Under the pieces are notes generated by a model. It ran no database searches, was not told the origin of the DNA, and saw only the letters and a program-made list of their open reading frames with translations. A program made the position numbers and the translations under genes. From Helicostylum pulchrum (lineage: Eukaryota; Mucoromycota; Mucoromycetes; Mucorales; Mucoraceae): 64,000 nucleotides of DNA. Positions 1 through 64,000 of the stretch are shown one piece after another. Location: NCBI GenBank assembly GCA_025677825.1, contig JAIXMO010000015.1, forward strand, positions 186,001-250,000, given 5' to 3'. Position 1 is the first letter of the stretch. Every line of letters begins with the position of its first letter.

Positions 1-793
1 AATACCGTGAGCATCACCCATTGCATCGATACCATATGTGATAAGCCCACCGATAACCAAAGCAAAACCATTACAAATCCAAAATGCACCCAAACGAGCT
101 GCTTGTTCATTTCTACGGTAAAATGTACTAACTAAAAGAGTTAAAGATGGATAAACACCAGCTTCAAAAAAACCAAGTAAAAATCTCAACGCTGTCACCT
201 GAGAGAAATTAGTTGCTGCTGCTGTAGATGTCAAGACTGCACCCCATAAAATGATGATAATTCCAAGATATTTTCCTACTGGGACTCTTTGAAGAAAGTA
301 ATTATTTGGTAACTTTTAAAAAAAAAGAAAAAAAAATAGCATGAGTTTTTCGCTCCTTTTTTTTTTTTATAAATATGGCATGTTTGTTGAATAATATTAC
401 CTGAAATAATAAATAACCAAGGTAAAAAATAGAACTGATTAAACTGTATTGACTTCCATTAATGTTGAGATCTTCTTTAAAGCCTATCACAGCTGCATAA
501 TTAATACAAGATTTATCTAAAAACTGTTTTTTTTTTAAAAAAAAAAAAGAAGATCCGGTTTAATGTCATTTTTTTTTCCCTTGAAGGCTATTTTATTTTA
601 TTTTTACCTGTAAAAAATCGATACTACATATCAGAGGCATCAAAAAAAAATCAATCTTTCTCACAAGTGCTTTTTCTTCCGCTGACATGGGAATATCATC
701 ATCTTTATATACTTCATATTGGTCAATCGTTTCGGTTTCGTATTGATTATTTCCATATAATGAGTTGTTAGATCTTTTCTCGAGAGAGTCCAT
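1..793 (-). CDS. MFS permease, allantoate (Dal5)-like, 3' part beyond window
   Basis: This is the N-terminal part of a major facilitator superfamily transporter of the anion:cation symporter type. I read three exons: 793-608, 523-401 and 312 to the window edge. The start at 793 is followed by a hydrophilic, acidic cytosolic N-terminus, then the first membrane segments. Family signatures visible are DKSCINYAAVIGFKEDL, the second helix SSIFYLGYLLFQ, the loop VPVGKYLGIII, and RFLLGFFEAGVYPS followed by FYRRNEQAARLGAFWICNG. These match the neighbouring complete gene at 2535-4258 almost block for block, so the two are probably tandem paralogues. Members take up organic anions such as allantoate, nicotinate or small peptides; the substrate cannot be told from sequence. 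Both introns carry long T and A runs. The C-terminal half is outside the window, so integrity is unknown. Confidence 0.85.
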
Positions 794-2534
794 GCGTACG
801 TCAGACGTCGAATACGTCGTTGACTGAATAGATTTAGTATCGAAAATTTTGTTAAGAAGTAAAAAGAAAGAAAAAGAAAAGAAGGGAATACAATAATTTA
901 CAGCGTGTTTCTTTTTTTTTTTGGTATTATAAAAAAAAGAAAACTTAAGAAGAAGAAGAGAAAAAAAAATCCACTGAAAGGTGAATTAACTCTTTTCGGT
1001 GAGAAATCTAATCAAGTGTAACGGAATTTAGGTAGGAGAAGGGCACTCTTTACGTTTAAAACACGCTGAAACCTTGTGTTCTCTAAATCAATTTTTTTTT
1101 CTTTTTAAATCATAAACTACATTACTGCTTATTATTCTATTTCTTTAACCCAACAATAGTAAAAGTGGTCTAAGTGTATATCAATTGGTACAGAATATAT
1201 GTTAGGTCGTTTCTTTTAGCTGTCTCTTTTTTTCTCATATCGCACAAATGTAGTGTTTAATTGATTTTAGATATCTTGAGCTATACCACAAATGACACCC
1301 ACTCTACTCCGACACCTTTGATAAATATTTGTCGTGATAGTAAAAAAAAAAGGAACTCAGTCCGATAATATACCTACAGGAGCAGTAAAAGGAAACAAAA
1401 GCCAGCCCGATAAACGGTATACGCAATATAATCTACGTACACCATTGGTTTTGGCGTATACGGAATTGAAGAAGAAAAAAACCAAAAGGTTCATGGGTAG
1501 TTGGCTAAGGACCAGTCCGTTGTAAATAGCAATAATAAGGTTTTCAACAAGAGCTTATGTTAAATGCCCGATAATTGTGAACTCAGATTTTTGAAATTGT
1601 ATTCCTGGTACTCATCTCCCGTCAAAAAAAAAAGCACGCATGTATATGTATATTTATATCTGTATATGTATACATAGACGAAGGGGTAAAATAATTATAG
1701 CAACAACAAAACTCTGTATTTATCATTGATATACTTTTACTGCTAACATAGTTTGTGTTCATTACCTAGAAACTCTGGACAGAATTACAAGTTTCAAGTC
1801 AAAAAGGAAATGGCGTACGAGCTTTTTTTTAAAAAATCGGTACCACGATCATCCACAAAGCGTACAAAAAAAAGTATGCATAAGGTGAGAAACGTGATTT
1901 TAATATTAGACCCCAACCGTATGACGAAACTGGATAGTATCCCCAATTATATATATATTTTTTCCCAGTTACGAATAGTATAAAAATGCCTTTTTAAATT
2001 GGTTAATTTAAGCATTTAAACCTATTGCTACATGGGACATATTTTTTTTTCTGTCAAGGTTATATGTATTTAAAAAAAGACCGCCTTTCTTTTTAATACC
2101 GAGCACAGACAGTTGTTTTGCCGTAAATTCGGTAAATAGTTACAGAAAATACTGATACATTTCTCCCAGAAAAACCCTATCAGATATACGGACTAAAAAA
2201 AAAACCTCAAATAGCTAAACTACACTATTTAAACTAAAATATTACAACCGAAAGATACAAGATCAAAGCGCAAGAACTGACGTGAGTATAAAAACGTATT
2301 CCTGTATGCATACAAAATTATATTTAAGTATACGTTACTGCCCTACCCTGCCTCATCAGTAAATATTTTAAAATTTCAAAACAAGATTCCTGTATTCAAA
2401 ATTCTATGTGTAATAGTATTTGATCATTAGTACTGGCTTTTTTTAAATTAAAGTGGGTATTATTATTATTATTATAAATGACAAATTAAACTAAACGGTA
2501 GTGTGTATATTAAAAAAAAAGAAAAAAAGAAAAA
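794..2534. other. Intergenic, no gene seen
   Basis: About 1.7 kb separates the two MFS genes. It is AT-rich with many A or T runs of 8-10. The only open frames are short, at 1334-1525 and 1753-1983, with basic low-complexity translations that match nothing I recognise. The part near 794-1000 is presumably the promoter of the upstream gene, but I see no motif I can name. Confidence 0.6.
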
Positions 2535-3071
2535 TTAAAGTCTATAAATGAAGTTGGGGTTTTCAACGTCGGTCAAATCATCGTTTACATCGACCTTTGT
2601 ATTAGAAGGACTATCTAAACGTTCCTTGTTGGACTTGGCCATGTAATAACGAGCGATTTGTAAAAGAATGATACAAACTACATCGGCTGCCATATAGCCG
2701 ATCATACCGCCAAGGTACAAAGGCTTTTGAGAGGGAACCATCATTTGAGGTCCAGCAAAGTTACCAAATGTATAAAATACCATAACTGAACTACTGTAAA
2801 AGATCTTTTTTGTATAACCAGATACGTTGTTAGTCAAAGCAGTTAAGAAAAGGGTATAAGAAGCTGCGAATGACCAACACATGTAAAGACCTAAAAGCTT
2901 AATTTGAGGAACAGGGATAACAACAAGCAACAAAAGACCAACTATAGCAATAACAAGTAAGATACAGGCAAGATGAAGTGATTGACCATAGCGACGGTTG
3001 TACCAAACAGCAAAACCAATATAAAGACAATCAACTACACCTGAGGGAACACTAAGTAAGATAGCATTGAG

Positions 3072-3125
<54 letters not shown>

Positions 3126-4258
3126 TATTAGCATTGTGTGATATATGGATATAAAACGTTATATATTCACTTACAGAGAATCCAAAACCAGCTGTAATAA
3201 TAGAACTAAAGGTGTTGAGCGCGCCATTTTGGAGATTATAGAGCAAAGAGGCAAAGATAAAACAATAGTAGCGAGGTTCTTTGAGTGCTTCAAGCATATG
3301 ATGGAACTTAATTTCTTTAGTAATGACAGTAGAGTTATCAATAATACGAAGTTCTACAACCTTCAGTTCATCAGGAGATAAACGAAGAAATTTGGATCTT
3401 GGGTTATCTACTAACAAAAAGAAACAAAAGATACCAAATGCCATGGTAGCAGCTCCAAGAATAATCATAATCCTATATTTTTTTTTAAAAAAAAAGAGAG
3501 ATTAGTTTACTAAAAACCAACTCGTAATTGTTTTTTATTTTACCATTGCCAACCATTCATGCCTCTTACACCCATCATATGGCCAATACCATAACCAACA
3601 AGACCACCAACAGCCATAGCAATACCGTTACAAATATAAACACAACCAATACGACCAGCTTGCTCATTACGACGATACATGCAACTGACAATCATCATAC
3701 AACAAGGGTAGATACCCGCTTCGAAGAAACCAAGTAAGAAACGAAGAGCAGCTAATTGAGAGAAATTCTTTCCAACACAAGTGACAGTAAGTACTACACC
3801 CCAGGTGACAATAAGAATACCCATATATTTTCCGATTGGGAGTCTTTGAAGGAGAAATGTATTAGGAACCTAAAAAAAGAGTTAGTTTCGATAAGGTTCA
3901 GGATATTAATTTTTTCAATTTTTACCTGGTAGACCAAATAACCAAGATAAAAGATTGATCCTAGCCAACCAAACTGGCTATCGGTAATATGCGTATCTTC
4001 TTTAATACCCAGTAAAGCTGAATAATTTAATGCAGATTTATCAAAAAATTGCAAGAAATTAAGAACAGCAATACAGGGCATAACGTAAAGAAAATCAAGC
4101 TTCCAAACTAATGACTTTTCAGCAGCTACCAACTCTGGAGAGAGTTCGTCTTCGTTTGAAGCTTCTTCATCGTGATCAAACTCTGAACTTTCGTATACTT
4201 CTTTCTTTCCTTCTGACGAACAGATTCTTTCATCTGTCAACTCTGGTTGATGTGGCAT
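2535..4258 (-). CDS. MFS permease, allantoate (Dal5)-like
   Basis: This is a complete anion:cation symporter-type major facilitator. Four exons, 4258-3926, 3869-3544, 3472-3175 and 3074-2535, join in frame to 498 aa, normal for the family. The N-terminus is acidic and cytosolic (about residues 1-50). Helix 1-2 signatures include MPCIAVLNFLQFFDKSALNY and SIFYLGYLVYQ. The central loop has LPIGKYMGILIVTWG, RFLLGFFEAGIYPCCMM and YRRNEQAGRIG. After the third intron come NRRYGQSLHL, FLTALTNNVSGYTKK and YTFGNFAGPQMM, the C-terminal hallmark of Dal5/Tna1-type carriers. The intron at 3075-3174 contains an uninterrupted 45-base T tract on the sense strand just before its acceptor. The gene lies on the same strand as the paralogue at 1-793, suggesting tandem duplication. 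The substrate is unknown; plausible ones are nicotinate, allantoate or biotin precursors. Confidence 0.9.
3077..3121. repeat. A45 homopolymer inside an intron
   Basis: There are 45 consecutive A on the + strand, which is T45 on the coding strand. They sit directly before the AG acceptor of the third intron of the MFS gene. It is the longest homopolymer in the window and an extreme polypyrimidine tract. Confidence 0.9.
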
Positions 4259-6960
4259 ATTTAATATCCCAAAATAAAAAAAAGATACGCAGATAGATCA
4301 AGAAAAGAAAAATAAAAAATGTTTTCTAATGGCGTTTCTTTTTATACAAAACGCTATTTAGATTTACTTCGCCCTTGATCTCTTTTTTTTATTTCGGAAT
4401 TAGCAAGGAGTTGCATTTTATATTTAGTGTTACATCTTTTGCAGTAAAAAAAGGACTTCAAACCAATACTTGAGCAAGAAGAGGACTTTTAAAGAATCAT
4501 GTGTATACTTTGTTATCTGACTGTCTATATTGCTAGATAAGGCTGTTTTTTTTATAGGCGTGGTTATCTGCACATGCCTTTGACATTTATGCCAACGTAA
4601 ACAATAATAAAATAATACGCTCTATCTCAATTCCTCAATACAATAAGGACGTACTTTTACTTTTCTATAATTGAATAATACCACATTTTAAATCTCCAAT
4701 TATTGATCGAACATCCATTTTTTTTTAAAGTTTTATCCAATCGGAGACTAGGAATAATTGTTTTTTAGATGTATATTTCTACCGTGCTACCTATCATATG
4801 CAACAATTCCTAATGTTGCAATTTTTTGAGAGATTTGTATAAAAGTGAAAAAAAAAACCAGTTGTCGTACTACAGTGATAGTTAAATTATAATCAAATTA
4901 ATTTTTTTGTTTGTTCCTGTATCTCTCATTCATTCATCCCCCCTTTATGTCTACAGTTATATCATACTATCAATCACTACAAGACAGTAAGATCGTCCAG
5001 TAAACTATATATTTTAAGCAAAGCAGAAAAGAATTCGAGGAAAGTGATTCATATTATCTCTCACTATGTCTCAGACTGACTAACATGGTGTAACTAAAGA
5101 TATGTGCCATTTCAATTCAACAGTCGTTTGATAGGTTCGAGGAGAATATTATGAACTCAAAGGTAACTGTTTATAGAAACCTTTCGATTATTTTGACTAT
5201 ATAGATGTAGCCTTGATAAATCATAGAAATACGCATTATGAATCTATAAATTAAAGTATCATCTATGTATGTTTGTCAGGGAGCTTTTCTTTTTTCTGTA
5301 GTTCGTTGTTAATAAAAATATTTTTATTAGGTATGTAATACCTTTTATAACGTATAGTCGACTAGGCTATGATATCCTCGGGTTAATCAACAGTTTTTTT
5401 TAGTATGTGAAAAAAGAGAAAGAAAAGGATATATATCAACAAAAAAAAAAATATTGTCCCTTTTATAACCGTAAGGACATGTTCTGCATTTTTGTACTTT
5501 TGTGCACATGAAACACACAGACAAACTTTTCTTCAAATCAGAAATGTTTTTCTAATCAATTGCGTGCTTCGATCTATTGTGTGACAAAGTCGTCTCTTCA
5601 GTCAACAATAAAAAGCACCATTATAATAATAAATGGGATATTTAATATAATGGTTTTACGCAGAGTACTGATATAAAAGTAGCAGGATTTATTCTGCCTA
5701 TAAAACAAATGCATGTTTTCATTAGAAAAACAATTTACGCCAGTCGATTTTTTTCTTTCTTCTCTCAAGAACCGAAAAAAAAAACACGACCTTATTTAAC
5801 GAAAAAGCAAACACACTCAACCTCATTTAATAACAATGAATATAATAATTACAAGTATTAGCAATTCAATAATATCTTACAGTCACTGCCATTACGGGTA
5901 GAAACTGCTGTCAACAAAGACGATTTCGAAACCACCTTATTTATATCTACATTCAAGAAGAAGAAAAAGAAGAAAAAAGAAAAAATACAAACGGGAAAGG
6001 TACACAACAATAGTCTAAACTTTATTAAAGTGTAATATTTTAACTTGTTAACTAGATCTACTGCTGTTATCCCCTCCCGAGCTTCATAAATGCGCCACAA
6101 GCAGCGTGTTTTCTCTTGACTGTAATGTCTTTACAAGGAAGTGTCTGGCTATTAAATCCACTATCACCATTTTAAATTGACATTAACATATTACAATGAT
6201 AGAGAACGATTAATATCAACTTAAAGAAACTCATTGCTATTTATGGAGTTGTATTGTAAGACTCGGTTGGATTTCTTCAACTGCACCAATAATAATATGT
6301 TTTTTCGAGAAGACTCGCCCGAGTCATCATCAAATATAAGTAGTAATGAAGATGAAACTGATATTGAAACTCTTGGTGACCATTGGATAGAAGTAGATCA
6401 AACAGTGCTGAAAATGGAGCACTCTTTTGAACTATCATTACCCTACTTTCAACTTCACAAATAAAGATGTTTCAGATGGACTTTATGAACTACAATCACC
6501 TTTTCCTTCTAACTCGAATCAACATAGACCTTTTTTCGTCACTGTCCACAACTCAATATTCCGTATATTTCTGGCAATTTATAATTAAAAATGTCCCTTT
6601 TGATTCTGAAATTGTTATTCAAACCATCAACCAACAAATTTCCATTCGAATGATTGGTATTTCTTCACAATGTCATTAGTTTAGCACAGCCTTTTATTTC
6701 ATCCCATTTTTCTACTTTATTTTATTTATTTAATAAGCTTATGTGTAACTACTAAGTTAATAAAAAAAAATTATAATCTTTATTTAATTTGATTGGGTAA
6801 AAAAAAGGCAATTCGAATTCAGATTGGAACCTCCTTATTTACCAAACAGTTAAGGAAAGTAAGGTGATTGGATGAAATGAAAGATGACGTCAGTTTTAAT
6901 TTCTTGGGGTCTAAAATAAGGTGTCTTAGCTTTTTTTTTTTTTCATGAACTCTTTGAACT
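4259..6960. other. Gene-poor region with possible coding remnant
   Basis: About 2.7 kb with no confident gene. At 6234-6464 an open frame on the + strand encodes 76 aa with an acidic Ser-rich stretch (SPESSSNISSNEDETDIETL). A second open phase continues to about 6679. The two look like one decayed coding region interrupted by a frameshift, but I recognise no family. The rest is AT-rich with scattered A/T runs. The 5858-6100 frame is low complexity and probably not coding. Confidence 0.35.
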
Positions 6961-7204
6961 AAGCAGATGCATAGACTGTTGCTAGTTGAACTTTCATCAC
7001 TGACTTTCCCTCCCTCTTTGCAGGTTTATTGTTATGTGCTTGTTATGTTAAGCAGATGTATAGACTGGTGCGTGTTGGAATACTTGCCAATCTTACCTTT
7101 CCCTCCCTCTCTGCAGACTCTCAAGACCATTCCTTAAGCTAAGCAAATGCATAGACTGTTGCTAGTTGAAATGTTCATCACTGACTTTCCCTCCCTCTCT
7201 GCAG
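6961..7204. repeat. Triplicated ~90 bp repeat ending in polypyrimidine-CAG
   Basis: Three diverged copies of a 63-67 bp unit lie at 6961-7023, 7050-7116 and 7141-7204, spaced 89 and 91 bp apart. Each begins AAGCA(G/A)ATG(C/T)ATAGACTG and ends in TTTCCCTCCCTCT(C/T)TGCAG. Copies 1 and 3 are nearly identical; copy 2 is more diverged in the middle. The 24-26 bp spacers are not related. The end of each unit looks like a strong 3' splice site on the + strand. Confidence 0.85.
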
Positions 7205-7928
7205 ACGTCCGTCTTTCTTTTGGGATCTGTTAAGCTTTTACCTTCACGTGGTAGATCCTGTTAATCAAATGTTCCTTTTAGAGCCTTTGAGAACTAAAAA
7301 AGCTATTGCATGAAAAATAAAATAAGACAAATTTAATAGTTGACAAAATTGCATATTTTGATGTTGTAGCATATTTCTGATCTTGAGACTATCGTTCTGA
7401 GGCGTTGCTCAGAAACAACTTTTGTGTAAACAGCATTAATAGAAAAAGTGAATGCAGAGGGATTTGGAGAAGTATTGTGCGTATTGAATGCAGTTTTTCT
7501 TAAGTCTTGACCTTGAAGATGTATAGCTGAAAGTAATATTTTATCATTAACAATAAATATGTAACTTGACAGAAAACAGTGTTAGTTCTCTTCAAATATC
7601 ATCTTTTATGATTAAAAGTGATAACAAATGCTATTTTGTTTAGCTTGAGTGTCGAGATCACAGGAAATATCTTAATGCTCTACCTTACACATCCTTTCTC
7701 TACAACTTCACCATTTCAAACTCTAAAACTAATAACTACTAATACACAATCAAAAACACTATTTATATTTGCAAACTCTTTGAGCTATGCTTTACTTTCG
7801 GATGTATGATAATAATAAAAAAAAAGAATATTCTCCTCCTTTCCGGATTTTTCAAACTAGCTATGTAGTATTCATTTTTTTTTCTGGATGGGAATATAAA
7901 TAAGGTTAAATAAAATAATAATAAGTAA

Positions 7929-9230
7929 TTGAAGATTCCTTATCAGGAACTTGCGTGGAAGATATCATGTATGAAGCTTCCCGAAAATTTATTTACGAAC
8001 AGTAAGTTTTTTTGTATTAAAAAAATGTATTGCAAGCTAAAACTAATTGCTTGTCTCAATTCTATTCAAATAGCCCATCACACTCATTTATCTTTTCTGC
8101 TAATGATGATATTTGGAAAGACTATTTCTCAGTTGAAGATTTGAAGGAAATTAAAGATAGTATTGAAGCTAAAAAAGTCTGCGAAGATATGCCAAAGCAT
8201 TTAGTTGATGCTTTGCTAAAGTTAAACAAAAAGGTATTTGTTTATGATTTAATAGTCCAATATATTAGCAGATACAACTGTTCTCACTGCTTACTTAGAA
8301 AACATACAAGGAGATGTATGATGTTTTCAAAAATATTGAAGCTGACAGACACGATGACCCTGAGCTCTACTGGGCGAAGGAGAGTGTATTAGACTATATT
8401 GAACTCTTCTATAATACCAATTTTGCTATGTTTAATTCCGAACAAGATTTGCTTGATGAAGTATATGGCTTTATCAAAAAAAGCAGAAGAATCAGCAAAA
8501 CAAGAACAGAAACGTAAGGAAATAATCCAATTTAATATATAACCCTGTGTTGATTGAGTTCGTTTTGCTTATTTATAGAGTAACAGGAAGTAGAGCATCG
8601 GCAGAGACCAAAAACAAGACAAGATTTTTAGGAACAATGGAAATGTTACGTTGACAGATCCCGGGTGATCTTGCCGACTTGTCGTTCTTACACAAGTCAA
8701 CTGAAATAGGATGTCTTGAGATAGGCTTGTCTGATAAAGGTTCAAATGGAACCAAGGAATTACAAGAGAAGAGTCTTAAGGCTCCGATAGTGATGAAGGC
8801 CTTCGTTATTCAAGCTGCCAGCAGTTTCCCTACCATAGATATATCAAAAGTTGAAACAGTGGGGTTTGTGATTAGCGGTATGTTTGTAATCTTCTATCTT
8901 TTTAATTCTTCATAGATTACTTACTTTTGCATAAAAATAGGCATGTGGATCGTAGGTTTGAAGATGAGACTTGATCGCGGCTCTGTTGCTTTGTTGGTTA
9001 CTACAAAAAGATTAAAGATGCCTGAGTCAATTGAAGAAATTCCTGCTCTGCTTCCTCCTGTCCTCAATTTAGTTTATAGCCATGCACAAACAATCAAAAA
9101 GACAGCTGAATATATTGATGATGTTTCTACATCTGTGTCTTTTGGTTCTAATTCTGAGCTTACGCTTATTCCTCCTTGCTTTGTCCCATTAGCAAAAGCT
9201 AACAAAAAGAGAAAATCAGAAGAAATTTAA
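7929..9230 (+). pseudogene. Decayed multi-exon gene of a scattered family
   Basis: Several open frames in the same orientation (8030-8392, 8314-8517, 8679-8915, 8943-9230) read like exons of one gene, but an in-frame TGA follows MEMLR near 8655 and the joins are not clean. The most informative block is LADLSFLHKSTEIGCLEIGL followed by SDKGSNGTKELQEKSLKAP. After an intron-like gap comes LKMRLDRGSVALLVTTKRLK MPESIEEIP, then a helical stretch and a basic KKRKSEE tail. The arrangement (a strand with a conserved Glu, a Gly/Lys-rich turn, a helix, then two strands) recurs in the elements at 35604-36303 and 54447-55650. That suggests a dispersed gene family, perhaps with a nuclease-like fold, but this is inference. 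No function is assigned. A functional multi-exon gene with splice sites I misjudged remains possible. Confidence 0.45.
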
Positions 9231-10390
9231 TTTCTTTAATTATTATTTTCTTATACCCTTTACCTTTATTTTATTGTTTTACCTATATCTTTATTTTTAA
9301 TTTTGGCTTTGGCTTTTTCTCCAAGTCTATCCATACACTATTATTTTCAAGTAATAAAATACCTTTAGTTTCATTTTCCATGTCTTTTATTTCTACTTAT
9401 AGACCTTTTTTATTCTGTGGAATGAAATACTCAATGCTCTAAAGTATGTGTTGATTGACTTGTTTCAACTTCAATATGTATGTACTGCTACGTTAAATGC
9501 GAAGTAATTTATAGCTTCTTGTGCAAAAAATCATATAAAAGTAAGGCATAGACACATAATGTCATTTGACATTATTTCTATATAGCAGTAGATCAAATAA
9601 CTCAATATCTGTAGATAAAGTTTAGTTCTCAGAAGTAATGGCTGGCTCTACTTTATAAAAATAAAACTATTCTTTTAACTTGACACAGCAACCATGTACA
9701 ATAATTTTCTCTATTAATTTTATCTTTATGAAAGGGCTCTAGGACTATTATGAATCAATTCTCCCGAGTAGACAAGTAATATTCTTAAATGGGACTTATT
9801 CAAATATAGAATTAAAACTCATCCTATTGTACCCAGATGCCAGATCGCATAAATAGCCTCTTTTATTTTATATAAAGAAGTTCTTTTTCTTTAGTCTATT
9901 TTTCACCTAATAAAGCTTTTTAGTTTGTTTTCATCAATTTATAAGTTTTATTTATCCTCCATATTGTCGACTACCACGATTTTTTCCTTGTTTGAAAGAG
10001 ATAATTTTAGTTTTTAAAAAAGATATCCTGTCAGAAAAAAATAGACTGAAATCTAAGAGAGCAACAATGTACATTTTTTTAGCAACAATTTTAATTAAAG
10101 CGAAGAAATAATGTATCTTCTGTGAAAAAAAAGTTTATTTAACAATAATACTTCAGACTTTTTTTGATGATACTAAATATGTTATATACAGTGAGTACCT
10201 TTTAAGTAGTTCCAACTACAGTATATAACAGTAAACCCCATTTTTTTTATAAACGGGATATAGTTACTGCGAGCATTGTTCAATCATTTATGTGAATTCC
10301 GCCCTTAAATCGAATGGTGTTAAAGCGGGGACCGAAGATGTTCTGGAGAAATCCGCTCTTGAATCGTTCCTACTCTTAGATCAGGTCACC

Positions 10391-10412
10391 CCTAAATAGA
10401 GCCGCTACTGTA
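10391..10412. repeat. Solo terminal repeat of a small TIR element
   Basis: The sequence CCTAAATAGAGCCGCTACTG followed by TA matches, with few changes, both ends of the small palindromic element at 53596-53724 (CCTTAAATAGAGCTGCCACT and the complement of AGTAGCGGCTCAATTTAAGG). It is probably the right terminus of a related element. I cannot fix its left end with confidence, although a CAGTAAACCCC segment near 10229 may belong to it. Confidence 0.55.
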
Positions 10413-10689
10413 GTTGATAACTAGATAGTCTGGTGCTCATTTAAACTAAACCTTTATTATTATTGACTTTTGTTTTATAATAATGTCCTTCCCAAAATCC
10501 ACACTTCTGCATTTATTCCAGAGTTGTATCAATGGTAAGTAAAAAATACTGCGTTATTAAAATTCGGGTGTATATATGAACTAAAAATCGCAATAAATAG
10601 AAAATACTATTTTCTTTGAAGTTCGACTGTACACAACCAATATTATGTAAGAGAAAGACAATTTTTTTCCAAAAGAAAATTTGTTTTGC

Positions 10690-10773
10690 TTGAGAACAGC
10701 CAATTACTGCCATTTGTTTTTGGCTTAGCGACATTTCTTTTTCACAAAGTGGCAATATTTACCAGCCGCACTG
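10690..10773. repeat. Degraded mariner-type terminal inverted repeat
   Basis: The terminus TTTACCAGCCGCACTG, followed by TA at 10774-10775, is the same as the outer end of the 6.1 kb block at 32153-38263. Further in, GCCATTTGTTTTT, a CGACATTT segment and a GTGGCA segment echo the larger element's end in altered order and spacing. No intact transposase or second terminus was found nearby, so this is a remnant or an internally deleted derivative. Confidence 0.6.
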
Positions 10774-11017
10774 TACGTCTCATTGCAACCTGCTAATTAA
10801 TATCTCAAGCGGCTTGTGATATGGAAAATAAAATATTTATTCGCCCAAGTGATGAGGAGACATTATTAAACGAGTTCTTTTTGTATTACGGAACTAATAT
10901 ATTAGTCTATTTTCCTATTGAAGGTCAGAAAGTATCCTTTTAAAAAGAAATTAAAAAGAAAAAACAGTATCCTTCTTTTCCCTGAATTTTTTTTTTTTTA
11001 AAAAAAGAGTCGAAAAA

Positions 11018-12112
11018 ATGACAGCACCAACAAATAAGGCAATTTTATCTCCCATCAAGATTGGAAACATTTTATTAGACCACAGAGTGGTTTTAGCACC
11101 TTTGACTAGATTAAGAGCTACAGTAGATGGTGTACCCACTGATATGATGTTGGAGTACTATACACAAAGAGCCTCCAAAGGTGGATTTTTGTTGGCTGAA
11201 AGCGTTGCTATCAGTCCTACGGCTAGAGGTTACCCTCAAGGTCCTGGTATCTTCAGTAAAGACCAAATTGCAGGCTGGAAAAAGATTACGGATTCAATTC
11301 ATCAAAAAGGAGGATATACTTTTGTACAACTTTGGCATAGTGGTCGTACAGGTAAACAATCATTACACCCCAATGGTGAACAGGTTGTATCTGCTTCCGC
11401 AATTACGGCTGCTGGTAAAGATATTCTTGATGATCCATTCGAGGATCCTCGTGCTTTAGAGATTTTTGAAATTAAAAGTATTGTAAAGGATTTCGCTCAA
11501 GCAGCATTAAATGCTATTGAAGCTGGATTTGATGGTGTTGAAATCCATAGTGCTTTTGGGTACCTTTTGGATCAGTTTATTTGTACTTCAAGCAACCAAA
11601 GAACAGATGAATATGGATCATCTGTAGCAAATAGATTACGTTTTACGCTTGAAGTTGTAGAAGCAATTACAAATGCTATCGGTCCTGAACGAACTGCTAT
11701 TCGTGTCTCTCCCGGAGGAGGTGGATTTCATAGTGCTACTGAAGAACATCCCGTCGAAACATGTAGTTATTTGATGACTCAATTACAAAAAGATCATTCT
11801 AAATTAGCTTATGTACACTTTATGGATACTCGCTCAGAAGAAAATATTGGTACTGATTTCGCTGGGCCTTATCGCTCGATTTGGAAAGGACCTATTATTT
11901 CCAGTGGATTTTCATCATGTGGCGTAGAACATGCAATTGAGTACGCAGAAAACACAGGGGATTTAATTGCGTTCGGGCGATTGTTTATTGGAAACCCTGA
12001 TCTTCCTGAACGTATTCGTCAAGGATACCCAGTTGTTCGTTCTGATTATAGTACATTTTACACTCACGAGACAGAAGGTTATACCAATTACCCTTCATAT
12101 GTAACTAAATAA
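11018..12112 (+). CDS. Old Yellow Enzyme family NADPH dehydrogenase
   Basis: This is a single-exon, 364-aa FMN-dependent ene-reductase of the OYE family, normal length. Such enzymes use NADPH to reduce activated C=C bonds in enones and nitro-alkenes in the cytosol and often respond to oxidative or electrophile stress. Visible landmarks are VVLAPLTRLRA (FMN-contacting Thr, residue 30), VQLWHSGR (104-110), the substrate site HSAFGYLLDQF (His177 to Phe187), RVSPGG (Arg229) and the FMN phosphate site AFGRLFIGNPDLPERI. The C-terminal YTHETEGYTNYP is typical. The presumed proton donor Tyr182 is present. Oddity: the second anchor residue of the His-x-x-Asn/His pair is Phe180. The ATG follows an A-rich leader (AAAAAATG), and a TnAn run sits 12 bases upstream. 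No intron, unlike most neighbours. Confidence 0.95.
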   Translation: MTAPTNKAILSPIKIGNILLDHRVVLAPLTRLRATVDGVPTDMMLEYYTQRASKGGFLLAESVAISPTARGYPQGPGIFSKDQIAGWKKITDSIHQKGGYTFVQLWHSGRTGKQSLHPNGEQVVSASAITAAGKDILDDPFEDPRALEIFEIKSIVKDFAQAALNAIEAGFDGVEIHSAFGYLLDQFICTSSNQRTDEYGSSVANRLRFTLEVVEAITNAIGPERTAIRVSPGGGGFHSATEEHPVETCSYLMTQLQKDHSKLAYVHFMDTRSEENIGTDFAGPYRSIWKGPIISSGFSSCGVEHAIEYAENTGDLIAFGRLFIGNPDLPERIRQGYPVVRSDYSTFYTHETEGYTNYPSYVTK

Positions 12113-12213
12113 AGTGACGATATAAACATAAATTATGTTTATTTTTTTATTATTTTAATTACATATTTACATTTGACATTGTAGTTATTCTGATTGAATT
12201 TACACGATATATA

Positions 12214-15200
12214 TTATTCTCCATCGGAATCTGATTGAATTATTTGATGATGGTGTAAAGCCGCGTAACTGGATTGACTCTGTCGAGTTAGTGCCCAATA
12301 ATCGGGAACCATCAAGAAGTATCTCTCCATCGCCTCCCTAAATCTAATTCGGTATTGACGAGGCGAAACAATTGTAGGTCCTTTACCTCCGCCTCCTAAT
12401 ATTCCGGATTCCTTTACCCAACTTTCGAGTTTCTTGTCCCAAGTAAATGTACGGATAAAATCTACAATACCAACTACTAACTCTTGTCTTTCTTCGTCAA
12501 TGCCAACAAGTAAAGAATAGTCCATGACATTTCTTTGTGATAAAAATAAAGTATCGTTGTGAAGTGAGCTTCGAAGTATTTCTTTGGAGTGAGTTCGAAT
12601 GAATAATGGTGATTGGTAGATGACTACAGTTCATATAGTTTTTTTTAGTACAAAGTACATATTATATGTCCGTGTAACTTATACTTTACGTTCTACTAAA
12701 TTTTCATCTAATAAGACCTCATCTTGTTTTCCCGTCGACTGTACATGTCGATTTCTCATAGAACCCTTCAAATCAAAAATCTATAATAGTTGTATAATGA
12801 TAAGATTATCTGTTTTGTTTCCGTTTTTCTCTCTCTTGTACCTTTTTAATATTTCTTTGATAAAACAAGTTTTCCATTACCAATACATCCATTCTCATGG
12901 ATTTACCAGTAACAGAATTTTTATAACCAATACTGTAGAATCCAAATATTTTAGCAAGAACAGTCGGAAGTTCACGAAAGAAAGCTTCAGACATGTGTTG
13001 GAAATATGCAGGTGCGAATCCCAGAAACGCATCTAATTCATATTTTGACATTTGTTTCATTAGCAAACGATCATCTAAGAAAAAAAAAAAAATTAGAGCT
13101 ATTAAAATTAAAAAGTATACTTAGTCTTACTTTTTGTTTTCAGAAAAGCAGATCCGGATTTTCCACCAGAAGAATCCCATTTAATACAACTAGCCAGCGA
13201 CATGATATAACTTTCATCACAACCGCAATTCCTTCGAAGTGCATCAAACTGTTCAGAGAAGAATATTTTACAAAAGAACTTTGAAGAACCAGTTGAGAAA
13301 TCTAATAAGAAAAAGATAAATAAGAATACATACAATTATTAAAGAAAGCGAAGTACTTACTATATCTCATATGAGTGCCTGATTCTCTTAACAGAGTTTC
13401 TTGAATACCATCAACTGATGGGGCTGGGTTTCCACCGTTATCCATGGTTGATATCGACGGGGCCTTCGAACCTGCCAAAGAAGCATTACCAGGTTTAATA
13501 GTTCCATCGTTCGATTGGTTATCACTACTAAATTCTTGAATTTCATGCATTTTTACAAGATAGTCTTCAGAACTGAGGGTATGAGCAATAATTGTACTTG
13601 GCTCATCCTCTCGTACGACAACACAAGACTCAGGAAATACGTATTCAGTAGGTAATCTAAGTCAATAAAGTCAACAATTCGAATTATATATGTATATAAA
13701 AAAAAAAATACGTACAAGGGAGATTCCAGAGGTAAAAGGTTACCTACACCATTATCCGTTAAAAAGTTTGTCAATGTCTTCATAAAAGATATCTTTTCCG
13801 GTGAATGACGACCATCTTCTAAAGCATCAGTAATATTGGAACGACTATAGTCTGCATTACTAGGATGTAAACCATCTGTGATAATATCAGGATGAATATT
13901 ATGCAAGTCGTCTATACTCATAGTATCAACATTTGCTTGTTGATCCATTAAAAGCTCAGAAGCACAAGGTAAATCGCGATCATTTCCTTCTTCGCCAGAT
14001 AGACCCGAAGACATATCCAATTGACCATCGCTAAAAGGAAAATAGGTTTTGGCAAATTGATATTGTTGATGTTCGTTGTTAGTCAAATTTGTTGGTAAAG
14101 ACTGGTTTTCAATTATTTCTTTATCACTGGTTGCTTCCAAAACTGCTGTTGCACCTTCAATAACCTTATGAGTATAAGGTGCCAAAGAAGAAAAGTAATC
14201 AATTTGGCTCTTGTCAGAGTCATCACCAGAGTCATTAGAAAGATCATTGTCGTCATTATCTGCTTCATCTCCATTACTGTTAACGTTTCTAGTAACTAAT
14301 CTATTAGATGTTTGGGTTTCTCGTTTTCTACCGTAAGGGTGTTCAATATAACGTTTTTTACTGCTATTTCCATTTTTGTGGTGTTTCTTTTTATTCTTGA
14401 TGGTTGATTCTATAGATACTGTATCCTCTGGGAAATCACCACTTGCATAAAATTCATCATCAATATCTTCCTGAACAAGATCATTTGCGCGGCTATACAC
14501 TTGAATATACGTCTTTTTTCTCGGCAATCGAGACCTGAATTTACGTGTGTTTATATTTCTTTGAAGGAAAGTACTGGGGTCATCCTCTTCATTGCCATCA
14601 CCTTCAGTATCTTCATTGTATCTATTTCCCAGCTGCTCAAATAGACTTTTATGGTTAAGACGTTGACTATGACCAATAGAGTGATGTCTAATATGTCGAC
14701 CACGTTGTGGAATATTAGCAGAAGTTACAGATCTAGGCATCTTTGCATCAGGAATTTTTACAGGAAGAGTAACGTTAGACAAGTCCTTTTTGGCAGCACT
14801 GCTTTTACCTTTCTTGTCTGTTGAATGAGAAACCGTATTTGAAGAGGGTCGTGCTGAAGAAGCAAAAGTATTCATATTACTTCTTTGACGTCGATTGAAT
14901 AACTGATACAAAGGTGGTGTGGAAGGGATACCAACCTTTACATTAGCACTGTAAAGTGGTATAGGAATACGAGAAGGAGTAAAAGCAGCAGATATGGATC
15001 CAGGACTTTTAAGTCTTAAAAACTTGTTGGAAGTAATTTGATTTAGTGCCTCAATTCCTGTCGATCTTCCTTCATCGATTTTAAGCTTTGCATTTAGTTC
15101 ATTCAGTAGTTCTAGTGATAACCTTCTTCTTATTTCGGGTCTCAAGAAAGAACCCTTATGGTCAGAGTCTACCAGTACAGAATCTTCGGATGATGAAGAC

Positions 15201-18200
15201 TGATCGTCATCATTACCACCAGCTGATGAATTTCTTTCAGAAGGAGACGAAGACAGCGTTGGAAATACCATTTTACTATTTTTCTTGGTATCACATTCAT
15301 CTACCTTTGTAGAAAACTTTCGCTTGTAATTATGGCCTATCAATGTATCATCATCTTCACCATCAAGACCAATACCTAACAAAGGTAGATCCGTTGCTTC
15401 CGTAGCACGTTTGGTACGCTCGTTGTCCATATTAGAGATTGCAAATTCAGAAATGTCTGTAGGAAACATTTTTCGTAAGTGATTTGCTGTAATCTTTTTT
15501 AACTCACGTTCAGGTTGCAAGTAATATCGAACAAAATCAGAGTACATGGCATCCCAATGACTAACTATTTGGAACAGGTGTTTTCGAACACCACTAATCG
15601 TTAGCGTATCATATGGATCTGAATGAGCATAGACATTTTGAACATGTTGTAAAATATCTTTTTTCTCTCCTTGAGCTACTGTTGACATATCTTGAAGTTC
15701 TGTTTTACACGAATCCAGTTTATGAGGGTCTACTAAATCAAAGGGAAACGCCTTGTTACGTTCAATGATTGATTGATAAAACTTATTAATCTTGGATCGT
15801 AATAATGCAAGTTCAGCGTCCTTAATATCCATTTGTACTTTACTGAGAATAAACAACTTCATGGGCGGTACTGTTACTTCGAGTAAATCAATCGAATCAT
15901 ATTGAAATCTAACTGCCAAATTCATATAGCCAAAGTATCTGACATGGTTTCGGTTCATATCGTGTGGACAAATATCTGCTCGGCAATACACTCCTTTTTG
16001 ATAAAAGAATATTTCAAGAAATTTACCAAATGAGTAGTTCCATGTGTTTTCTGATACAGGTAAAACAGGTGTCGGCTTATCACACTCTTTACAGTAATTC
16101 CACATTAAAAGTTTGTTTTGCATACCGGGTAAAGGACAAGCAAATGGTTCAATCATAACATTAACACGTGCGTTACCATGAGCATATGATCTGTAATGTT
16201 GCAGCATAGGGTTATCGCACATAAACGACGAACATGGCTGATGAGCGTCAGTACAGAAATCAGTAATATATTGACCCAACGTCTTATCGGACGGGAATCG
16301 ATAGAAGCTAAATATACGTATTTCCGGTCCTTGGCAAGGAACAGTTGTGACAGTACAGACACTAGAAAACAATACAACAATATTTTGATGGTAAAAGGGA
16401 CTGATAAATTCAGGGTTTTCGCCAATATAAGCTTCCCAGGCTTTGGATATTTGTCGATGCTTTGCTATTAAATCATTCTCAGCTTCAATTACAACATCTT
16501 CTTCGTGCCAGTGTTGATGACGGTAATATTGCTCAGACGACTCAGTTTTCGCTACAAATGTGCTGTTATCAGCGCTATGTATGGACTGTCTTTCAAAGGT
16601 TGAACGAGTAGGGGAAGCGGATAACGGAGCAGTAAAATCTTTTGTTGTGTTGGTGGTTAATATAGATGATCCAGAAGCTGACTTGCGACGTTTTTGATCA
16701 TTGATCAATGCAAGCTTATCCTCGGTTTCTTTTAACGCCACCAAAAGATAAGGAGGCGGGAAAACTACAAACTGAGACACAGAGAGTATCGTATTTTGAT
16801 AGAGCTTTAATAAAGCTGTTGTGTAATGACTATTTATTGTCGCACTATCATCTTCCTCGTATTCGACAACAGAGGTAGCACAAGCGCTTTCTCCAGACTG
16901 CTGCAGTTCCAATTTTGTCAATTCAGATATAACAGATACAAATGGAGATTTCGTAGTTTCTGATAAATAAGATGTAGGTACTGTTGGTCCGACATTTATT
17001 TCTGTCGATCCACGACTTTTAGCAAATGAATCTAACAACAAAGATGTTTCTAGTTTCAAATTGTTCACAACAAACACCATAAAATCGATCAGACGCTTAA
17101 TCACACGTAATGTTTCATCTCGTTCGCCACGTAATACAATAGTACCACCTAATTCAGGAGAACAATTGTCAAAAATCAAAAAGGTCTTTCGACGGTTAGG
17201 AATCCATTCATGCATCACAGTGCGAATTTCAAAAGATCCGCATCGGCCAAAAGATAAGCCATGTTGAAGTTTATCAACTGAAGTTACAATACTAGCTTGC
17301 GTACATCGAGCTATGGCTTCAATCACGCTATGCTTGACGTTATGAACGACTGGTATTTTAGCTTCCAACAGGAACTCTAAGGCTAACCGAGATACTGTAG
17401 ATTTGACTACTAACAAAGAAGGTTTTAGAGCAACAATGCGACCTACTAGTTTTTTAATATGTTCTCGTTCTTGAGTGATAACAGGATTAATCGATAACAA
17501 TTGATTTTCCATCTCAATACGAGAATAATCCAAAGAAAATAACAAGATCAATATACGAGGATTTGAGATGTTATGCATCATACGTTTATGTGCAACATTC
17601 TTTGTACATACAACACCTTTAACATAAAAACTATCAGATGGCACACCGCCAGGAATTTTTTTAATCTTAACATAGTGTCGAACATCCATATCATCGCCCG
17701 CACTAATATCAGGTTGTACATTATGAGCAACCTTTAATAAAATACTCATAATTACTTCCTCCCAGTTACGTTTACTTGTATCCTCTAGCGTAATTTCTTC
17801 CATCAGCTGTCGTAAAATCCTTCGCGCATGTGTTCTTGCACTTAGACTTAATTCTACAATTTGAGGAGGTGGACCAGATACTCTGCGTTGACGAGGAGGT
17901 AAGCGAAGTCTATTTTTACTAGCAGGGGGGGCTTCTTGTTGAAAAGGTTGTGTTTGATTTTGCTGTGACCCATCATTAATAAAAGGATTAGGTGACCAAC
18001 TTTCATTAAATGATTGAGATCCAAAATCTGATTTAGGTAGCCCTATCGTATTGATACGAATCATATTGTTCTTGAATAACTTTTTGTTACCGTTCGCACC
18101 TGTATTACCGCCGTTACCTGTAAAACTTAATCGTCTTAGAGAATTGTAAGAATGTCTACTTGGTAAATTTTTACCTCGAAATTCTTCGGTTCGTTTTATA

Positions 18201-20187
18201 CGAAGACGATTATCGTAGGATTCATCGTCACTTCCTACAGTAGCTACTACATTACTATTAATACCTTGATTAGAGTCAACATTCAGTTGGTCCCCATAAG
18301 TGGATTTCGGCAGTATTTGGCTAGAGTTAGTATGAAACATTCCATAAATTGGAGGTTGTGGTGGAGGCGGAGGTGGAGGTGGAGGTATTAATTGAGGTCT
18401 CTCATAATGAGGATGAAGATGATCTTGATAAGATTCAGTTGTATCCTCATTGTTACCGGGAAATGGGCTTAATTCACTCTCTGCCAATACTGTACCACCA
18501 CCGCGATTTAACAAATGAGGTGGTAGCGGATAATTACTGTTTCCCCTAAAGGTTCCGGGAGATCCGTATTGTGTCATGACAGGATATCTTGTGTCCTCCA
18601 TGGGAGCAGATGATGACGTATTCGATCTTGGTCGTGACAATGTAGTTGACTTTAATAAGGAGGTTCCAGCATCTAATAAACGTTTCAAACCTCCACTAGT
18701 TGTTGATTCATTTGCTGAAGTACCAGTTGTTGTGATAGTTGGGATCACATTAGAAGACGATATCGCGTTACTATGAGGTAATGTTGGTGAATCGTTTGTA
18801 TTATTATTACTATACTGTTCTTGTGTACGAAAAGTATTTGAAGAATGAGGCCTTTCGAGTAAAAAAGACTTTTGAGGCGATCCACCTAAATAATTCTCAG
18901 ATCCATGTGTAGGTATTTCTAAAGCAAACATCGTGGTATCATCATTACCATACGTACTTCTAGTGTGTCTTAACGCAGTTGCCGGTATTTGCATTTTTGG
19001 AACCGCTAGAGGTGGTTTTTGAGATGGTATAATATTCGAATTATAAGATTTACCCGGATGTTGGTTTTGTTGCTGCTGCTGTAACTGCTGCTGTTGTTGA
19101 ATATCCGTATCCGCGTTATTTCCAACCACACTTGTTGCATTTGAAGGATGTTTTGATAAAGGATAATCGTGCGTATCTGAGTTAGAAGGAGGTATATTTT
19201 CTTTCAGTTGTAATAATTGTTCAGCGTAACAAAAGTTGCACACTCGAAATTGACCTTTTTGTTTATAGATCTTCCCAGATATAACGTGAGAAGCACATCT
19301 ACCACAAAATATTTGACCTAAAAAAACATCATTTGATTTCTTTTTAATTATAATTCACTATTTGAAAGAGGGCCATATTATTTACCACATGTACGGCAGT
19401 GGTGCTTTCTTCTTAATAAGGTAAAGGGTTTTCTACACTTGTAACATTCTTTACATTGCTCATCAGGCATCCAAAATTCTTTATCATTCTTTTGACCTCT
19501 TAAACGAGCCAGGATTTTCGAAAGAGAGTTCGAGTTGGATATTGAAAAATTAGTGGCGACTGACTGTGTATCACTATCAATTGATCTTCTTTTAGTTAGT
19601 GGAGAGCCTAGCAAGAAATCGATAGACGCACGACTATCGTCTTGTGATATTCTATTTGCGGACATAATGAATTGGACGGTAGAATTATTACTGGGTTCAT
19701 GCATACACTTTTGTTCCATCTTTTGATTTCCTACTGTGATTGTAGTAGCAGTAGTAGCAGTAGTTGACGTAGAAGGACGTGGAACTGTTTCAGGATGGAT
19801 AGACGTTGGAAAATTTGTAATAGTTTGATCTTTATTCGAATTAGAAGTGGTAGTAGTAGTAGAAGAAGAAGCTGTGGTCAAGTGTCTACTTAAACTAGAG
19901 TTGGTACTAATAGAGTTTGGTAAAGCTAATTGTTGTTGTTGTTCAAAGTTGTTTGGAATGGAAGTAGCAGAATGCTCGCCACTCATTAAAGAAATATCAG
20001 AAGGTTTTTTGTCATTAAGAGTGCTGGTTGTACGAACTGAACAATTATCTTGTATATGAGGCTGTCCAGACACTGCACTTAGGACTTTATCGAATATTTT
20101 TGATAACACGCCTTCTTCGTTTATATTATCTTCGGGTGTTTGAAAGTTAAAACTAGTAAGACTAGACCTACGTTGTTTATTATCCAT
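12214..20187 (-). CDS. FAB1: 1-phosphatidylinositol-3-phosphate 5-kinase (Fab1/PIKfyve)
   Basis: This kinase makes PI(3,5)P2 on endosome and vacuole membranes. Seven exons, 20187-19386, 19317-13716, 13656-13361, 13301-13131, 13074-12842, 12780-12690 and 12623-12214, close in frame to about 2534 aa, at the long end for the family. A FYVE zinc finger lies at about residues 246-310: [14 protein letters not shown], the PI3P-binding [10 protein letters not shown], then FCGRCASH after the first intron. The Cpn60/TCP1-like domain is near 800-1070 (for example [18 protein letters not shown]). The C-terminal lipid kinase runs from [17 protein letters not shown] through [24 protein letters not shown] and [10 protein letters not shown]. 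Long low-complexity Ser/Asn/Gln and proline linkers lie between domains. No DEP domain was seen. Exon-intron phases are consistent throughout. Confidence 0.95.
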
Positions 20188-20224
20188 TATGTTATAGTAA
20201 TGTCAAAATTGATCATTGACAATT

Positions 20225-20279
20225 CTAAAAAAAAAGAAGGGATAAATAAGGATAAGAGATAAAAAAAAAACAAGCTTAC
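20225..20279 (-). other. Probable 5' UTR intron of FAB1
   Basis: On the minus strand a GTAAGC donor at 20279 and a T-rich acceptor ending TAG at 20225 flank a 55 bp segment of typical local intron size. Splicing it in does not extend the reading frame, because a TGA follows before the ATG at 20187, so it would be an intron in the leader. Confidence 0.45.
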
Positions 20280-20402
20280 CGTTTGAATCAATTGAAGTGC
20301 AGTCACTCTTTCTCCTTGCGTAAGAAGACAAGATAATGAAAAGAAAACATGATGAAACATCTTTCTTCTATTTGAAAAATAACAAAACAATGATGAGGTC
20401 AT

Positions 20403-21507
20403 TGCGTTTTTTTTTTATTTGTCTCCATTTGGTCATTGACAGATTTATATGATCACGAAAAGACGAAATAGGATACGTGTACCAGTATGGCTGAGATGCA
20501 TAAAATGGAATATGTAAGCCTTTTACTTGAAAAAACAGTATCATATGTTTTTTTAGGAATCTTACAAACAACAGCAAAGTTCAAGGGGTTAATCTACAGT
20601 ATTTCGAAAAGTATCAATCTTTTTTATCATTCGTGTTTCCGTACGCGTAAGCCTGATTCCTCAAGAAGAACAAAATTTGTCTGGATGCTGACTACGCACG
20701 TGTTAAATTTTGATATTTAGGGCAATACATGATTGAAGGAACTACTGTGTTGTGCTACAATGTGAAAAATGGTAATATCCCTTCAATTCCCCTCCCTCCC
20801 CTCCCCTTTTTTTTACTTGAAATAGTTGCTAGCAAGATATAATTGATTAAATTTATTTACAAGACCCTTTCCATATTAGGGTCGAGCGATTTTCGCCTTT
20901 AATTACCAAATCAGTTTCATCAGTAAATAGTTCACTGCGGGTACATCAAATGCCGTCAATTCGTAAATCGGGATACTGATAACTCTAAACTTCATTACGT
21001 ACAAAGGAGCAGGAACAAAAGCGTAGCTCTGAGTTTTTACTTTGTAGTTTATTTGGGCAGTTGCACGGCAGTTATGAATATGATGAGAAAAAAAAAGAAC
21101 TTCTGTTTTTAAGGCGCGTATTAATCCCAAACCCAGAATTACATTACTTTATACGCGTTATATTTGGTGTGTGAACCAATAGAAACGGTTACATTTTACT
21201 TGTGAAGGTTTTTTATTTGTAATAAATTGAGTTGTCTTTTTGATTTTTTAACTCTGGATTCATAGTTTGGGTTCAAATAATCTTAATTCTAAAACGCAGA
21301 CTATATTGAAATGACAGGCCACTATTAAAATATAGAATATGTTGTTAACAGTAATTGTGTTTTTGATAAAATTACATTTATTATTTTTGAATATTAAAAA
21401 AGAAAAAAATAATTTGTTTGGTATATTTACAAAGTGAGGGGGAAGAGAGGAAAATTATAATAAGTAGTAATATACAAGAAATAAAAATTGAAATATCGTT
21501 TTTCAAT
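20403..21507. other. Intergenic, no gene seen
   Basis: About 1.1 kb between FAB1 and the 3' end of the amino acid transporter. Short frames only (for example 20487-20720 and 20903-21130) with no recognisable features. A CT-rich stretch (CCCCTCCCTCCCCTCCCC) lies near 20790. It presumably holds the FAB1 promoter. Confidence 0.6.
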
Positions 21508-23305
21508 TTAAGAAGGACAGAAGGCAGCGATAGGTTCGCCAGTGTGAACGGGGTAGATAAAGGAATCAATGGAGACATACAAAGTATATACCAAAATACC
21601 GGATCCAAAGATGATAAGAGCAACATTTAAAACTTTATCTGTAATCTTCTTAGAGACCTTATAATGGAACATACCAGGGAAAATGAAACATAAAGGTACA
21701 CAAGCGACTGAACCAACCAAGGAAACAAACTTGTCAAGATTTTCACCACCGATACCAAAGGCAATTGCAGCACAAAGTACACACAAGACAGTTCTGTAAA
21801 AATTCTTGGACCACTTGACAGCAATACTTTCTTTACCAGATCTGAATCTACTGAAAAGACCGTTTTCAATAATCTTCAAGGCAGGGAAAAGCATCAAGGG
21901 AGCAGTTAAACAAATAGCCAAAGAATATAATAATTGAACAGCAATGGTGAGGTTGTTATCGGGAGGGAAATTGTAAACAATAGCAGATTGAACTTGATCA
22001 CCATAGGCCAAGTAGGAAATAGTACCGATCAAGATGTAGATAACACAAACGATCAACATACCCAAAGTAAGAACGAATGGGAATCTTTCGGGACGTTCCA
22101 TAGATTCAACAATAGGAATAACTAATAGTAATAGGACGGGTTAATAAAACTAATTCAAACTAGTTTTACGAGCTAAAAAAAATACTTACTAAGGCCGATT
22201 CCTTCAAAAGAGAAAGTAGCTGTACCAATCATGAGAGCAAAGTTTGCAGGGTTCACAGCAGCAACATTGGGTCCAACACCATGAGTACTTAATTGATCGG
22301 CACTGAAATAAATGATACAGATTAAACCAAACAAGATGAAAACATCGGCGATAATAGCAGTGAAAGATAACTTGGCAATATGACGGACTAAAGCGAGAGG
22401 GATCAAAATAACCAAAGGCATCCAGATATAGTATTTCTGTTCAATACCTGCTGTACAGTTCGAGAGAACATCGACAACGCTAACAAGATTACCAGAAATA
22501 AAGATGAAGTAGGAACAAACGAAACCAATTTGAGAAATAATAATAAAAAACAATACAATATAACGAAGAGCTTGACCGTACAATAAACCGCCCATATCAC
22601 CATAAGAACCACCGACAATGTGTTGAGTATTAACTAATCTTAAAAATGCAAATAAACAAATACAAGCAATGAGAATCATCAATACAATCGATAATGCTAA
22701 ACCACCATTCTGGAAACTAAAAGTATACAATATTAGATTTTTAAGGTGTCAATTTCGATTGCATAAAAAAAAACTACTTACGCCTTTGGTAAAAATAAAA
22801 CACCCGAACCAATGAAAGCCTTCAAGAACATAAACATGGCTTTTCCAACAGAAGCCTTAGGTGCCATCTCTTCAGTATCTTCAATTAATTCTTCGCCCAC
22901 GGTGGATTCTTCATGTTTAACAACAGAAGATCTTTGAGAAATGTAACTCTTTCTTTTTTCCTCATCAATTAAACTAGTAAGTCTTGGACGATGAGTGTCA
23001 TCCAAACGTTCACCGGCAAAGTTACTATACATGGACAGAGAAGAGATTGTTCTGACCATGGATCTTCTTTTTGCTGCACTTGCAAAGGAGGTACCTCTAC
23101 TAGAAAGACCAGGTCTTGGAGTACCGCGAACATTAATTGAAGAATTCATACGACTGCCCGCAGGTCGTTCGATGTGATTAGGCATTCCACTAAAGTGTGC
23201 GTGACTCTCTGGACGAGGAGATCCAGCTTTTGGAAGGTTATAAGATTGACTACGCACATCGGCAAGATTAGCAGTGCCTCTTAAACTTTCGTTATTATTT
23301 TCCAT
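21508..23305 (-). CDS. Vacuolar amino acid transporter, AAAP family (Avt3/Avt4-like)
   Basis: This is an amino acid/auxin permease family carrier, most like the fungal Avt3/Avt4 exporters that move neutral amino acids out of the vacuole. Three exons, 23305-22782, 22716-22190 and 22121-21508, give a protein of about 554 aa. The first 135 residues are hydrophilic, Ser/Arg-rich and cytosolic, as in AVT3/4. The family signature follows at the first helix: KAFIGSGVLFLPKAF, then GGLALSIVLM, NTQHIVGGSYGDMG, and the helix 6-7 region FSFEGIGLIIPIVESMERPE. About ten to eleven hydrophobic helices can be counted, ending FCPS. The two introns are 65 and 68 bp. Subtype and substrate are inferred from the long N-terminus and signature motifs, not proven. 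Confidence 0.9.
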
Positions 23306-25610
23306 TATGTTGTATAAAAAAGTTTTTTTTTAGTTGTATTTAAGAAAAAAAGAATTGTACTTTTATAATTTTTTTTCTTCTCGTTTATATATACAAACAA
23401 CGGTATTTGAAATTTTTTTCCGATTCTTTTTTTTAATGGAGACAGCGCTCGGCAATGGGTGAAACTTGCGCAAAGAGAAAAACTTTCTACGTCATGTTAC
23501 ACATTGAAGAAAGCTTAATTAAATCGCCTCTCTGTAAAATTTATTGTGCTCCACTCTTTTTAAAACTAGGTGAGTCGGAATCAGATTGTACAGCAGTAAG
23601 CGATGACCTGAATTGTCGCTTCGAATCAATTTATAACATTAATTTTGTAATTCTATATTTTTATTTTTTTACGTGTCCCTGAATCAACTCATACAAAAAA
23701 AAAAAAGAATGCATGTACTTGTTTACATATATTTTCTGCTTTTAGATATATAATCCAAAAAAAGCAGTATTGTCTACAAATTTATATTATTTTGTACAAA
23801 TATACATATAAAAAAAAAAACTTCTCACGCACATACATTATAATATTTACTTCGAAAAAGGACGATCTCCTCATTGAAAAATATGTTACATAGAATTTCT
23901 AATGTCTCTGGACGCATAAAGTTTTCCTTTTTTTTTCGTGCTCCATTAAACCGACGTCAGTTTGCAAAGAGGAGTTTTTTTATTTGCTACGAAATGATAT
24001 CATCAAGTTTTTATTTTATTTTTTATTTTAATTGGATAATCGAGTCAGTTTTTTTTTTTCTTTTTTTACCCCGCCTTTGTGTGATGGTAAAATGACATCA
24101 AACAGTAAAATCGTGTAACTTAGTTACAGATTTTCGTTTACTGCTCGGACTATACCGTTCGATCGGCACACTCTAGATTATCGTAATTACGATCCAAAAC
24201 TACAACGGGCAGAGTAAGAGTAAAAATAGCTTATAATTTGTCGGATCCGTATATTTTTTTCCATTCGTATTCCTGGAAGAGTTTCGCAGAAAAAAATATA
24301 TATAGAACATAAGCTGCTATTTAAGAAGAAAGAAAAATTCTAATTAATGTAAAACTAGGTTCCGTTTCATTTAATAAATAGATCTTACTGGAATCTTCTA
24401 TACTTTTACTCTACCGCGCGATACGTATACCTAAACGTTTTTTATATATATATATTGCACCTCAATCGAACCAACAAAAAGATGTATTTTTAAATTACAC
24501 TAGAAGTTCCCAAGACTTGGCGAATCATTTTAGCTCTTTGGAAATATAAACTCAATGATCTGACTTGAAAAAAGATTTTTTTTCTTTTAATTTTTTCTAA
24601 ATACCATCGTAGAAATCTCAATTAAAAGTGCGTTCTATCAATTGTATCACGACTAATCACGGTTATAATTATTTTTTATATGTAATAAGTTTATTTTTCC
24701 ATTATATCCGAGTCGTATGATAGTAATGAAAGAAAAAAGGACTGGGGCAAAAAAAAAGTGCATAAAGTTTCTTGACTTGAGCTCGCATTGAATCGGCAAA
24801 TCAGGAACTAAATAAATGGACGAATCATTTTTTTTTACCTCCGCTAAGAAAAACTGTCTTGGAGCAGAACGCAAATTTCCCTTTTGCATCACTTCAATTA
24901 AAATGTAATATTGGATTAATATTCTTCCGTTTTACTATTCTATCATTGTCAGCTCGCACAGACCAATTTCATTCTAAAATACATGGCATATATAATAGAA
25001 TAGTTTCGCTACATGTATTAAAAAGCGACATCATTGTTTCTTTGTAGTTCCGATCAATAAACCATTTAGCACTCGAGAATGAGTATTTAGATCTAGTGTA
25101 TCACTACTAGCATTCGATTTGCGTTCTAGAATTTAACAAGTCTCCTCGGCCGTATCTGTAGATACCGAAAATAATAATAATATTGGCCAAAAAAACGTTC
25201 TATTTTTGACAAGTTTTATACACGTATACGTAGGAAGATCCCCCAGGTTTGTGTACGTAAATAACAAATTCTAAGTTTACTGTGAAAGTTACTATTACGT
25301 AACTGCTCTTTTTCAGATGAAGTCTCCGCTTCGAATCCTAAAGTGGCGGTCATTGTATATGTCATTGAGAGCGAAAAAAAAAGAGAATTATATCGCTATA
25401 CCTCTAATAGCAATTAAGAGATTATTTTAACACACATGCAACATTTTGTAGCAACCTTCTATTAAAATTCCCGTGGAATAACTGAAATTAAAATGAATTT
25501 ATATTGAAACCGAACATTATGATTTCAAAGAAAAAATTCGGTAATATTTATAAAGCGTGTTGCCATGAAAAATAAGCGGGATCTTTCTTTTTATTCCTTA
25601 GAATCTAATA
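23306..25610. other. Divergent intergenic region, no gene seen
   Basis: This 2.3 kb block lies between the divergent AVT-like transporter and the carboxypeptidase and must hold both promoters. It is AT-rich, with T runs near 24050 and short TA-dinucleotide tracts near 24440. I see no convincing open frame, RNA gene or transposon end. Frames at 23455-23682, 23874-24095 and 24859-25047 look like chance. Confidence 0.6.
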
Positions 25611-27601
25611 ATGTTGAAACCTATTTTTATAGCTGTTGTAGCACTATTTATTCATCAACAAGTTACTGCTGCTACCATACATGGAAATCCTGTCGATTAC
25701 AAAGTATTTCAGAGTTCGAGAGATTCGAGTTATGGCGTCAGATTTGTAGAACCTGTATTATGCGATCCTAACGTCGTGCAGGTATATGAATTATATTCCT
25801 CTCTTTTTTTTCCCAGTCAATTTTTAACAGATGTATATAGTATTCTGGTTACTTGGATATGGGCCCTAATGATCACTACTTTTTCTGGTTCTTTGAAAGT
25901 AAGACTAACCCAGAAAAAAGTCCGTTAACAGCTTGGTTGAACGGTGGTCCAGGATGTTCCAGTATGATGTATGTGCAGAATATTGTACTTTGAATGACAT
26001 TTATTAATATCATATATAAAAAGTGGTTTATGGCAAGAAAATGGACCTTGTCGAAGTAGTAAAAATGGAACACAAATAGATTACAATCCTTATACATGGA
26101 CACATTATACAAATATGATATTTATTGATCAGGTTTAGTCTTTGACACATTTGACAACACCAACTAGAAATTAATTGACTTTTGAGTTTGTATTTTTATT
26201 ATTTAGCCAAATGGAGTTGGATATTCTTATGGAGAAAAATTGCAATATAATGTCCAAGAAGGAGCCGCTTTGTTTTACGATGCAATTCAATTATTCTACG
26301 AAGCCTTTCCAAAGTATAGTAAAACTCCTTTTCACATATTTGGAGAGTCGTACGCTGGTCGCTATATACCACATTATGCCGATTATATAATTCAAAAAAA
26401 TACCCATCTCTCTTTGGGAAACGACACTTCAGTATCCTCAACAAATACCTACCAGCATATTCCTATTGACTCTGTAGGGATTGGAAATGGTTGGATTAAC
26501 CCTCTCCTTCAATTGTAAGTATACCAATGAAACTGCTCGTATACTTACTCATTTAAACTTGATAGCAAAAGCGCCGCCAGCATGGCATGTGACTCTAGTT
26601 GTAAGTTTATTTTGTTTTCACCGTACCAATCATACATTCTTACACTTACACTTTTTAAGACGGACCACTTGTAACACAAAAAGTTTGTGAGACAATGAAA
26701 GAGAACTACTCACAGTGTGCAAAACTAGGTAAGACCTTTTTATTTATCATTATTTTTAACCTCGAGGCTCTAACCGATTAAATTGTATTTACTCGAAATA
26801 AAAATAATCAGTCGAAGAGTGTTATAGTTCCAATGATAAATTCTCTTGCGTGATAGCAGATAGATACTGTACAGATAATATAGACGGTCTTTTTTTGAGC
26901 TCTGGACGAAATTATTACGATGTAAGAAAAGGGTATGCTGTGATTGATCCCCCAGAAGATTACATATTCCTTTTAAATGACCCTAAAATTCAACATCAAA
27001 TCGGCGTGGAATCTATTCAATTTGAGCAATGTGCAGAAGAGCCTGTAGGGTGTATATTTTCCTAATACAATATACGCTAATTATACTAATTTTATTTGTT
27101 TTAAAAATAGTACGACGCCATGAGTTTCTCTGGTGAGGGGTAAGAGAATAAAATAAAGTCTCCCAGTAAAAAAAAAACCCCTAACAATTCTGCTTCTAGT
27201 GCTCGAGATTCATCACCGGCACTTGTTTCATTGTTAAATAATGGAATAAGAGTTTTAAACTACGTAGGGGATGCCGATTATTTATGCAATTGGGTATGTA
27301 CATAAATAATATAACCCCCCTCAAAAAAAAAGCAATAATATAACGATTATTTTAGTATGGAAATTTCGAAGTCATGTCACAACTACAGTTCAATGGAAGT
27401 GAACAATATAACAATCAAAGCTTAAAACCTTGGACTCTCCGAGGCAAAGAAGTGGGACAATACATTACTACTGATAAACTGACTTTTATTCGAGTTTACG
27501 AGGCTGGTCATGAAGTTCCGTATTACCAGCCTCAAACCTCTTTAACAATGTTTCGAAATTGGATCAACAGAAAGAACAAAAACCACTCCATTAATCAATA
27601 A
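25611..27601 (+). CDS. Secreted or vacuolar serine carboxypeptidase (S10 family)
   Basis: This is a carboxypeptidase Y-like exopeptidase. Ten exons close in frame to 473 aa: 25611-25781, 25841-25968, 26024-26132, 26207-26514, 26566-26600, 26660-26728, 26812-27044, 27111-27139, 27200-27293 and 27356-27601. Exons 5 and 8 are only 35 and 29 nt. A signal peptide is clear ([20 protein letters not shown]). The oxyanion/substrate region [10 protein letters not shown] is followed by GLWQENGPC. The catalytic Ser lies in [17 protein letters not shown], the Asp in [11 protein letters not shown] (usual GDxDxxCN), and the His in [13 protein letters not shown]. Cysteines in SMACDSSYGPLV and [12 protein letters not shown] fit the family disulfides. 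A start at 25611 puts the signal peptide at the N-terminus. The stop lies 105 bp from the convergent SET gene. Confidence 0.93.
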
Positions 27602-27671
27602 TATTTAAATATTTATATATATGACAGTCTAGTAAAAATACATATTTTTTTTATAACATGTGTGGATGGAT

Positions 27672-27681
27672 GGGGGGGGGG
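27672..27681. repeat. G10 run between convergent genes
   Basis: Ten consecutive G on the + strand fall in the 105 bp spacer between the stop codons of the carboxypeptidase and the SET methyltransferase. A G12 run sits in the equivalent spacer between the MBOAT and SEC1 genes. Confidence 0.8.
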
Positions 27682-27706
27682 TGTATTTATGGGTAAAAAA
27701 AATTAT

Positions 27707-29921
27707 CTACAATTTTTGTTTCTTGTTCTTCTTAGCAACAGGCTTCTTCTTATTAGCAACGGACTTCTTCTTGTCAGCGACAGGTGCAGAGTATTCCTCT
27801 ACCAAGTCTCCGTAATATTTAATAGCTCTTTCGATAATCTTCTTCTCGCCAATACGACAAGTCAAAGCATAATACTTTCTCAAGTTATCAGCAACCTATA
27901 ATAATAAAAAAATTAGTTTTTTGGTAACTAGAAAATAAATAGATTGGTTTTTTTTATTTTATTTTTTACCTTTTTACGCTCTTCAATATCTTGCTTAATA
28001 GGCTTCCATTCACCATCTTGGAGATATTCCAAACGTCTAAATTCACAGAGTGCGCGACAGACTTGATAGATAACACGCTTGACATCAACAATAGCCTTAG
28101 TCTTGTTTTCACCTTGACTGTTAGAAAGTTCTTCGAAATAAGATAAAGCATTTTCAATATCTTCAGCAAACTTGGCGAAAGTTTCTTCACTGACAAACAT
28201 GATGTGAAGTAAACACATGAGCTTATCTTCGAAAAGACCTTCAGAGTTGATAAAATAAGGACGACCCTTTCCACCCTCACCCTCATCATCACTACCACAA
28301 CATCCACCCTCGGGATCGTGTTCATGTTCCTCATCATCATCACTACCGCAACATCCACCCTCGGCGTCATGCTCGTGTTCCTCATCGGCATCTTCACCAT
28401 GAGAGTGACCTTCCTTACCATGTCCATGGCCGTGACCGTGACCTCCATGACCATGACCCTCGTCACCAGAAGCACAGCAATCCTCTTGACAACCATTATC
28501 AAAATCATCCTCTTCTTCCTCTTGTTCACCTTCAGGAGAAGGACACAAACTCTTTTCATTCTTCAAGAAGAATTCCCATCTAGGTCTAGTGAGTTCAATA
28601 GCAGCCTTTTCAACTTCTTCGTTAGAAGCCTTGGGCATCTTACCCTTCAAAATTTCAGAAGTAATGGCAAGACAACAATCGACAATAGAATCCTCGCCGA
28701 TAGAAACATAATCGTTCTTGTTATCATCATAACAGAAACCATACTTGCTCAATAAAGCAATATTGGGGTGATCACCATAGGTGTTGAAGATTTCTTCACC
28801 CTTTTTGACATCACGATCAAGAACCATATCACAAGTATCTTTTTTATCTTCCTCCTCTTCAGTGTCCCAGAAGTTAACACCAGCAGCTTCTAATTCCTCT
28901 AAATCAGGTAACTCGGTATCCAAGGCCATCTCTTCATCCATTTCATCCTCTTCTCCTTCACTAAGATCTTCAGCATCCTCCCATTCGCCTTCGACGTTAT
29001 CGCCTTGTTCTCCTCCTTCTTCGTCGCTGTGTTCTTCTTCATCACTGTGTCCTTCTTCATCGCTATGTTCCTCATCACTGTTTTCAAGGAAATCGAGATA
29101 TTGATGTTCACAATATTCAAGAGCACCACAAGAATCACATACTTCGAATTCAGTTTCAAAATGAACTTGCTCGCCTTCACCCTTATGGTTGAAAATATCA
29201 GCAAAAGGAACTAAAGCATTCTCATGGAAGGCATCAACTTCAAAAGCACGAGAAGAGATCAAGGTGGAGATCTTGATGAACTTATCGAAAGAATAAGGAT
29301 CGTCATCTTCGTTAGTTCCACGATCAAAGATGTAAGGGTAATCTTCCAAAAGAGGTTCAATTAATTCAGCATAATCATCCTCAAGATCATTCTATCAATT
29401 ACGTTAGTCTACTTGATTTTTTTTAAAAAAAAACTCTAATTTTAAAATATATTATTTACCAAATCATTTCTAACGGCATTTTCCATTTCGGTACCATTGA
29501 ACAAATCTTTTTCATCCTCCTCCCAGAAGATAGGAAGATCCTCACCTTGATCAGGAAGAGCTTGGAGATAACCGTACCAAGGAGACTGTTCCTTTTGAGC
29601 AATTTCGTATAATACAGCTAAGGCGAGGGGACAACCACCTTCAAGGTTAGCTTCGTCCAAGATATTGGAGATACCTGTAGTCTTGATAGAAAGAATACAG
29701 TTTTTGGGGATCTTGACAACTATTTTTTTGACGTTATTAGATCGACATTGTGTATGATTGGACTTTTTCTTACCTGCTTTGTCCTTCTTCATGTTCTTCT
29801 TGGCATAGACACCGAAAGATCCATTCACTTCTTTTACTTCCAAAGCTTCTTTATCCCATTCTATTTTGTTCTCATCGAACCACTTCAATAAAACTTCCAA
29901 CTTTTTTTGTTGAGCAGACAT
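27707..29921 (-). CDS. SET-domain protein-lysine methyltransferase (RKM4/LSMT-type) with metal-binding-like insert
   Basis: Four exons, 29921-29774, 29719-29460, 29391-27970 and 27895-27707, encode 672 aa. The N-terminus (WFDENKIEW, GSFGVYAKKNMKK) starts the SET domain, split by an inserted iSET as in Rubisco LSMT and yeast Rkm enzymes. SET motifs are LVPFADIFNH (S-adenosylmethionine pocket) and GEEIFNTYGDHPN followed by LLSKYGF. The substrate-binding domain follows and the tail is basic, with KKK repeats. Likely targets are ribosomal proteins or chromatin; this is inferred from the subtype. Two insertions are unusual: an acidic SDEE-repeat block, and in the substrate-binding domain a run of His-Gly repeats followed by two GGCCGSDDxE units. 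The gene ends 105 bp from the convergent carboxypeptidase. The first intron (54 nt) has no stop in frame, so its retention would add 18 residues. Confidence 0.88.
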
Positions 29922-30287
29922 TTTTTTCCAAGTAACAGATAGAAAGGGTGTGTCAAAATCGAAAAAAAAATCTTTTTTTTTCTAAAGAAAAATGTGACTA
30001 TCTTTAAGTTTTCTGTTTAAATAGGGAAGGTGGTACTGTAAGAAGCAAAAAAGTAATGATAAACACCTAGTTTCACATTTTTCATGCAAAATAGTCGAAT
30101 ATATGACGCTAGTAGTGCCCGCACGCAAGTTACAAAACTTCTAGTTATTATACCTTTTTTATTATTGGTACACGCTTTGCATTGCTCAAAAGTTGAAACA
30201 TATTATTTTTATTAAGTTTGTAAATTATTAAGTTATTGCTATGTAAGTAAGTATCTTTTTTTTTTTATGTTGAAGAAAGTGCTCTTT
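29922..30287. other. Short intergenic, SET gene promoter
   Basis: This 366 bp spacer lies between the 5' end of the SET gene and the 3' end of the SUR7-like gene. It contains A and T runs only. No motif was recognised. Confidence 0.5.
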
Positions 30288-31270
30288 TTAACGAGCATTT
30301 GCAGGTTGAAGAGTGGGAGTTTGGTAACCGTGCATAGGGACAGATTCATGGTTTGGACCCGTTGTTGTGTCATAGCCTTGGTTAAGATGAGGACTTAAGT
30401 TTGGGTTACCGACATTTGGAGATGCAGAGTAAGGTTGCTGTAACATAGTTCCTTGGGGACCAGTTGTTTGAGTGGCCTCTTGAGGGGAAAATACGGGAGA
30501 AGCAGCATAAAGCGGCTGAGTACCAATGATGTTGTTGTTAAACTTACTATTATAGTTGGGATCGACAGAGTTCTTGTTTTTTCTCTTCTTTCCGCCGCAG
30601 GTAACACCACCGGTGTAGCAAAGGAATGAGATAAGAAGTGAAACGAGAGAAGCGATAGTTAACCAAATCGAATTACCAGCCTCTACACTCCATCCTGTTT
30701 CCAAATTGGTAATAGTTTTCATACCTAAAAAGACAATCACGAGAGACATTATAAAAGCCGTGAGCATAACCAAGAAAGTAATTAAAACAAGAGAAGACAT
30801 GGAGTATCCGTATCCTTTGCGCTTTACACAACAGATAGGAAGACTGAAACACCAAAAAACGAAACTAAAGCCGCAACCGAGGAAAAAGAGGATAAACATA
30901 CCCAAGAAAAGACCTTGGGCAAGACCGCTATGAGCTTGGGGAGCAACACTAGAAATATTAGGTGTATTAGCCCAATTGTATGCAGGACTAGAAGATCCAC
31001 AACTGTTAATGACGCCATCACCTCCTCCGGTACAGTAATTCCTAAAGAATTTTTAAAGTTTTTAATATAAACAAACAACAATATCGACTTTCATATATTT
31101 TACCATAAACCAAAAGAATACGATTGATTTTGACCTCTATTCCATATTTTGGCAAAATTAATATGAGGCAAAAATGTACTCGGTAAGTTACCGATAAGAA
31201 TAAACAATTCTAGGATAAAACTGCCAAGTAAGAATAAAGATCCTACTGCTGTTAAAGTAGGGAAACACAT
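30288..31270 (-). CDS. SUR7/PalI-type four-TM membrane protein
   Basis: Two exons, 31270-31104 and 31041-30288, join within the Trp codon of the claudin-like motif GLWNYC and give 306 aa. The first membrane segment is at the N-terminus (AVGSLFLLGSFILELFILIG). An extracellular loop carries the GLWNYCTGGGDGV signature with a second Cys in SCGSSSP. Three further membrane helices lie at about residues 110-135, 145-175 and 190-215. The C-terminal ~90 residues are cytosolic, rich in Asn, Pro, Gln and Thr. This is the SUR7/PalI (Rim9) architecture. Members sit in the plasma membrane at eisosomes or support ambient-pH signalling. Which branch this is cannot be decided here. The 62 bp intron splits the motif, supporting the model. 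Confidence 0.85.
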
Positions 31271-32152
31271 TTTTTTTTTCTGTTTGTTTGTTTGTTAAAG
31301 AAAAAAAAAAGTTAAAAAGAGATAAATCCAATTTAGATTAAAGTGTCAAGGTTTTATTAAGCAGCTTAAAAGTGGCTACTAAAACTGAAAGTCTCGGGTC
31401 TGCGGAAAATTTTCACTTGACTACTAGATAGGTTGAAATGATCAGAAACCCTAGATTTGATGCATCATTGATGTCATTTACCAGAGACAAGTATACTTCT
31501 CATAATAAAGCTTTTATTATGTCCCAAAAGAAGCAAAGGTCGTATTTTTCAAAACAGTAAAAAAAATGTCAAACATTAATTTATTAAATCGAATCAAAAA
31601 GATGTATATTACTAACAAAAGAAAAGCTTCTGCTCGATTAAGACAATTAGTTCTTGCATATACGTATATATTGTGATTTATACTTCGACTATTGGAACAT
31701 TATATTTTGCATACACGATATAAAAAATCTGAAATAGTACATATAACCTTTACGTTTACAATGTCTTATCTCGGAGATTTTATAAAACGAATAATTCATG
31801 AACTTTAGAGTGACGTTATTATTCTTCGTGTTATATACCAATTTTTTAAGTACTGATAATATGTATAGTATTACCAAAGCTATAAGTACGTATGTTCGCT
31901 TATGAATGCATATACATATATAGGAATAAGCCTTTATCTTTATCGTAGACCTTAGTTCTTTGTCTCGTATCGTAGACATCTTAGTTCTTTGTCTTTTATC
32001 GTAGAGCTTAGTTATGATAAAACGAGTAAATAATTTGATTTCTTACGCATTACAAAATTCTGAGACAGACGGTAACCCTTTAAGGCCGTTACCTAATTTC
32101 TAAAACAGTCCCTTTTCGTTACTGGTTTTTACTTGGGTGTTTTACGTGTATA
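31271..32152. other. Intergenic with small tandem repeat
   Basis: About 0.9 kb between the SUR7-like gene and the 6.1 kb mobile block. It contains TA-rich DNA, a short tandem repeat at 31942-32012 and the TA target dinucleotide at 32151-32152. No gene was seen. Confidence 0.6.
31942..32012. repeat. Tandem repeat, three units of ~28 bp
   Basis: Units start ATCGTAGA and continue with CTTAGTTCTTTGTCT at 31942, 31969 and 31998; the last is partial. They lie about 140 bp from the left end of the mobile block. Confidence 0.7.
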
Positions 32153-32591
32153 CAGTGCGGCTGGTAAATTTTGTCCGTTTCGAAAAAACAAATGGCGATT
32201 TCAGAAAAATAAATGTCAAAAAATAAGTGGCGCTAGCTGAAAAATGATTGGTGGTTTGTTATGAAACGATTGTCGTTTTCGAAAAATTTACTTTGTCTTT
32301 TAGAAGAATTCAATTTTTCGGTTTTTTTATCAGATTGTCATTTACGTACAAGTGAATGTTTATTAAATAAAGGAGCTACTTAGAATTTTGTTTTATCATA
32401 GCAATCGATGATTTGACGTTTAGAGTGCCTACAAAAGCCATAAAGATCACTGAGGCGACAATTCTTTGCGACAGATTTTCTTCATTTTTCAACCTGTGAC
32501 GCCTCATTTTTCCTTGTACAAGAGCCCAAAACTGCTCAATCGTGTTTAGCTCTGGTGAATAAGGGGGCAAATACGTTACTCTGTAACCTCT
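32153..32591 (-). repeat. Left inverted arm of the 6.1 kb block
   Basis: This 439 bp arm is the reverse complement of 37825-38263, with no difference seen on inspection. Similarity stops sharply after GTAACCTCT. It contains the last 64 codons of the transposase (32376-32570, minus strand), including PPYSPELNTIEQFW with the final catalytic Glu region. Confidence 0.85.
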
Positions 32592-32773
32592 GTTATAATC
32601 TCACAATAATAAAATGCAGGGTAAATGCTATTAAAACTCTGTTAAGTTTATTAAAACAAAATTAAGTTTTTTTTTTAAAATTAGAGGTAAATCGTAACCT
32701 TTAATACGAGGATGGGTACTTTTTTTGGGTGCTTTTGAATAATGAGCCACCAGCAGAATATTAAAAACCTTTA

Positions 32774-33247
32774 GTGCACTCTTATGTTCTTGTGCCTTCT
32801 CTTCACTACACTCTCTCTTGTCATAACTTTTATATGAATAAGCCAATAATTTATTTTAAAGTACAATTTCCTAACGGAGGCATAGAAGAGACAGTTGTGG
32901 CTCAGTGTTCTGAAGAATCAAAGTACGTTAATTTTGATCCGAATATTAGATGGCAACTAAAAAAGCTATACAACAAAAACTACAAGGACCGCTTTAGAAA
33001 AGTTTATTCAAAGCAGTGCATTGGTTCAGTCTTTTGTAGCAATACAGACTATGAACTTTTTACTTTGGATAGAAAACCGGCAAGCACAAATGAGCTTATT
33101 GAAAAGCAAAAGTGCGATGCATGTAATAAAGCAATGAACAATAAATCTTGCTTTGCAATAGTTCGATTTGAATTCATCAACAAAAACTCTTGTCGTATGA
33201 TTCACAAAGGAAAACATACACATGGAATTTATAAAAAGAAACAATAG
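32774..33247 (+). pseudogene. MULE-type transposase N-terminal zinc-finger fragment
   Basis: This 157-codon open frame reads like the N-terminal DNA-binding module of Mutator-like transposases (WRKY-GCM1/FLYWCH-like). Visible are SKQCIGSVFCSN, a second pair CDACNKAM and a His pair in MIHKGKHTHGIY. That gives the order CxxxxxC, CxxC and HxGxHxH. The catalytic DDE domain is absent downstream, where the frame closes after KKKQ. The start is uncertain; the internal Met before NKPIIYFKVQ is as likely as the first one. It is probably a truncated remnant rather than a free regulatory protein, though a domesticated zinc-finger protein cannot be excluded. Confidence 0.5.
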
Positions 33248-35603
33248 GAAAGACAAGGACAAAGTAGAGCGAAAAGTAATCCTTGTCTAATTTTTGGCTG
33301 AAAAGTGGAGTGAAAAGTAATCCTAGCCTGAAAGTTATAATGGTTGGCACCCCATGTGCACACATTTTTGAGGAAATAAATTACTTTATTTACAGAAACA
33401 ACTAAACTACTAATCAGTATCAAATATATTAACTATCTTTTATAAATCATACCCTTTTGTTGTTTCCGTGTTAATTGAGTAAAGTCTTTAAAGTATAAAA
33501 TTTAAGTAAAGTAAAAGAAAAACGGAGGAGCTGAAAATAAAGACATTGGTGTCTTTTATAAGTAGTAACTTGTTTTGATCTTCAAAACAGCACAAAAGGA
33601 CAAAAATGATGTACACTTTGATTAGATTTTTTAGTTCTTTTTAAAGATGACTCTTGTTTTATTTAATAATGCTTTTTCTTTTATGCTTTTTCTGGTTCGG
33701 TTATAATATAATAAATGGAATAGTTATGATATATATATATATTTGTTCTAGTCAATCATGCGTTTTTATACAGCGGTTTACTCGTTCTTATTTGATTCAT
33801 ATATATTTTGGGTTTATCACGTATCAACACATCGTGAATACCAAGGGTATTTACGTTTAGTGTTTGTCATCTCTTATCTAAATAGATTATTCATGTGAAT
33901 GCGCATTATTTTTGTTTGAATAGTTGTATCATAGTTCCATGTGAGATGACTTTTACATTTGATTATGTGGAGAAATATTACCTATTTCACTACAGAGTTA
34001 TTTATTGTTTTTACGGAAAGATGCCTGCTGATTTTATTGAGCGTTTGTAGATTGGAATTAGGCCAGTCTTTTATTTGGACGATACACACACCAGTGTTGT
34101 TTAACAAAATCGATAGGATTGACCTATATTATTCTGATAATTATGGTCAGGACAAGAATTAAAAGAAAGTGGGTAAAAAAAAACTCACATGAATGTCGAC
34201 AAATATCAGATGCATCTTGCGAATGAATGAGGTTGAAGAAATGCGAGTGAAAGAAGGCTACCTAGGTAAAGGCACGAGTATTATAACCTGCTACAAGTCC
34301 TTAGCGTTGAATGCACTACTTGCGCTTCTTAAGACAACGGATAAGACCCGCTCTATTTTCAGCTATTCAAATCCTTGCAACGAAAAAAAAAGAGCAGTTT
34401 AGTATCAATCTTGAATGAAAAAAAAAATTCATAACCGTCGTAAGTAAGATCTCAATCTAATAGTTCGGGAGAAGACACTCCACAGTTATACGCCGAGGTT
34501 TATGTTCACAATGGAACATAGCACTACGTAAGGACCATTCGTCACCTGGTGACAGTAAATGCCCCGAGTGATTTAGCAGAGCTTTAGGTACACCTTTTTA
34601 CCATCTGTGTTGAATGATGATGAAGTATGAGGCCGTCGCTTCAAAGCTGAACTCGTTAGACGAGAGCATAGATTAATGAAAAAGTATTGAGCTAAGAGGT
34701 GCGTCACCTTATTTTTTTTATGGAGTAGAAAATTCTTGATTGGCTGCATAAGAATTTGATGCTGAGAAATCTTTGATTGATTGCATAAAAATGTTGAGCT
34801 CCGTATTCCCAAAATCCTGAAAGTGCGAGTCCTTGCTGTCTTTTTTCTAAAAAAGAAAAGAAACAAAAAAAGCTTAAGGTTATAAAATCTATTTCCTCAC
34901 GATGAAGAGATAATACTAATTCTTACATTGAACAAGACAATAGCATCAATGATTGTAGGCTACTTTTTTTTTTGGAGCATTTTGCAAAGAGTTGTTCATT
35001 AGGGTTATGTACAGAGAGCCTGTTGTTGCTTTGTCTTTCATAACCGTATTGACAAAGTTTAAATAATCATTTATTTGGGATTGAGGTCAACGGCTGTTTT
35101 AAGCCAATCTTGGTAAGCACTGGTTCTTGAAACGTGATGAAACATTTGCAACGGGAGTAGGAGCAACATAACTTCGAACGCGTTTTTACTCAGCGTATGA
35201 AGAATACTGGAGAGTAAGAAATGAGGAAGAAATAAATCAGACAGCAAGAAAAATAGAGAAACGTGCACATGAGGCGTTAGAGCAGATAGCCGACAATGTC
35301 TTAACGTAAAAAAGGTAGAGGTTTATATAGCTTTTTCATGTCCGAGTTCACAGATAAATAAGTGCGTTTGTGCCACACTAAAGTGCCACACCTTCCATAT
35401 CTAATTTCCTGCCGTGATTATATAATCCAGTCTTTCGGACAAGACATGCAATTACGGAAATCCTCCAATCCTGTATCCAGACATCAGTTATTACTGGACG
35501 ATGTTGATAAGGCTTAGTTAAAATAAATATGTATTAGTCATAATGGTTAAAGTCGTGAGATAATCAAGTATATGTAAATATATATGAGAACATATATCTG
35601 TAT
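33248..35603. other. Interior of the mobile block, no gene seen
   Basis: About 2.4 kb of non-coding or decayed DNA. There is a direct repeat of GCGAAAAGTAATCCTTG / GTGAAAAGTAATCCTAG near 33270-33325, a perfect palindrome GTCACCTGGTGAC at about 34540, and a diverged ~37 bp duplication near 34735-34800. Frames at 34193-34402 and 34573-34866 match nothing known to me. Confidence 0.5.
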
Positions 35604-36303
35604 ATGCGCTTGATCACATCAAGCAACAACAGTAGCAACAACAGCCACACCACCGCTTTAAATGAAATTACTTTAACTTACAAAGAGTGAGTTTACACAT
35701 TCACCTACTACGTATAATCGTAGTCTTAACTTGAACCTTTTCTTTTATAGGATAACTGGCTTACAAATTCTATATATTGATGATGACTGCGTGAAGACTA
35801 TGCCGGACAAAGAGCTGTTAGAAGGCCTAAGACAACAAACAACACTTGAAAGTCAATTTCAGCTGGTAAGTTAGTAGACGTTTTGCGGCCTGAAACTGAT
35901 TGTTGATGTCTTTTCTTCTAGGATTGAAATCGAAACTCTCTTGACTCAAAGCACCAAGTGGGATGGCGTTGGCTTCCGGGCTGGATCTGATCAAAAAATA
36001 CGCTTTTGCCTAGTTGAGTTTTCTGGGGGAATTAAGAATTGCAAACCAGAAAAAGCTGGCTCTGATGAGAAGAAGGTTGAGAAAGGAACAATCGACTTTA
36101 TTGAATACACCAATGCAGCAAAAGGCCATTTCATCAGGTTTCATGGTAAGCTATTTGCCCTTTAAGATGTTGTATGCATAAGTAAACTGAATTGTTCCGA
36201 ATATCTAGACATGAAACTCTATTTTGAGTTGGTATTTCTCGTTGACAATCATCTTATTCGAAGGGCACATGCCATAGTCAAATTACCTACTACTCCTTCT
36301 TAG
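35604..36303 (+). pseudogene. Small multi-exon gene of a scattered family, probably frame-broken
   Basis: Four exon-like blocks are bounded by good splice signals: 35604-35686, 35751-35865, 35922-36145 and one from about 36210 to the TAG at 36303. The translation has KEITGLQILYIDDDCVK, then WDGVGFRAGSDQKIRFCLV, EFSGGIKNCKPEKAG, IRFHDMKLYFELVFLVDNHL and AIVKLPTTPS at the end. Joining exon 2 to exon 3 at the only good donor and acceptor gives a one-base frame error, so it is marked a pseudogene; I may have missed a non-canonical junction. The strand-Glu-SGG block and the later MKLYFELVFL strand match the arrangement in the decayed genes at 7929-9230 and 54447-55650. It sits inside the mobile block as possible cargo. 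Function unknown. Confidence 0.5.
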
Positions 36304-37488
36304 TTGAAAGATTACTTCAACCAAACAGAATCACTCTTTACTTGGAAGAAATCCTTAATCGATAGCATCAACAATGCAAAAGTCTCCAAATATGTTGATC
36401 TTTACTTCTTATACAGACATACATACATAAATACATACTTTCTTGCTTCTAAACCTACTTGATTACATATTTACCTGCTTACATACATACCTATATCTTT
36501 TTCTATACACGTACACACAATAGTAAAAATACATTTTACATATTCACAATTCATAAAGAAAAAAAGGGGTCAACCCTTATCTTATGACGCCTACAACTAC
36601 TTAGATCGACAAGTTATAGGAATCACTTTTCTTTTTGTAGTAGATGGGAAAGCCTTATTAAGTGGATTGCCTTATCTATGCTATTTCTGAGCGCTACACC
36701 TTTTGCTAGAATGCATTTTGAGTTCTTTTCTGGCCGAAAAGTGAAGAAGAGCACTACATAAATAAGAAAAGAGGGCATCAATAAAAGAACCTTCTTTCAG
36801 GTCAAAGGAGAGTAGTCTACCTGAACTTTATATATTTATGTCTGTCTTTGTGTGTGGGTGTATGCCAGTGTATGTTGTGGTTGTTTGTCTATCAAGTAAA
36901 GAAAAAGAAAAAAATACGGTCTAACAAACTTGCTTCTTTTTTTTTTTTGAAAAGTGTGTCTACCTTTGAACATAGTTCTTATTGTTTTTCTAATTTTTCA
37001 ATAGTTGATATTGTTGACTCTCTTATTGCGACTGTTACTAACTGGTCTATTGTCTCTGTTGTTGTAGTTACATAACATCATTTAGACTTGGATCCTCCTG
37101 TTGTCCATCTTTTGGTTTTTGATCTCTTTTTTTTGGGCTCTTCTATCAACTGGTATTTAAATCGACTGAGCGGACCAAGATCCAGATAAATATTCACCTA
37201 ACGTTAGAGATGAACATCTTTAAAGTTCCAGTATGGGACCAGTATGGGACCAGGAGGAACTTTTCCATTCAATGTGTCAAACAAGTATTGGAGTTCGAGA
37301 TCATCTTCCATTGGTGGGATTGGTGGGAGGTTTACTGGACTGGCTGGAGGATTATAACTTGAGATATCAGTGACCACTTCTGTCCGTTCTGAGAAGCAAT
37401 TAGGCCCCAATGGAAACTGTAAAAAACTTGTTCTCCTTCACACACCATTATTGGTGCTATACATTGTTCTAGAGTTATATATGTTGCT
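36304..37488. other. Interior of the mobile block, low-complexity DNA
   Basis: A CATA/TACA microsatellite-like stretch occurs near 36415-36500. A minus-strand open frame at 37204-37410 encodes a Pro-rich peptide (NPPASPVNLPPIPPMEDD) that I do not recognise. The end of this interval, from about 37440, already reads as transposase in the + frame (SHTIIGAIHCSRVIYVA). Confidence 0.45.
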
Positions 37489-38040
37489 ATGAAAAAGCCT
37501 CCACCCAAGAAGCTAAAAGGTCAAGAAAGTCAGACTACGAAGACAACGAAACCAAAGAAGAGAAAGCTTGTGAGAGGCAAAGAGCAAAGAGCCGGGGACA
37601 TTATCATTGAAGATCCTACTGTAGTGTACGTTGACATTGAGGAGAGTAGTACCAGCGAAAACAACAAGCCAATAGCAAAGGGTACAACAGCTGCTCATTT
37701 TATGAAATTCATGAATGAGCTTCTTGATATCATGGACACGGACGAAAGCCTTATTGGCAGTTATCTTGTAATGGATAACTGCATTATTTACAAGTCGCAT
37801 CCAATGATAAGAAATATTGAGAGTAGAGGTTACAGAGTAACGTATTTGCCCCCTTATTCACCAGAGCTAAACACGATTGAACAGTTTTGGGCTCTTGTAC
37901 AAGGAAAAATGAGGCGTCACAGGTTGAAAAATGAAGAAAATCTGTCGCAAAGAATTGTCGCCTCAGTGATCTTTATGGCTTTTGTAGGCACTCTAAACGT
38001 CAAATCATCGATTGCTATGATAAAACAAAATTCTAAGTAG
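37489..38040 (+). pseudogene. 5'-truncated IS630/Tc1-mariner (DDE) transposase
   Basis: The open frame encodes 183 aa of the C-terminal catalytic half of a DDE transposase. A basic stretch (MKKPPPKKLKGQ, KPKKRKLVRGK) precedes KGTTAAHFMKFMNELLDIMD, the second catalytic Asp in LVMDNCIIYKSHPM, and the Glu block YLPPYSPELNTIEQFW. Reading can be extended upstream through SHTIIGAIHCSRVIYVA to a stop, but the helix-turn-helix and first Asp are missing. Asn-Thr replaces the usual Asn-Pro in the PELNPIE motif. The last 64 codons are duplicated exactly in the left arm. It cannot encode an active transposase as it stands. Confidence 0.85.
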
Positions 38041-38263
38041 CTCCTTTATTTAATAAACATTCACTTGTACGTAAATGACAATCTGATAAAAAAACCGAAA
38101 AATTGAATTCTTCTAAAAGACAAAGTAAATTTTTCGAAAACGACAATCGTTTCATAACAAACCACCAATCATTTTTCAGCTAGCGCCACTTATTTTTTGA
38201 CATTTATTTTTCTGAAATCGCCATTTGTTTTTTCGAAACGGACAAAATTTACCAGCCGCACTG
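37825..38263 (+). repeat. Right inverted arm of the 6.1 kb block
   Basis: This is the inverted copy of 32153-32591, 439 bp with equal length and no indel. It spans the transposase 3' end and about 223 bp of terminal non-coding DNA. It ends 247 bp before the start codon of the ribonucleotide reductase homologue. Confidence 0.85.
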
Positions 38264-38318
38264 TATTTCGTGAGTTACAGTCGAAGAACTTCAACCCTTT
38301 TAAACAATGTAGTACATA

Positions 38319-38466
38319 ACGCGACAAATGTTTATATCTTTTAAACGCAGATGCGTCTATTAAATAAATCGCGTCTTGACAGGACGTTCGATTTCGCTTG
38401 TCGCGTTTTTTTTGCGCCATTACAAAAAAAAAAAAGAAAAGAAAAAGGACGTGATTAAGAACGCGA
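38319..38466. promoter_or_regulatory. Cluster of four ACGCGA (MCB-like) motifs
   Basis: ACGCGA occurs at 38319-38324 and 38461-38466 on the + strand, and as TCGCGT at 38369-38374 and 38401-38406. All lie within 200 bp upstream of the start at 38511. ACGCG cores bind MBF-type factors that drive G1/S transcription of ribonucleotide reductase in yeasts. The last copy overlaps CGCGAAA, the Swi4-type core. Use by this organism is inferred. Confidence 0.55.
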
Positions 38467-38510
38467 AATTTTTTCTTTTTTCTTCTTTATTATTTATAAT
38501 ACTAAAAAAA

Positions 38511-41076
38511 ATGTACGTTGTAAAGAGAGGTAACGTATTTCTGTCACAATTATACTCTAGTATGGTGTACTTAAACCATTTATAGACGGAACCCAAGAAA
38601 AGGTCTTCTTTGATAAGATTAGTTCTCGTATCAATATCTTATGTGAAGGTCTTGACGAAAATTACGTTGATCCTCCTAAAATCTCTCAAAAGGTAAAGGA
38701 ACCGATATATAAATGTTTTCGAATAGGATACACACTAATAATAATCGATATATAGGTTGTTTCAGGCATGTATCCTGGTATTACTACCTTTCAGTTAGAT
38801 GAGTTGGCTGCCGAGATCGCTGTTGACATGACTAGTATCCATCCCGATTACGCTATTTTAGCTGCTCGTATTACTATCTCCAATCTCCAAAAGCAAACTC
38901 ACGATAAATTCTCTGATGTTATACAAGAATTATACGACAATGTTCATCCCAAGACTGGAGCTCGTAATCCCTTAATTTCCAAGGACTTTTTAGATCTTGT
39001 TTTAAAGCATTCCGACGCCATTAATAAGACTATTAATTACCAACGTGATTTCGATTTCAATTACTTTGGTTTCAAGACTTTGGAACAAAACTTTTTATTA
39101 AAAATCAAGGACAGAATTGTTGAACGTCCTCAACATATGATGATGCGTGTTGCTCTTGCCATTCATGGTGAGGACTTGGAATCTGCTTTCAAGGCTTATG
39201 ACTATACCTCTCGTAAACTCTTTACTTATGCTGCTACTACCCTTTTAAACGCTGGTACCAACTGTGGTCAACTCTCTAGTTTCTTTGAAGTTCAGATGAA
39301 GGAAGACAGTATTGAAGGTATTTATGACACTGTTTCCACCTGTGCTCGTGTATCCAAGGCTTCTGGTTCTGTCGGTATGAGTTTCCAAAAGATTCGTGCT
39401 TCTGGTTCTTATATTGCAGGTACCAACGGTACCTCTAATGGTATTGTTCCTATGCTTCGTGTCTTTAACGATGCCGCTCGTTTCATTACCCCTGGTGCTA
39501 GAAAAGTAAAGGGAACTTATGCTGTTTATTTGGAACCTTGGCACGCTGATATCTTTGACTTCATTGATCTTTCAAAGAATTCTGGTGAAGAGAATCTCCG
39601 TGCTCGTCATCTTAACCTTGGTCTTTGGATCCCTGATATTTTCATGAAGCGTAAGTTTATATTTGTATATTTTAAGAGTTTATATTAGAGATTAATGTAT
39701 GTATAAATTTTTTTTTAAAAAAAATAGGTGTTGAGGGTAATGCTGATTGGTCTTTAATGTGCCCTAACGAATGTCCTGGACTTGATACCTCTTTCGGCGA
39801 GGAATTCGAGGCTCTTTATCTCAAGTATGAAAAGCTTGGTAAGTCTAGAAAGGTTGTTTCTGCTCAAAAGCTTTGGTTCGCTATTTTGGACGCACAAATC
39901 GAAAGTGGCATGCCTTACATGTGTTACAAGGATTCCATTAACAAGAAGAATAACCAAAAGAACTTGGGTGTTATTTCTGGCTCCAACATGCATGCTGATA
40001 TTATGCAATACTCTGATATTAACGAAGTTGGTTCTTGTAACATTGCTTCTGTTGCTCTTCCCAAGTGTGTTGATGAAAAGGCCCGTACCTTTGATTTCGC
40101 TATTCTTCATGATATTGTCAAGGTTGCTATCAAGAATTTGGATAAGATGATTGATGTCAACAACTATCTTATTGAGGAAGCCAAGACTAGTGCTCTTAAG
40201 CATAGACCTCTTGGTTTAGGTGTTCAAGGTTTAGCCGATGTTTTTTTGATGATGCACTATCCTTTCGACTCCCCTGAAGCTCGTGAATTAAACAAGGATA
40301 TTTTCGAATCCATTTATTTTGCCGCTCTTGAAGCATCCAACGAAATGGCTCAAAAGTCTGGCCCCTATCCTTCTTATGAGGGATCCCCTATTAGTCAGGG
40401 TATTTTACAACACGACATGTGGGATGTCCAAGGTTCTGCTCGTCTTGATTGGGATACCCTTCGTGCTAACATCAAGGCTCATGGTGTCCGTAACTCAGTT
40501 CTCCTTGCTCCCATGCCTACTACTACTACTAGTCAACTCCTTGGTAATAACGATGGCTTCGAACCTTATCAAACCATGATCTTTACTTACCGCTCTCAAG
40601 CTGGTGAGTGTCAAGCTGTTAACCCCCATTTACTCAAGAACTTGATTGAACGTGGTATGTGGAATCCTAAGGTTAAAGAGATGTTAACTCAATCTAACGG
40701 TAGTGTTCAAAAGCTTCCTTTAATCTCTGATGACCTCAAGAGTCTTTATAAGACAGTCTGGGATATTTCTCAACGTGTTATTATTGACATGGCTGCTGAT
40801 CGTGCTGCCTTTATTGATCAATCTCAATCACTTAACCTTTTCTCTGCTGAGCCTACCTATGGTCGTCTTTCTGCTATGCATTTCTATAGTTGGAACCGAG
40901 GCTTAAAGACTGGTATGCAATTCCTCAAGACTAGCCCTGTCGAAGCCATGAGATTAACTATGGGTGAAGAACCTAAGGAAGACATTGAAGCAGAAATTGA
41001 ACAAACTGCTGATGATTTAGCTGCTATTGCTTGTTCTCTTGAGAACCCTGAAGCATGTGTCAGCTGTAGTGGATAA
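38511..41076 (+). CDS. Ribonucleotide reductase large-subunit homologue lacking catalytic residues
   Basis: Four exons, 38511-38529 (19 nt), 38586-38692, 38756-39650 and 39728-41076, close in frame to 789 aa. Class I large subunits reduce ribonucleotides by a thiyl radical. The ATP cone is present (MYVVKRDGTQEKVFFDKIS), as are YFGFKTLEQNFLLK, RPQHMMMRVALAIHGEDLE, DSIEGIYDT, GSYIAGTNGTSNG, YLEPWHADIFDF, MCPNECPGL and the C-terminal CVSC pair. The key residues differ from the family: Cys218 is Phe (QLSSFFEV), the radical Cys429 is His and Glu431 is Asp (SNMHADIMQY; usually NLCTE), and the Tyr-Tyr relay is Gln738-Phe739 (TGMQFLK). Asn427 and Cys444 remain. The loop-2 GGN is replaced by PGARK. 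The numbering matches human RRM1 at 218-444. It looks like a maintained pseudoenzyme, with codon choice resembling highly expressed genes. The true RNR1 would lie elsewhere. Confidence 0.9.
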
Positions 41077-41292
41077 ATAATACACCACTTGCCTCCCCAA
41101 CTTATTGTATCATAAAAATCCACATTCATCCCCCACCCTTTTTTTCTCTTATATTTTCGTATTTTTTTGCATTAAAAAAAAAGTGGTACTATTAAAAAAA
41201 GTCATTCGTCCATTGTTACATGCTGAAAACAGCGGTATTGTCAATTTTTATTGAATAAATAAATAAATATAATTTCACAAGGAATGAGAAAT

Positions 41293-41546
41293 TTAATGGA
41301 GAGCAGGACAACTCTTGGCTTCTTCACAGTTGGTTTCGACGTTACCATGTTCATCAATCTTCATGGCATGACCAGTAGCTTTCTCGTGGATCTTGTTAGC
41401 TTCTTCAGCTAATCGGATACGTTCTTCTTCGGATTGGACCTTTTATACAGCAGCGTAAGTATACCAACTCTTACGTAACCAAAATATATAGTACTTACCT
41501 CGTGGGACTTTTCCAAGATGTCGTGAATAGGATGGGGTTCGCTCAT
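41293..41546 (-). CDS. Small conserved-looking protein, 64 aa
   Basis: Two exons, 41546-41499 and 41439-41293, joined by a standard 59 bp intron, encode 64 aa. The product starts MSEPHPIHDILEKSHE, continues with a charged helix (EEERIRLAEEANKIHEKATG) and ends NCEEAKSCPALH. Two Cys near the C-terminus are the only notable residues. It has no signal peptide or membrane segment. Good splice sites, C-ending codons like those of strongly expressed neighbours and tidy termini argue for a real gene. I do not recognise the family. It is convergent with the ribonucleotide reductase homologue, 216 bp between stops. Confidence 0.65.
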
Positions 41547-41919
41547 ATTGTAAGTATGTTTTTGTTTTTGTTTTGTTAAAATGTCAAAAGAAAAAGATAA
41601 TCTGATAAAAAACTGCTGGCTCAATTGTTCTCTTTTTATGCTGTTTTTTATATCTGATCCTGAAATTATCGGACGTTTTTTTTTTGTGGTTTGACCAACA
41701 TTCGATTTATTGGGCCTGTTTCCAATGGCGTGAGAAAACCTCTGTGATACACTATCCTTGGCATAATTTCACTCAAAAAAAATCTATCTGATTTGTTTTG
41801 TTTAAAAAAAAATTGCATTGAAAAAAAATATATATATAGTATAGTATGGTACAAGTGTGGAGGGGAGGTGGAGTGATGAAATAAAGTGAAAGCAAATATA
41901 TAAAAAAAGAAATGTAATG
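41547..41919. other. Intergenic, no gene seen
   Basis: This 373 bp interval contains the small gene's promoter and the serine dehydratase 3' end. A/T runs only; a short TATA-repeat lies near 41828. Confidence 0.5.
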
Positions 41920-42151
41920 TTATTGAGTATTTGCAGGTGTTAGTGGTTTAATCGATGAGGGGTCTTCTTCTTGTGTACTACTTTGAAATGTTTCTTCCAT
42001 AGGGGTATCTACAATGGCATTTTGTTCTTGCGATTGTAGATGTGATTGTAAATGCGATTGCAGCTGCTGCAATTGCTGCAATTGTTGTAGTGATTGAAGT
42101 TGAGGATGTAGTTGTGGTTGAGCTTGCTGTAGTTGTAATTGCTGCATTTGC

Positions 42152-42203
<52 letters not shown>

Positions 42204-43686
42204 GCAATTCTTGCTGTTGCTGCTCTTGTTGTTGCTGCTGTTGCTGTTGTTGTAATTGCTGCTGTTGTAATTTTTGTTGCTTGTTTGATTCCTTTATCTT
42301 TTGTTTATTGCTTTGATTTAATTTTGTCAAATTATCAGACGAGATCCCCAATGGCTCAGTGGAATCTATACTCTGGATATGGGTTAATTTGTCATCCATC
42401 TTTAAAAATACTTCTCCGCCGCTCTTAACAATAACAGGTGGTCGGTAATATTTCTTTCTGTACTCGTCAAGCTGTGTAAGGCTAATATCGGACCCACCTG
42501 TCACCAACACAATAACTTCGCAGTCTTGTCCCAAAGATGGTAAAATATCACGAATTAATTGTGTGTAGCACAAAGATAACGCTGCACCTGATGCTGCTTC
42601 TACGATCATCTTTGCATCCTCTATTTTTTCTTTACGTTAATATGACGTGCCAAATGGCTCATTCAAGTATATTTTTTTTTTTGGGTTTTACCTGCAAAAA
42701 GTCTCACCGCATCGGCTGCCATTGCATCACTCACAGCGAAGGGAACGACGGGATGAACTAAACTAAGTTCTAGTGACTTTGAACTGACGGTGCTAGATGC
42801 TAATCCTGACGCTATTGTTGATATATTTGGTAGGGTCACTAACTTGCCAGCAACAACAGAGGCTTGAAACGCATTACTACCATGTGTCTCTACAGCAATT
42901 ACAGGTACGTTTTTCCATCCGATACTCTGTAAACCTGTAATCACACCGTTTAATAACCCTCCTCCACCTACCGGGCATATAATTGCTGCTGGGGGAGTAT
43001 CTTGAAGTTGAGTCTTTAATTCATGAACAATGCTAGCATGTCCTTGCCAAATATCTGCATGATCCGATGATGGGACATATACACTAAAGAACTCCGTGTT
43101 AACTATTTACATTACATATTTTTCCTTTCCCCCACTAGATTTACTTTACCCGTTTCTTTTTACTAACTTTCTTGCATGCTCATCCGCGGCAGCCCAATCC
43201 TCGCCATATAAAATTAGATGCGCTCCTTCCAATCTTACTGAATCGCAAATTGAACTGGGGGTATCTTTGGGCATAACAGTGATTGCACTTACATTTAACT
43301 GTCTAGCGCAGTATGCTACCGCTAACACAGTGTTGGTACCAGACCCACAGACAAGATGAATATCCCTTCCTCTGGATTCTACTGCTTTATAGCAAAAGTT
43401 ACCAATACCCCTTTTATATCACTTAGTCTATCGTAAAAAAAAATCATCACTGTCTCCTTATATCTTACCTCATTTTTACGGATCCTGATGGTTGTACATT
43501 TTCTATTTTAAAGTAAATGTTACTAAAAAAAAGAGATTTAGTAGTTGTTACTCCAATAGCTTGAAAGAAAAATCCTCCCACTTACCAGTCAAGTTTAATA
43601 CTAAGTTTCGGTGAGTGGATCAAAGGTGTTTGAACGTGTAACATTTGAGAAGGAGTTTGATGATCATCATCTGAAGATTCCTCCAT
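41920..43686 (-). CDS. L-serine/L-threonine dehydratase-like PLP enzyme with polyQ tail
   Basis: Five exons, 43686-43586, 43522-43469, 43410-43150, 43083-42692 and 42620-41920, encode 502 aa. The fold-type II PLP enzyme deaminates Ser or Thr to pyruvate or 2-oxobutyrate. Visible are the PLP lysine in ENVQPSGSVKMR, the substrate loop VCGSGTNTVLAVAYCARQL, the phosphate-binding glycines in CPVGGGGLLNGVITG and the ring-nitrogen site TGGSDISL. The first 370 residues match normal SDH length. The C-terminal ~135 residues are extra: a Lys/Gln-rich linker, two long Gln tracts, a QLQSHLQ repeat stretch and an acidic/Ser/Thr tail. This tail is unusual for a metabolic enzyme. The gene is divergent from FANCD2 with only 99 bp between the outer start codons. 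Confidence 0.88.
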
Positions 43687-43785
43687 TCTTTTTTTTTTAT
43701 TCAGAGAAACGCGCTTCAATAATTATAAAAAAAAAGGGTAATCTAGGTTTTTGGTTATCCGCACGTGTTTTGAGACGCGCATAGT
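43687..43785. promoter_or_regulatory. Short bidirectional promoter, ACGCG motifs
   Basis: Only 99 bp separate the start codons of the dehydratase and FANCD2 (165 bp if FANCD2 starts at 43852). ACGCGC lies at 43709-43714 and 43775-43780, and ACGCGG at 43809-43814. A CACGTG E-box is at about 43762. The ACGCG cores fit G1/S control of a DNA-repair gene; this is inference. Confidence 0.45.
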
Positions 43786-46700
43786 ATGGTCAGTCCAAAA
43801 AACATTTCACGCGGCGAGTCCGACTTATTTCCCTTTTCTTCTTTATCAATTATGTTGTTTCGACAGTTACTAAAAGAAGCAGGGTGTCAGCTTGAGTCTT
43901 CAACCGTCATATTTGGTAATAAAAAAAGTCTTGGGTATTAAACGAGTTTATATTGACATGGACTATAGAGGTCGAGTCTGTCTTGTTCCGTAGATCGCTT
44001 GCGAATAAACTGCGTAATCAAACGAATGAAATTGAGGAATTCAACCAAGATCTTCAAAACTACACGGAAGATCCAGCAGTTTTCCGAAAGTGTTTACTTC
44101 CTTCTACTGTAGCAGACCATGTACCGAAAACTAATCGGTAAACAAAACCTCTCCTTTCTTTTGTAAAGTTTTGTATTAACCTTTATTTCTTTCTAGAACT
44201 TCAAGCTCAGAGAGTTTATTCAAAACTCTTTTAGCTATCGATTCTATTCAACCCGAACTGATAACATATTTGCTAGAAAGACTTCCTGAGTTTTATGACG
44301 AATTAGAAAATGAGTAAGTATATCAAATGCTCGTGACAACATTTTTTTATATTTAATATTTCTTCTTGAACAGTAACTCTAGCTCTTGTACAGCAAGATT
44401 AATCTTACATCAGCTGCGTTGGTTGGATTATATCGCTCAACCAGAAGTATTAACAGAAAAATTAGTAGAGGTACGAGCCATGCTATCCATTTTTACTTAA
44501 TATACTAACTCCAGTAAAAAAAAAAAAAAAAAAAAAAAGATTATCCAAATTACGCCAGCCGTGATACAGCACGAACTTATTACTTCATTACCTGATATAG
44601 TGAATGATTCTGAGCACAAGGTACTTTTGGATTTTTATATCTAAAACATCAACGGACAAAGATCTAAGTGAAAATACATATACTAGCCAATTGTAGTTTA
44701 CTTGAAAGAATTAATGAACGAAAATCCAGAATTAACCGTCCCTATTTTGGATGCATTATCAAACCTGACGCTTCATTCCGAGAATTTAGAGGATGTAAGA
44801 GAGATGGTATTAGAAAGATTAGAATCGGCTGAACTTGATGATTTAGCTATCATTGTCAAGTTTTTACTCCAAACTGTAACACCAAGCACGATTGATATGG
44901 TAGTGTATGGCATCCGACAAAAATTAGATTTTAGAGCGTTGGGTAAAGTACAGAGCAATACACAAGTGCAACAGAAAAACAAGCAAGCGCCTGAGGCCTT
45001 GATTCTTGAGTCGATTAAGTTGGGTTTGCAGTTTCATAAATTCGTATGCGATTCGTGGTTGAAATCCATTGTAGCTTTAGAGGAGCAGGTATGCGTGTGT
45101 TTTTTTTTTAAAAAAAAGAGAATATTATAAATTGACAGCATTTTAGCGTGAACATAAAGTCATTGATTTATTGGTATTGATTGTTTTATATTCAATGACT
45201 TCCATGAAGAAAAAAGTAGAGGCGATTATTAAGAAGAAAATTGTACAAGGTTATATTACATCTGCTTTGGTTCAAGAGACTATAATGTGTCATGCCGATG
45301 GATTATTAGGGTAATTTATATGAAAATGACCGTTGAAAAAAAAATGATATATGCTAAATCACATTTATAGATATTGGGGAGTTTTATTATCATTATCTGA
45401 AAGTTTATTAAGATCTTGTCAACAAACGAACGCTATCTCTCCATGTGCGAGTACACTCTACGTTAGCTCGTTTAAATCTTCTGATGTATATTATAGACAA
45501 GAAATTATTGGAGCGCTTGTGACACATATTGGTAGTGGTGTCGAAGCAGAAATGAATGTGGCATTAAACGTATTATTACAGTTGGTTAAATTCGATGTAT
45601 CAAGTGTAGCTGTATATAGTGTATTTGTAAAAGGTATTTTAGATTACTTGGATAATTTGAATTTATATCAAATCCGCACCTTGTTTGATATTTTCAGTTT
45701 GCTCGCTTTGACGGTAAGATTATTAATTAATTTATTTATTTAAAAAAAACTTGTACTAAGTGATCTAATTAGACTGGTAACTCTGCTGGAGACGGATCGG
45801 CTAATTTATGGTCAGAAATTCAAATTGTCATTAGAAAACAACTTTCGAACCCTAGAGAAAAGTACAAGATTATTGGAATTATTGCCTGCTTATCTTCAGT
45901 TAAAGTGCTTGGATCTCGTGTATTGTGTAATGATCAAACTGGGGCTGGATCGAGTACTGTATCAACCAAAGCCTTGGCGAATAATGCATTAAGGCATCCC
46001 ATGTTGAGACAAGCGACCGGCTTATTAGAATTAGCATTACGATTCTCTCAAGAAAATCCTGTAAGTATATTCTTCCCATTTTTACAAAAACATATTTTAA
46101 TGACTTTTTTATGTATAGAATTGTATTGCTTTGATCTACGACGAGTTGGCTCATTTAATCAGCGAAGAAGATATAGACACAAGATTACAAACTTGGGTTA
46201 AGGATAATATGACCTCTGATTTTACTGAATATTATGTCGTAGCTGAAACGGATGCAGATGCATATATGGAAAGTGTAAGAGATAACCAATATATCAAATT
46301 AGAGCCCGAAAAAATGATGAACTTGGATGAAGATGATAGCGAAATCATTGTTAAAATGTACGAACTGTTTTATAATCCAGACATCAAAACCAAAAAGCAA
46401 GTTATTGTACCAATGTCTTCTATTTTCAACTTGATACAAAGTTGCGAAAAGAAATTAAATAATGGTAGTTTACAAGACGTTGATGCATTGTTTGGATGTG
46501 GTGTTTTATTATTCAAGTCAGATGATATTGAAGATATATCTCCAGAGGAAGTAGAGTACGCGTGTGATATGTTATTCTATACCATTAATTGGTAAGTTAA
46601 AAAAAATGTACTACTCGTAACATATTGACATATGCGAGCATAGGTTTAGGGAAATTCTAAACTCATTCATGTTTGCTGAAGAAGATGGGTTTAGAGAAAG

Positions 46701-49537
46701 ACTTGTGAGTCGACTTCGTAATATACTTCAATTGGAAGAAATGTTGGGTCAATTAACGAGACTGGTGCCTACATACTCACCTTTAGAATTTCATACTACC
46801 GTACCCGTTAATCACACTACTTTTAAAAACTCTTCGCAAATGATCAGTAGCGCTGCATCTTCAGAATCACAAGAGACAGCTTGTAGTGAACACGTACCTG
46901 GTCCCAAAGCAGTCATAAAAGAACATAAAACAAGTACGATGAAGTTCAAAAGTGTTGATGATTTAAGACCATATATGAGAGCATTTAGTGTAAGTTTTTA
47001 TTTATTTTTGGATACTTAAATTTGATATCATGCGTTATACTGATATTATTCTATATTAGGTTCACTTATTGGAACTTCTTAAATACAATCAAGATATTCA
47101 AAAGGAGTCTGAACAGTTGACATGCGAAGAAATTAATTATATCTTGAAAGATCTAGACAATAAATTGGATATAAAGGTTATGCCACCGCCACCTGTATTC
47201 TTTGGTAAAAAAAAGGCCGAGGATAAACATCCCACATGTAATGCTACCATGTTGGCAAGAATGGATGCACAAAACTTAATGAAGAAGGTAACGGATGACC
47301 TTGGCGTAATGAACTTTACTCTAAATGCTTTTAATAGGTTGTTTTGTATTTACCATATATTCTTCAAACACTTGAAAATCTGTATAGCCAATTACAAGAA
47401 AAGGTGAGATAAAACTGGTTTTCTCTCTTAAAAATATGTATAGTTTTGACCTTTTTTTATTAACATTATAAAATTAGGATATTGAACCAGGTCGCATAGA
47501 GGTAATATATTATGGAACAAATCTTTTATATTTCTTTTTTAAAAAAATAACGCTTTTTTTTATTAGGGATCGGAAGAAATAGTAAGCTGTATTTCACTCG
47601 TGTTTAATATAATATTCAAGTTACTTTCATGGCCTGATATTCAGAATTCAGACAATGGCCTTATTTTACATGTAATGAATAATTTTTTAATGCACTTATT
47701 TTGAAACTCATCTTTTTTTTATTAGAGCATGATCTCTGCTATAGCTTCTAGAATTAGTAGCCGACCAGGAAATTCTGTTGAGGATGAACTTGAGCAGGCA
47801 TTTACGTACCTGTCTCAATATGGTGATAATGTACCGCAAGCTAAAACTGCTTTATTACTATTTAATATATTACAACGACTTATGGTCATCTCTGAAAATT
47901 CTACAAAGTTAAAGAAAACTGCATTAAAAGTGGTAAACCAAATTATAATAGCGCCTTGGTTTGATTGGCGCGACATCAAGGTAATTAACGCAACTCTATT
48001 TTTTTTTTTCAAGAAATGGTACTGACATAAATATATAGAAGGAAATACCATTCTTAATTGAACAATTTATTGAACTGAATGAAGATAGTATTGATATTAT
48101 TCATGAACTTGTAAACAATACACTTCCTCAGTTTGAAGAAGAAGGACCGTTACAAGTGCTTCCATTATTAAAAGACGAAACTGTTGTACAACATTATCAG
48201 GTATGTCTTGATAGTATATTTTATTTTAAAATCTCTCTTCCTTCCTTAAACAGCTACTGACCTTAAATTTTAAAAAATAGGCTGTTATCAACCAAACAGT
48301 AAAAGCGTTTGATCTACTCAAAAACACAGATGAAGACATTGACGTCGTATTGGTATTCAACGGTCGTATTGTCAAAATCTTTGAACGAATCACATACTAC
48401 GTGAAAGCAAAGGAAGACCGAGCATTGATTGGTATTCTTTTAAAGTCAGGTCGATTGTTTATCGACCAATTTACAAAGCATTCTATTCCTTTCTTCACTC
48501 GTGTATTTAAAACACATAGCTCTAGCGTTATAGCTATATTTAAAGACTTTCAAGCAAGTACTCGTATGCTCCAGGTAATTAAAAACAAAATATGTCATCA
48601 GTAATAGTTTCTGATATTTCAACTCTTAGATTATTTGCTCTCACGTTAAAGTATTGAAAGAAGTGGCATTATCAGCATATGTACCTCCTTTAAAAAAGGC
48701 ATTGGAAATTGTTATTTATCAAGTCAAGATGTTATTAACTGAAAACCGTATACCACAGAGTGCCTTCTTTATGGGTAAATTTGGCATATTTTTTTTACAA
48801 ATATGGGTGTGATACTAATGTCTTAATCTAATAGGTGCATTGAAACATCGAGATATTCGCGGGGTAGAAATATCTTCTCAGGTAAAAACATTGTTTTTGT
48901 TTTTGTTTTAACCAGTTAATAATATATTACTTTTTTTTAGATTCCTCGTGAGCCTGATTACGATGAGGAAGATATGAACGAAGAACCGTCAATAAACTCT
49001 GAACAAGAAGATGAAGAAGAATTACCTGTTGCATCTGATATAGAAGAAGATGGTTTATCTGCGGCAGAAGAAGAAACTCTACAAAAGTATAAGAAACCGA
49101 AGCCATCTGTAAAGCAACTCAAGAAACCTATCATGAACAAATCCACACCTAGAAAAAGAAAATCTCCTTTATCAGCTTCTACTTCAGATCAAGCAATTCG
49201 TACCTCTAGCGTAGTTCCTTCCTCGGATGAAGAAGAGGAAGATGAAGCTATTACTATAAATAAAAATAAAAATAATCGAAAGGTCGAGGTTATTGAAGAA
49301 GAGGATGATGAGGATACAGATATATATAGCTCAAGTGACGAAGAAGTAGAAAAGCAACCTTCCCCTTCACCAACTCCGCCTTCACCGACTTCACCTCCTC
49401 CTCCACCTCCTCAAATCCTACAGCCTTCAAAAGAATCAACTGGTAAAAGAAGACGTTTAGGACTAGGTCGTCCAGTAAAATCTTCTCAGAAAAAAATATT
49501 TAATTTAACTGGTCGTTCCGGAGAAGATAGTGATTAG
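43786..49537 (+). CDS. FANCD2: Fanconi anemia protein FANCD2
   Basis: This is the substrate of the FA ubiquitin ligase, which clamps DNA with FANCI during interstrand-crosslink repair. I read 21 exons (first 43786-43915, last 48941-49537; exon 13 is 16 nt at 47388-47403 and exon 14 is 24 nt at 47478-47501) closing in frame to 1510 aa, close to the vertebrate length. Matches follow the FANCD2 order: LLKEAG near the start, DPAVFRKCLLPS, HKVIDLLVLIVLYS, EIIGALVTHIGSGVEAEMN, FVKGILDYLDNLN, VIRKQLSNPREKYKIIGII, LIYDELAHLISEE, TINWFREILNSF. The monoubiquitinated lysine is conserved at Lys474 (45630-45632). The C-terminus is acidic with Ser/Pro runs and basic patches. A second in-frame ATG at 43852 would give 1488 aa and places all ACGCG motifs upstream. 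The fourth intron (44471-44539) ends in A23-G. Confidence 0.93.
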
Positions 49538-50129
49538 ACATAATAAAAAACTTTTTTCCATCTTGCGATAAAATTAATGTATAGTGTTTTGCGTTTCCTA
49601 ATATCGATGTAGCTGTACTACTATTAATAGTTTTAAATCTACATGTAAGTCCACTGAACGACGGAATACGATAAAAATGGACAACCGCATGAATTAAATA
49701 CTTAAGTACAATTAATACTCCATTGGCTGCAAAATTGTTTTTTATGGCTCAAAAAATCCATGATCCTTTTTTATACTATGAGTGAAATCGTTCGTGTGAT
49801 TGTACCGGAAGCATTATTACATTAAAAAACTTTTGTACCATACTGTATGTCACCCATCTTTTTTGGTATTGCTGCTACTCAGCTGACCCATCCTCCGCGA
49901 CCACTTGTTTATAAATCTTCTATTTTTATTTCCCCTAAAATATATTTCCAAATGTAAATCATTGTATTTTTCTTTTTATTTAGATGTATAATGTACATTT
50001 TGACTGTTTAAAAGTATAACCTATTACAACCGAAATGGTGTGTTTATTTAATAATGAAAAAATTATAAGTCATTCAACAACACTGAAGTTGAATTTTTAT
50101 AATTATTTTTGAAAAAGATATTAAATGCA
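49538..50129. other. Convergent intergenic region
   Basis: This 592 bp interval lies between the stops of FANCD2 and the SREBP-type gene. AT-rich, with no open frame, repeat or RNA gene seen. Confidence 0.6.
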
Positions 50130-52123
50130 TTAAAGCTTGTTATTTCCAATGTTACGTTTACGTGGTCGAAGAACATAATACGATAAGGAAACTAAGAAGA
50201 ATGTAAAGAATAGAGTGACTTTAACCCAATGCCTATTACAAAAAAAGGGAGGAGGGGATTGTAAATATTAAACGCATGATAATTTTAAATATAAAAACTT
50301 TACCAAGGAATCGACATATCTGAGAAAACAATATCCCTTGATTTAAGAATAGGATTGGCACGGATATTATGATCAGGAGGATTTTCAAAAGTTAAAGGGG
50401 ATACAATAGCAAGACATAAAAACATGACCATAAATGTTTTATTGGTGTGATTTGTTTGAGAAATAGGTGAAAAGGAATCATTTCGAATACTATCCTTTTG
50501 TTGTAACCCTTTATCATTTGATTTCACAACTTGCTTCTTTTTAGCTCTACGAGGATACGGTTTACGTTCTGGTTTCGGTATTAATTCGGCTAAAGCCGCA
50601 CGATGAGCAGCTCTTTCACGAAGCATACGTTGATGTTCTACTCGTTCTTGTTCGATGGATTTCTTTCGTTGAGCTATCAAACGTTGTTGCTCAGCTCTCT
50701 CCGCTTCGTTTTTCTGCGCTTGAAACTGCTCTAATACTTTCGGCCCGCCAGACATTTGACCCAATATATGTAACAAAGCTTGATTTTCATTTTCAGCGAC
50801 TTGATTTGAATGTTTTAAATGATGAATGTATTCAGTTGCTTTATGAAGAATCGTCGCCTTGTTAAGTTTCTTGGCAACAGGAATACCTTCCACAATTTCT
50901 TCGGCAGTACTACCGTTTCTTTTTTCGAGACCATTATATTCATCTTCAGAAGATTCTTCATTGTCACTGCTTTTATTGTCTCTCACTTTTGCCTTGTAAA
51001 GTGCTGGAACTACATTCTTAAGATCAAGGATACGTTCATTAATGTTTTTACGGTATCGACGTTCAATAGCATTATGTGCTACTTTTTTAAATTGTCGACC
51101 TGCTCCAGCAGAAGCCAGAGCTGTAGCAGCTTCCATCATATTTGAGCTGTCATAGTAAGTAGGGCTTTTTGCATCCCCCAACGGATGACTTTCTTTCCTG
51201 TTTGTCGGATTAACCTACAAGAGATAGCGAAGAAGATGGAATTAATATATATATATATATATATATTTATTATTATTATTATAATTATTTACCTTTGTCT
51301 TCTTTTCAGTATGGTGCAATGTTTCTGAACTAGTTGAAGAAGGTGAATTCGAATTTGAAGTTAACGCATGCGGAGATCTAGGCGAGATAATGGTATCAGA
51401 TTCTGGCGTGATTAGTCCAGTTTTTTTATTCACGGATTGATTTGGTAATTGATAATCCATATTATGTTGATATCCATAACGTAACTGATCATCATTATTA
51501 TTAGCACGGTACTGTAACTGTTGCGGACTTGGTTGAGAAAGTAATAGCTCAGATGGTGTGGTACCGGCTAAGTTAGCCTGTCCAGTCGAATAAAAGTAAT
51601 CTGGTCGAGGAGAAGTTTGAGTACTGGTGAATGGAACATGTGTTGATGCTGGATTATGGCTATTTTGCAAATGTAAATTGGTTGTACCTTGTTGATTAAA
51701 TGACCAATTCATCATTTCAGTTGGAGGCTGTTGTTTTGATGATTTAGATAGGTAATATTGTTGAGGATTAAACTGAGCCATATTTAACTGTTGTGTTGGA
51801 TGAACCTCTTGTTGCTGTGAAAGATGGCGTTGACTATTATTATACATCATTTTTTGTTGCTGTTGCTGCTGTTGTTGCTGTTGCTGCTGTTGTTGCTGTT
51901 GCTGTTGCTGCTGTTGTTGCTGTTGCTGCTGTTGTTGCTGTTGCTGCTGCTGTTGCTGTTGTTGTTGAGGTTGTTGTTGAGGTTGAGGTTGAGGTTGAGA
52001 TTTTTGCAGAGACTTTTGCTTCTGTTTTTGTTGTGAGGACTGCATTGTATTCGATGTAACATTAAAATAAGCGTCGAATTCCACATCTGTCATTTGTTGA
52101 TCAATCATAATTTGATTAAGCAT
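50130..52123 (-). CDS. SREBP-type membrane-bound bHLH transcription factor
   Basis: Three exons, 52123-51293, 51214-50304 and 50232-50130, encode 614 aa. SREBPs are cleaved from ER/Golgi membranes under low sterol or oxygen and then activate lipid genes. The N-terminal half is a Gln-rich activation region with a run of about 50 Gln. The bHLH follows: AHNAIERRYRKNINERILDL with the SREBP-specific Tyr in RRYR, a loop lengthened by an acidic Ser/Glu insertion, and KLNKATILHKATEYIHHLK. A basic helical stretch leads to the first membrane segment (TFMVMFLCLAIVSPLTF), a ~30-residue luminal loop, the second segment (KVTLFFTFFLVSLSYYVL) and a tail of only about 12 residues (RPRKRNIGNNKL). The long C-terminal regulatory domain is absent. 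The second segment is in its own exon after a good 71 bp intron. The start at 52123 was preferred over the upstream ATG at 52243, whose extension is Phe/His-rich and implausible. Confidence 0.88.
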
Positions 52124-53595
52124 CCGCAAAAAAAAAACGAAGTGAAGGAGAGAGGGATGAAAAATAAAATGATAAACAAAATGGAAACTGGATCTCTTTA
52201 ACCCAAAGACTTGAAAAGTAACATGCCACTTTTTCTGAAACAAAAAATATATAAAATTATGTTTCCGTAATTAAAAAAAAATTACATATGCGTCGATCGT
52301 GTGTGCTTCCAGATCAAAAAAAAAATGTAAAAAAACTATATTGTGTACATATTTTCCTCTGCCGTTGCTTTTTTTTAAAAAGAAACCCCCCTTTCTTAAA
52401 AAAGTGATACGTTTTACTAGTGTGCTTTTTTTAAACTGCTGAGATAAATTAAAAAAAGTGTCTTTTTTCAATCGGCTCTTTTGACTTGTAAATACGACCA
52501 TCATTGGCCTTGTGTAAGAATATTTATCTCTCGTATTTGAACCTCAGAGCAGGATTTTATAATAAAAGTAAAAATAGAGAGAAGAGAAAAAAAACGAATG
52601 ATAAATACAGAAAATAATAATAAAAAAAATAGCATTCTGCACATTTAAGAGACTCAAACTACTATAAGGTGTGAATTTAATGAGACTAGAGTATCATCTT
52701 ATTTTCTCTTTTTGTGCACTTACCCATAGTACAACGAAAAGCTTAAAATGTAAAATATTTTATCAGTTATGTCACCCCACCATTTAAAAAAGAAAACTAT
52801 GAGCTAGTGTGAATAAAAAAAAAATAGTTTTTTTGTGCTCCATAAAAAAAAGTTTCTTTCCATGGACAACAAGGTTTTCCATAAAAAAAACTGATTACAT
52901 AAATTTATGAAGTGAACTTTACCCGTAGTACTTCCTTAACTGTCTATTTTGTTATTAGTCAAATGAGTATCGTCGTGTACTGTGTAACCGCGTTGATGGG
53001 AAATAATGCCCTGAATTGTACAACAAGGTTATTGCCACATTTAGCGTTCCCACAATTATTAAACCCCCGCCCTCCATCGAAAAATGTTTTACAGCAAAGT
53101 GATGGTTGATACTTGTTTATTTCGCGTTTGACGCATTTGCATATCGTCAGGACGTGAAATTACCAAATTTTTGGAGAATGAGACCGTGTCCAAAAGCCCA
53201 AGCAGTAAACTCATTGAGTCAGAAGTGGTTAGACAAAGGAATGTATTTATTCCCTCTGTAGAAGCTGATACCTCGAGTGTTACAGAAGTTATGGATGCAC
53301 AAGACGAAGGCAGCAGTACTGACCATCCCATGCTGGTTGACTCAGCACTGGTTCCCAAAGTTACCGCAGATTAAACGACTAAAAACATTAATAACAATCA
53401 AGATGGGAAAATGGACAATGGTCGCTTGGAAATTATCAGGAAACTTAGAAAAATATAGAGTATAACAGAAGACACAGCGTTATTTTTAGAAAAAAGCCGT
53501 AGATCAAGCACTCAAAAAAACTATGTCTTGCATTGGAAAAAATGGTGATCTAGTGTCAAGAACAACCCACTCCATTGGATTCGTTTTATACGTAA
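52124..53595. other. Gene-poor region
   Basis: About 1.5 kb including the SREBP promoter. A + strand frame at 53171-53374 (acidic/Ser-rich, ending VPKVTAD) lies next to a second short one (MGKWTMVAWKLSGNLEKYRV); they may be decayed coding DNA but match nothing I can name. Confidence 0.5.
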
Positions 53596-53724
53596 AGTAG
53601 CGGCTCAATTTAAGGCTGGGCTCGATTCAAGGCTGGATTTCTCCACTATTATCGCCAAAAATTGATTTAACCAAGGGTGTATTTCCCGAGAATTTCGGGC
53701 ATCCTTAAATAGAGCTGCCACTGT
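53596..53724. mobile_element. Small palindromic TIR element (MITE-like)
   Basis: The left end AGTAGCGGCTCAATTTAAGG is the near-exact complement of the right end CCTTAAATAGAGCTGCCACT, about 129 bp overall, followed by GTA. The interior has a second small inverted motif (TCCCGAGAATTTCGGGC). A related terminus occurs at 10391-10412. There is no coding capacity. Confidence 0.6.
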
Positions 53725-53868
53725 ATTATTCGTATTTAATTTGTTTTTAACTAGTTGTGGAGAAAAAAAAATAGTTTTGTCTGTGTGCTTTAATGATTGT
53801 GAAGACTGAAATTGTTGAGAAAAACTCACATCTAAATTGTAAAATATTTATCATCAAAGTGTAAATAC

Positions 53869-54363
53869 AAGCTGTCATAAAGAGTCCTTCTTTAGTCACA
53901 GTAAAAGCTACCATAAATACATTAAAGAGCTTGATAGTACATTCAATCGTACAAACCCAACATAACAATTGGATTTTCATCACTCAAGTTGAGGTGTATT
54001 TTCCAATAAAAGAGGGTACGGTGACCCCGAGAAAGACACCCAAGTTATTGATCGCGTCTTGGTCGTTATAATATCCGCCTGTTGCTACTATTTCAAATTT
54101 ATGGCATCAAAAACAAAGTTCGTGCCACGAACCTTTACCTTCTTGTCGATTCGTCAAATAAACTGTCAATGTCTTTGAATACTCATTATGCTTGTCAACT
54201 TGAGCGACATCGTCTGTTTCTTTATCGTGATAATAAACCTCAACTTGAGTGATGAAAATCCAATTGTTATGTTGGGTTTGTACGATTGAATGTACTATCA
54301 AGCTCTTTAATGTATTTATGGCAGCTTTTACTGTGACTAAAGAAGGACTCTTTATGATAGCTT
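53869..54363. repeat. Fold-back: 127 bp inverted repeat around a 241 bp loop
   Basis: 53869-53995 and 54237-54363 are inverted copies of 127 bp with two mismatches seen. The left arm starts AAGCTGTCATAAAGAGTCC and the right arm ends GGACTCTTTATGATAGCTT. The 241 bp loop reads through in parts on the minus strand but matches no family I know. Transcribed, it would make a long double-stranded hairpin. Confidence 0.85.
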
Positions 54364-54446
54364 GATCGAGTGGAGTAGTATTAATTATAATAACTTGTCA
54401 ACTTTTACATGGAGCCCACACTCCTTGCGTCTCTTTTCTCGGCAGT

Positions 54447-55650
54447 CTACTGAGTATTTGGGAGCCGAGGAAAATTTTCAGCTATTTCAGCAGAGATAAA
54501 ACCCTTTAGACATACTATTGCGTATTTAAGACGGCTTCTGTACAGAAGCCATTCTTCCAATTGCTTATCCGATACATTGCGGGCAGGAGAAGGCGTACGG
54601 ACTCGTTTACACGCGTTGAACAAAGTATCTTCTGGTTCGCGCTTCTTGCTGGCAGATACTCTTCTAAATACATACATTTTGCCTAAGTAGAAAATAAAAT
54701 AAATATTCGCTCTAAAAATTCATTAAAATAACTTACATGGAAAAGATTCTTTTTTTCGAGACTAACTCCAATTTTGAAAAGTTCTTTAACAGTTTCATTT
54801 GATACCGTTATGTTAGATAATTTTTTTGAGCCAACAGAGGGACCATCGAAGGGGGGGGGGGCAAACCCGTGTGCTCTTTTGATAGCCGCTTTTGTATTGG
54901 CAAGCGTTCTAAAAATAATAATTAGAACTATAGAAAATATTACTATCAAGATGGACATACATATAAAGCAGCTAAGCTGTTCTTAGCTCGACGCATTTCC
55001 AGTGGGTGTCATCGTAAAGATTTGATCCAGTTAATGTGATTTGTGATTTTATCATTTTTAATTGTTTGAAGCTAGCTCGTAGTGGGCTGCTTAAAGCTAT
55101 GGCCATACAATATTAAAAGCACTGGAACCCGTCCGTAATGTGCTGCTTCTTTTCAGAGGGAACCTACAGCACATTCGAGATTTCACAGTGTGTTTTCGAT
55201 GGAGTGAGTTGTATTCTCGTTTGTCATCCCGCTGGAAGCTTCAACAATTATTAGTTCCATATTGTTCTGAGTAGTGAGAGTTCCAAGTTCATGTATTAGC
55301 TTTGCAGGTGGTGCTGAGCGGAGGTCATGATCACAATCCTTTAGGTTTAATACCTTAGAAGAGGGCGATTCAGTTTCACACCACTTGAGCTCTAAGCTTT
55401 CCAAGTGCCAAGAGAGAAGGGATTATATTTTGAACGAAGTTTGCTCGTTCGTGGTTTAATGGATTGATTGTAAGAGCCCTTGATACTATACGGACGATGG
55501 GTGAGCGAGTAATTAATGGTTTGTAAAAATGCTTCATCATGTTGCATTCAGGTCAATATCAGGTTTTTCCGTCCATACTTTTTGCACAAAAGAGTCAAAG
55601 GGCGGAGTCAGGTGATACATAGATGCGCCTTCACTCACATCATATTCATA
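54447..55650 (-). pseudogene. Decayed multi-exon gene of a scattered family
   Basis: Minus-strand coding blocks appear in order but with stops and frame changes. From 55650: EYDVSEGASMYHLTPPFDSF and VQKVWTEKPDIDLNAT. Then 55404-55183: LELKWCETESPSSKVLNLKD with ELIIVEASSGMTNENTTHS. Then CAVGSL and KEAAHYGRVPVLLILYGHSF around 55130, LYDDTHWKCVELRTA near 55010. Finally 54900-54735: NTKAAIKRAHGFAPPPFDGP then SKKLSNITVSNETVKELF, and a last exon to about 54447. A G11 run lies inside at 54851-54861. The strand-Glu-A/F-S-S/G-G block resembles EFSGG at 36028 and the LEIG block at 8710. Function is unknown; whether any splice form is intact was not resolvable by eye. Confidence 0.5.
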
Positions 55651-57059
55651 CTATAATAATAACGAGAAGTAGAAATAAATCGATTAGAAACACTTTGATA
55701 GTGAAAAAATGATCGAAACTTACGTAAGAGTCCTCGTTAAAAACGATCTAATACAGCCCACCAGAATATCATATTGTAAAGTCGAAGCTACTTTTTTTTT
55801 TTGCACTTTATAAAAGTAACTAAAAAAAAGCAATACACGACACTTTCTTTCTGAACGTGTAAACAGAACATGCACCAAGAAATACACTTTTTATTTAGCT
55901 TGGTAAACGCGACGGTTGCTTTTAAGAAGAACAGTATCCTTTTGTACGAACATAATAAAAAATAAATAAATACTTGATAAAATAGCTGCTGCGATTTTTT
56001 AGAGCCAGCCTTTTGACAATCATTTTTATGCAGGTATTCAATCATTTTTTATGCAAGTACACGTCTACAACTTATTCTAACAATAAAAAAATACGCCGCA
56101 TATTTTTTATTTTTTTTGCCTGAAAGTGTAAATAGAATGTGCGCCGGGAAATTCCCCTGTTTACACTATCAAGTAGTTTGTAGAAGCTAATATGTGTGAA
56201 GATCTTAGCGCCGTGTCATAACTTACTAAAGCAATCCAAAAGATTCCGATCTTTTTGGCAAGTTCGGTAAAAAAAAAAAAAAAGTAATCGACAGTCATGA
56301 GATGATAAGTAAAACAAAGATAACAAAAGAAGACGCGTCTGTGTACACCCAAGTTCCATTCATACGCTCAGTGACGTGTTTCAGCACTTCTGCATGAACA
56401 ACAAGTGGAAGTAAAAATATTTATAATATGTATCACCCCTCTTATAATTAAGACAAAAAAAAATTGGGGAAAATGAAGCGCCCCAACCTTACAAATCTAC
56501 AATATGATTCATGGGTTTATGCTTCTCGGTCCGTATACAATTAACAAGCCTTCTATCCGTTGTATTAGTAATTGAAATGTAAACCTTTTTTTTTCTTGAC
56601 AAGGTCTTCTTTAGTAACTATAGATATACATACTAATTTACCTCCCCCAATGACAAGTGAATTATGCTATTCAATGCAAATATAAAGAAGATCGATTAGA
56701 AGCTCAACATGATCCGATAACTTGAAAAATATTTTCGAGGTACAGCTTGAAACATCATCTTGCGTCGTACTCTTGGTACCAGAATTAATCAGGTGTAATC
56801 ACAGGTTTATCCCCCTCCCCCAATACTATCACAGTATTTTGCAGAGAACTTGGTCAATTTAAAAAACTTGATTATATATCTGAATAATAACCAAGTTGAA
56901 ATTGACATTTTATGTTTAAGCCGATTTCAATAAAGAGCATGTAAGCGGCATTTTAATTATTATTTTCAGTTAGGGAGGGGGGTATATTTAAATAAAAAAA
57001 AAGGTTTTTTTCCTTTTTCTTCTCTTCTTTTTTCTATCACTTTTTTAAAAACGCAAAAA
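55651..57059. other. Gene-poor region, promoter of MBOAT gene
   Basis: About 1.4 kb with no gene. Two diverged copies of a ~31 bp motif (GTGTAAA(C/T)AGAA(C/T)(A/G)TGC(A/G)CC) lie at about 55857 and 56126. C/T-rich stretches occur near 56811. The last 60 bases before the ATG are T-rich. Confidence 0.55.
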
Positions 57060-58582
57060 ATGAATCCTATTACAGGGTTACTGAGTGGTTTAACTGGCGT
57101 ACCAGAATCTACGCTTCGTCTTGTACTGACAGTTATTTTGGGCTACCCAGTTTCAACCTACTACAAGAAGAGATTTTTAAGTCAAGGTTCTTCTTCCACA
57201 GTTGACCAACGTAACCAATATATCCTTCTCAGCGGCCTTGCACTCAACTTTTTCTTTAATGGACTCAGTATCTACCACTCACTTGTAACTGTTGGACTCA
57301 GTTGGATTATTTGCTTTTTAGTTGGTGAGAATATGGGCAATCGTAAATTAGCTGCCGCAGGTGTTTGGATCTTCAATGCTCTCTACTTGTTATTAGGTTA
57401 TTACTTTATGCAAACCGACGATTACGATATTACATGGACCATGACCCAGTGTATTTTGTGTCTTCGTATGATGGGATTTGCGTTTGATTACTATGATGGA
57501 TCTCAACCTCAAGAGGCTGAACAAAAGAAACCTGCTGCTGCTTTACCATTATCGTTCCAAAGTGATACACCTTTAGCTACTTTACCTGATATTCAACAAT
57601 TTGTTGCTTACTCTGTATTTCCTACTGCCTTTTTAGTTGGACCTCAATTTTCTTTCTCACTTTACAGTAAATGGATCAGAAATGATAATTCGGGTTTGAC
57701 AAGTGAACAAAGGGAAGAACGTGATCGTGCTCAAACTTTGTATATTTGGCGTTGTGCTATTTTAGCTGTAATCTATTTGGGTTTGCAACAAACCGTTGGT
57801 TCTTCTTATTCAACTGCTTATCTGTTGACAAAAGAATATCAATCCTTGTGTTCTATTAAGCGTCTGTTTATTTTTTTGGTTGCTGGTAAATTTGCTTTCA
57901 ACAAGTATATTGGTGTTTGGTTATTGACTGAAGGTAACACGAGTTTTTTTAAAAAAAAAGTTTTTTTGGGGATTTGGGTGATTTTTAATCACAGTATTTG
58001 CAATTTTCAGGTGCAACAGCAGGTTTCGGTATTTCTTTTGAAGGTAACAATGAAGAAGGTCACGCATCCTATGGTGGATTAGCAAACGCATTACCATCAC
58101 GATACGAAACTGCTACTTCTATCGATCACATTATTGGCTCATTCAATATCAACACCAACTTGTGGTCCAAATACTACGTCTTTAAAAGACTCAAGTTTCT
58201 CGGTAACAAAAACGCTTCCCAATTTGGTACTTTAGCATTTTTAGCTATTTGGCATGGATTCCATCCAATCTATTTCATCACCTTTTTATTGGAATTCCTT
58301 TGTGTCCAGTGTGAATTGGTATTACGTAAACGTCTTTCACCTTTAGTTCAACCTTATACCAAAAAGAACGATATTTTCGCTCACGTCTGGAAAGCTCTTT
58401 CTTGGTTTGCTTGTCAAGCTACCATTACTTATTGTGTAGTTGGTTTTGAGTTGTTAAACTTGGGTAAAGCTTGGTCTGCTTATAAGAGCGTTTACTTTTT
58501 TGGACATATCTTGATTGTCGTTATTTTGGCTGTCAATCAATACTTGCCTAAACCAAGAAGTACTATTAAAAAAGCACAATAG
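57060..58582 (+). CDS. MBOAT lysophospholipid acyltransferase (Ale1/LPCAT-like)
   Basis: Two exons, 57060-57933 and 58011-58582, encode 481 aa. MBOAT enzymes in the ER re-acylate lysophospholipids in the Lands cycle. Multiple membrane helices are spread along the protein. Motifs include NYxx-free LRMMGFAFDYYDG, LVGPQFSFSLYSKWI, and after the intron ATAGFGISFEGN, IIGSFNINTNLWSKYYVFKR (conserved Asn region) and the catalytic-His block FLAIWHGFHPIYF. The C-terminus PKPRSTIKKAQ is a lysine-containing tail that may act as an ER-retrieval signal. Length fits the LPCAT3/MBOAT5 branch better than the longer yeast Ale1. The 77 bp intron contains T7-A9. The stop lies 112 bp from the convergent SEC1 gene. 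Confidence 0.9.
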
Positions 58583-58648
58583 AAATATATTTTTAGAGAG
58601 AAAAAAAAGATTTTTTTTAATAAAAAAAAATTGTACATATTAAATTAA

Positions 58649-58682
58649 GTGTGTGTGTGTGAGAGAGAGAGGGGGGGGGGGG
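58649..58682. repeat. GT, GA and G12 simple repeats between convergent genes
   Basis: A GT run, then a GA run, then twelve G lie within the 112 bp spacer between the MBOAT and SEC1 stop codons. Confidence 0.85.
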
Positions 58683-58694
58683 ATATTTTATTTT

Positions 58695-61529
58695 TTAGCC
58701 GAATAATCTAGCTAAACCTTTTTTCTTCTTCTTCGTCTTTTCACCAGTTTCTTCAGGGGAAGGAGAAAAAGAGGAAGCAACGCTAATTTTATCTAATGAG
58801 AGGTTAGAAGCTTTACTGTGAAGCGATCCAGGAGACGAGATATGCATATGTGACATGAGAGAAGCAGTCTTGCTAGCAGAAGAATCGTTTCTTTGGATTT
58901 GAGGTGGTGCAGGTGCAACATAAGGTGCAATTACAGAAACTGGTGAAGGTACTGATAATTTAAGGTGACCCAAGTGATCAATAAATGAATGAGGTCGCAA
59001 AATTTCTGTAGAGCCTATAAACACATCACGATTATAAGTGTCTCCAATCTCATACGCTGATCTAATTTCAGAATAAGCTGTTCCTCCAATAACGAACACA
59101 ATCAATTTAGCTCCATGAGTAGGTGCACGAACGCCGCCCTATACAAAATAATTTAGTTAGTTTCTTATTCATCACACCCCCAAACAAAACAAAAAAAAAA
59201 CTTACCGTAATACTGTTAGCACGTTTAGACCACGTAGGTTTTGTAGTACGAAGTGAAACACCGCTTGCAGGAATCCCACCTTGTCCAGGCACATTCCCAT
59301 GATCCTCACCTGGTTCCATATCTGACTGTCTAGTGAACGCAAACTGATTTGGATCTAGAGTATTTGATAAATGCGCATCCATGACTTTTTTCAGCGTAGG
59401 AACGTAACGAGATAACTCGTAGGGTGTTTCTTCATCCTTGTTCTTTTTCTGTCTTCTCTTTTTTAAAAAGTTGGATTTCTCGGGTTGACGAATACGTGTG
59501 AGTTTGACGCCGATTAAAGGTAAGTTGTTGACAGCGTCTCGGTATTCTCCTTTTAGTTTGGCGTGCTCTATTAATTTTCGTTTGTCGTCTTCGAAAATAC
59601 CTCCTTCTTTCCAAATAATGTACAACATGAGTAAACGTGCTTTATCAGCTTGACTACATTTTTTTTTGGGGGGGGGGGAGTGAATAACAGTTTTTTTTTA
59701 TATATATAAAAAAGTGTGCGTTCTTATAGTTTACCTCACGTTGGGATCGTCTAATAAAGGTACCATATCTAATACAATAGTTTTAGGCGTTTCACCATCT
59801 GCTGTTTCTCCAGTAACCATATTCTATTTATTTTTTAAATTAGTATATCAGGTTATCTTTCTCGAGGATTATTTTTTCTTTACCTGCTCTAAATTTCCAA
59901 CCGAATTCAACTTGTGTCTTTCAAAAAACGACATACACTCTTGCGCAATACTCAAATGAGCGGAATACTTTGCTTTTAAATCTTGAAACTGAGGCAAATT
60001 AGTCAACATTTCCTTCATATCCTTCAAACTCTTTGCCGAACTTTTAGGTCCACTTGTCGATGAACTATTTCCCACTTTATTCTCACTTAAAAACTCGTTA
60101 AACTTTTCAATTAATCTATCTGTACATTCAGCAATATGCATATGTCGAATCGATTTATAGATATTGTCTTGTTCGTCCAGTACAACATCCTTGGATCCAA
60201 TCGATCCATCTGCTTGTGTATACTCGTAACCGTACTTGACCCCGTTTTCGCTTTCTTCCACGGGTAACAAGTCGTTGATCATGGCTTGGTATGTGAATTC
60301 GTGTAATAATGGTGCAGCTGGGTCAATAGAACGGTCGACAATAAGTAATGTTGCTCTTGGTTGAGGGGGTTGACGTGGAGGCTTTTTTTTTTTTACAACA
60401 AAGTGTCAGTTTTTTTTTTATAGACAAAAAAGTAAAATGAAAAAAAAAAAAATGAAAACTTACAGGGAAATTAGGATTTAATCGGCAAAATCCATCCACT
60501 TCTTTTTGAACAATATGAGCTAATTTACCAGCAGGAGAACCTTGTGGATGAATATCACCTTCAGATCGTGTCTGATATCTAATAATTGGATCTTCACCTA
60601 ATGTGGCACATACAGAAAGTAGCTTTTAAAGAAATTAAACACATGTTTTTTTTTAAAAAAAAGTTAAGCTGCTACTTTACTTGTTTTGCTGTTGTTCGTA
60701 ACGATTCATCTGGATCTGACCGAGGATCTTGTCCAAAAACTGATAAAAAGCTTGTTGTCGGGTCGACTGTAAATACTGCAGATTCTTTAACTACACAAAA
60801 AAAAAGGGGGGGGTGAGTTTTTTTTGCAAAAAAATTAACTAAAAAGAATAAGCCTACCCATAAAATCAACATAAAGTTCTTTTAGACTTTGAATATAATC
60901 TGAAGCGCCTGTTGATTTTAATCTCTTGTTTAAATCAGCAAACAATTGATCGTTTAATCCTACGGAAACAAAAGAGTCAATATAAAAGGAAAAAGGTGCC
61001 AAGATATTTATTTTTACCGCTTGTAAAATGAACGTGTGCTGCTTTGTAAGTAGGTGTTCTAGAAAAGTCGTCTACGAGTCGTAAAATAGATTCACGACAA
61101 GGTGTCAAAAAATAAATGGCTTCCAAAGTTGGATATGCTTGACGTTTTCTTTCGATGTTTTCCACCACTTTTATAAAATATTAGTTTTTATATTGGAAAT
61201 TGTTGTTGTCAGTTTAACTTACAAGTAACCTTTTTAATAAAGAAAGAATTAATTTATAAATACAAAAAAGGATTTAATGTAAAGAAAAACTTACATTTTC
61301 TTCAAGAATATCGTACATCTTACAAGCTGCATTAAGAATTAAACTACTCTTTGAATCAACTACAATAATCTTCCATTTTCCTGGTGGTTGAACCGATCTG
61401 ATGGACTCCATCAGCCCTTTTTAAAAAGAAAAAAGTATATTATTACACTGCTTATTTAAACACACACACACACACACGTTATAAAAAAAACTTACGCTTC
61501 TGCATGATTGCAGCAATTCCAGAAGTCAT
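58695..61529 (-). CDS. SEC1: Sec1/Munc18 family protein, exocytic
   Basis: This SM protein binds syntaxin/SNARE bundles at the plasma membrane to drive vesicle fusion. Twelve exons close in frame to 720 aa: 61529-61496, 61416-61295, 61223-61229, 61167-61018, 60959-60858, 60790-60681, 60622-60464, 60381-59884, 59823-59735, 59653-59206 and 59138-58695, with the third only 7 nt. Landmarks are PPGKWKIIVVDSKSSLIL, VTLVENIERKRQAYPTLEAI, YFLTPCRESILRLVDDF, YKAAHVHFTSG, TLLIVDRSIDPAAPLLHEFTY, the domain-3 stretch LPLIGVKLTR, and the late LIVFVIGGTAYSEIRSAYE. The tail is Ser/Pro-rich and ends in a Lys run plus GLARLFG, as in fungal Sec1. The exon list has eleven blocks including the microexon if the first is counted once. 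It is divergent from the unknown gene at 61830. Confidence 0.93.
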
Positions 61530-61829
61530 GATGAAAATAAAGAATAAAGAAAAAAAAGAAAGAGAAAATATGCAAATTAAAAACTTGGTGTGTATTATGG
61601 GTGTTTTGAAAGCCCGTGTGCGGACGCGCGGGATGTGCGTGAGTTTGGGGTGGGTAAAAAGCACATGAAATTTTCCAGATGAGGCTTTCTTTTTTTCTTT
61701 TTGTTATCGCGTTTCATCTCTGGATATAAAACCTTTATTGTTTGCACACACAGATACGCAAAAAGTTTTCTCTTTTTTCTTTACATTTTTTTTTTTTTTT
61801 CTAAAGTACAATATACATATCAGTGCAAA
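61530..61829. promoter_or_regulatory. Divergent promoter region, SEC1 and unknown gene
   Basis: 300 bp between two start codons. A GC-richer patch around 61610-61630 (GTGTGCGGACGCGCGGGATG) is rare in this AT-rich window and includes GGACGCGCG. T-rich tracts flank both starts. Confidence 0.4.
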
Positions 61830-62687
61830 ATGTCTAAACTAGATTGCCAGTATGACTATCTGCATACAGCCAGTGTTCACTACATCCATAACAGCACGAA
61901 TACAAGTAGTGTGATTGATGACGAAGAGCAAGAAAAGAAGAGCCAGTTAATACAGCAAGCAACAAATAGATTACGTCAAAAGTTACTGGAAACCAAATAC
62001 GAAACACTCTTGTCTCAAATAGTTGAAATACAAAGTAAACTAGATATTATTAAACTAGAAGCTACTATTTCTTTACAGTCGATTGATTCCAACCATTTAA
62101 ATCATTTTGAAAAGAGACTTGAAAACCATAAATTTGATTTAGAAAATATTGTGGTTGAAAAGGCTGCGACAACAAATACACCTTCACTAAGTCTTTCTTC
62201 TATTTTATCTTTAAATGAAGATGATTACTTTGTTAGTATAGGTCAAAAGAAGAAGAAGAAAAGAAGAAGGGCAGCAAGAATAATAAAACAAGATGAACAG
62301 TTATCATCATCTTCTTCTTCATCATCTTCAGCATCATCATCAGTATCAGTATCATCGGATATCGGAAGAAATGAGCTGATTGTGTTACACTCTATTCATG
62401 ACAGTAACAATAATGGTCCGATAAATTCCTGTTGTTCTTTACTGGACAAAAGAAATGCACTGGATGACACTTTAAGCTTTTTAAATGATCTCGGTTCAGA
62501 TGATGGTGGATTTCGTCAAGACATTATAGACTTGCTAGATCGTCCTACTGTACATATCAACAAGCCTTACTTTAAAAACAATCCCTTTTCAAGCCTACTT
62601 TTAATCAGTTGGAAGTGGATACGGTTTGCTCTTATCATGACTTTGGCTATACTAATTAATATAAAACAAGGCCCATCCATACTCTAA
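61830..62687 (+). CDS. Unknown tail-anchored coiled-coil protein
   Basis: An intronless frame encodes 285 aa from the ATG at 61830, which has a good AAAATG context. The frame is open upstream to 61701, but that extension is Phe-rich and unlikely. The N-terminal part is polar; residues about 50-120 are heptad-rich and probably coiled coil (QATNRLRQKLLETKYETLLS, QIVEIQSKLDIIKLEA). A basic patch QKKKKKRRRAARIIK is followed by a Ser run and an acidic region. The protein ends in one hydrophobic helix (WIRFALIMTLAILINI) with six or so residues after it, the topology of a tail-anchored membrane protein. I recognise no family. The divergent neighbour SEC1 makes a role in membrane traffic conceivable but unproven. 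Confidence 0.75.
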   Translation: MSKLDCQYDYLHTASVHYIHNSTNTSSVIDDEEQEKKSQLIQQATNRLRQKLLETKYETLLSQIVEIQSKLDIIKLEATISLQSIDSNHLNHFEKRLENHKFDLENIVVEKAATTNTPSLSLSSILSLNEDDYFVSIGQKKKKKRRRAARIIKQDEQLSSSSSSSSSASSSVSVSSDIGRNELIVLHSIHDSNNNGPINSCCSLLDKRNALDDTLSFLNDLGSDDGGFRQDIIDLLDRPTVHINKPYFKNNPFSSLLLISWKWIRFALIMTLAILINIKQGPSIL

Positions 62688-62779
62688 AATAAATAATAAT
62701 AAAAAAAGAGCAGTTTTTTATTTTTTGTTGTATACAAGTATATATATTTGTATGTGTGTATGTGTGTATTTCTTTTTTT

Positions 62780-64000
62780 TTAGCGTAAGTCGCCTCTCCA
62801 TCCTTTACTAAGCATGTCAATATCTGTTGTATCCTTCTTGATGACTTCGATAATATGTTGTACCCCATTATCTTGTTCTTCCAAGATCTGTGGTACATGT
62901 ACTTAATATATACATATACATATATAAAATAGTGTTGTATTATATTCCCTTACCTTTGTAATACATGTCATATCATTTTCACTAACAGCATCCCACTCAT
63001 CAACTCCGTCAATCTTACCATACTTTCTCCCTGATTCCTTTATAAGCTGTAACTGAGCCCACAACTGACTCAATTTACCATGAAACTGTTCTGATCTTTC
63101 TAATTGATCTTGAATATTTTCAAGTCTTGTACGCATCACTTCTTCTTCAGGTGTAATAGATAATCCTTTATTACGCAATACTTGAGTATATTTTAAAAAC
63201 TACCAAAAAAAATTAATAAAAAAAAAATCATGTAGTTAAAAATAGTTATGTTTACCTTGATAACTCGTTGTGCTGCTTCCATATGTCTACGCTTATACTC
63301 TGCCAACTTTGTTGCGGTCTCCAACATGTCTTTTAACTGGATTTTCTTCAATATATCTTGCATTAATACCAATTTAGCGTTATGTGCTTCACATAATAAT
63401 CTTTGTTGTTCCAATCTTTTCTCTACATCTTCAAATCCAACAGCTAAAGCAGGTACCATTCTAATAATAAAAGATATTTAAATACACACACTATACACCA
63501 CCAACAACAACAAAAAACTTACGTTGTTTTATCTGGGTTAAGTTTTTGTGCTTCATTCCACTTGGCTTCATCATGATCAGCCGGCCTCTGATACAAAGGT
63601 ACCTCATTAGCCGGAACAACATTATAAAAGTAATGTTTAAATCGGCAATTAGGTGATTTAGGATCCCACCAAGACTTTAACAATGCTAAAGCATGCCAAA
63701 CATTTTCTGGTTCATAGTTGTCGCTAGTAATGGAAGGAGCAGAAGCTTTCCTTGATTCTTCATCTACCTGTGCTAATAATTGGTAGATTTGCTGATCTCT
63801 TTGTTGTTGTTGTTGCTGTTGTAAATTAGGATTCGTACCAAACCCTCCTACTCCTGTTGTCTTGTTTGCTCCGAATAAACTTGTATTGTTCGTACCAAAC
63901 GTCGTCGTAGCCGGTTTAGGTGCAAACGTAGAGTTGAAAGAAAATCCAGTGGAAGGTGCTGCTGTAGTAGTAGGTTGACCAAAAGGAGAAGCTGTAGTAG
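62780..64000 (-). CDS. Nucleoporin Nup54/Nup57-like, 5' part beyond window
   Basis: This central-channel FG nucleoporin forms the Nup62-Nup58-Nup54 trimer. Exons read are the window edge to 63523, 63460-63256, 63199-62954 and 62887-62780. The N-terminal part in view is FG-repeat sequence (GFSFNSTF, TTFGTNNTSLFGANK, GGFGTNPNL) followed by a Gln run. The folded part starts YEPENVWHALALLKSWWDPK and CRFKHYFYNVV, the Nup54 signature. The coiled-coil helices follow: MVPALAVGFEDVEKRLEQQ, ETATKLAEYKRRHMEAAQRV, and RNKGLSITPEEEVMRTRLE. The C-terminus is DTTDIDMLSKGWRGDLR. Three introns of 56-66 bp join in frame. The start and most FG repeats are outside the window. Confidence 0.92.

Follow-up and report, generated by a model that had tools for sequence, protein, structure and literature searches.

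A clade-wide, catalytically incomplete ribonucleotide reductase large subunit in Mucorales, a likely pseudoenzyme and candidate non-catalytic alpha' partner of RNR1

To our knowledge, catalytically dead large subunits of ribonucleotide reductase (RNR) are known only from betaherpesviruses. On the small-subunit side, yeast Rnr4 (beta') is a paralogue that is inactive alone and works by assembling with an active subunit; the protein described here may be comparable, as a paralogous RNR subunit that is probably inactive alone as well, with Rnr4 a small subunit and ours a large one. Passages of PMC5469499 describe the betaherpesvirus R1 homologues (HCMV UL45 and its kin) as inactive, with most catalytic residues gone, and as put to non-catalytic use; these proteins are viral and act on host signalling, whereas ours is a cellular paralogue beside an active parent. 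Yeast Rnr3, a minor catalytic subunit according to part of PMC6545439, is not dead, unlike our protein. The C-terminus of Neurospora UN-24 acts in trans on another R1 and complexes with Rnr1p in yeast (passages of PMC3618301), but UN-24 is the sole large subunit of its fungus, with a second function in nonself recognition by allelic tails, and ours is a paralogue. Sections of PMC8097288 present fungal pseudonucleases of the Dis3/RNase II family as conserved inactive paralogues of an essential enzyme, although that enzyme is unrelated and their role lies in RNA binding. Class I RNR is reported, in an excerpt of PMC8085122, from all early-branching fungal genomes analysed for cobalamin. The main text of a 2022 RNR phylogeny (PMC9531940) contains none of the words 'inactive', 'herpes' and 'paralog', a search of the open-licence literature by title and start of abstract returned no paper on the clade described below, and one scan of viral contigs with the profile of this clade returned two loci, both 53% identical.

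The gene lies at 38511-41076 of a 64-kb stretch of Helicostylum pulchrum DNA, hereafter the window, and its four exons, separated by three GT..AG introns of 56, 63 and 77 nt, encode 789 aa without a stop.

38511..38529, plus strand: exon 1 (MYVVKR), ending at an intron 1 position identical to that of both active paralogues
38586..38692, plus strand: exon 2, start of the ATP cone (Pfam ATP-cone PF03477, residues 1-88, E 2.1e-10)
38756..39650, plus strand: exon 3, with the remaining ATP cone, the all-alpha domain, F218, the specificity site with loop 1 and the rebuilt loop 2
39728..41076, plus strand: exon 4, with the remaining barrel, the dead catalytic loop and the C-terminal tail

The Pfam domains follow in the order PF03477 (1-88), PF00317 all-alpha (142-212) and PF02867 barrel (219-737; 612 bits), and human RRM1 structure 3hnc_A aligns by phmmer over almost the whole length of the protein. 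Judged by domains and alignment, the gene is a class Ia RNR large subunit by descent. An earlier sequence-only reading had put forward this four-exon, 789-aa model with its ATP cone, a DSIEGIYDT block (found at 39305) and a C-terminal CxxC, and re-derivation reproduced coordinates and residues exactly. Rfam at gathering thresholds gave no match in the 64-kb window. With Mucorales type-A RRM1/Rnr1 the protein shares domain order, ATP cone, specificity site, barrel, CxxC tail and first intron position; unlike type-A RRM1/Rnr1, it is without the radical, redox and acid-base residues and the main substrate contacts, and its loop 2 is replaced. The relevant positions, in human RRM1 numbering obtained via phmmer to 3hnc_A and a MAFFT alignment, are the following.

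39281..39283, plus strand: codon for Phe in place of redox Cys218
39485..39511, plus strand: loop 2 (286-294), with Pro288 and Val293 for Gln288 and Arg293
39985..39999, plus strand: catalytic loop, N427-M428-H429-A430-D431 for N-L-C-T-E (MAFFT alignment)
40918..40923, plus strand: Gln-Phe for radical-relay Tyr737-Tyr738 (residues 738-739 of the window protein; codons 40918 and 40921)
41056..41073, plus strand: C-terminal redox tail CVSCSG

Cys429 has become His (codon 39991) and Glu431 Asp (39997), N427 and C444 (codon 40036) are retained, and DQGGNKR of loop 2 reads TPGARKV from 39488. These replacements and retentions had all been called before (C218F, C429H, E431D, Y737-Y738 to Q-F, PGARK in loop 2, N427 and C444 kept), and every one was exact in the alignment, to which we add Q288 to Pro, R293 to Val, G247 to Ser and S606 to Thr. 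Passages of PMC3483043 identify loop-2 Q288 and R293 as crucial to substrate recognition and note that the G247 backbone touches the substrate 2'-OH. Of the residues that mark a working enzyme, the thiyl Cys429, redox Cys218, Glu431 and Tyr737-Tyr738 are all missing. The protein thus appears to be without what thiyl-radical NDP reduction needs, and its inactivation is well supported by the alignment.

A PF02867 search of the 32.2-Mb assembly gave seven matches that resolved into four genes, the window gene (on contig C57, whose positions 186001-250000 make up the window) and three others on contigs C142, C111 and C113. Two of these are active-looking RNR1 genes, namely type A on C142 (799 aa) and type B on C111 (797 aa), with all seven checked catalytic residues in both; the sequence-only reading had proposed looking for a canonical RNR1 elsewhere in the genome, and the search thus supplied two candidates. 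The window protein is 62% identical to the type-A protein. The latter differs at 1 of 799 residues from P0049 of Helicostylum pulchrum, in agreement with the source of the window (Mucorales, Mucoraceae). C142 and C111 are themselves 66% identical overall, falling to only 56% in the specificity-site/dimer block, and their loop 2 reads QGGGK in type A and QGGNK in type B; they are two separate RNR1 lineages. Two small-subunit genes (C161 and C10) look intact by eye, with radical-Tyr and DEGLH-type segments that we take as small-subunit marks, and inspection by eye found no dead small subunit among these two.

The fourth gene, on C113 (L010:3500-5487), is of type B and decayed: five in-frame stops and a change of frame interrupt it, a stretch of about 120 residues is missing and CxxC has become CxxY. 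Nevertheless, it still carries C218, N427, C429, E431, C444 and Y737-Y738. It serves as a control for the window gene because decay broke its frame and spared its catalytic residues, the reverse of what is seen in the window.

Relatives were sought with phmmer and then with profile A1 (the window protein plus 15 matches), the best 120 of 8000 scored being taken from each search and clustered at 90%. Sixteen relatives (P0001-P0015 and P0021), of 68-89% identity, stood among the best 120 of 8000. Fifteen of them topped the phmmer listing, with P0021 amid active RNR1s, and profile A1, built without P0015, ranked all sixteen on top at 1303 to 1631 bits, the next match being an active RNR1 at 1261, with no further clade member among the best 120 of 8000 scored. 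Among the matches listed, the named sources are seven genera: Mucor, Mycotypha, Benjaminiella, Cokeromyces, Rhizopus, Choanephora and Gilbertella. Counts over 16 rows refer to the window protein and 15 relatives; P0015, a 708-aa Mucor lusitanicus model without the catalytic loop, was left out, and its visible residues agree with the clade. The alignment also omits P0048 and P0072 (over 1000 aa) and P0121-P0145, of which P0139 alone entered the 57-row tree; the rows of both trees (57 and 42) were hand-picked from the matches, and P0004 and P0006 were omitted from the smaller one. The window protein and its 15 relatives form one clade with 100/100 support in the 57-row tree. In the 42-row tree, rooted with other fungi, this clade joins the Mucorales type-A lineage at a fork supported 88/88, with the inner order unresolved and a stem of 0.66 changes per column, and an AU test did not reject the dead clade as sister to the type-A genes (C142, Mucor, Rhizopus, Choanephora and similar; 11 rows; p 0.26).

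The catalytic losses run through this clade. C218, E431 and Y737 are absent in 16/16 rows, and all seven catalytic residues are present in 104 of the 105 other aligned rows, the exception (P0056) being an alignment gap at two of them. The sequence-only reading had asked whether His429, Phe218 and Gln-Phe are shared across relatives: the loss is indeed common to the Mucorales genera, but the replacement residue varies, His429 occurring in 10/16 rows and N, Y, S and one C in the others, with D, N or A at 431. C444 is kept in only four rows, the window protein among them. The single Cys429 belongs to P0021 (Rhizopus stolonifer), which has F218, T427, N431 and H737 all the same; that cysteine is either a chance reversal or a remnant.

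Other features are fixed throughout. All 16 rows carry both cysteines of the CxxC (C787 and C790), P288, D57, and D226, K243, R256 and S269, which we take to be specificity-site residues, and D16 is found in 6/6 rows having that end. The ATP cone is seen in only 6/16 rows, ten models being without the N-terminal end, which counts against the alpha' interpretation given below. Eight of the database models (P0002-P0006, P0009, P0010 and P0014) take as their start the Met that follows intron 2 (742-743 aa) and have no ATP cone, probably since annotation overlooked a very short first exon such as the 19-nt one here. S217 and T604 in 16/16 rows, T607 in 15/16, a loop 2 fixed in new form and a barrel that Pfam still recognises (PF02867, 612 bits) might suggest an enzyme with altered chemistry on a nucleotide. 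We regard this as highly improbable, given that the radical, redox and acid-base residues are gone together with the substrate contacts, and that the species-to-species variation at 429 (H/N/Y/S/C) and 431 (D/N/A) is unlike selection for one reaction.

The clade is nonetheless constrained. Across eight species (28 pairs), distances among dead proteins were a median 1.74 times those among active ones (range 0.49-2.48; four ratios fall below 1, each of them from a pair with Cokeromyces, in which the active copy evolves fast), so that the clade evolves faster than the enzyme and nowhere near free drift. Between the window gene and C142, dN is 0.30 and dS 1.8, a ratio of about 0.17 that is rough because dS is near saturation; the active paralogues C142 and C111 give dN 0.31 and dS 2.4. 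Both the ratio to the type-A paralogue and the orthologue divergence speak for the non-neutral evolution on which the sequence-only reading had made its case depend. At eleven columns that are near-invariant among active proteins, 16/16 clade rows share one and the same other residue, indicating new constrained sequence. With EF-1alpha, EF-2 and three Hsp70 frames as reference, the window gene has a codon adaptation of 0.660, above C111 (0.534), C142 (0.480) and every other mechanical frame of 180 codons or more in the window (19 frames, 0.182-0.654). P0001, on a 2698-base contig, reads unbroken where introns 1 and 2 would lie and so looks like a spliced transcript. Decay, sequencing error or mis-assembly would account for the changed residues and the somewhat faster divergence and for nothing else, and is hardly credible when all 16 rows share three losses, the frame is open with introns in place, and dN is so far below dS. 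We rejected decay or assembly error on the losses common to 16 rows, with C113 showing what real RNR1 decay looks like, and a processed or decaying pseudogene on the three introns and the open frame. The gene therefore combines lost catalytic residues with a conserved, constrained clade and an active paralogue alongside, the pattern of a pseudoenzyme, and the earlier view of a likely pseudoenzyme with a possible regulatory role gains from the active-looking paralogues, the clade-wide loss and the constraint.

ACGCGA is linked to MBF/E2F-type G1/S control, and yeast RNR genes are under G1/S control. Immediately upstream of the start codon lies a stretch with this motif.

38267..38510, plus strand: putative G1/S promoter, the stretch from a transposon end to the ATG, carrying four ACGCGA (38319 plus, 38369 minus, 38401 minus, 38461 plus)

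Of the nine ACGCGA in the 64-kb window, four fall in these 244 bp, the motif having been chosen after the sequence was seen; over the window as a whole there is no excess (nine seen, 8.48 expected). Among only seven genes compared, CGCG occurs four times within 210 bp of the C111 start and twice within 500 bp at both C142 and the small-subunit gene C161, and is found at none of small-subunit gene C10, EF-1alpha and EF-2. The stretch is a possible G1/S (MBF/E2F-type) promoter, in keeping with the control of the yeast genes; our search of the open-licence literature found no paper on MBF/E2F with RNR in fungi. The adjoining transposon (32150-38266) is bounded by perfect inverted repeats of 442 bp (32150-32591 and 37825-38266), contains a DDE_3 transposase frame that runs into one arm, and stops 244 bp before the RNR-like start codon; its identical arms suggest recent insertion. 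Elsewhere in the window, a 1933-codon open frame (13556-19354, minus strand) carries a TCP-1/cpn60 domain mid-frame, of the kind found in PIKfyve/Fab1 kinases.

The distribution of changes along the protein points to a targeted rather than uniform loss of catalytic sequence. In 42 active RNR1 rows, 331 positions are near-invariant; at 61 of them the residue survives in no more than half of the 16 clade rows, and these 61 include 12 of the 15 catalytic or substrate positions (Fisher p 1.7e-7) and none of the 11 specificity-site positions (p 0.23, alone not significant), by position lists that we assembled mainly from class Ia structures and take as given. Relative to 10 active rows from the same species or stand-ins (Pilobolus for Mycotypha, Blakeslea for Gilbertella, Mucor circinelloides for M. 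lusitanicus and Rhizopus azygosporus for R. microsporus), divergence is 10-fold in segment 201-222 around C218 and 8-fold in 425-447 around C429, but 0.1-fold in loop 1 and the specificity site (256-275), 0.9- and 1.3-fold in the ATP cone and 1.5-fold in the C-terminal tail. A second contrast emerges around the specificity site.

39296..39484, plus strand: specificity-site/dimer-interface block, positions 223-285, 86% identical to C142

Over this block, whose borders were chosen after the alignment was inspected, the window protein and C142 reach 86% identity, as against 60% elsewhere, and 8/8 species pairs agree (73-87% versus 56-62%); set against type-B C111, the block reaches only 49-52%. 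Active type-A proteins are 84-89% identical to one another over the block (six Mucorales and Umbelopsis rows). Within it only 246-275 is tighter in the clade than in active rows; segments 223-245 and 276-285 show 1.4 and 3.3 times the active divergence, the latter dropping from 98% to 93% identity, which weighs against an alpha' role. Recent gene conversion as the source of the conserved block was considered and is unsupported, since codons for the same residue match only modestly more often within the block (63%) than outside it (54%).

Passages of PMC3483043 state that loop 2 joins the specificity site of one subunit to the catalytic site of its neighbour and that dimerisation needs effector binding, and passages of PMC3618301 that the neighbouring R1 inserts its C-terminus into the catalytic site, where it takes over the disulfide. 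The parts that the window protein keeps are those that act on the neighbour and the parts that it has lost, loop 2 included, serve its own site, which favours a regulatory alpha'. We hold, at a level of belief barely past the midpoint, that the product of the window gene is a non-catalytic alpha' subunit, one that forms pairs with RNR1 and acts in trans to tune or assist it. The fuller version, a dedicated trans-acting half of RNR forming an obligate alpha-alpha' regulatory heterodimer in Mucorales, is more tentative and falls somewhat short of that midpoint. Under such a scheme, alpha' would pair through block 223-285 with type-A RNR1 (C142) and not with type B (C111), its specificity site would signal to the partner's catalytic site, its CxxC tail could re-reduce the partner's active-site disulfide, and through its ATP cone the mixed complex would become responsive to ATP/dATP, such that alpha' would tune or support RNR as yeast Rnr4 does on the small-subunit side. 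We infer the partner and the direction of this effect, as well as the step from kept sites to binding and function. A single clade on a long stem followed by constraint accords with an alpha' subunit, as do a codon adaptation higher than in both active paralogues and upstream CGCG motifs like those at C111, C142 and one small-subunit gene. The model does not explain the P288-fixed loop 2 or the diverged tail linker; the linker (742-772) is 15% identical to that of C142 over 27 aligned positions, which tells against it, where C142 and human share 29% and C142 and C111 48%.

The same kept sites could be read differently. A stand-alone dNTP/ATP sensor or scaffold, forming homodimers or hexamers via its own specificity site and cone and acting outside RNR on replication, checkpoint or cell-death proteins, would likewise keep both sites, as any homodimeric dNTP sensor would, with the catalytic core free to drift; the eleven newly fixed columns and a codon adaptation above that of the active paralogues suit it as well, and viral dead R1s act on signalling proteins (passages of PMC5469499). 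We consider this unlikely, as it leaves unexplained both the CxxC in 16/16 rows and a dimer block at type-A level. Less likely again is a dominant inhibitor, in which the dead subunit would poison or cap RNR1 dimers and hexamers, for instance in spores or at times other than S phase. No more than one site could work in a mixed dimer, the dimer block is close to that of type-A RNR1 and the cone is kept wherever the N-terminus is known, all of which would serve a poison; yet the gene's CGCG motifs are similar to the ones at C111 and at a small-subunit gene and would, if they signify co-expression, place it in the same phase as the enzyme. We prefer support or tuning to plain poisoning, since the redox tail would be superfluous in a poison. 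Among the roles listed by the sequence-only reading (capping or poisoning RNR oligomers, sensing dATP through the cone, or a moonlighting scaffold), the balance of these arguments leads us to favour a partner in RNR oligomers over an unrelated scaffold.

Several clade members carry ordinary-reductase names in databases, so that metabolic reconstructions of Mucorales may count a dead enzyme as a live one. If the alpha' subunit proposed here is real, a conserved cellular dead large subunit beside active copies would add a layer to RNR control. An alpha with allosteric sites and tail and no catalysis would be a natural separation-of-function tool, and could directly reveal which tasks within the class Ia alpha dimer are performed in trans, a distinction that otherwise needs engineered mixed dimers.
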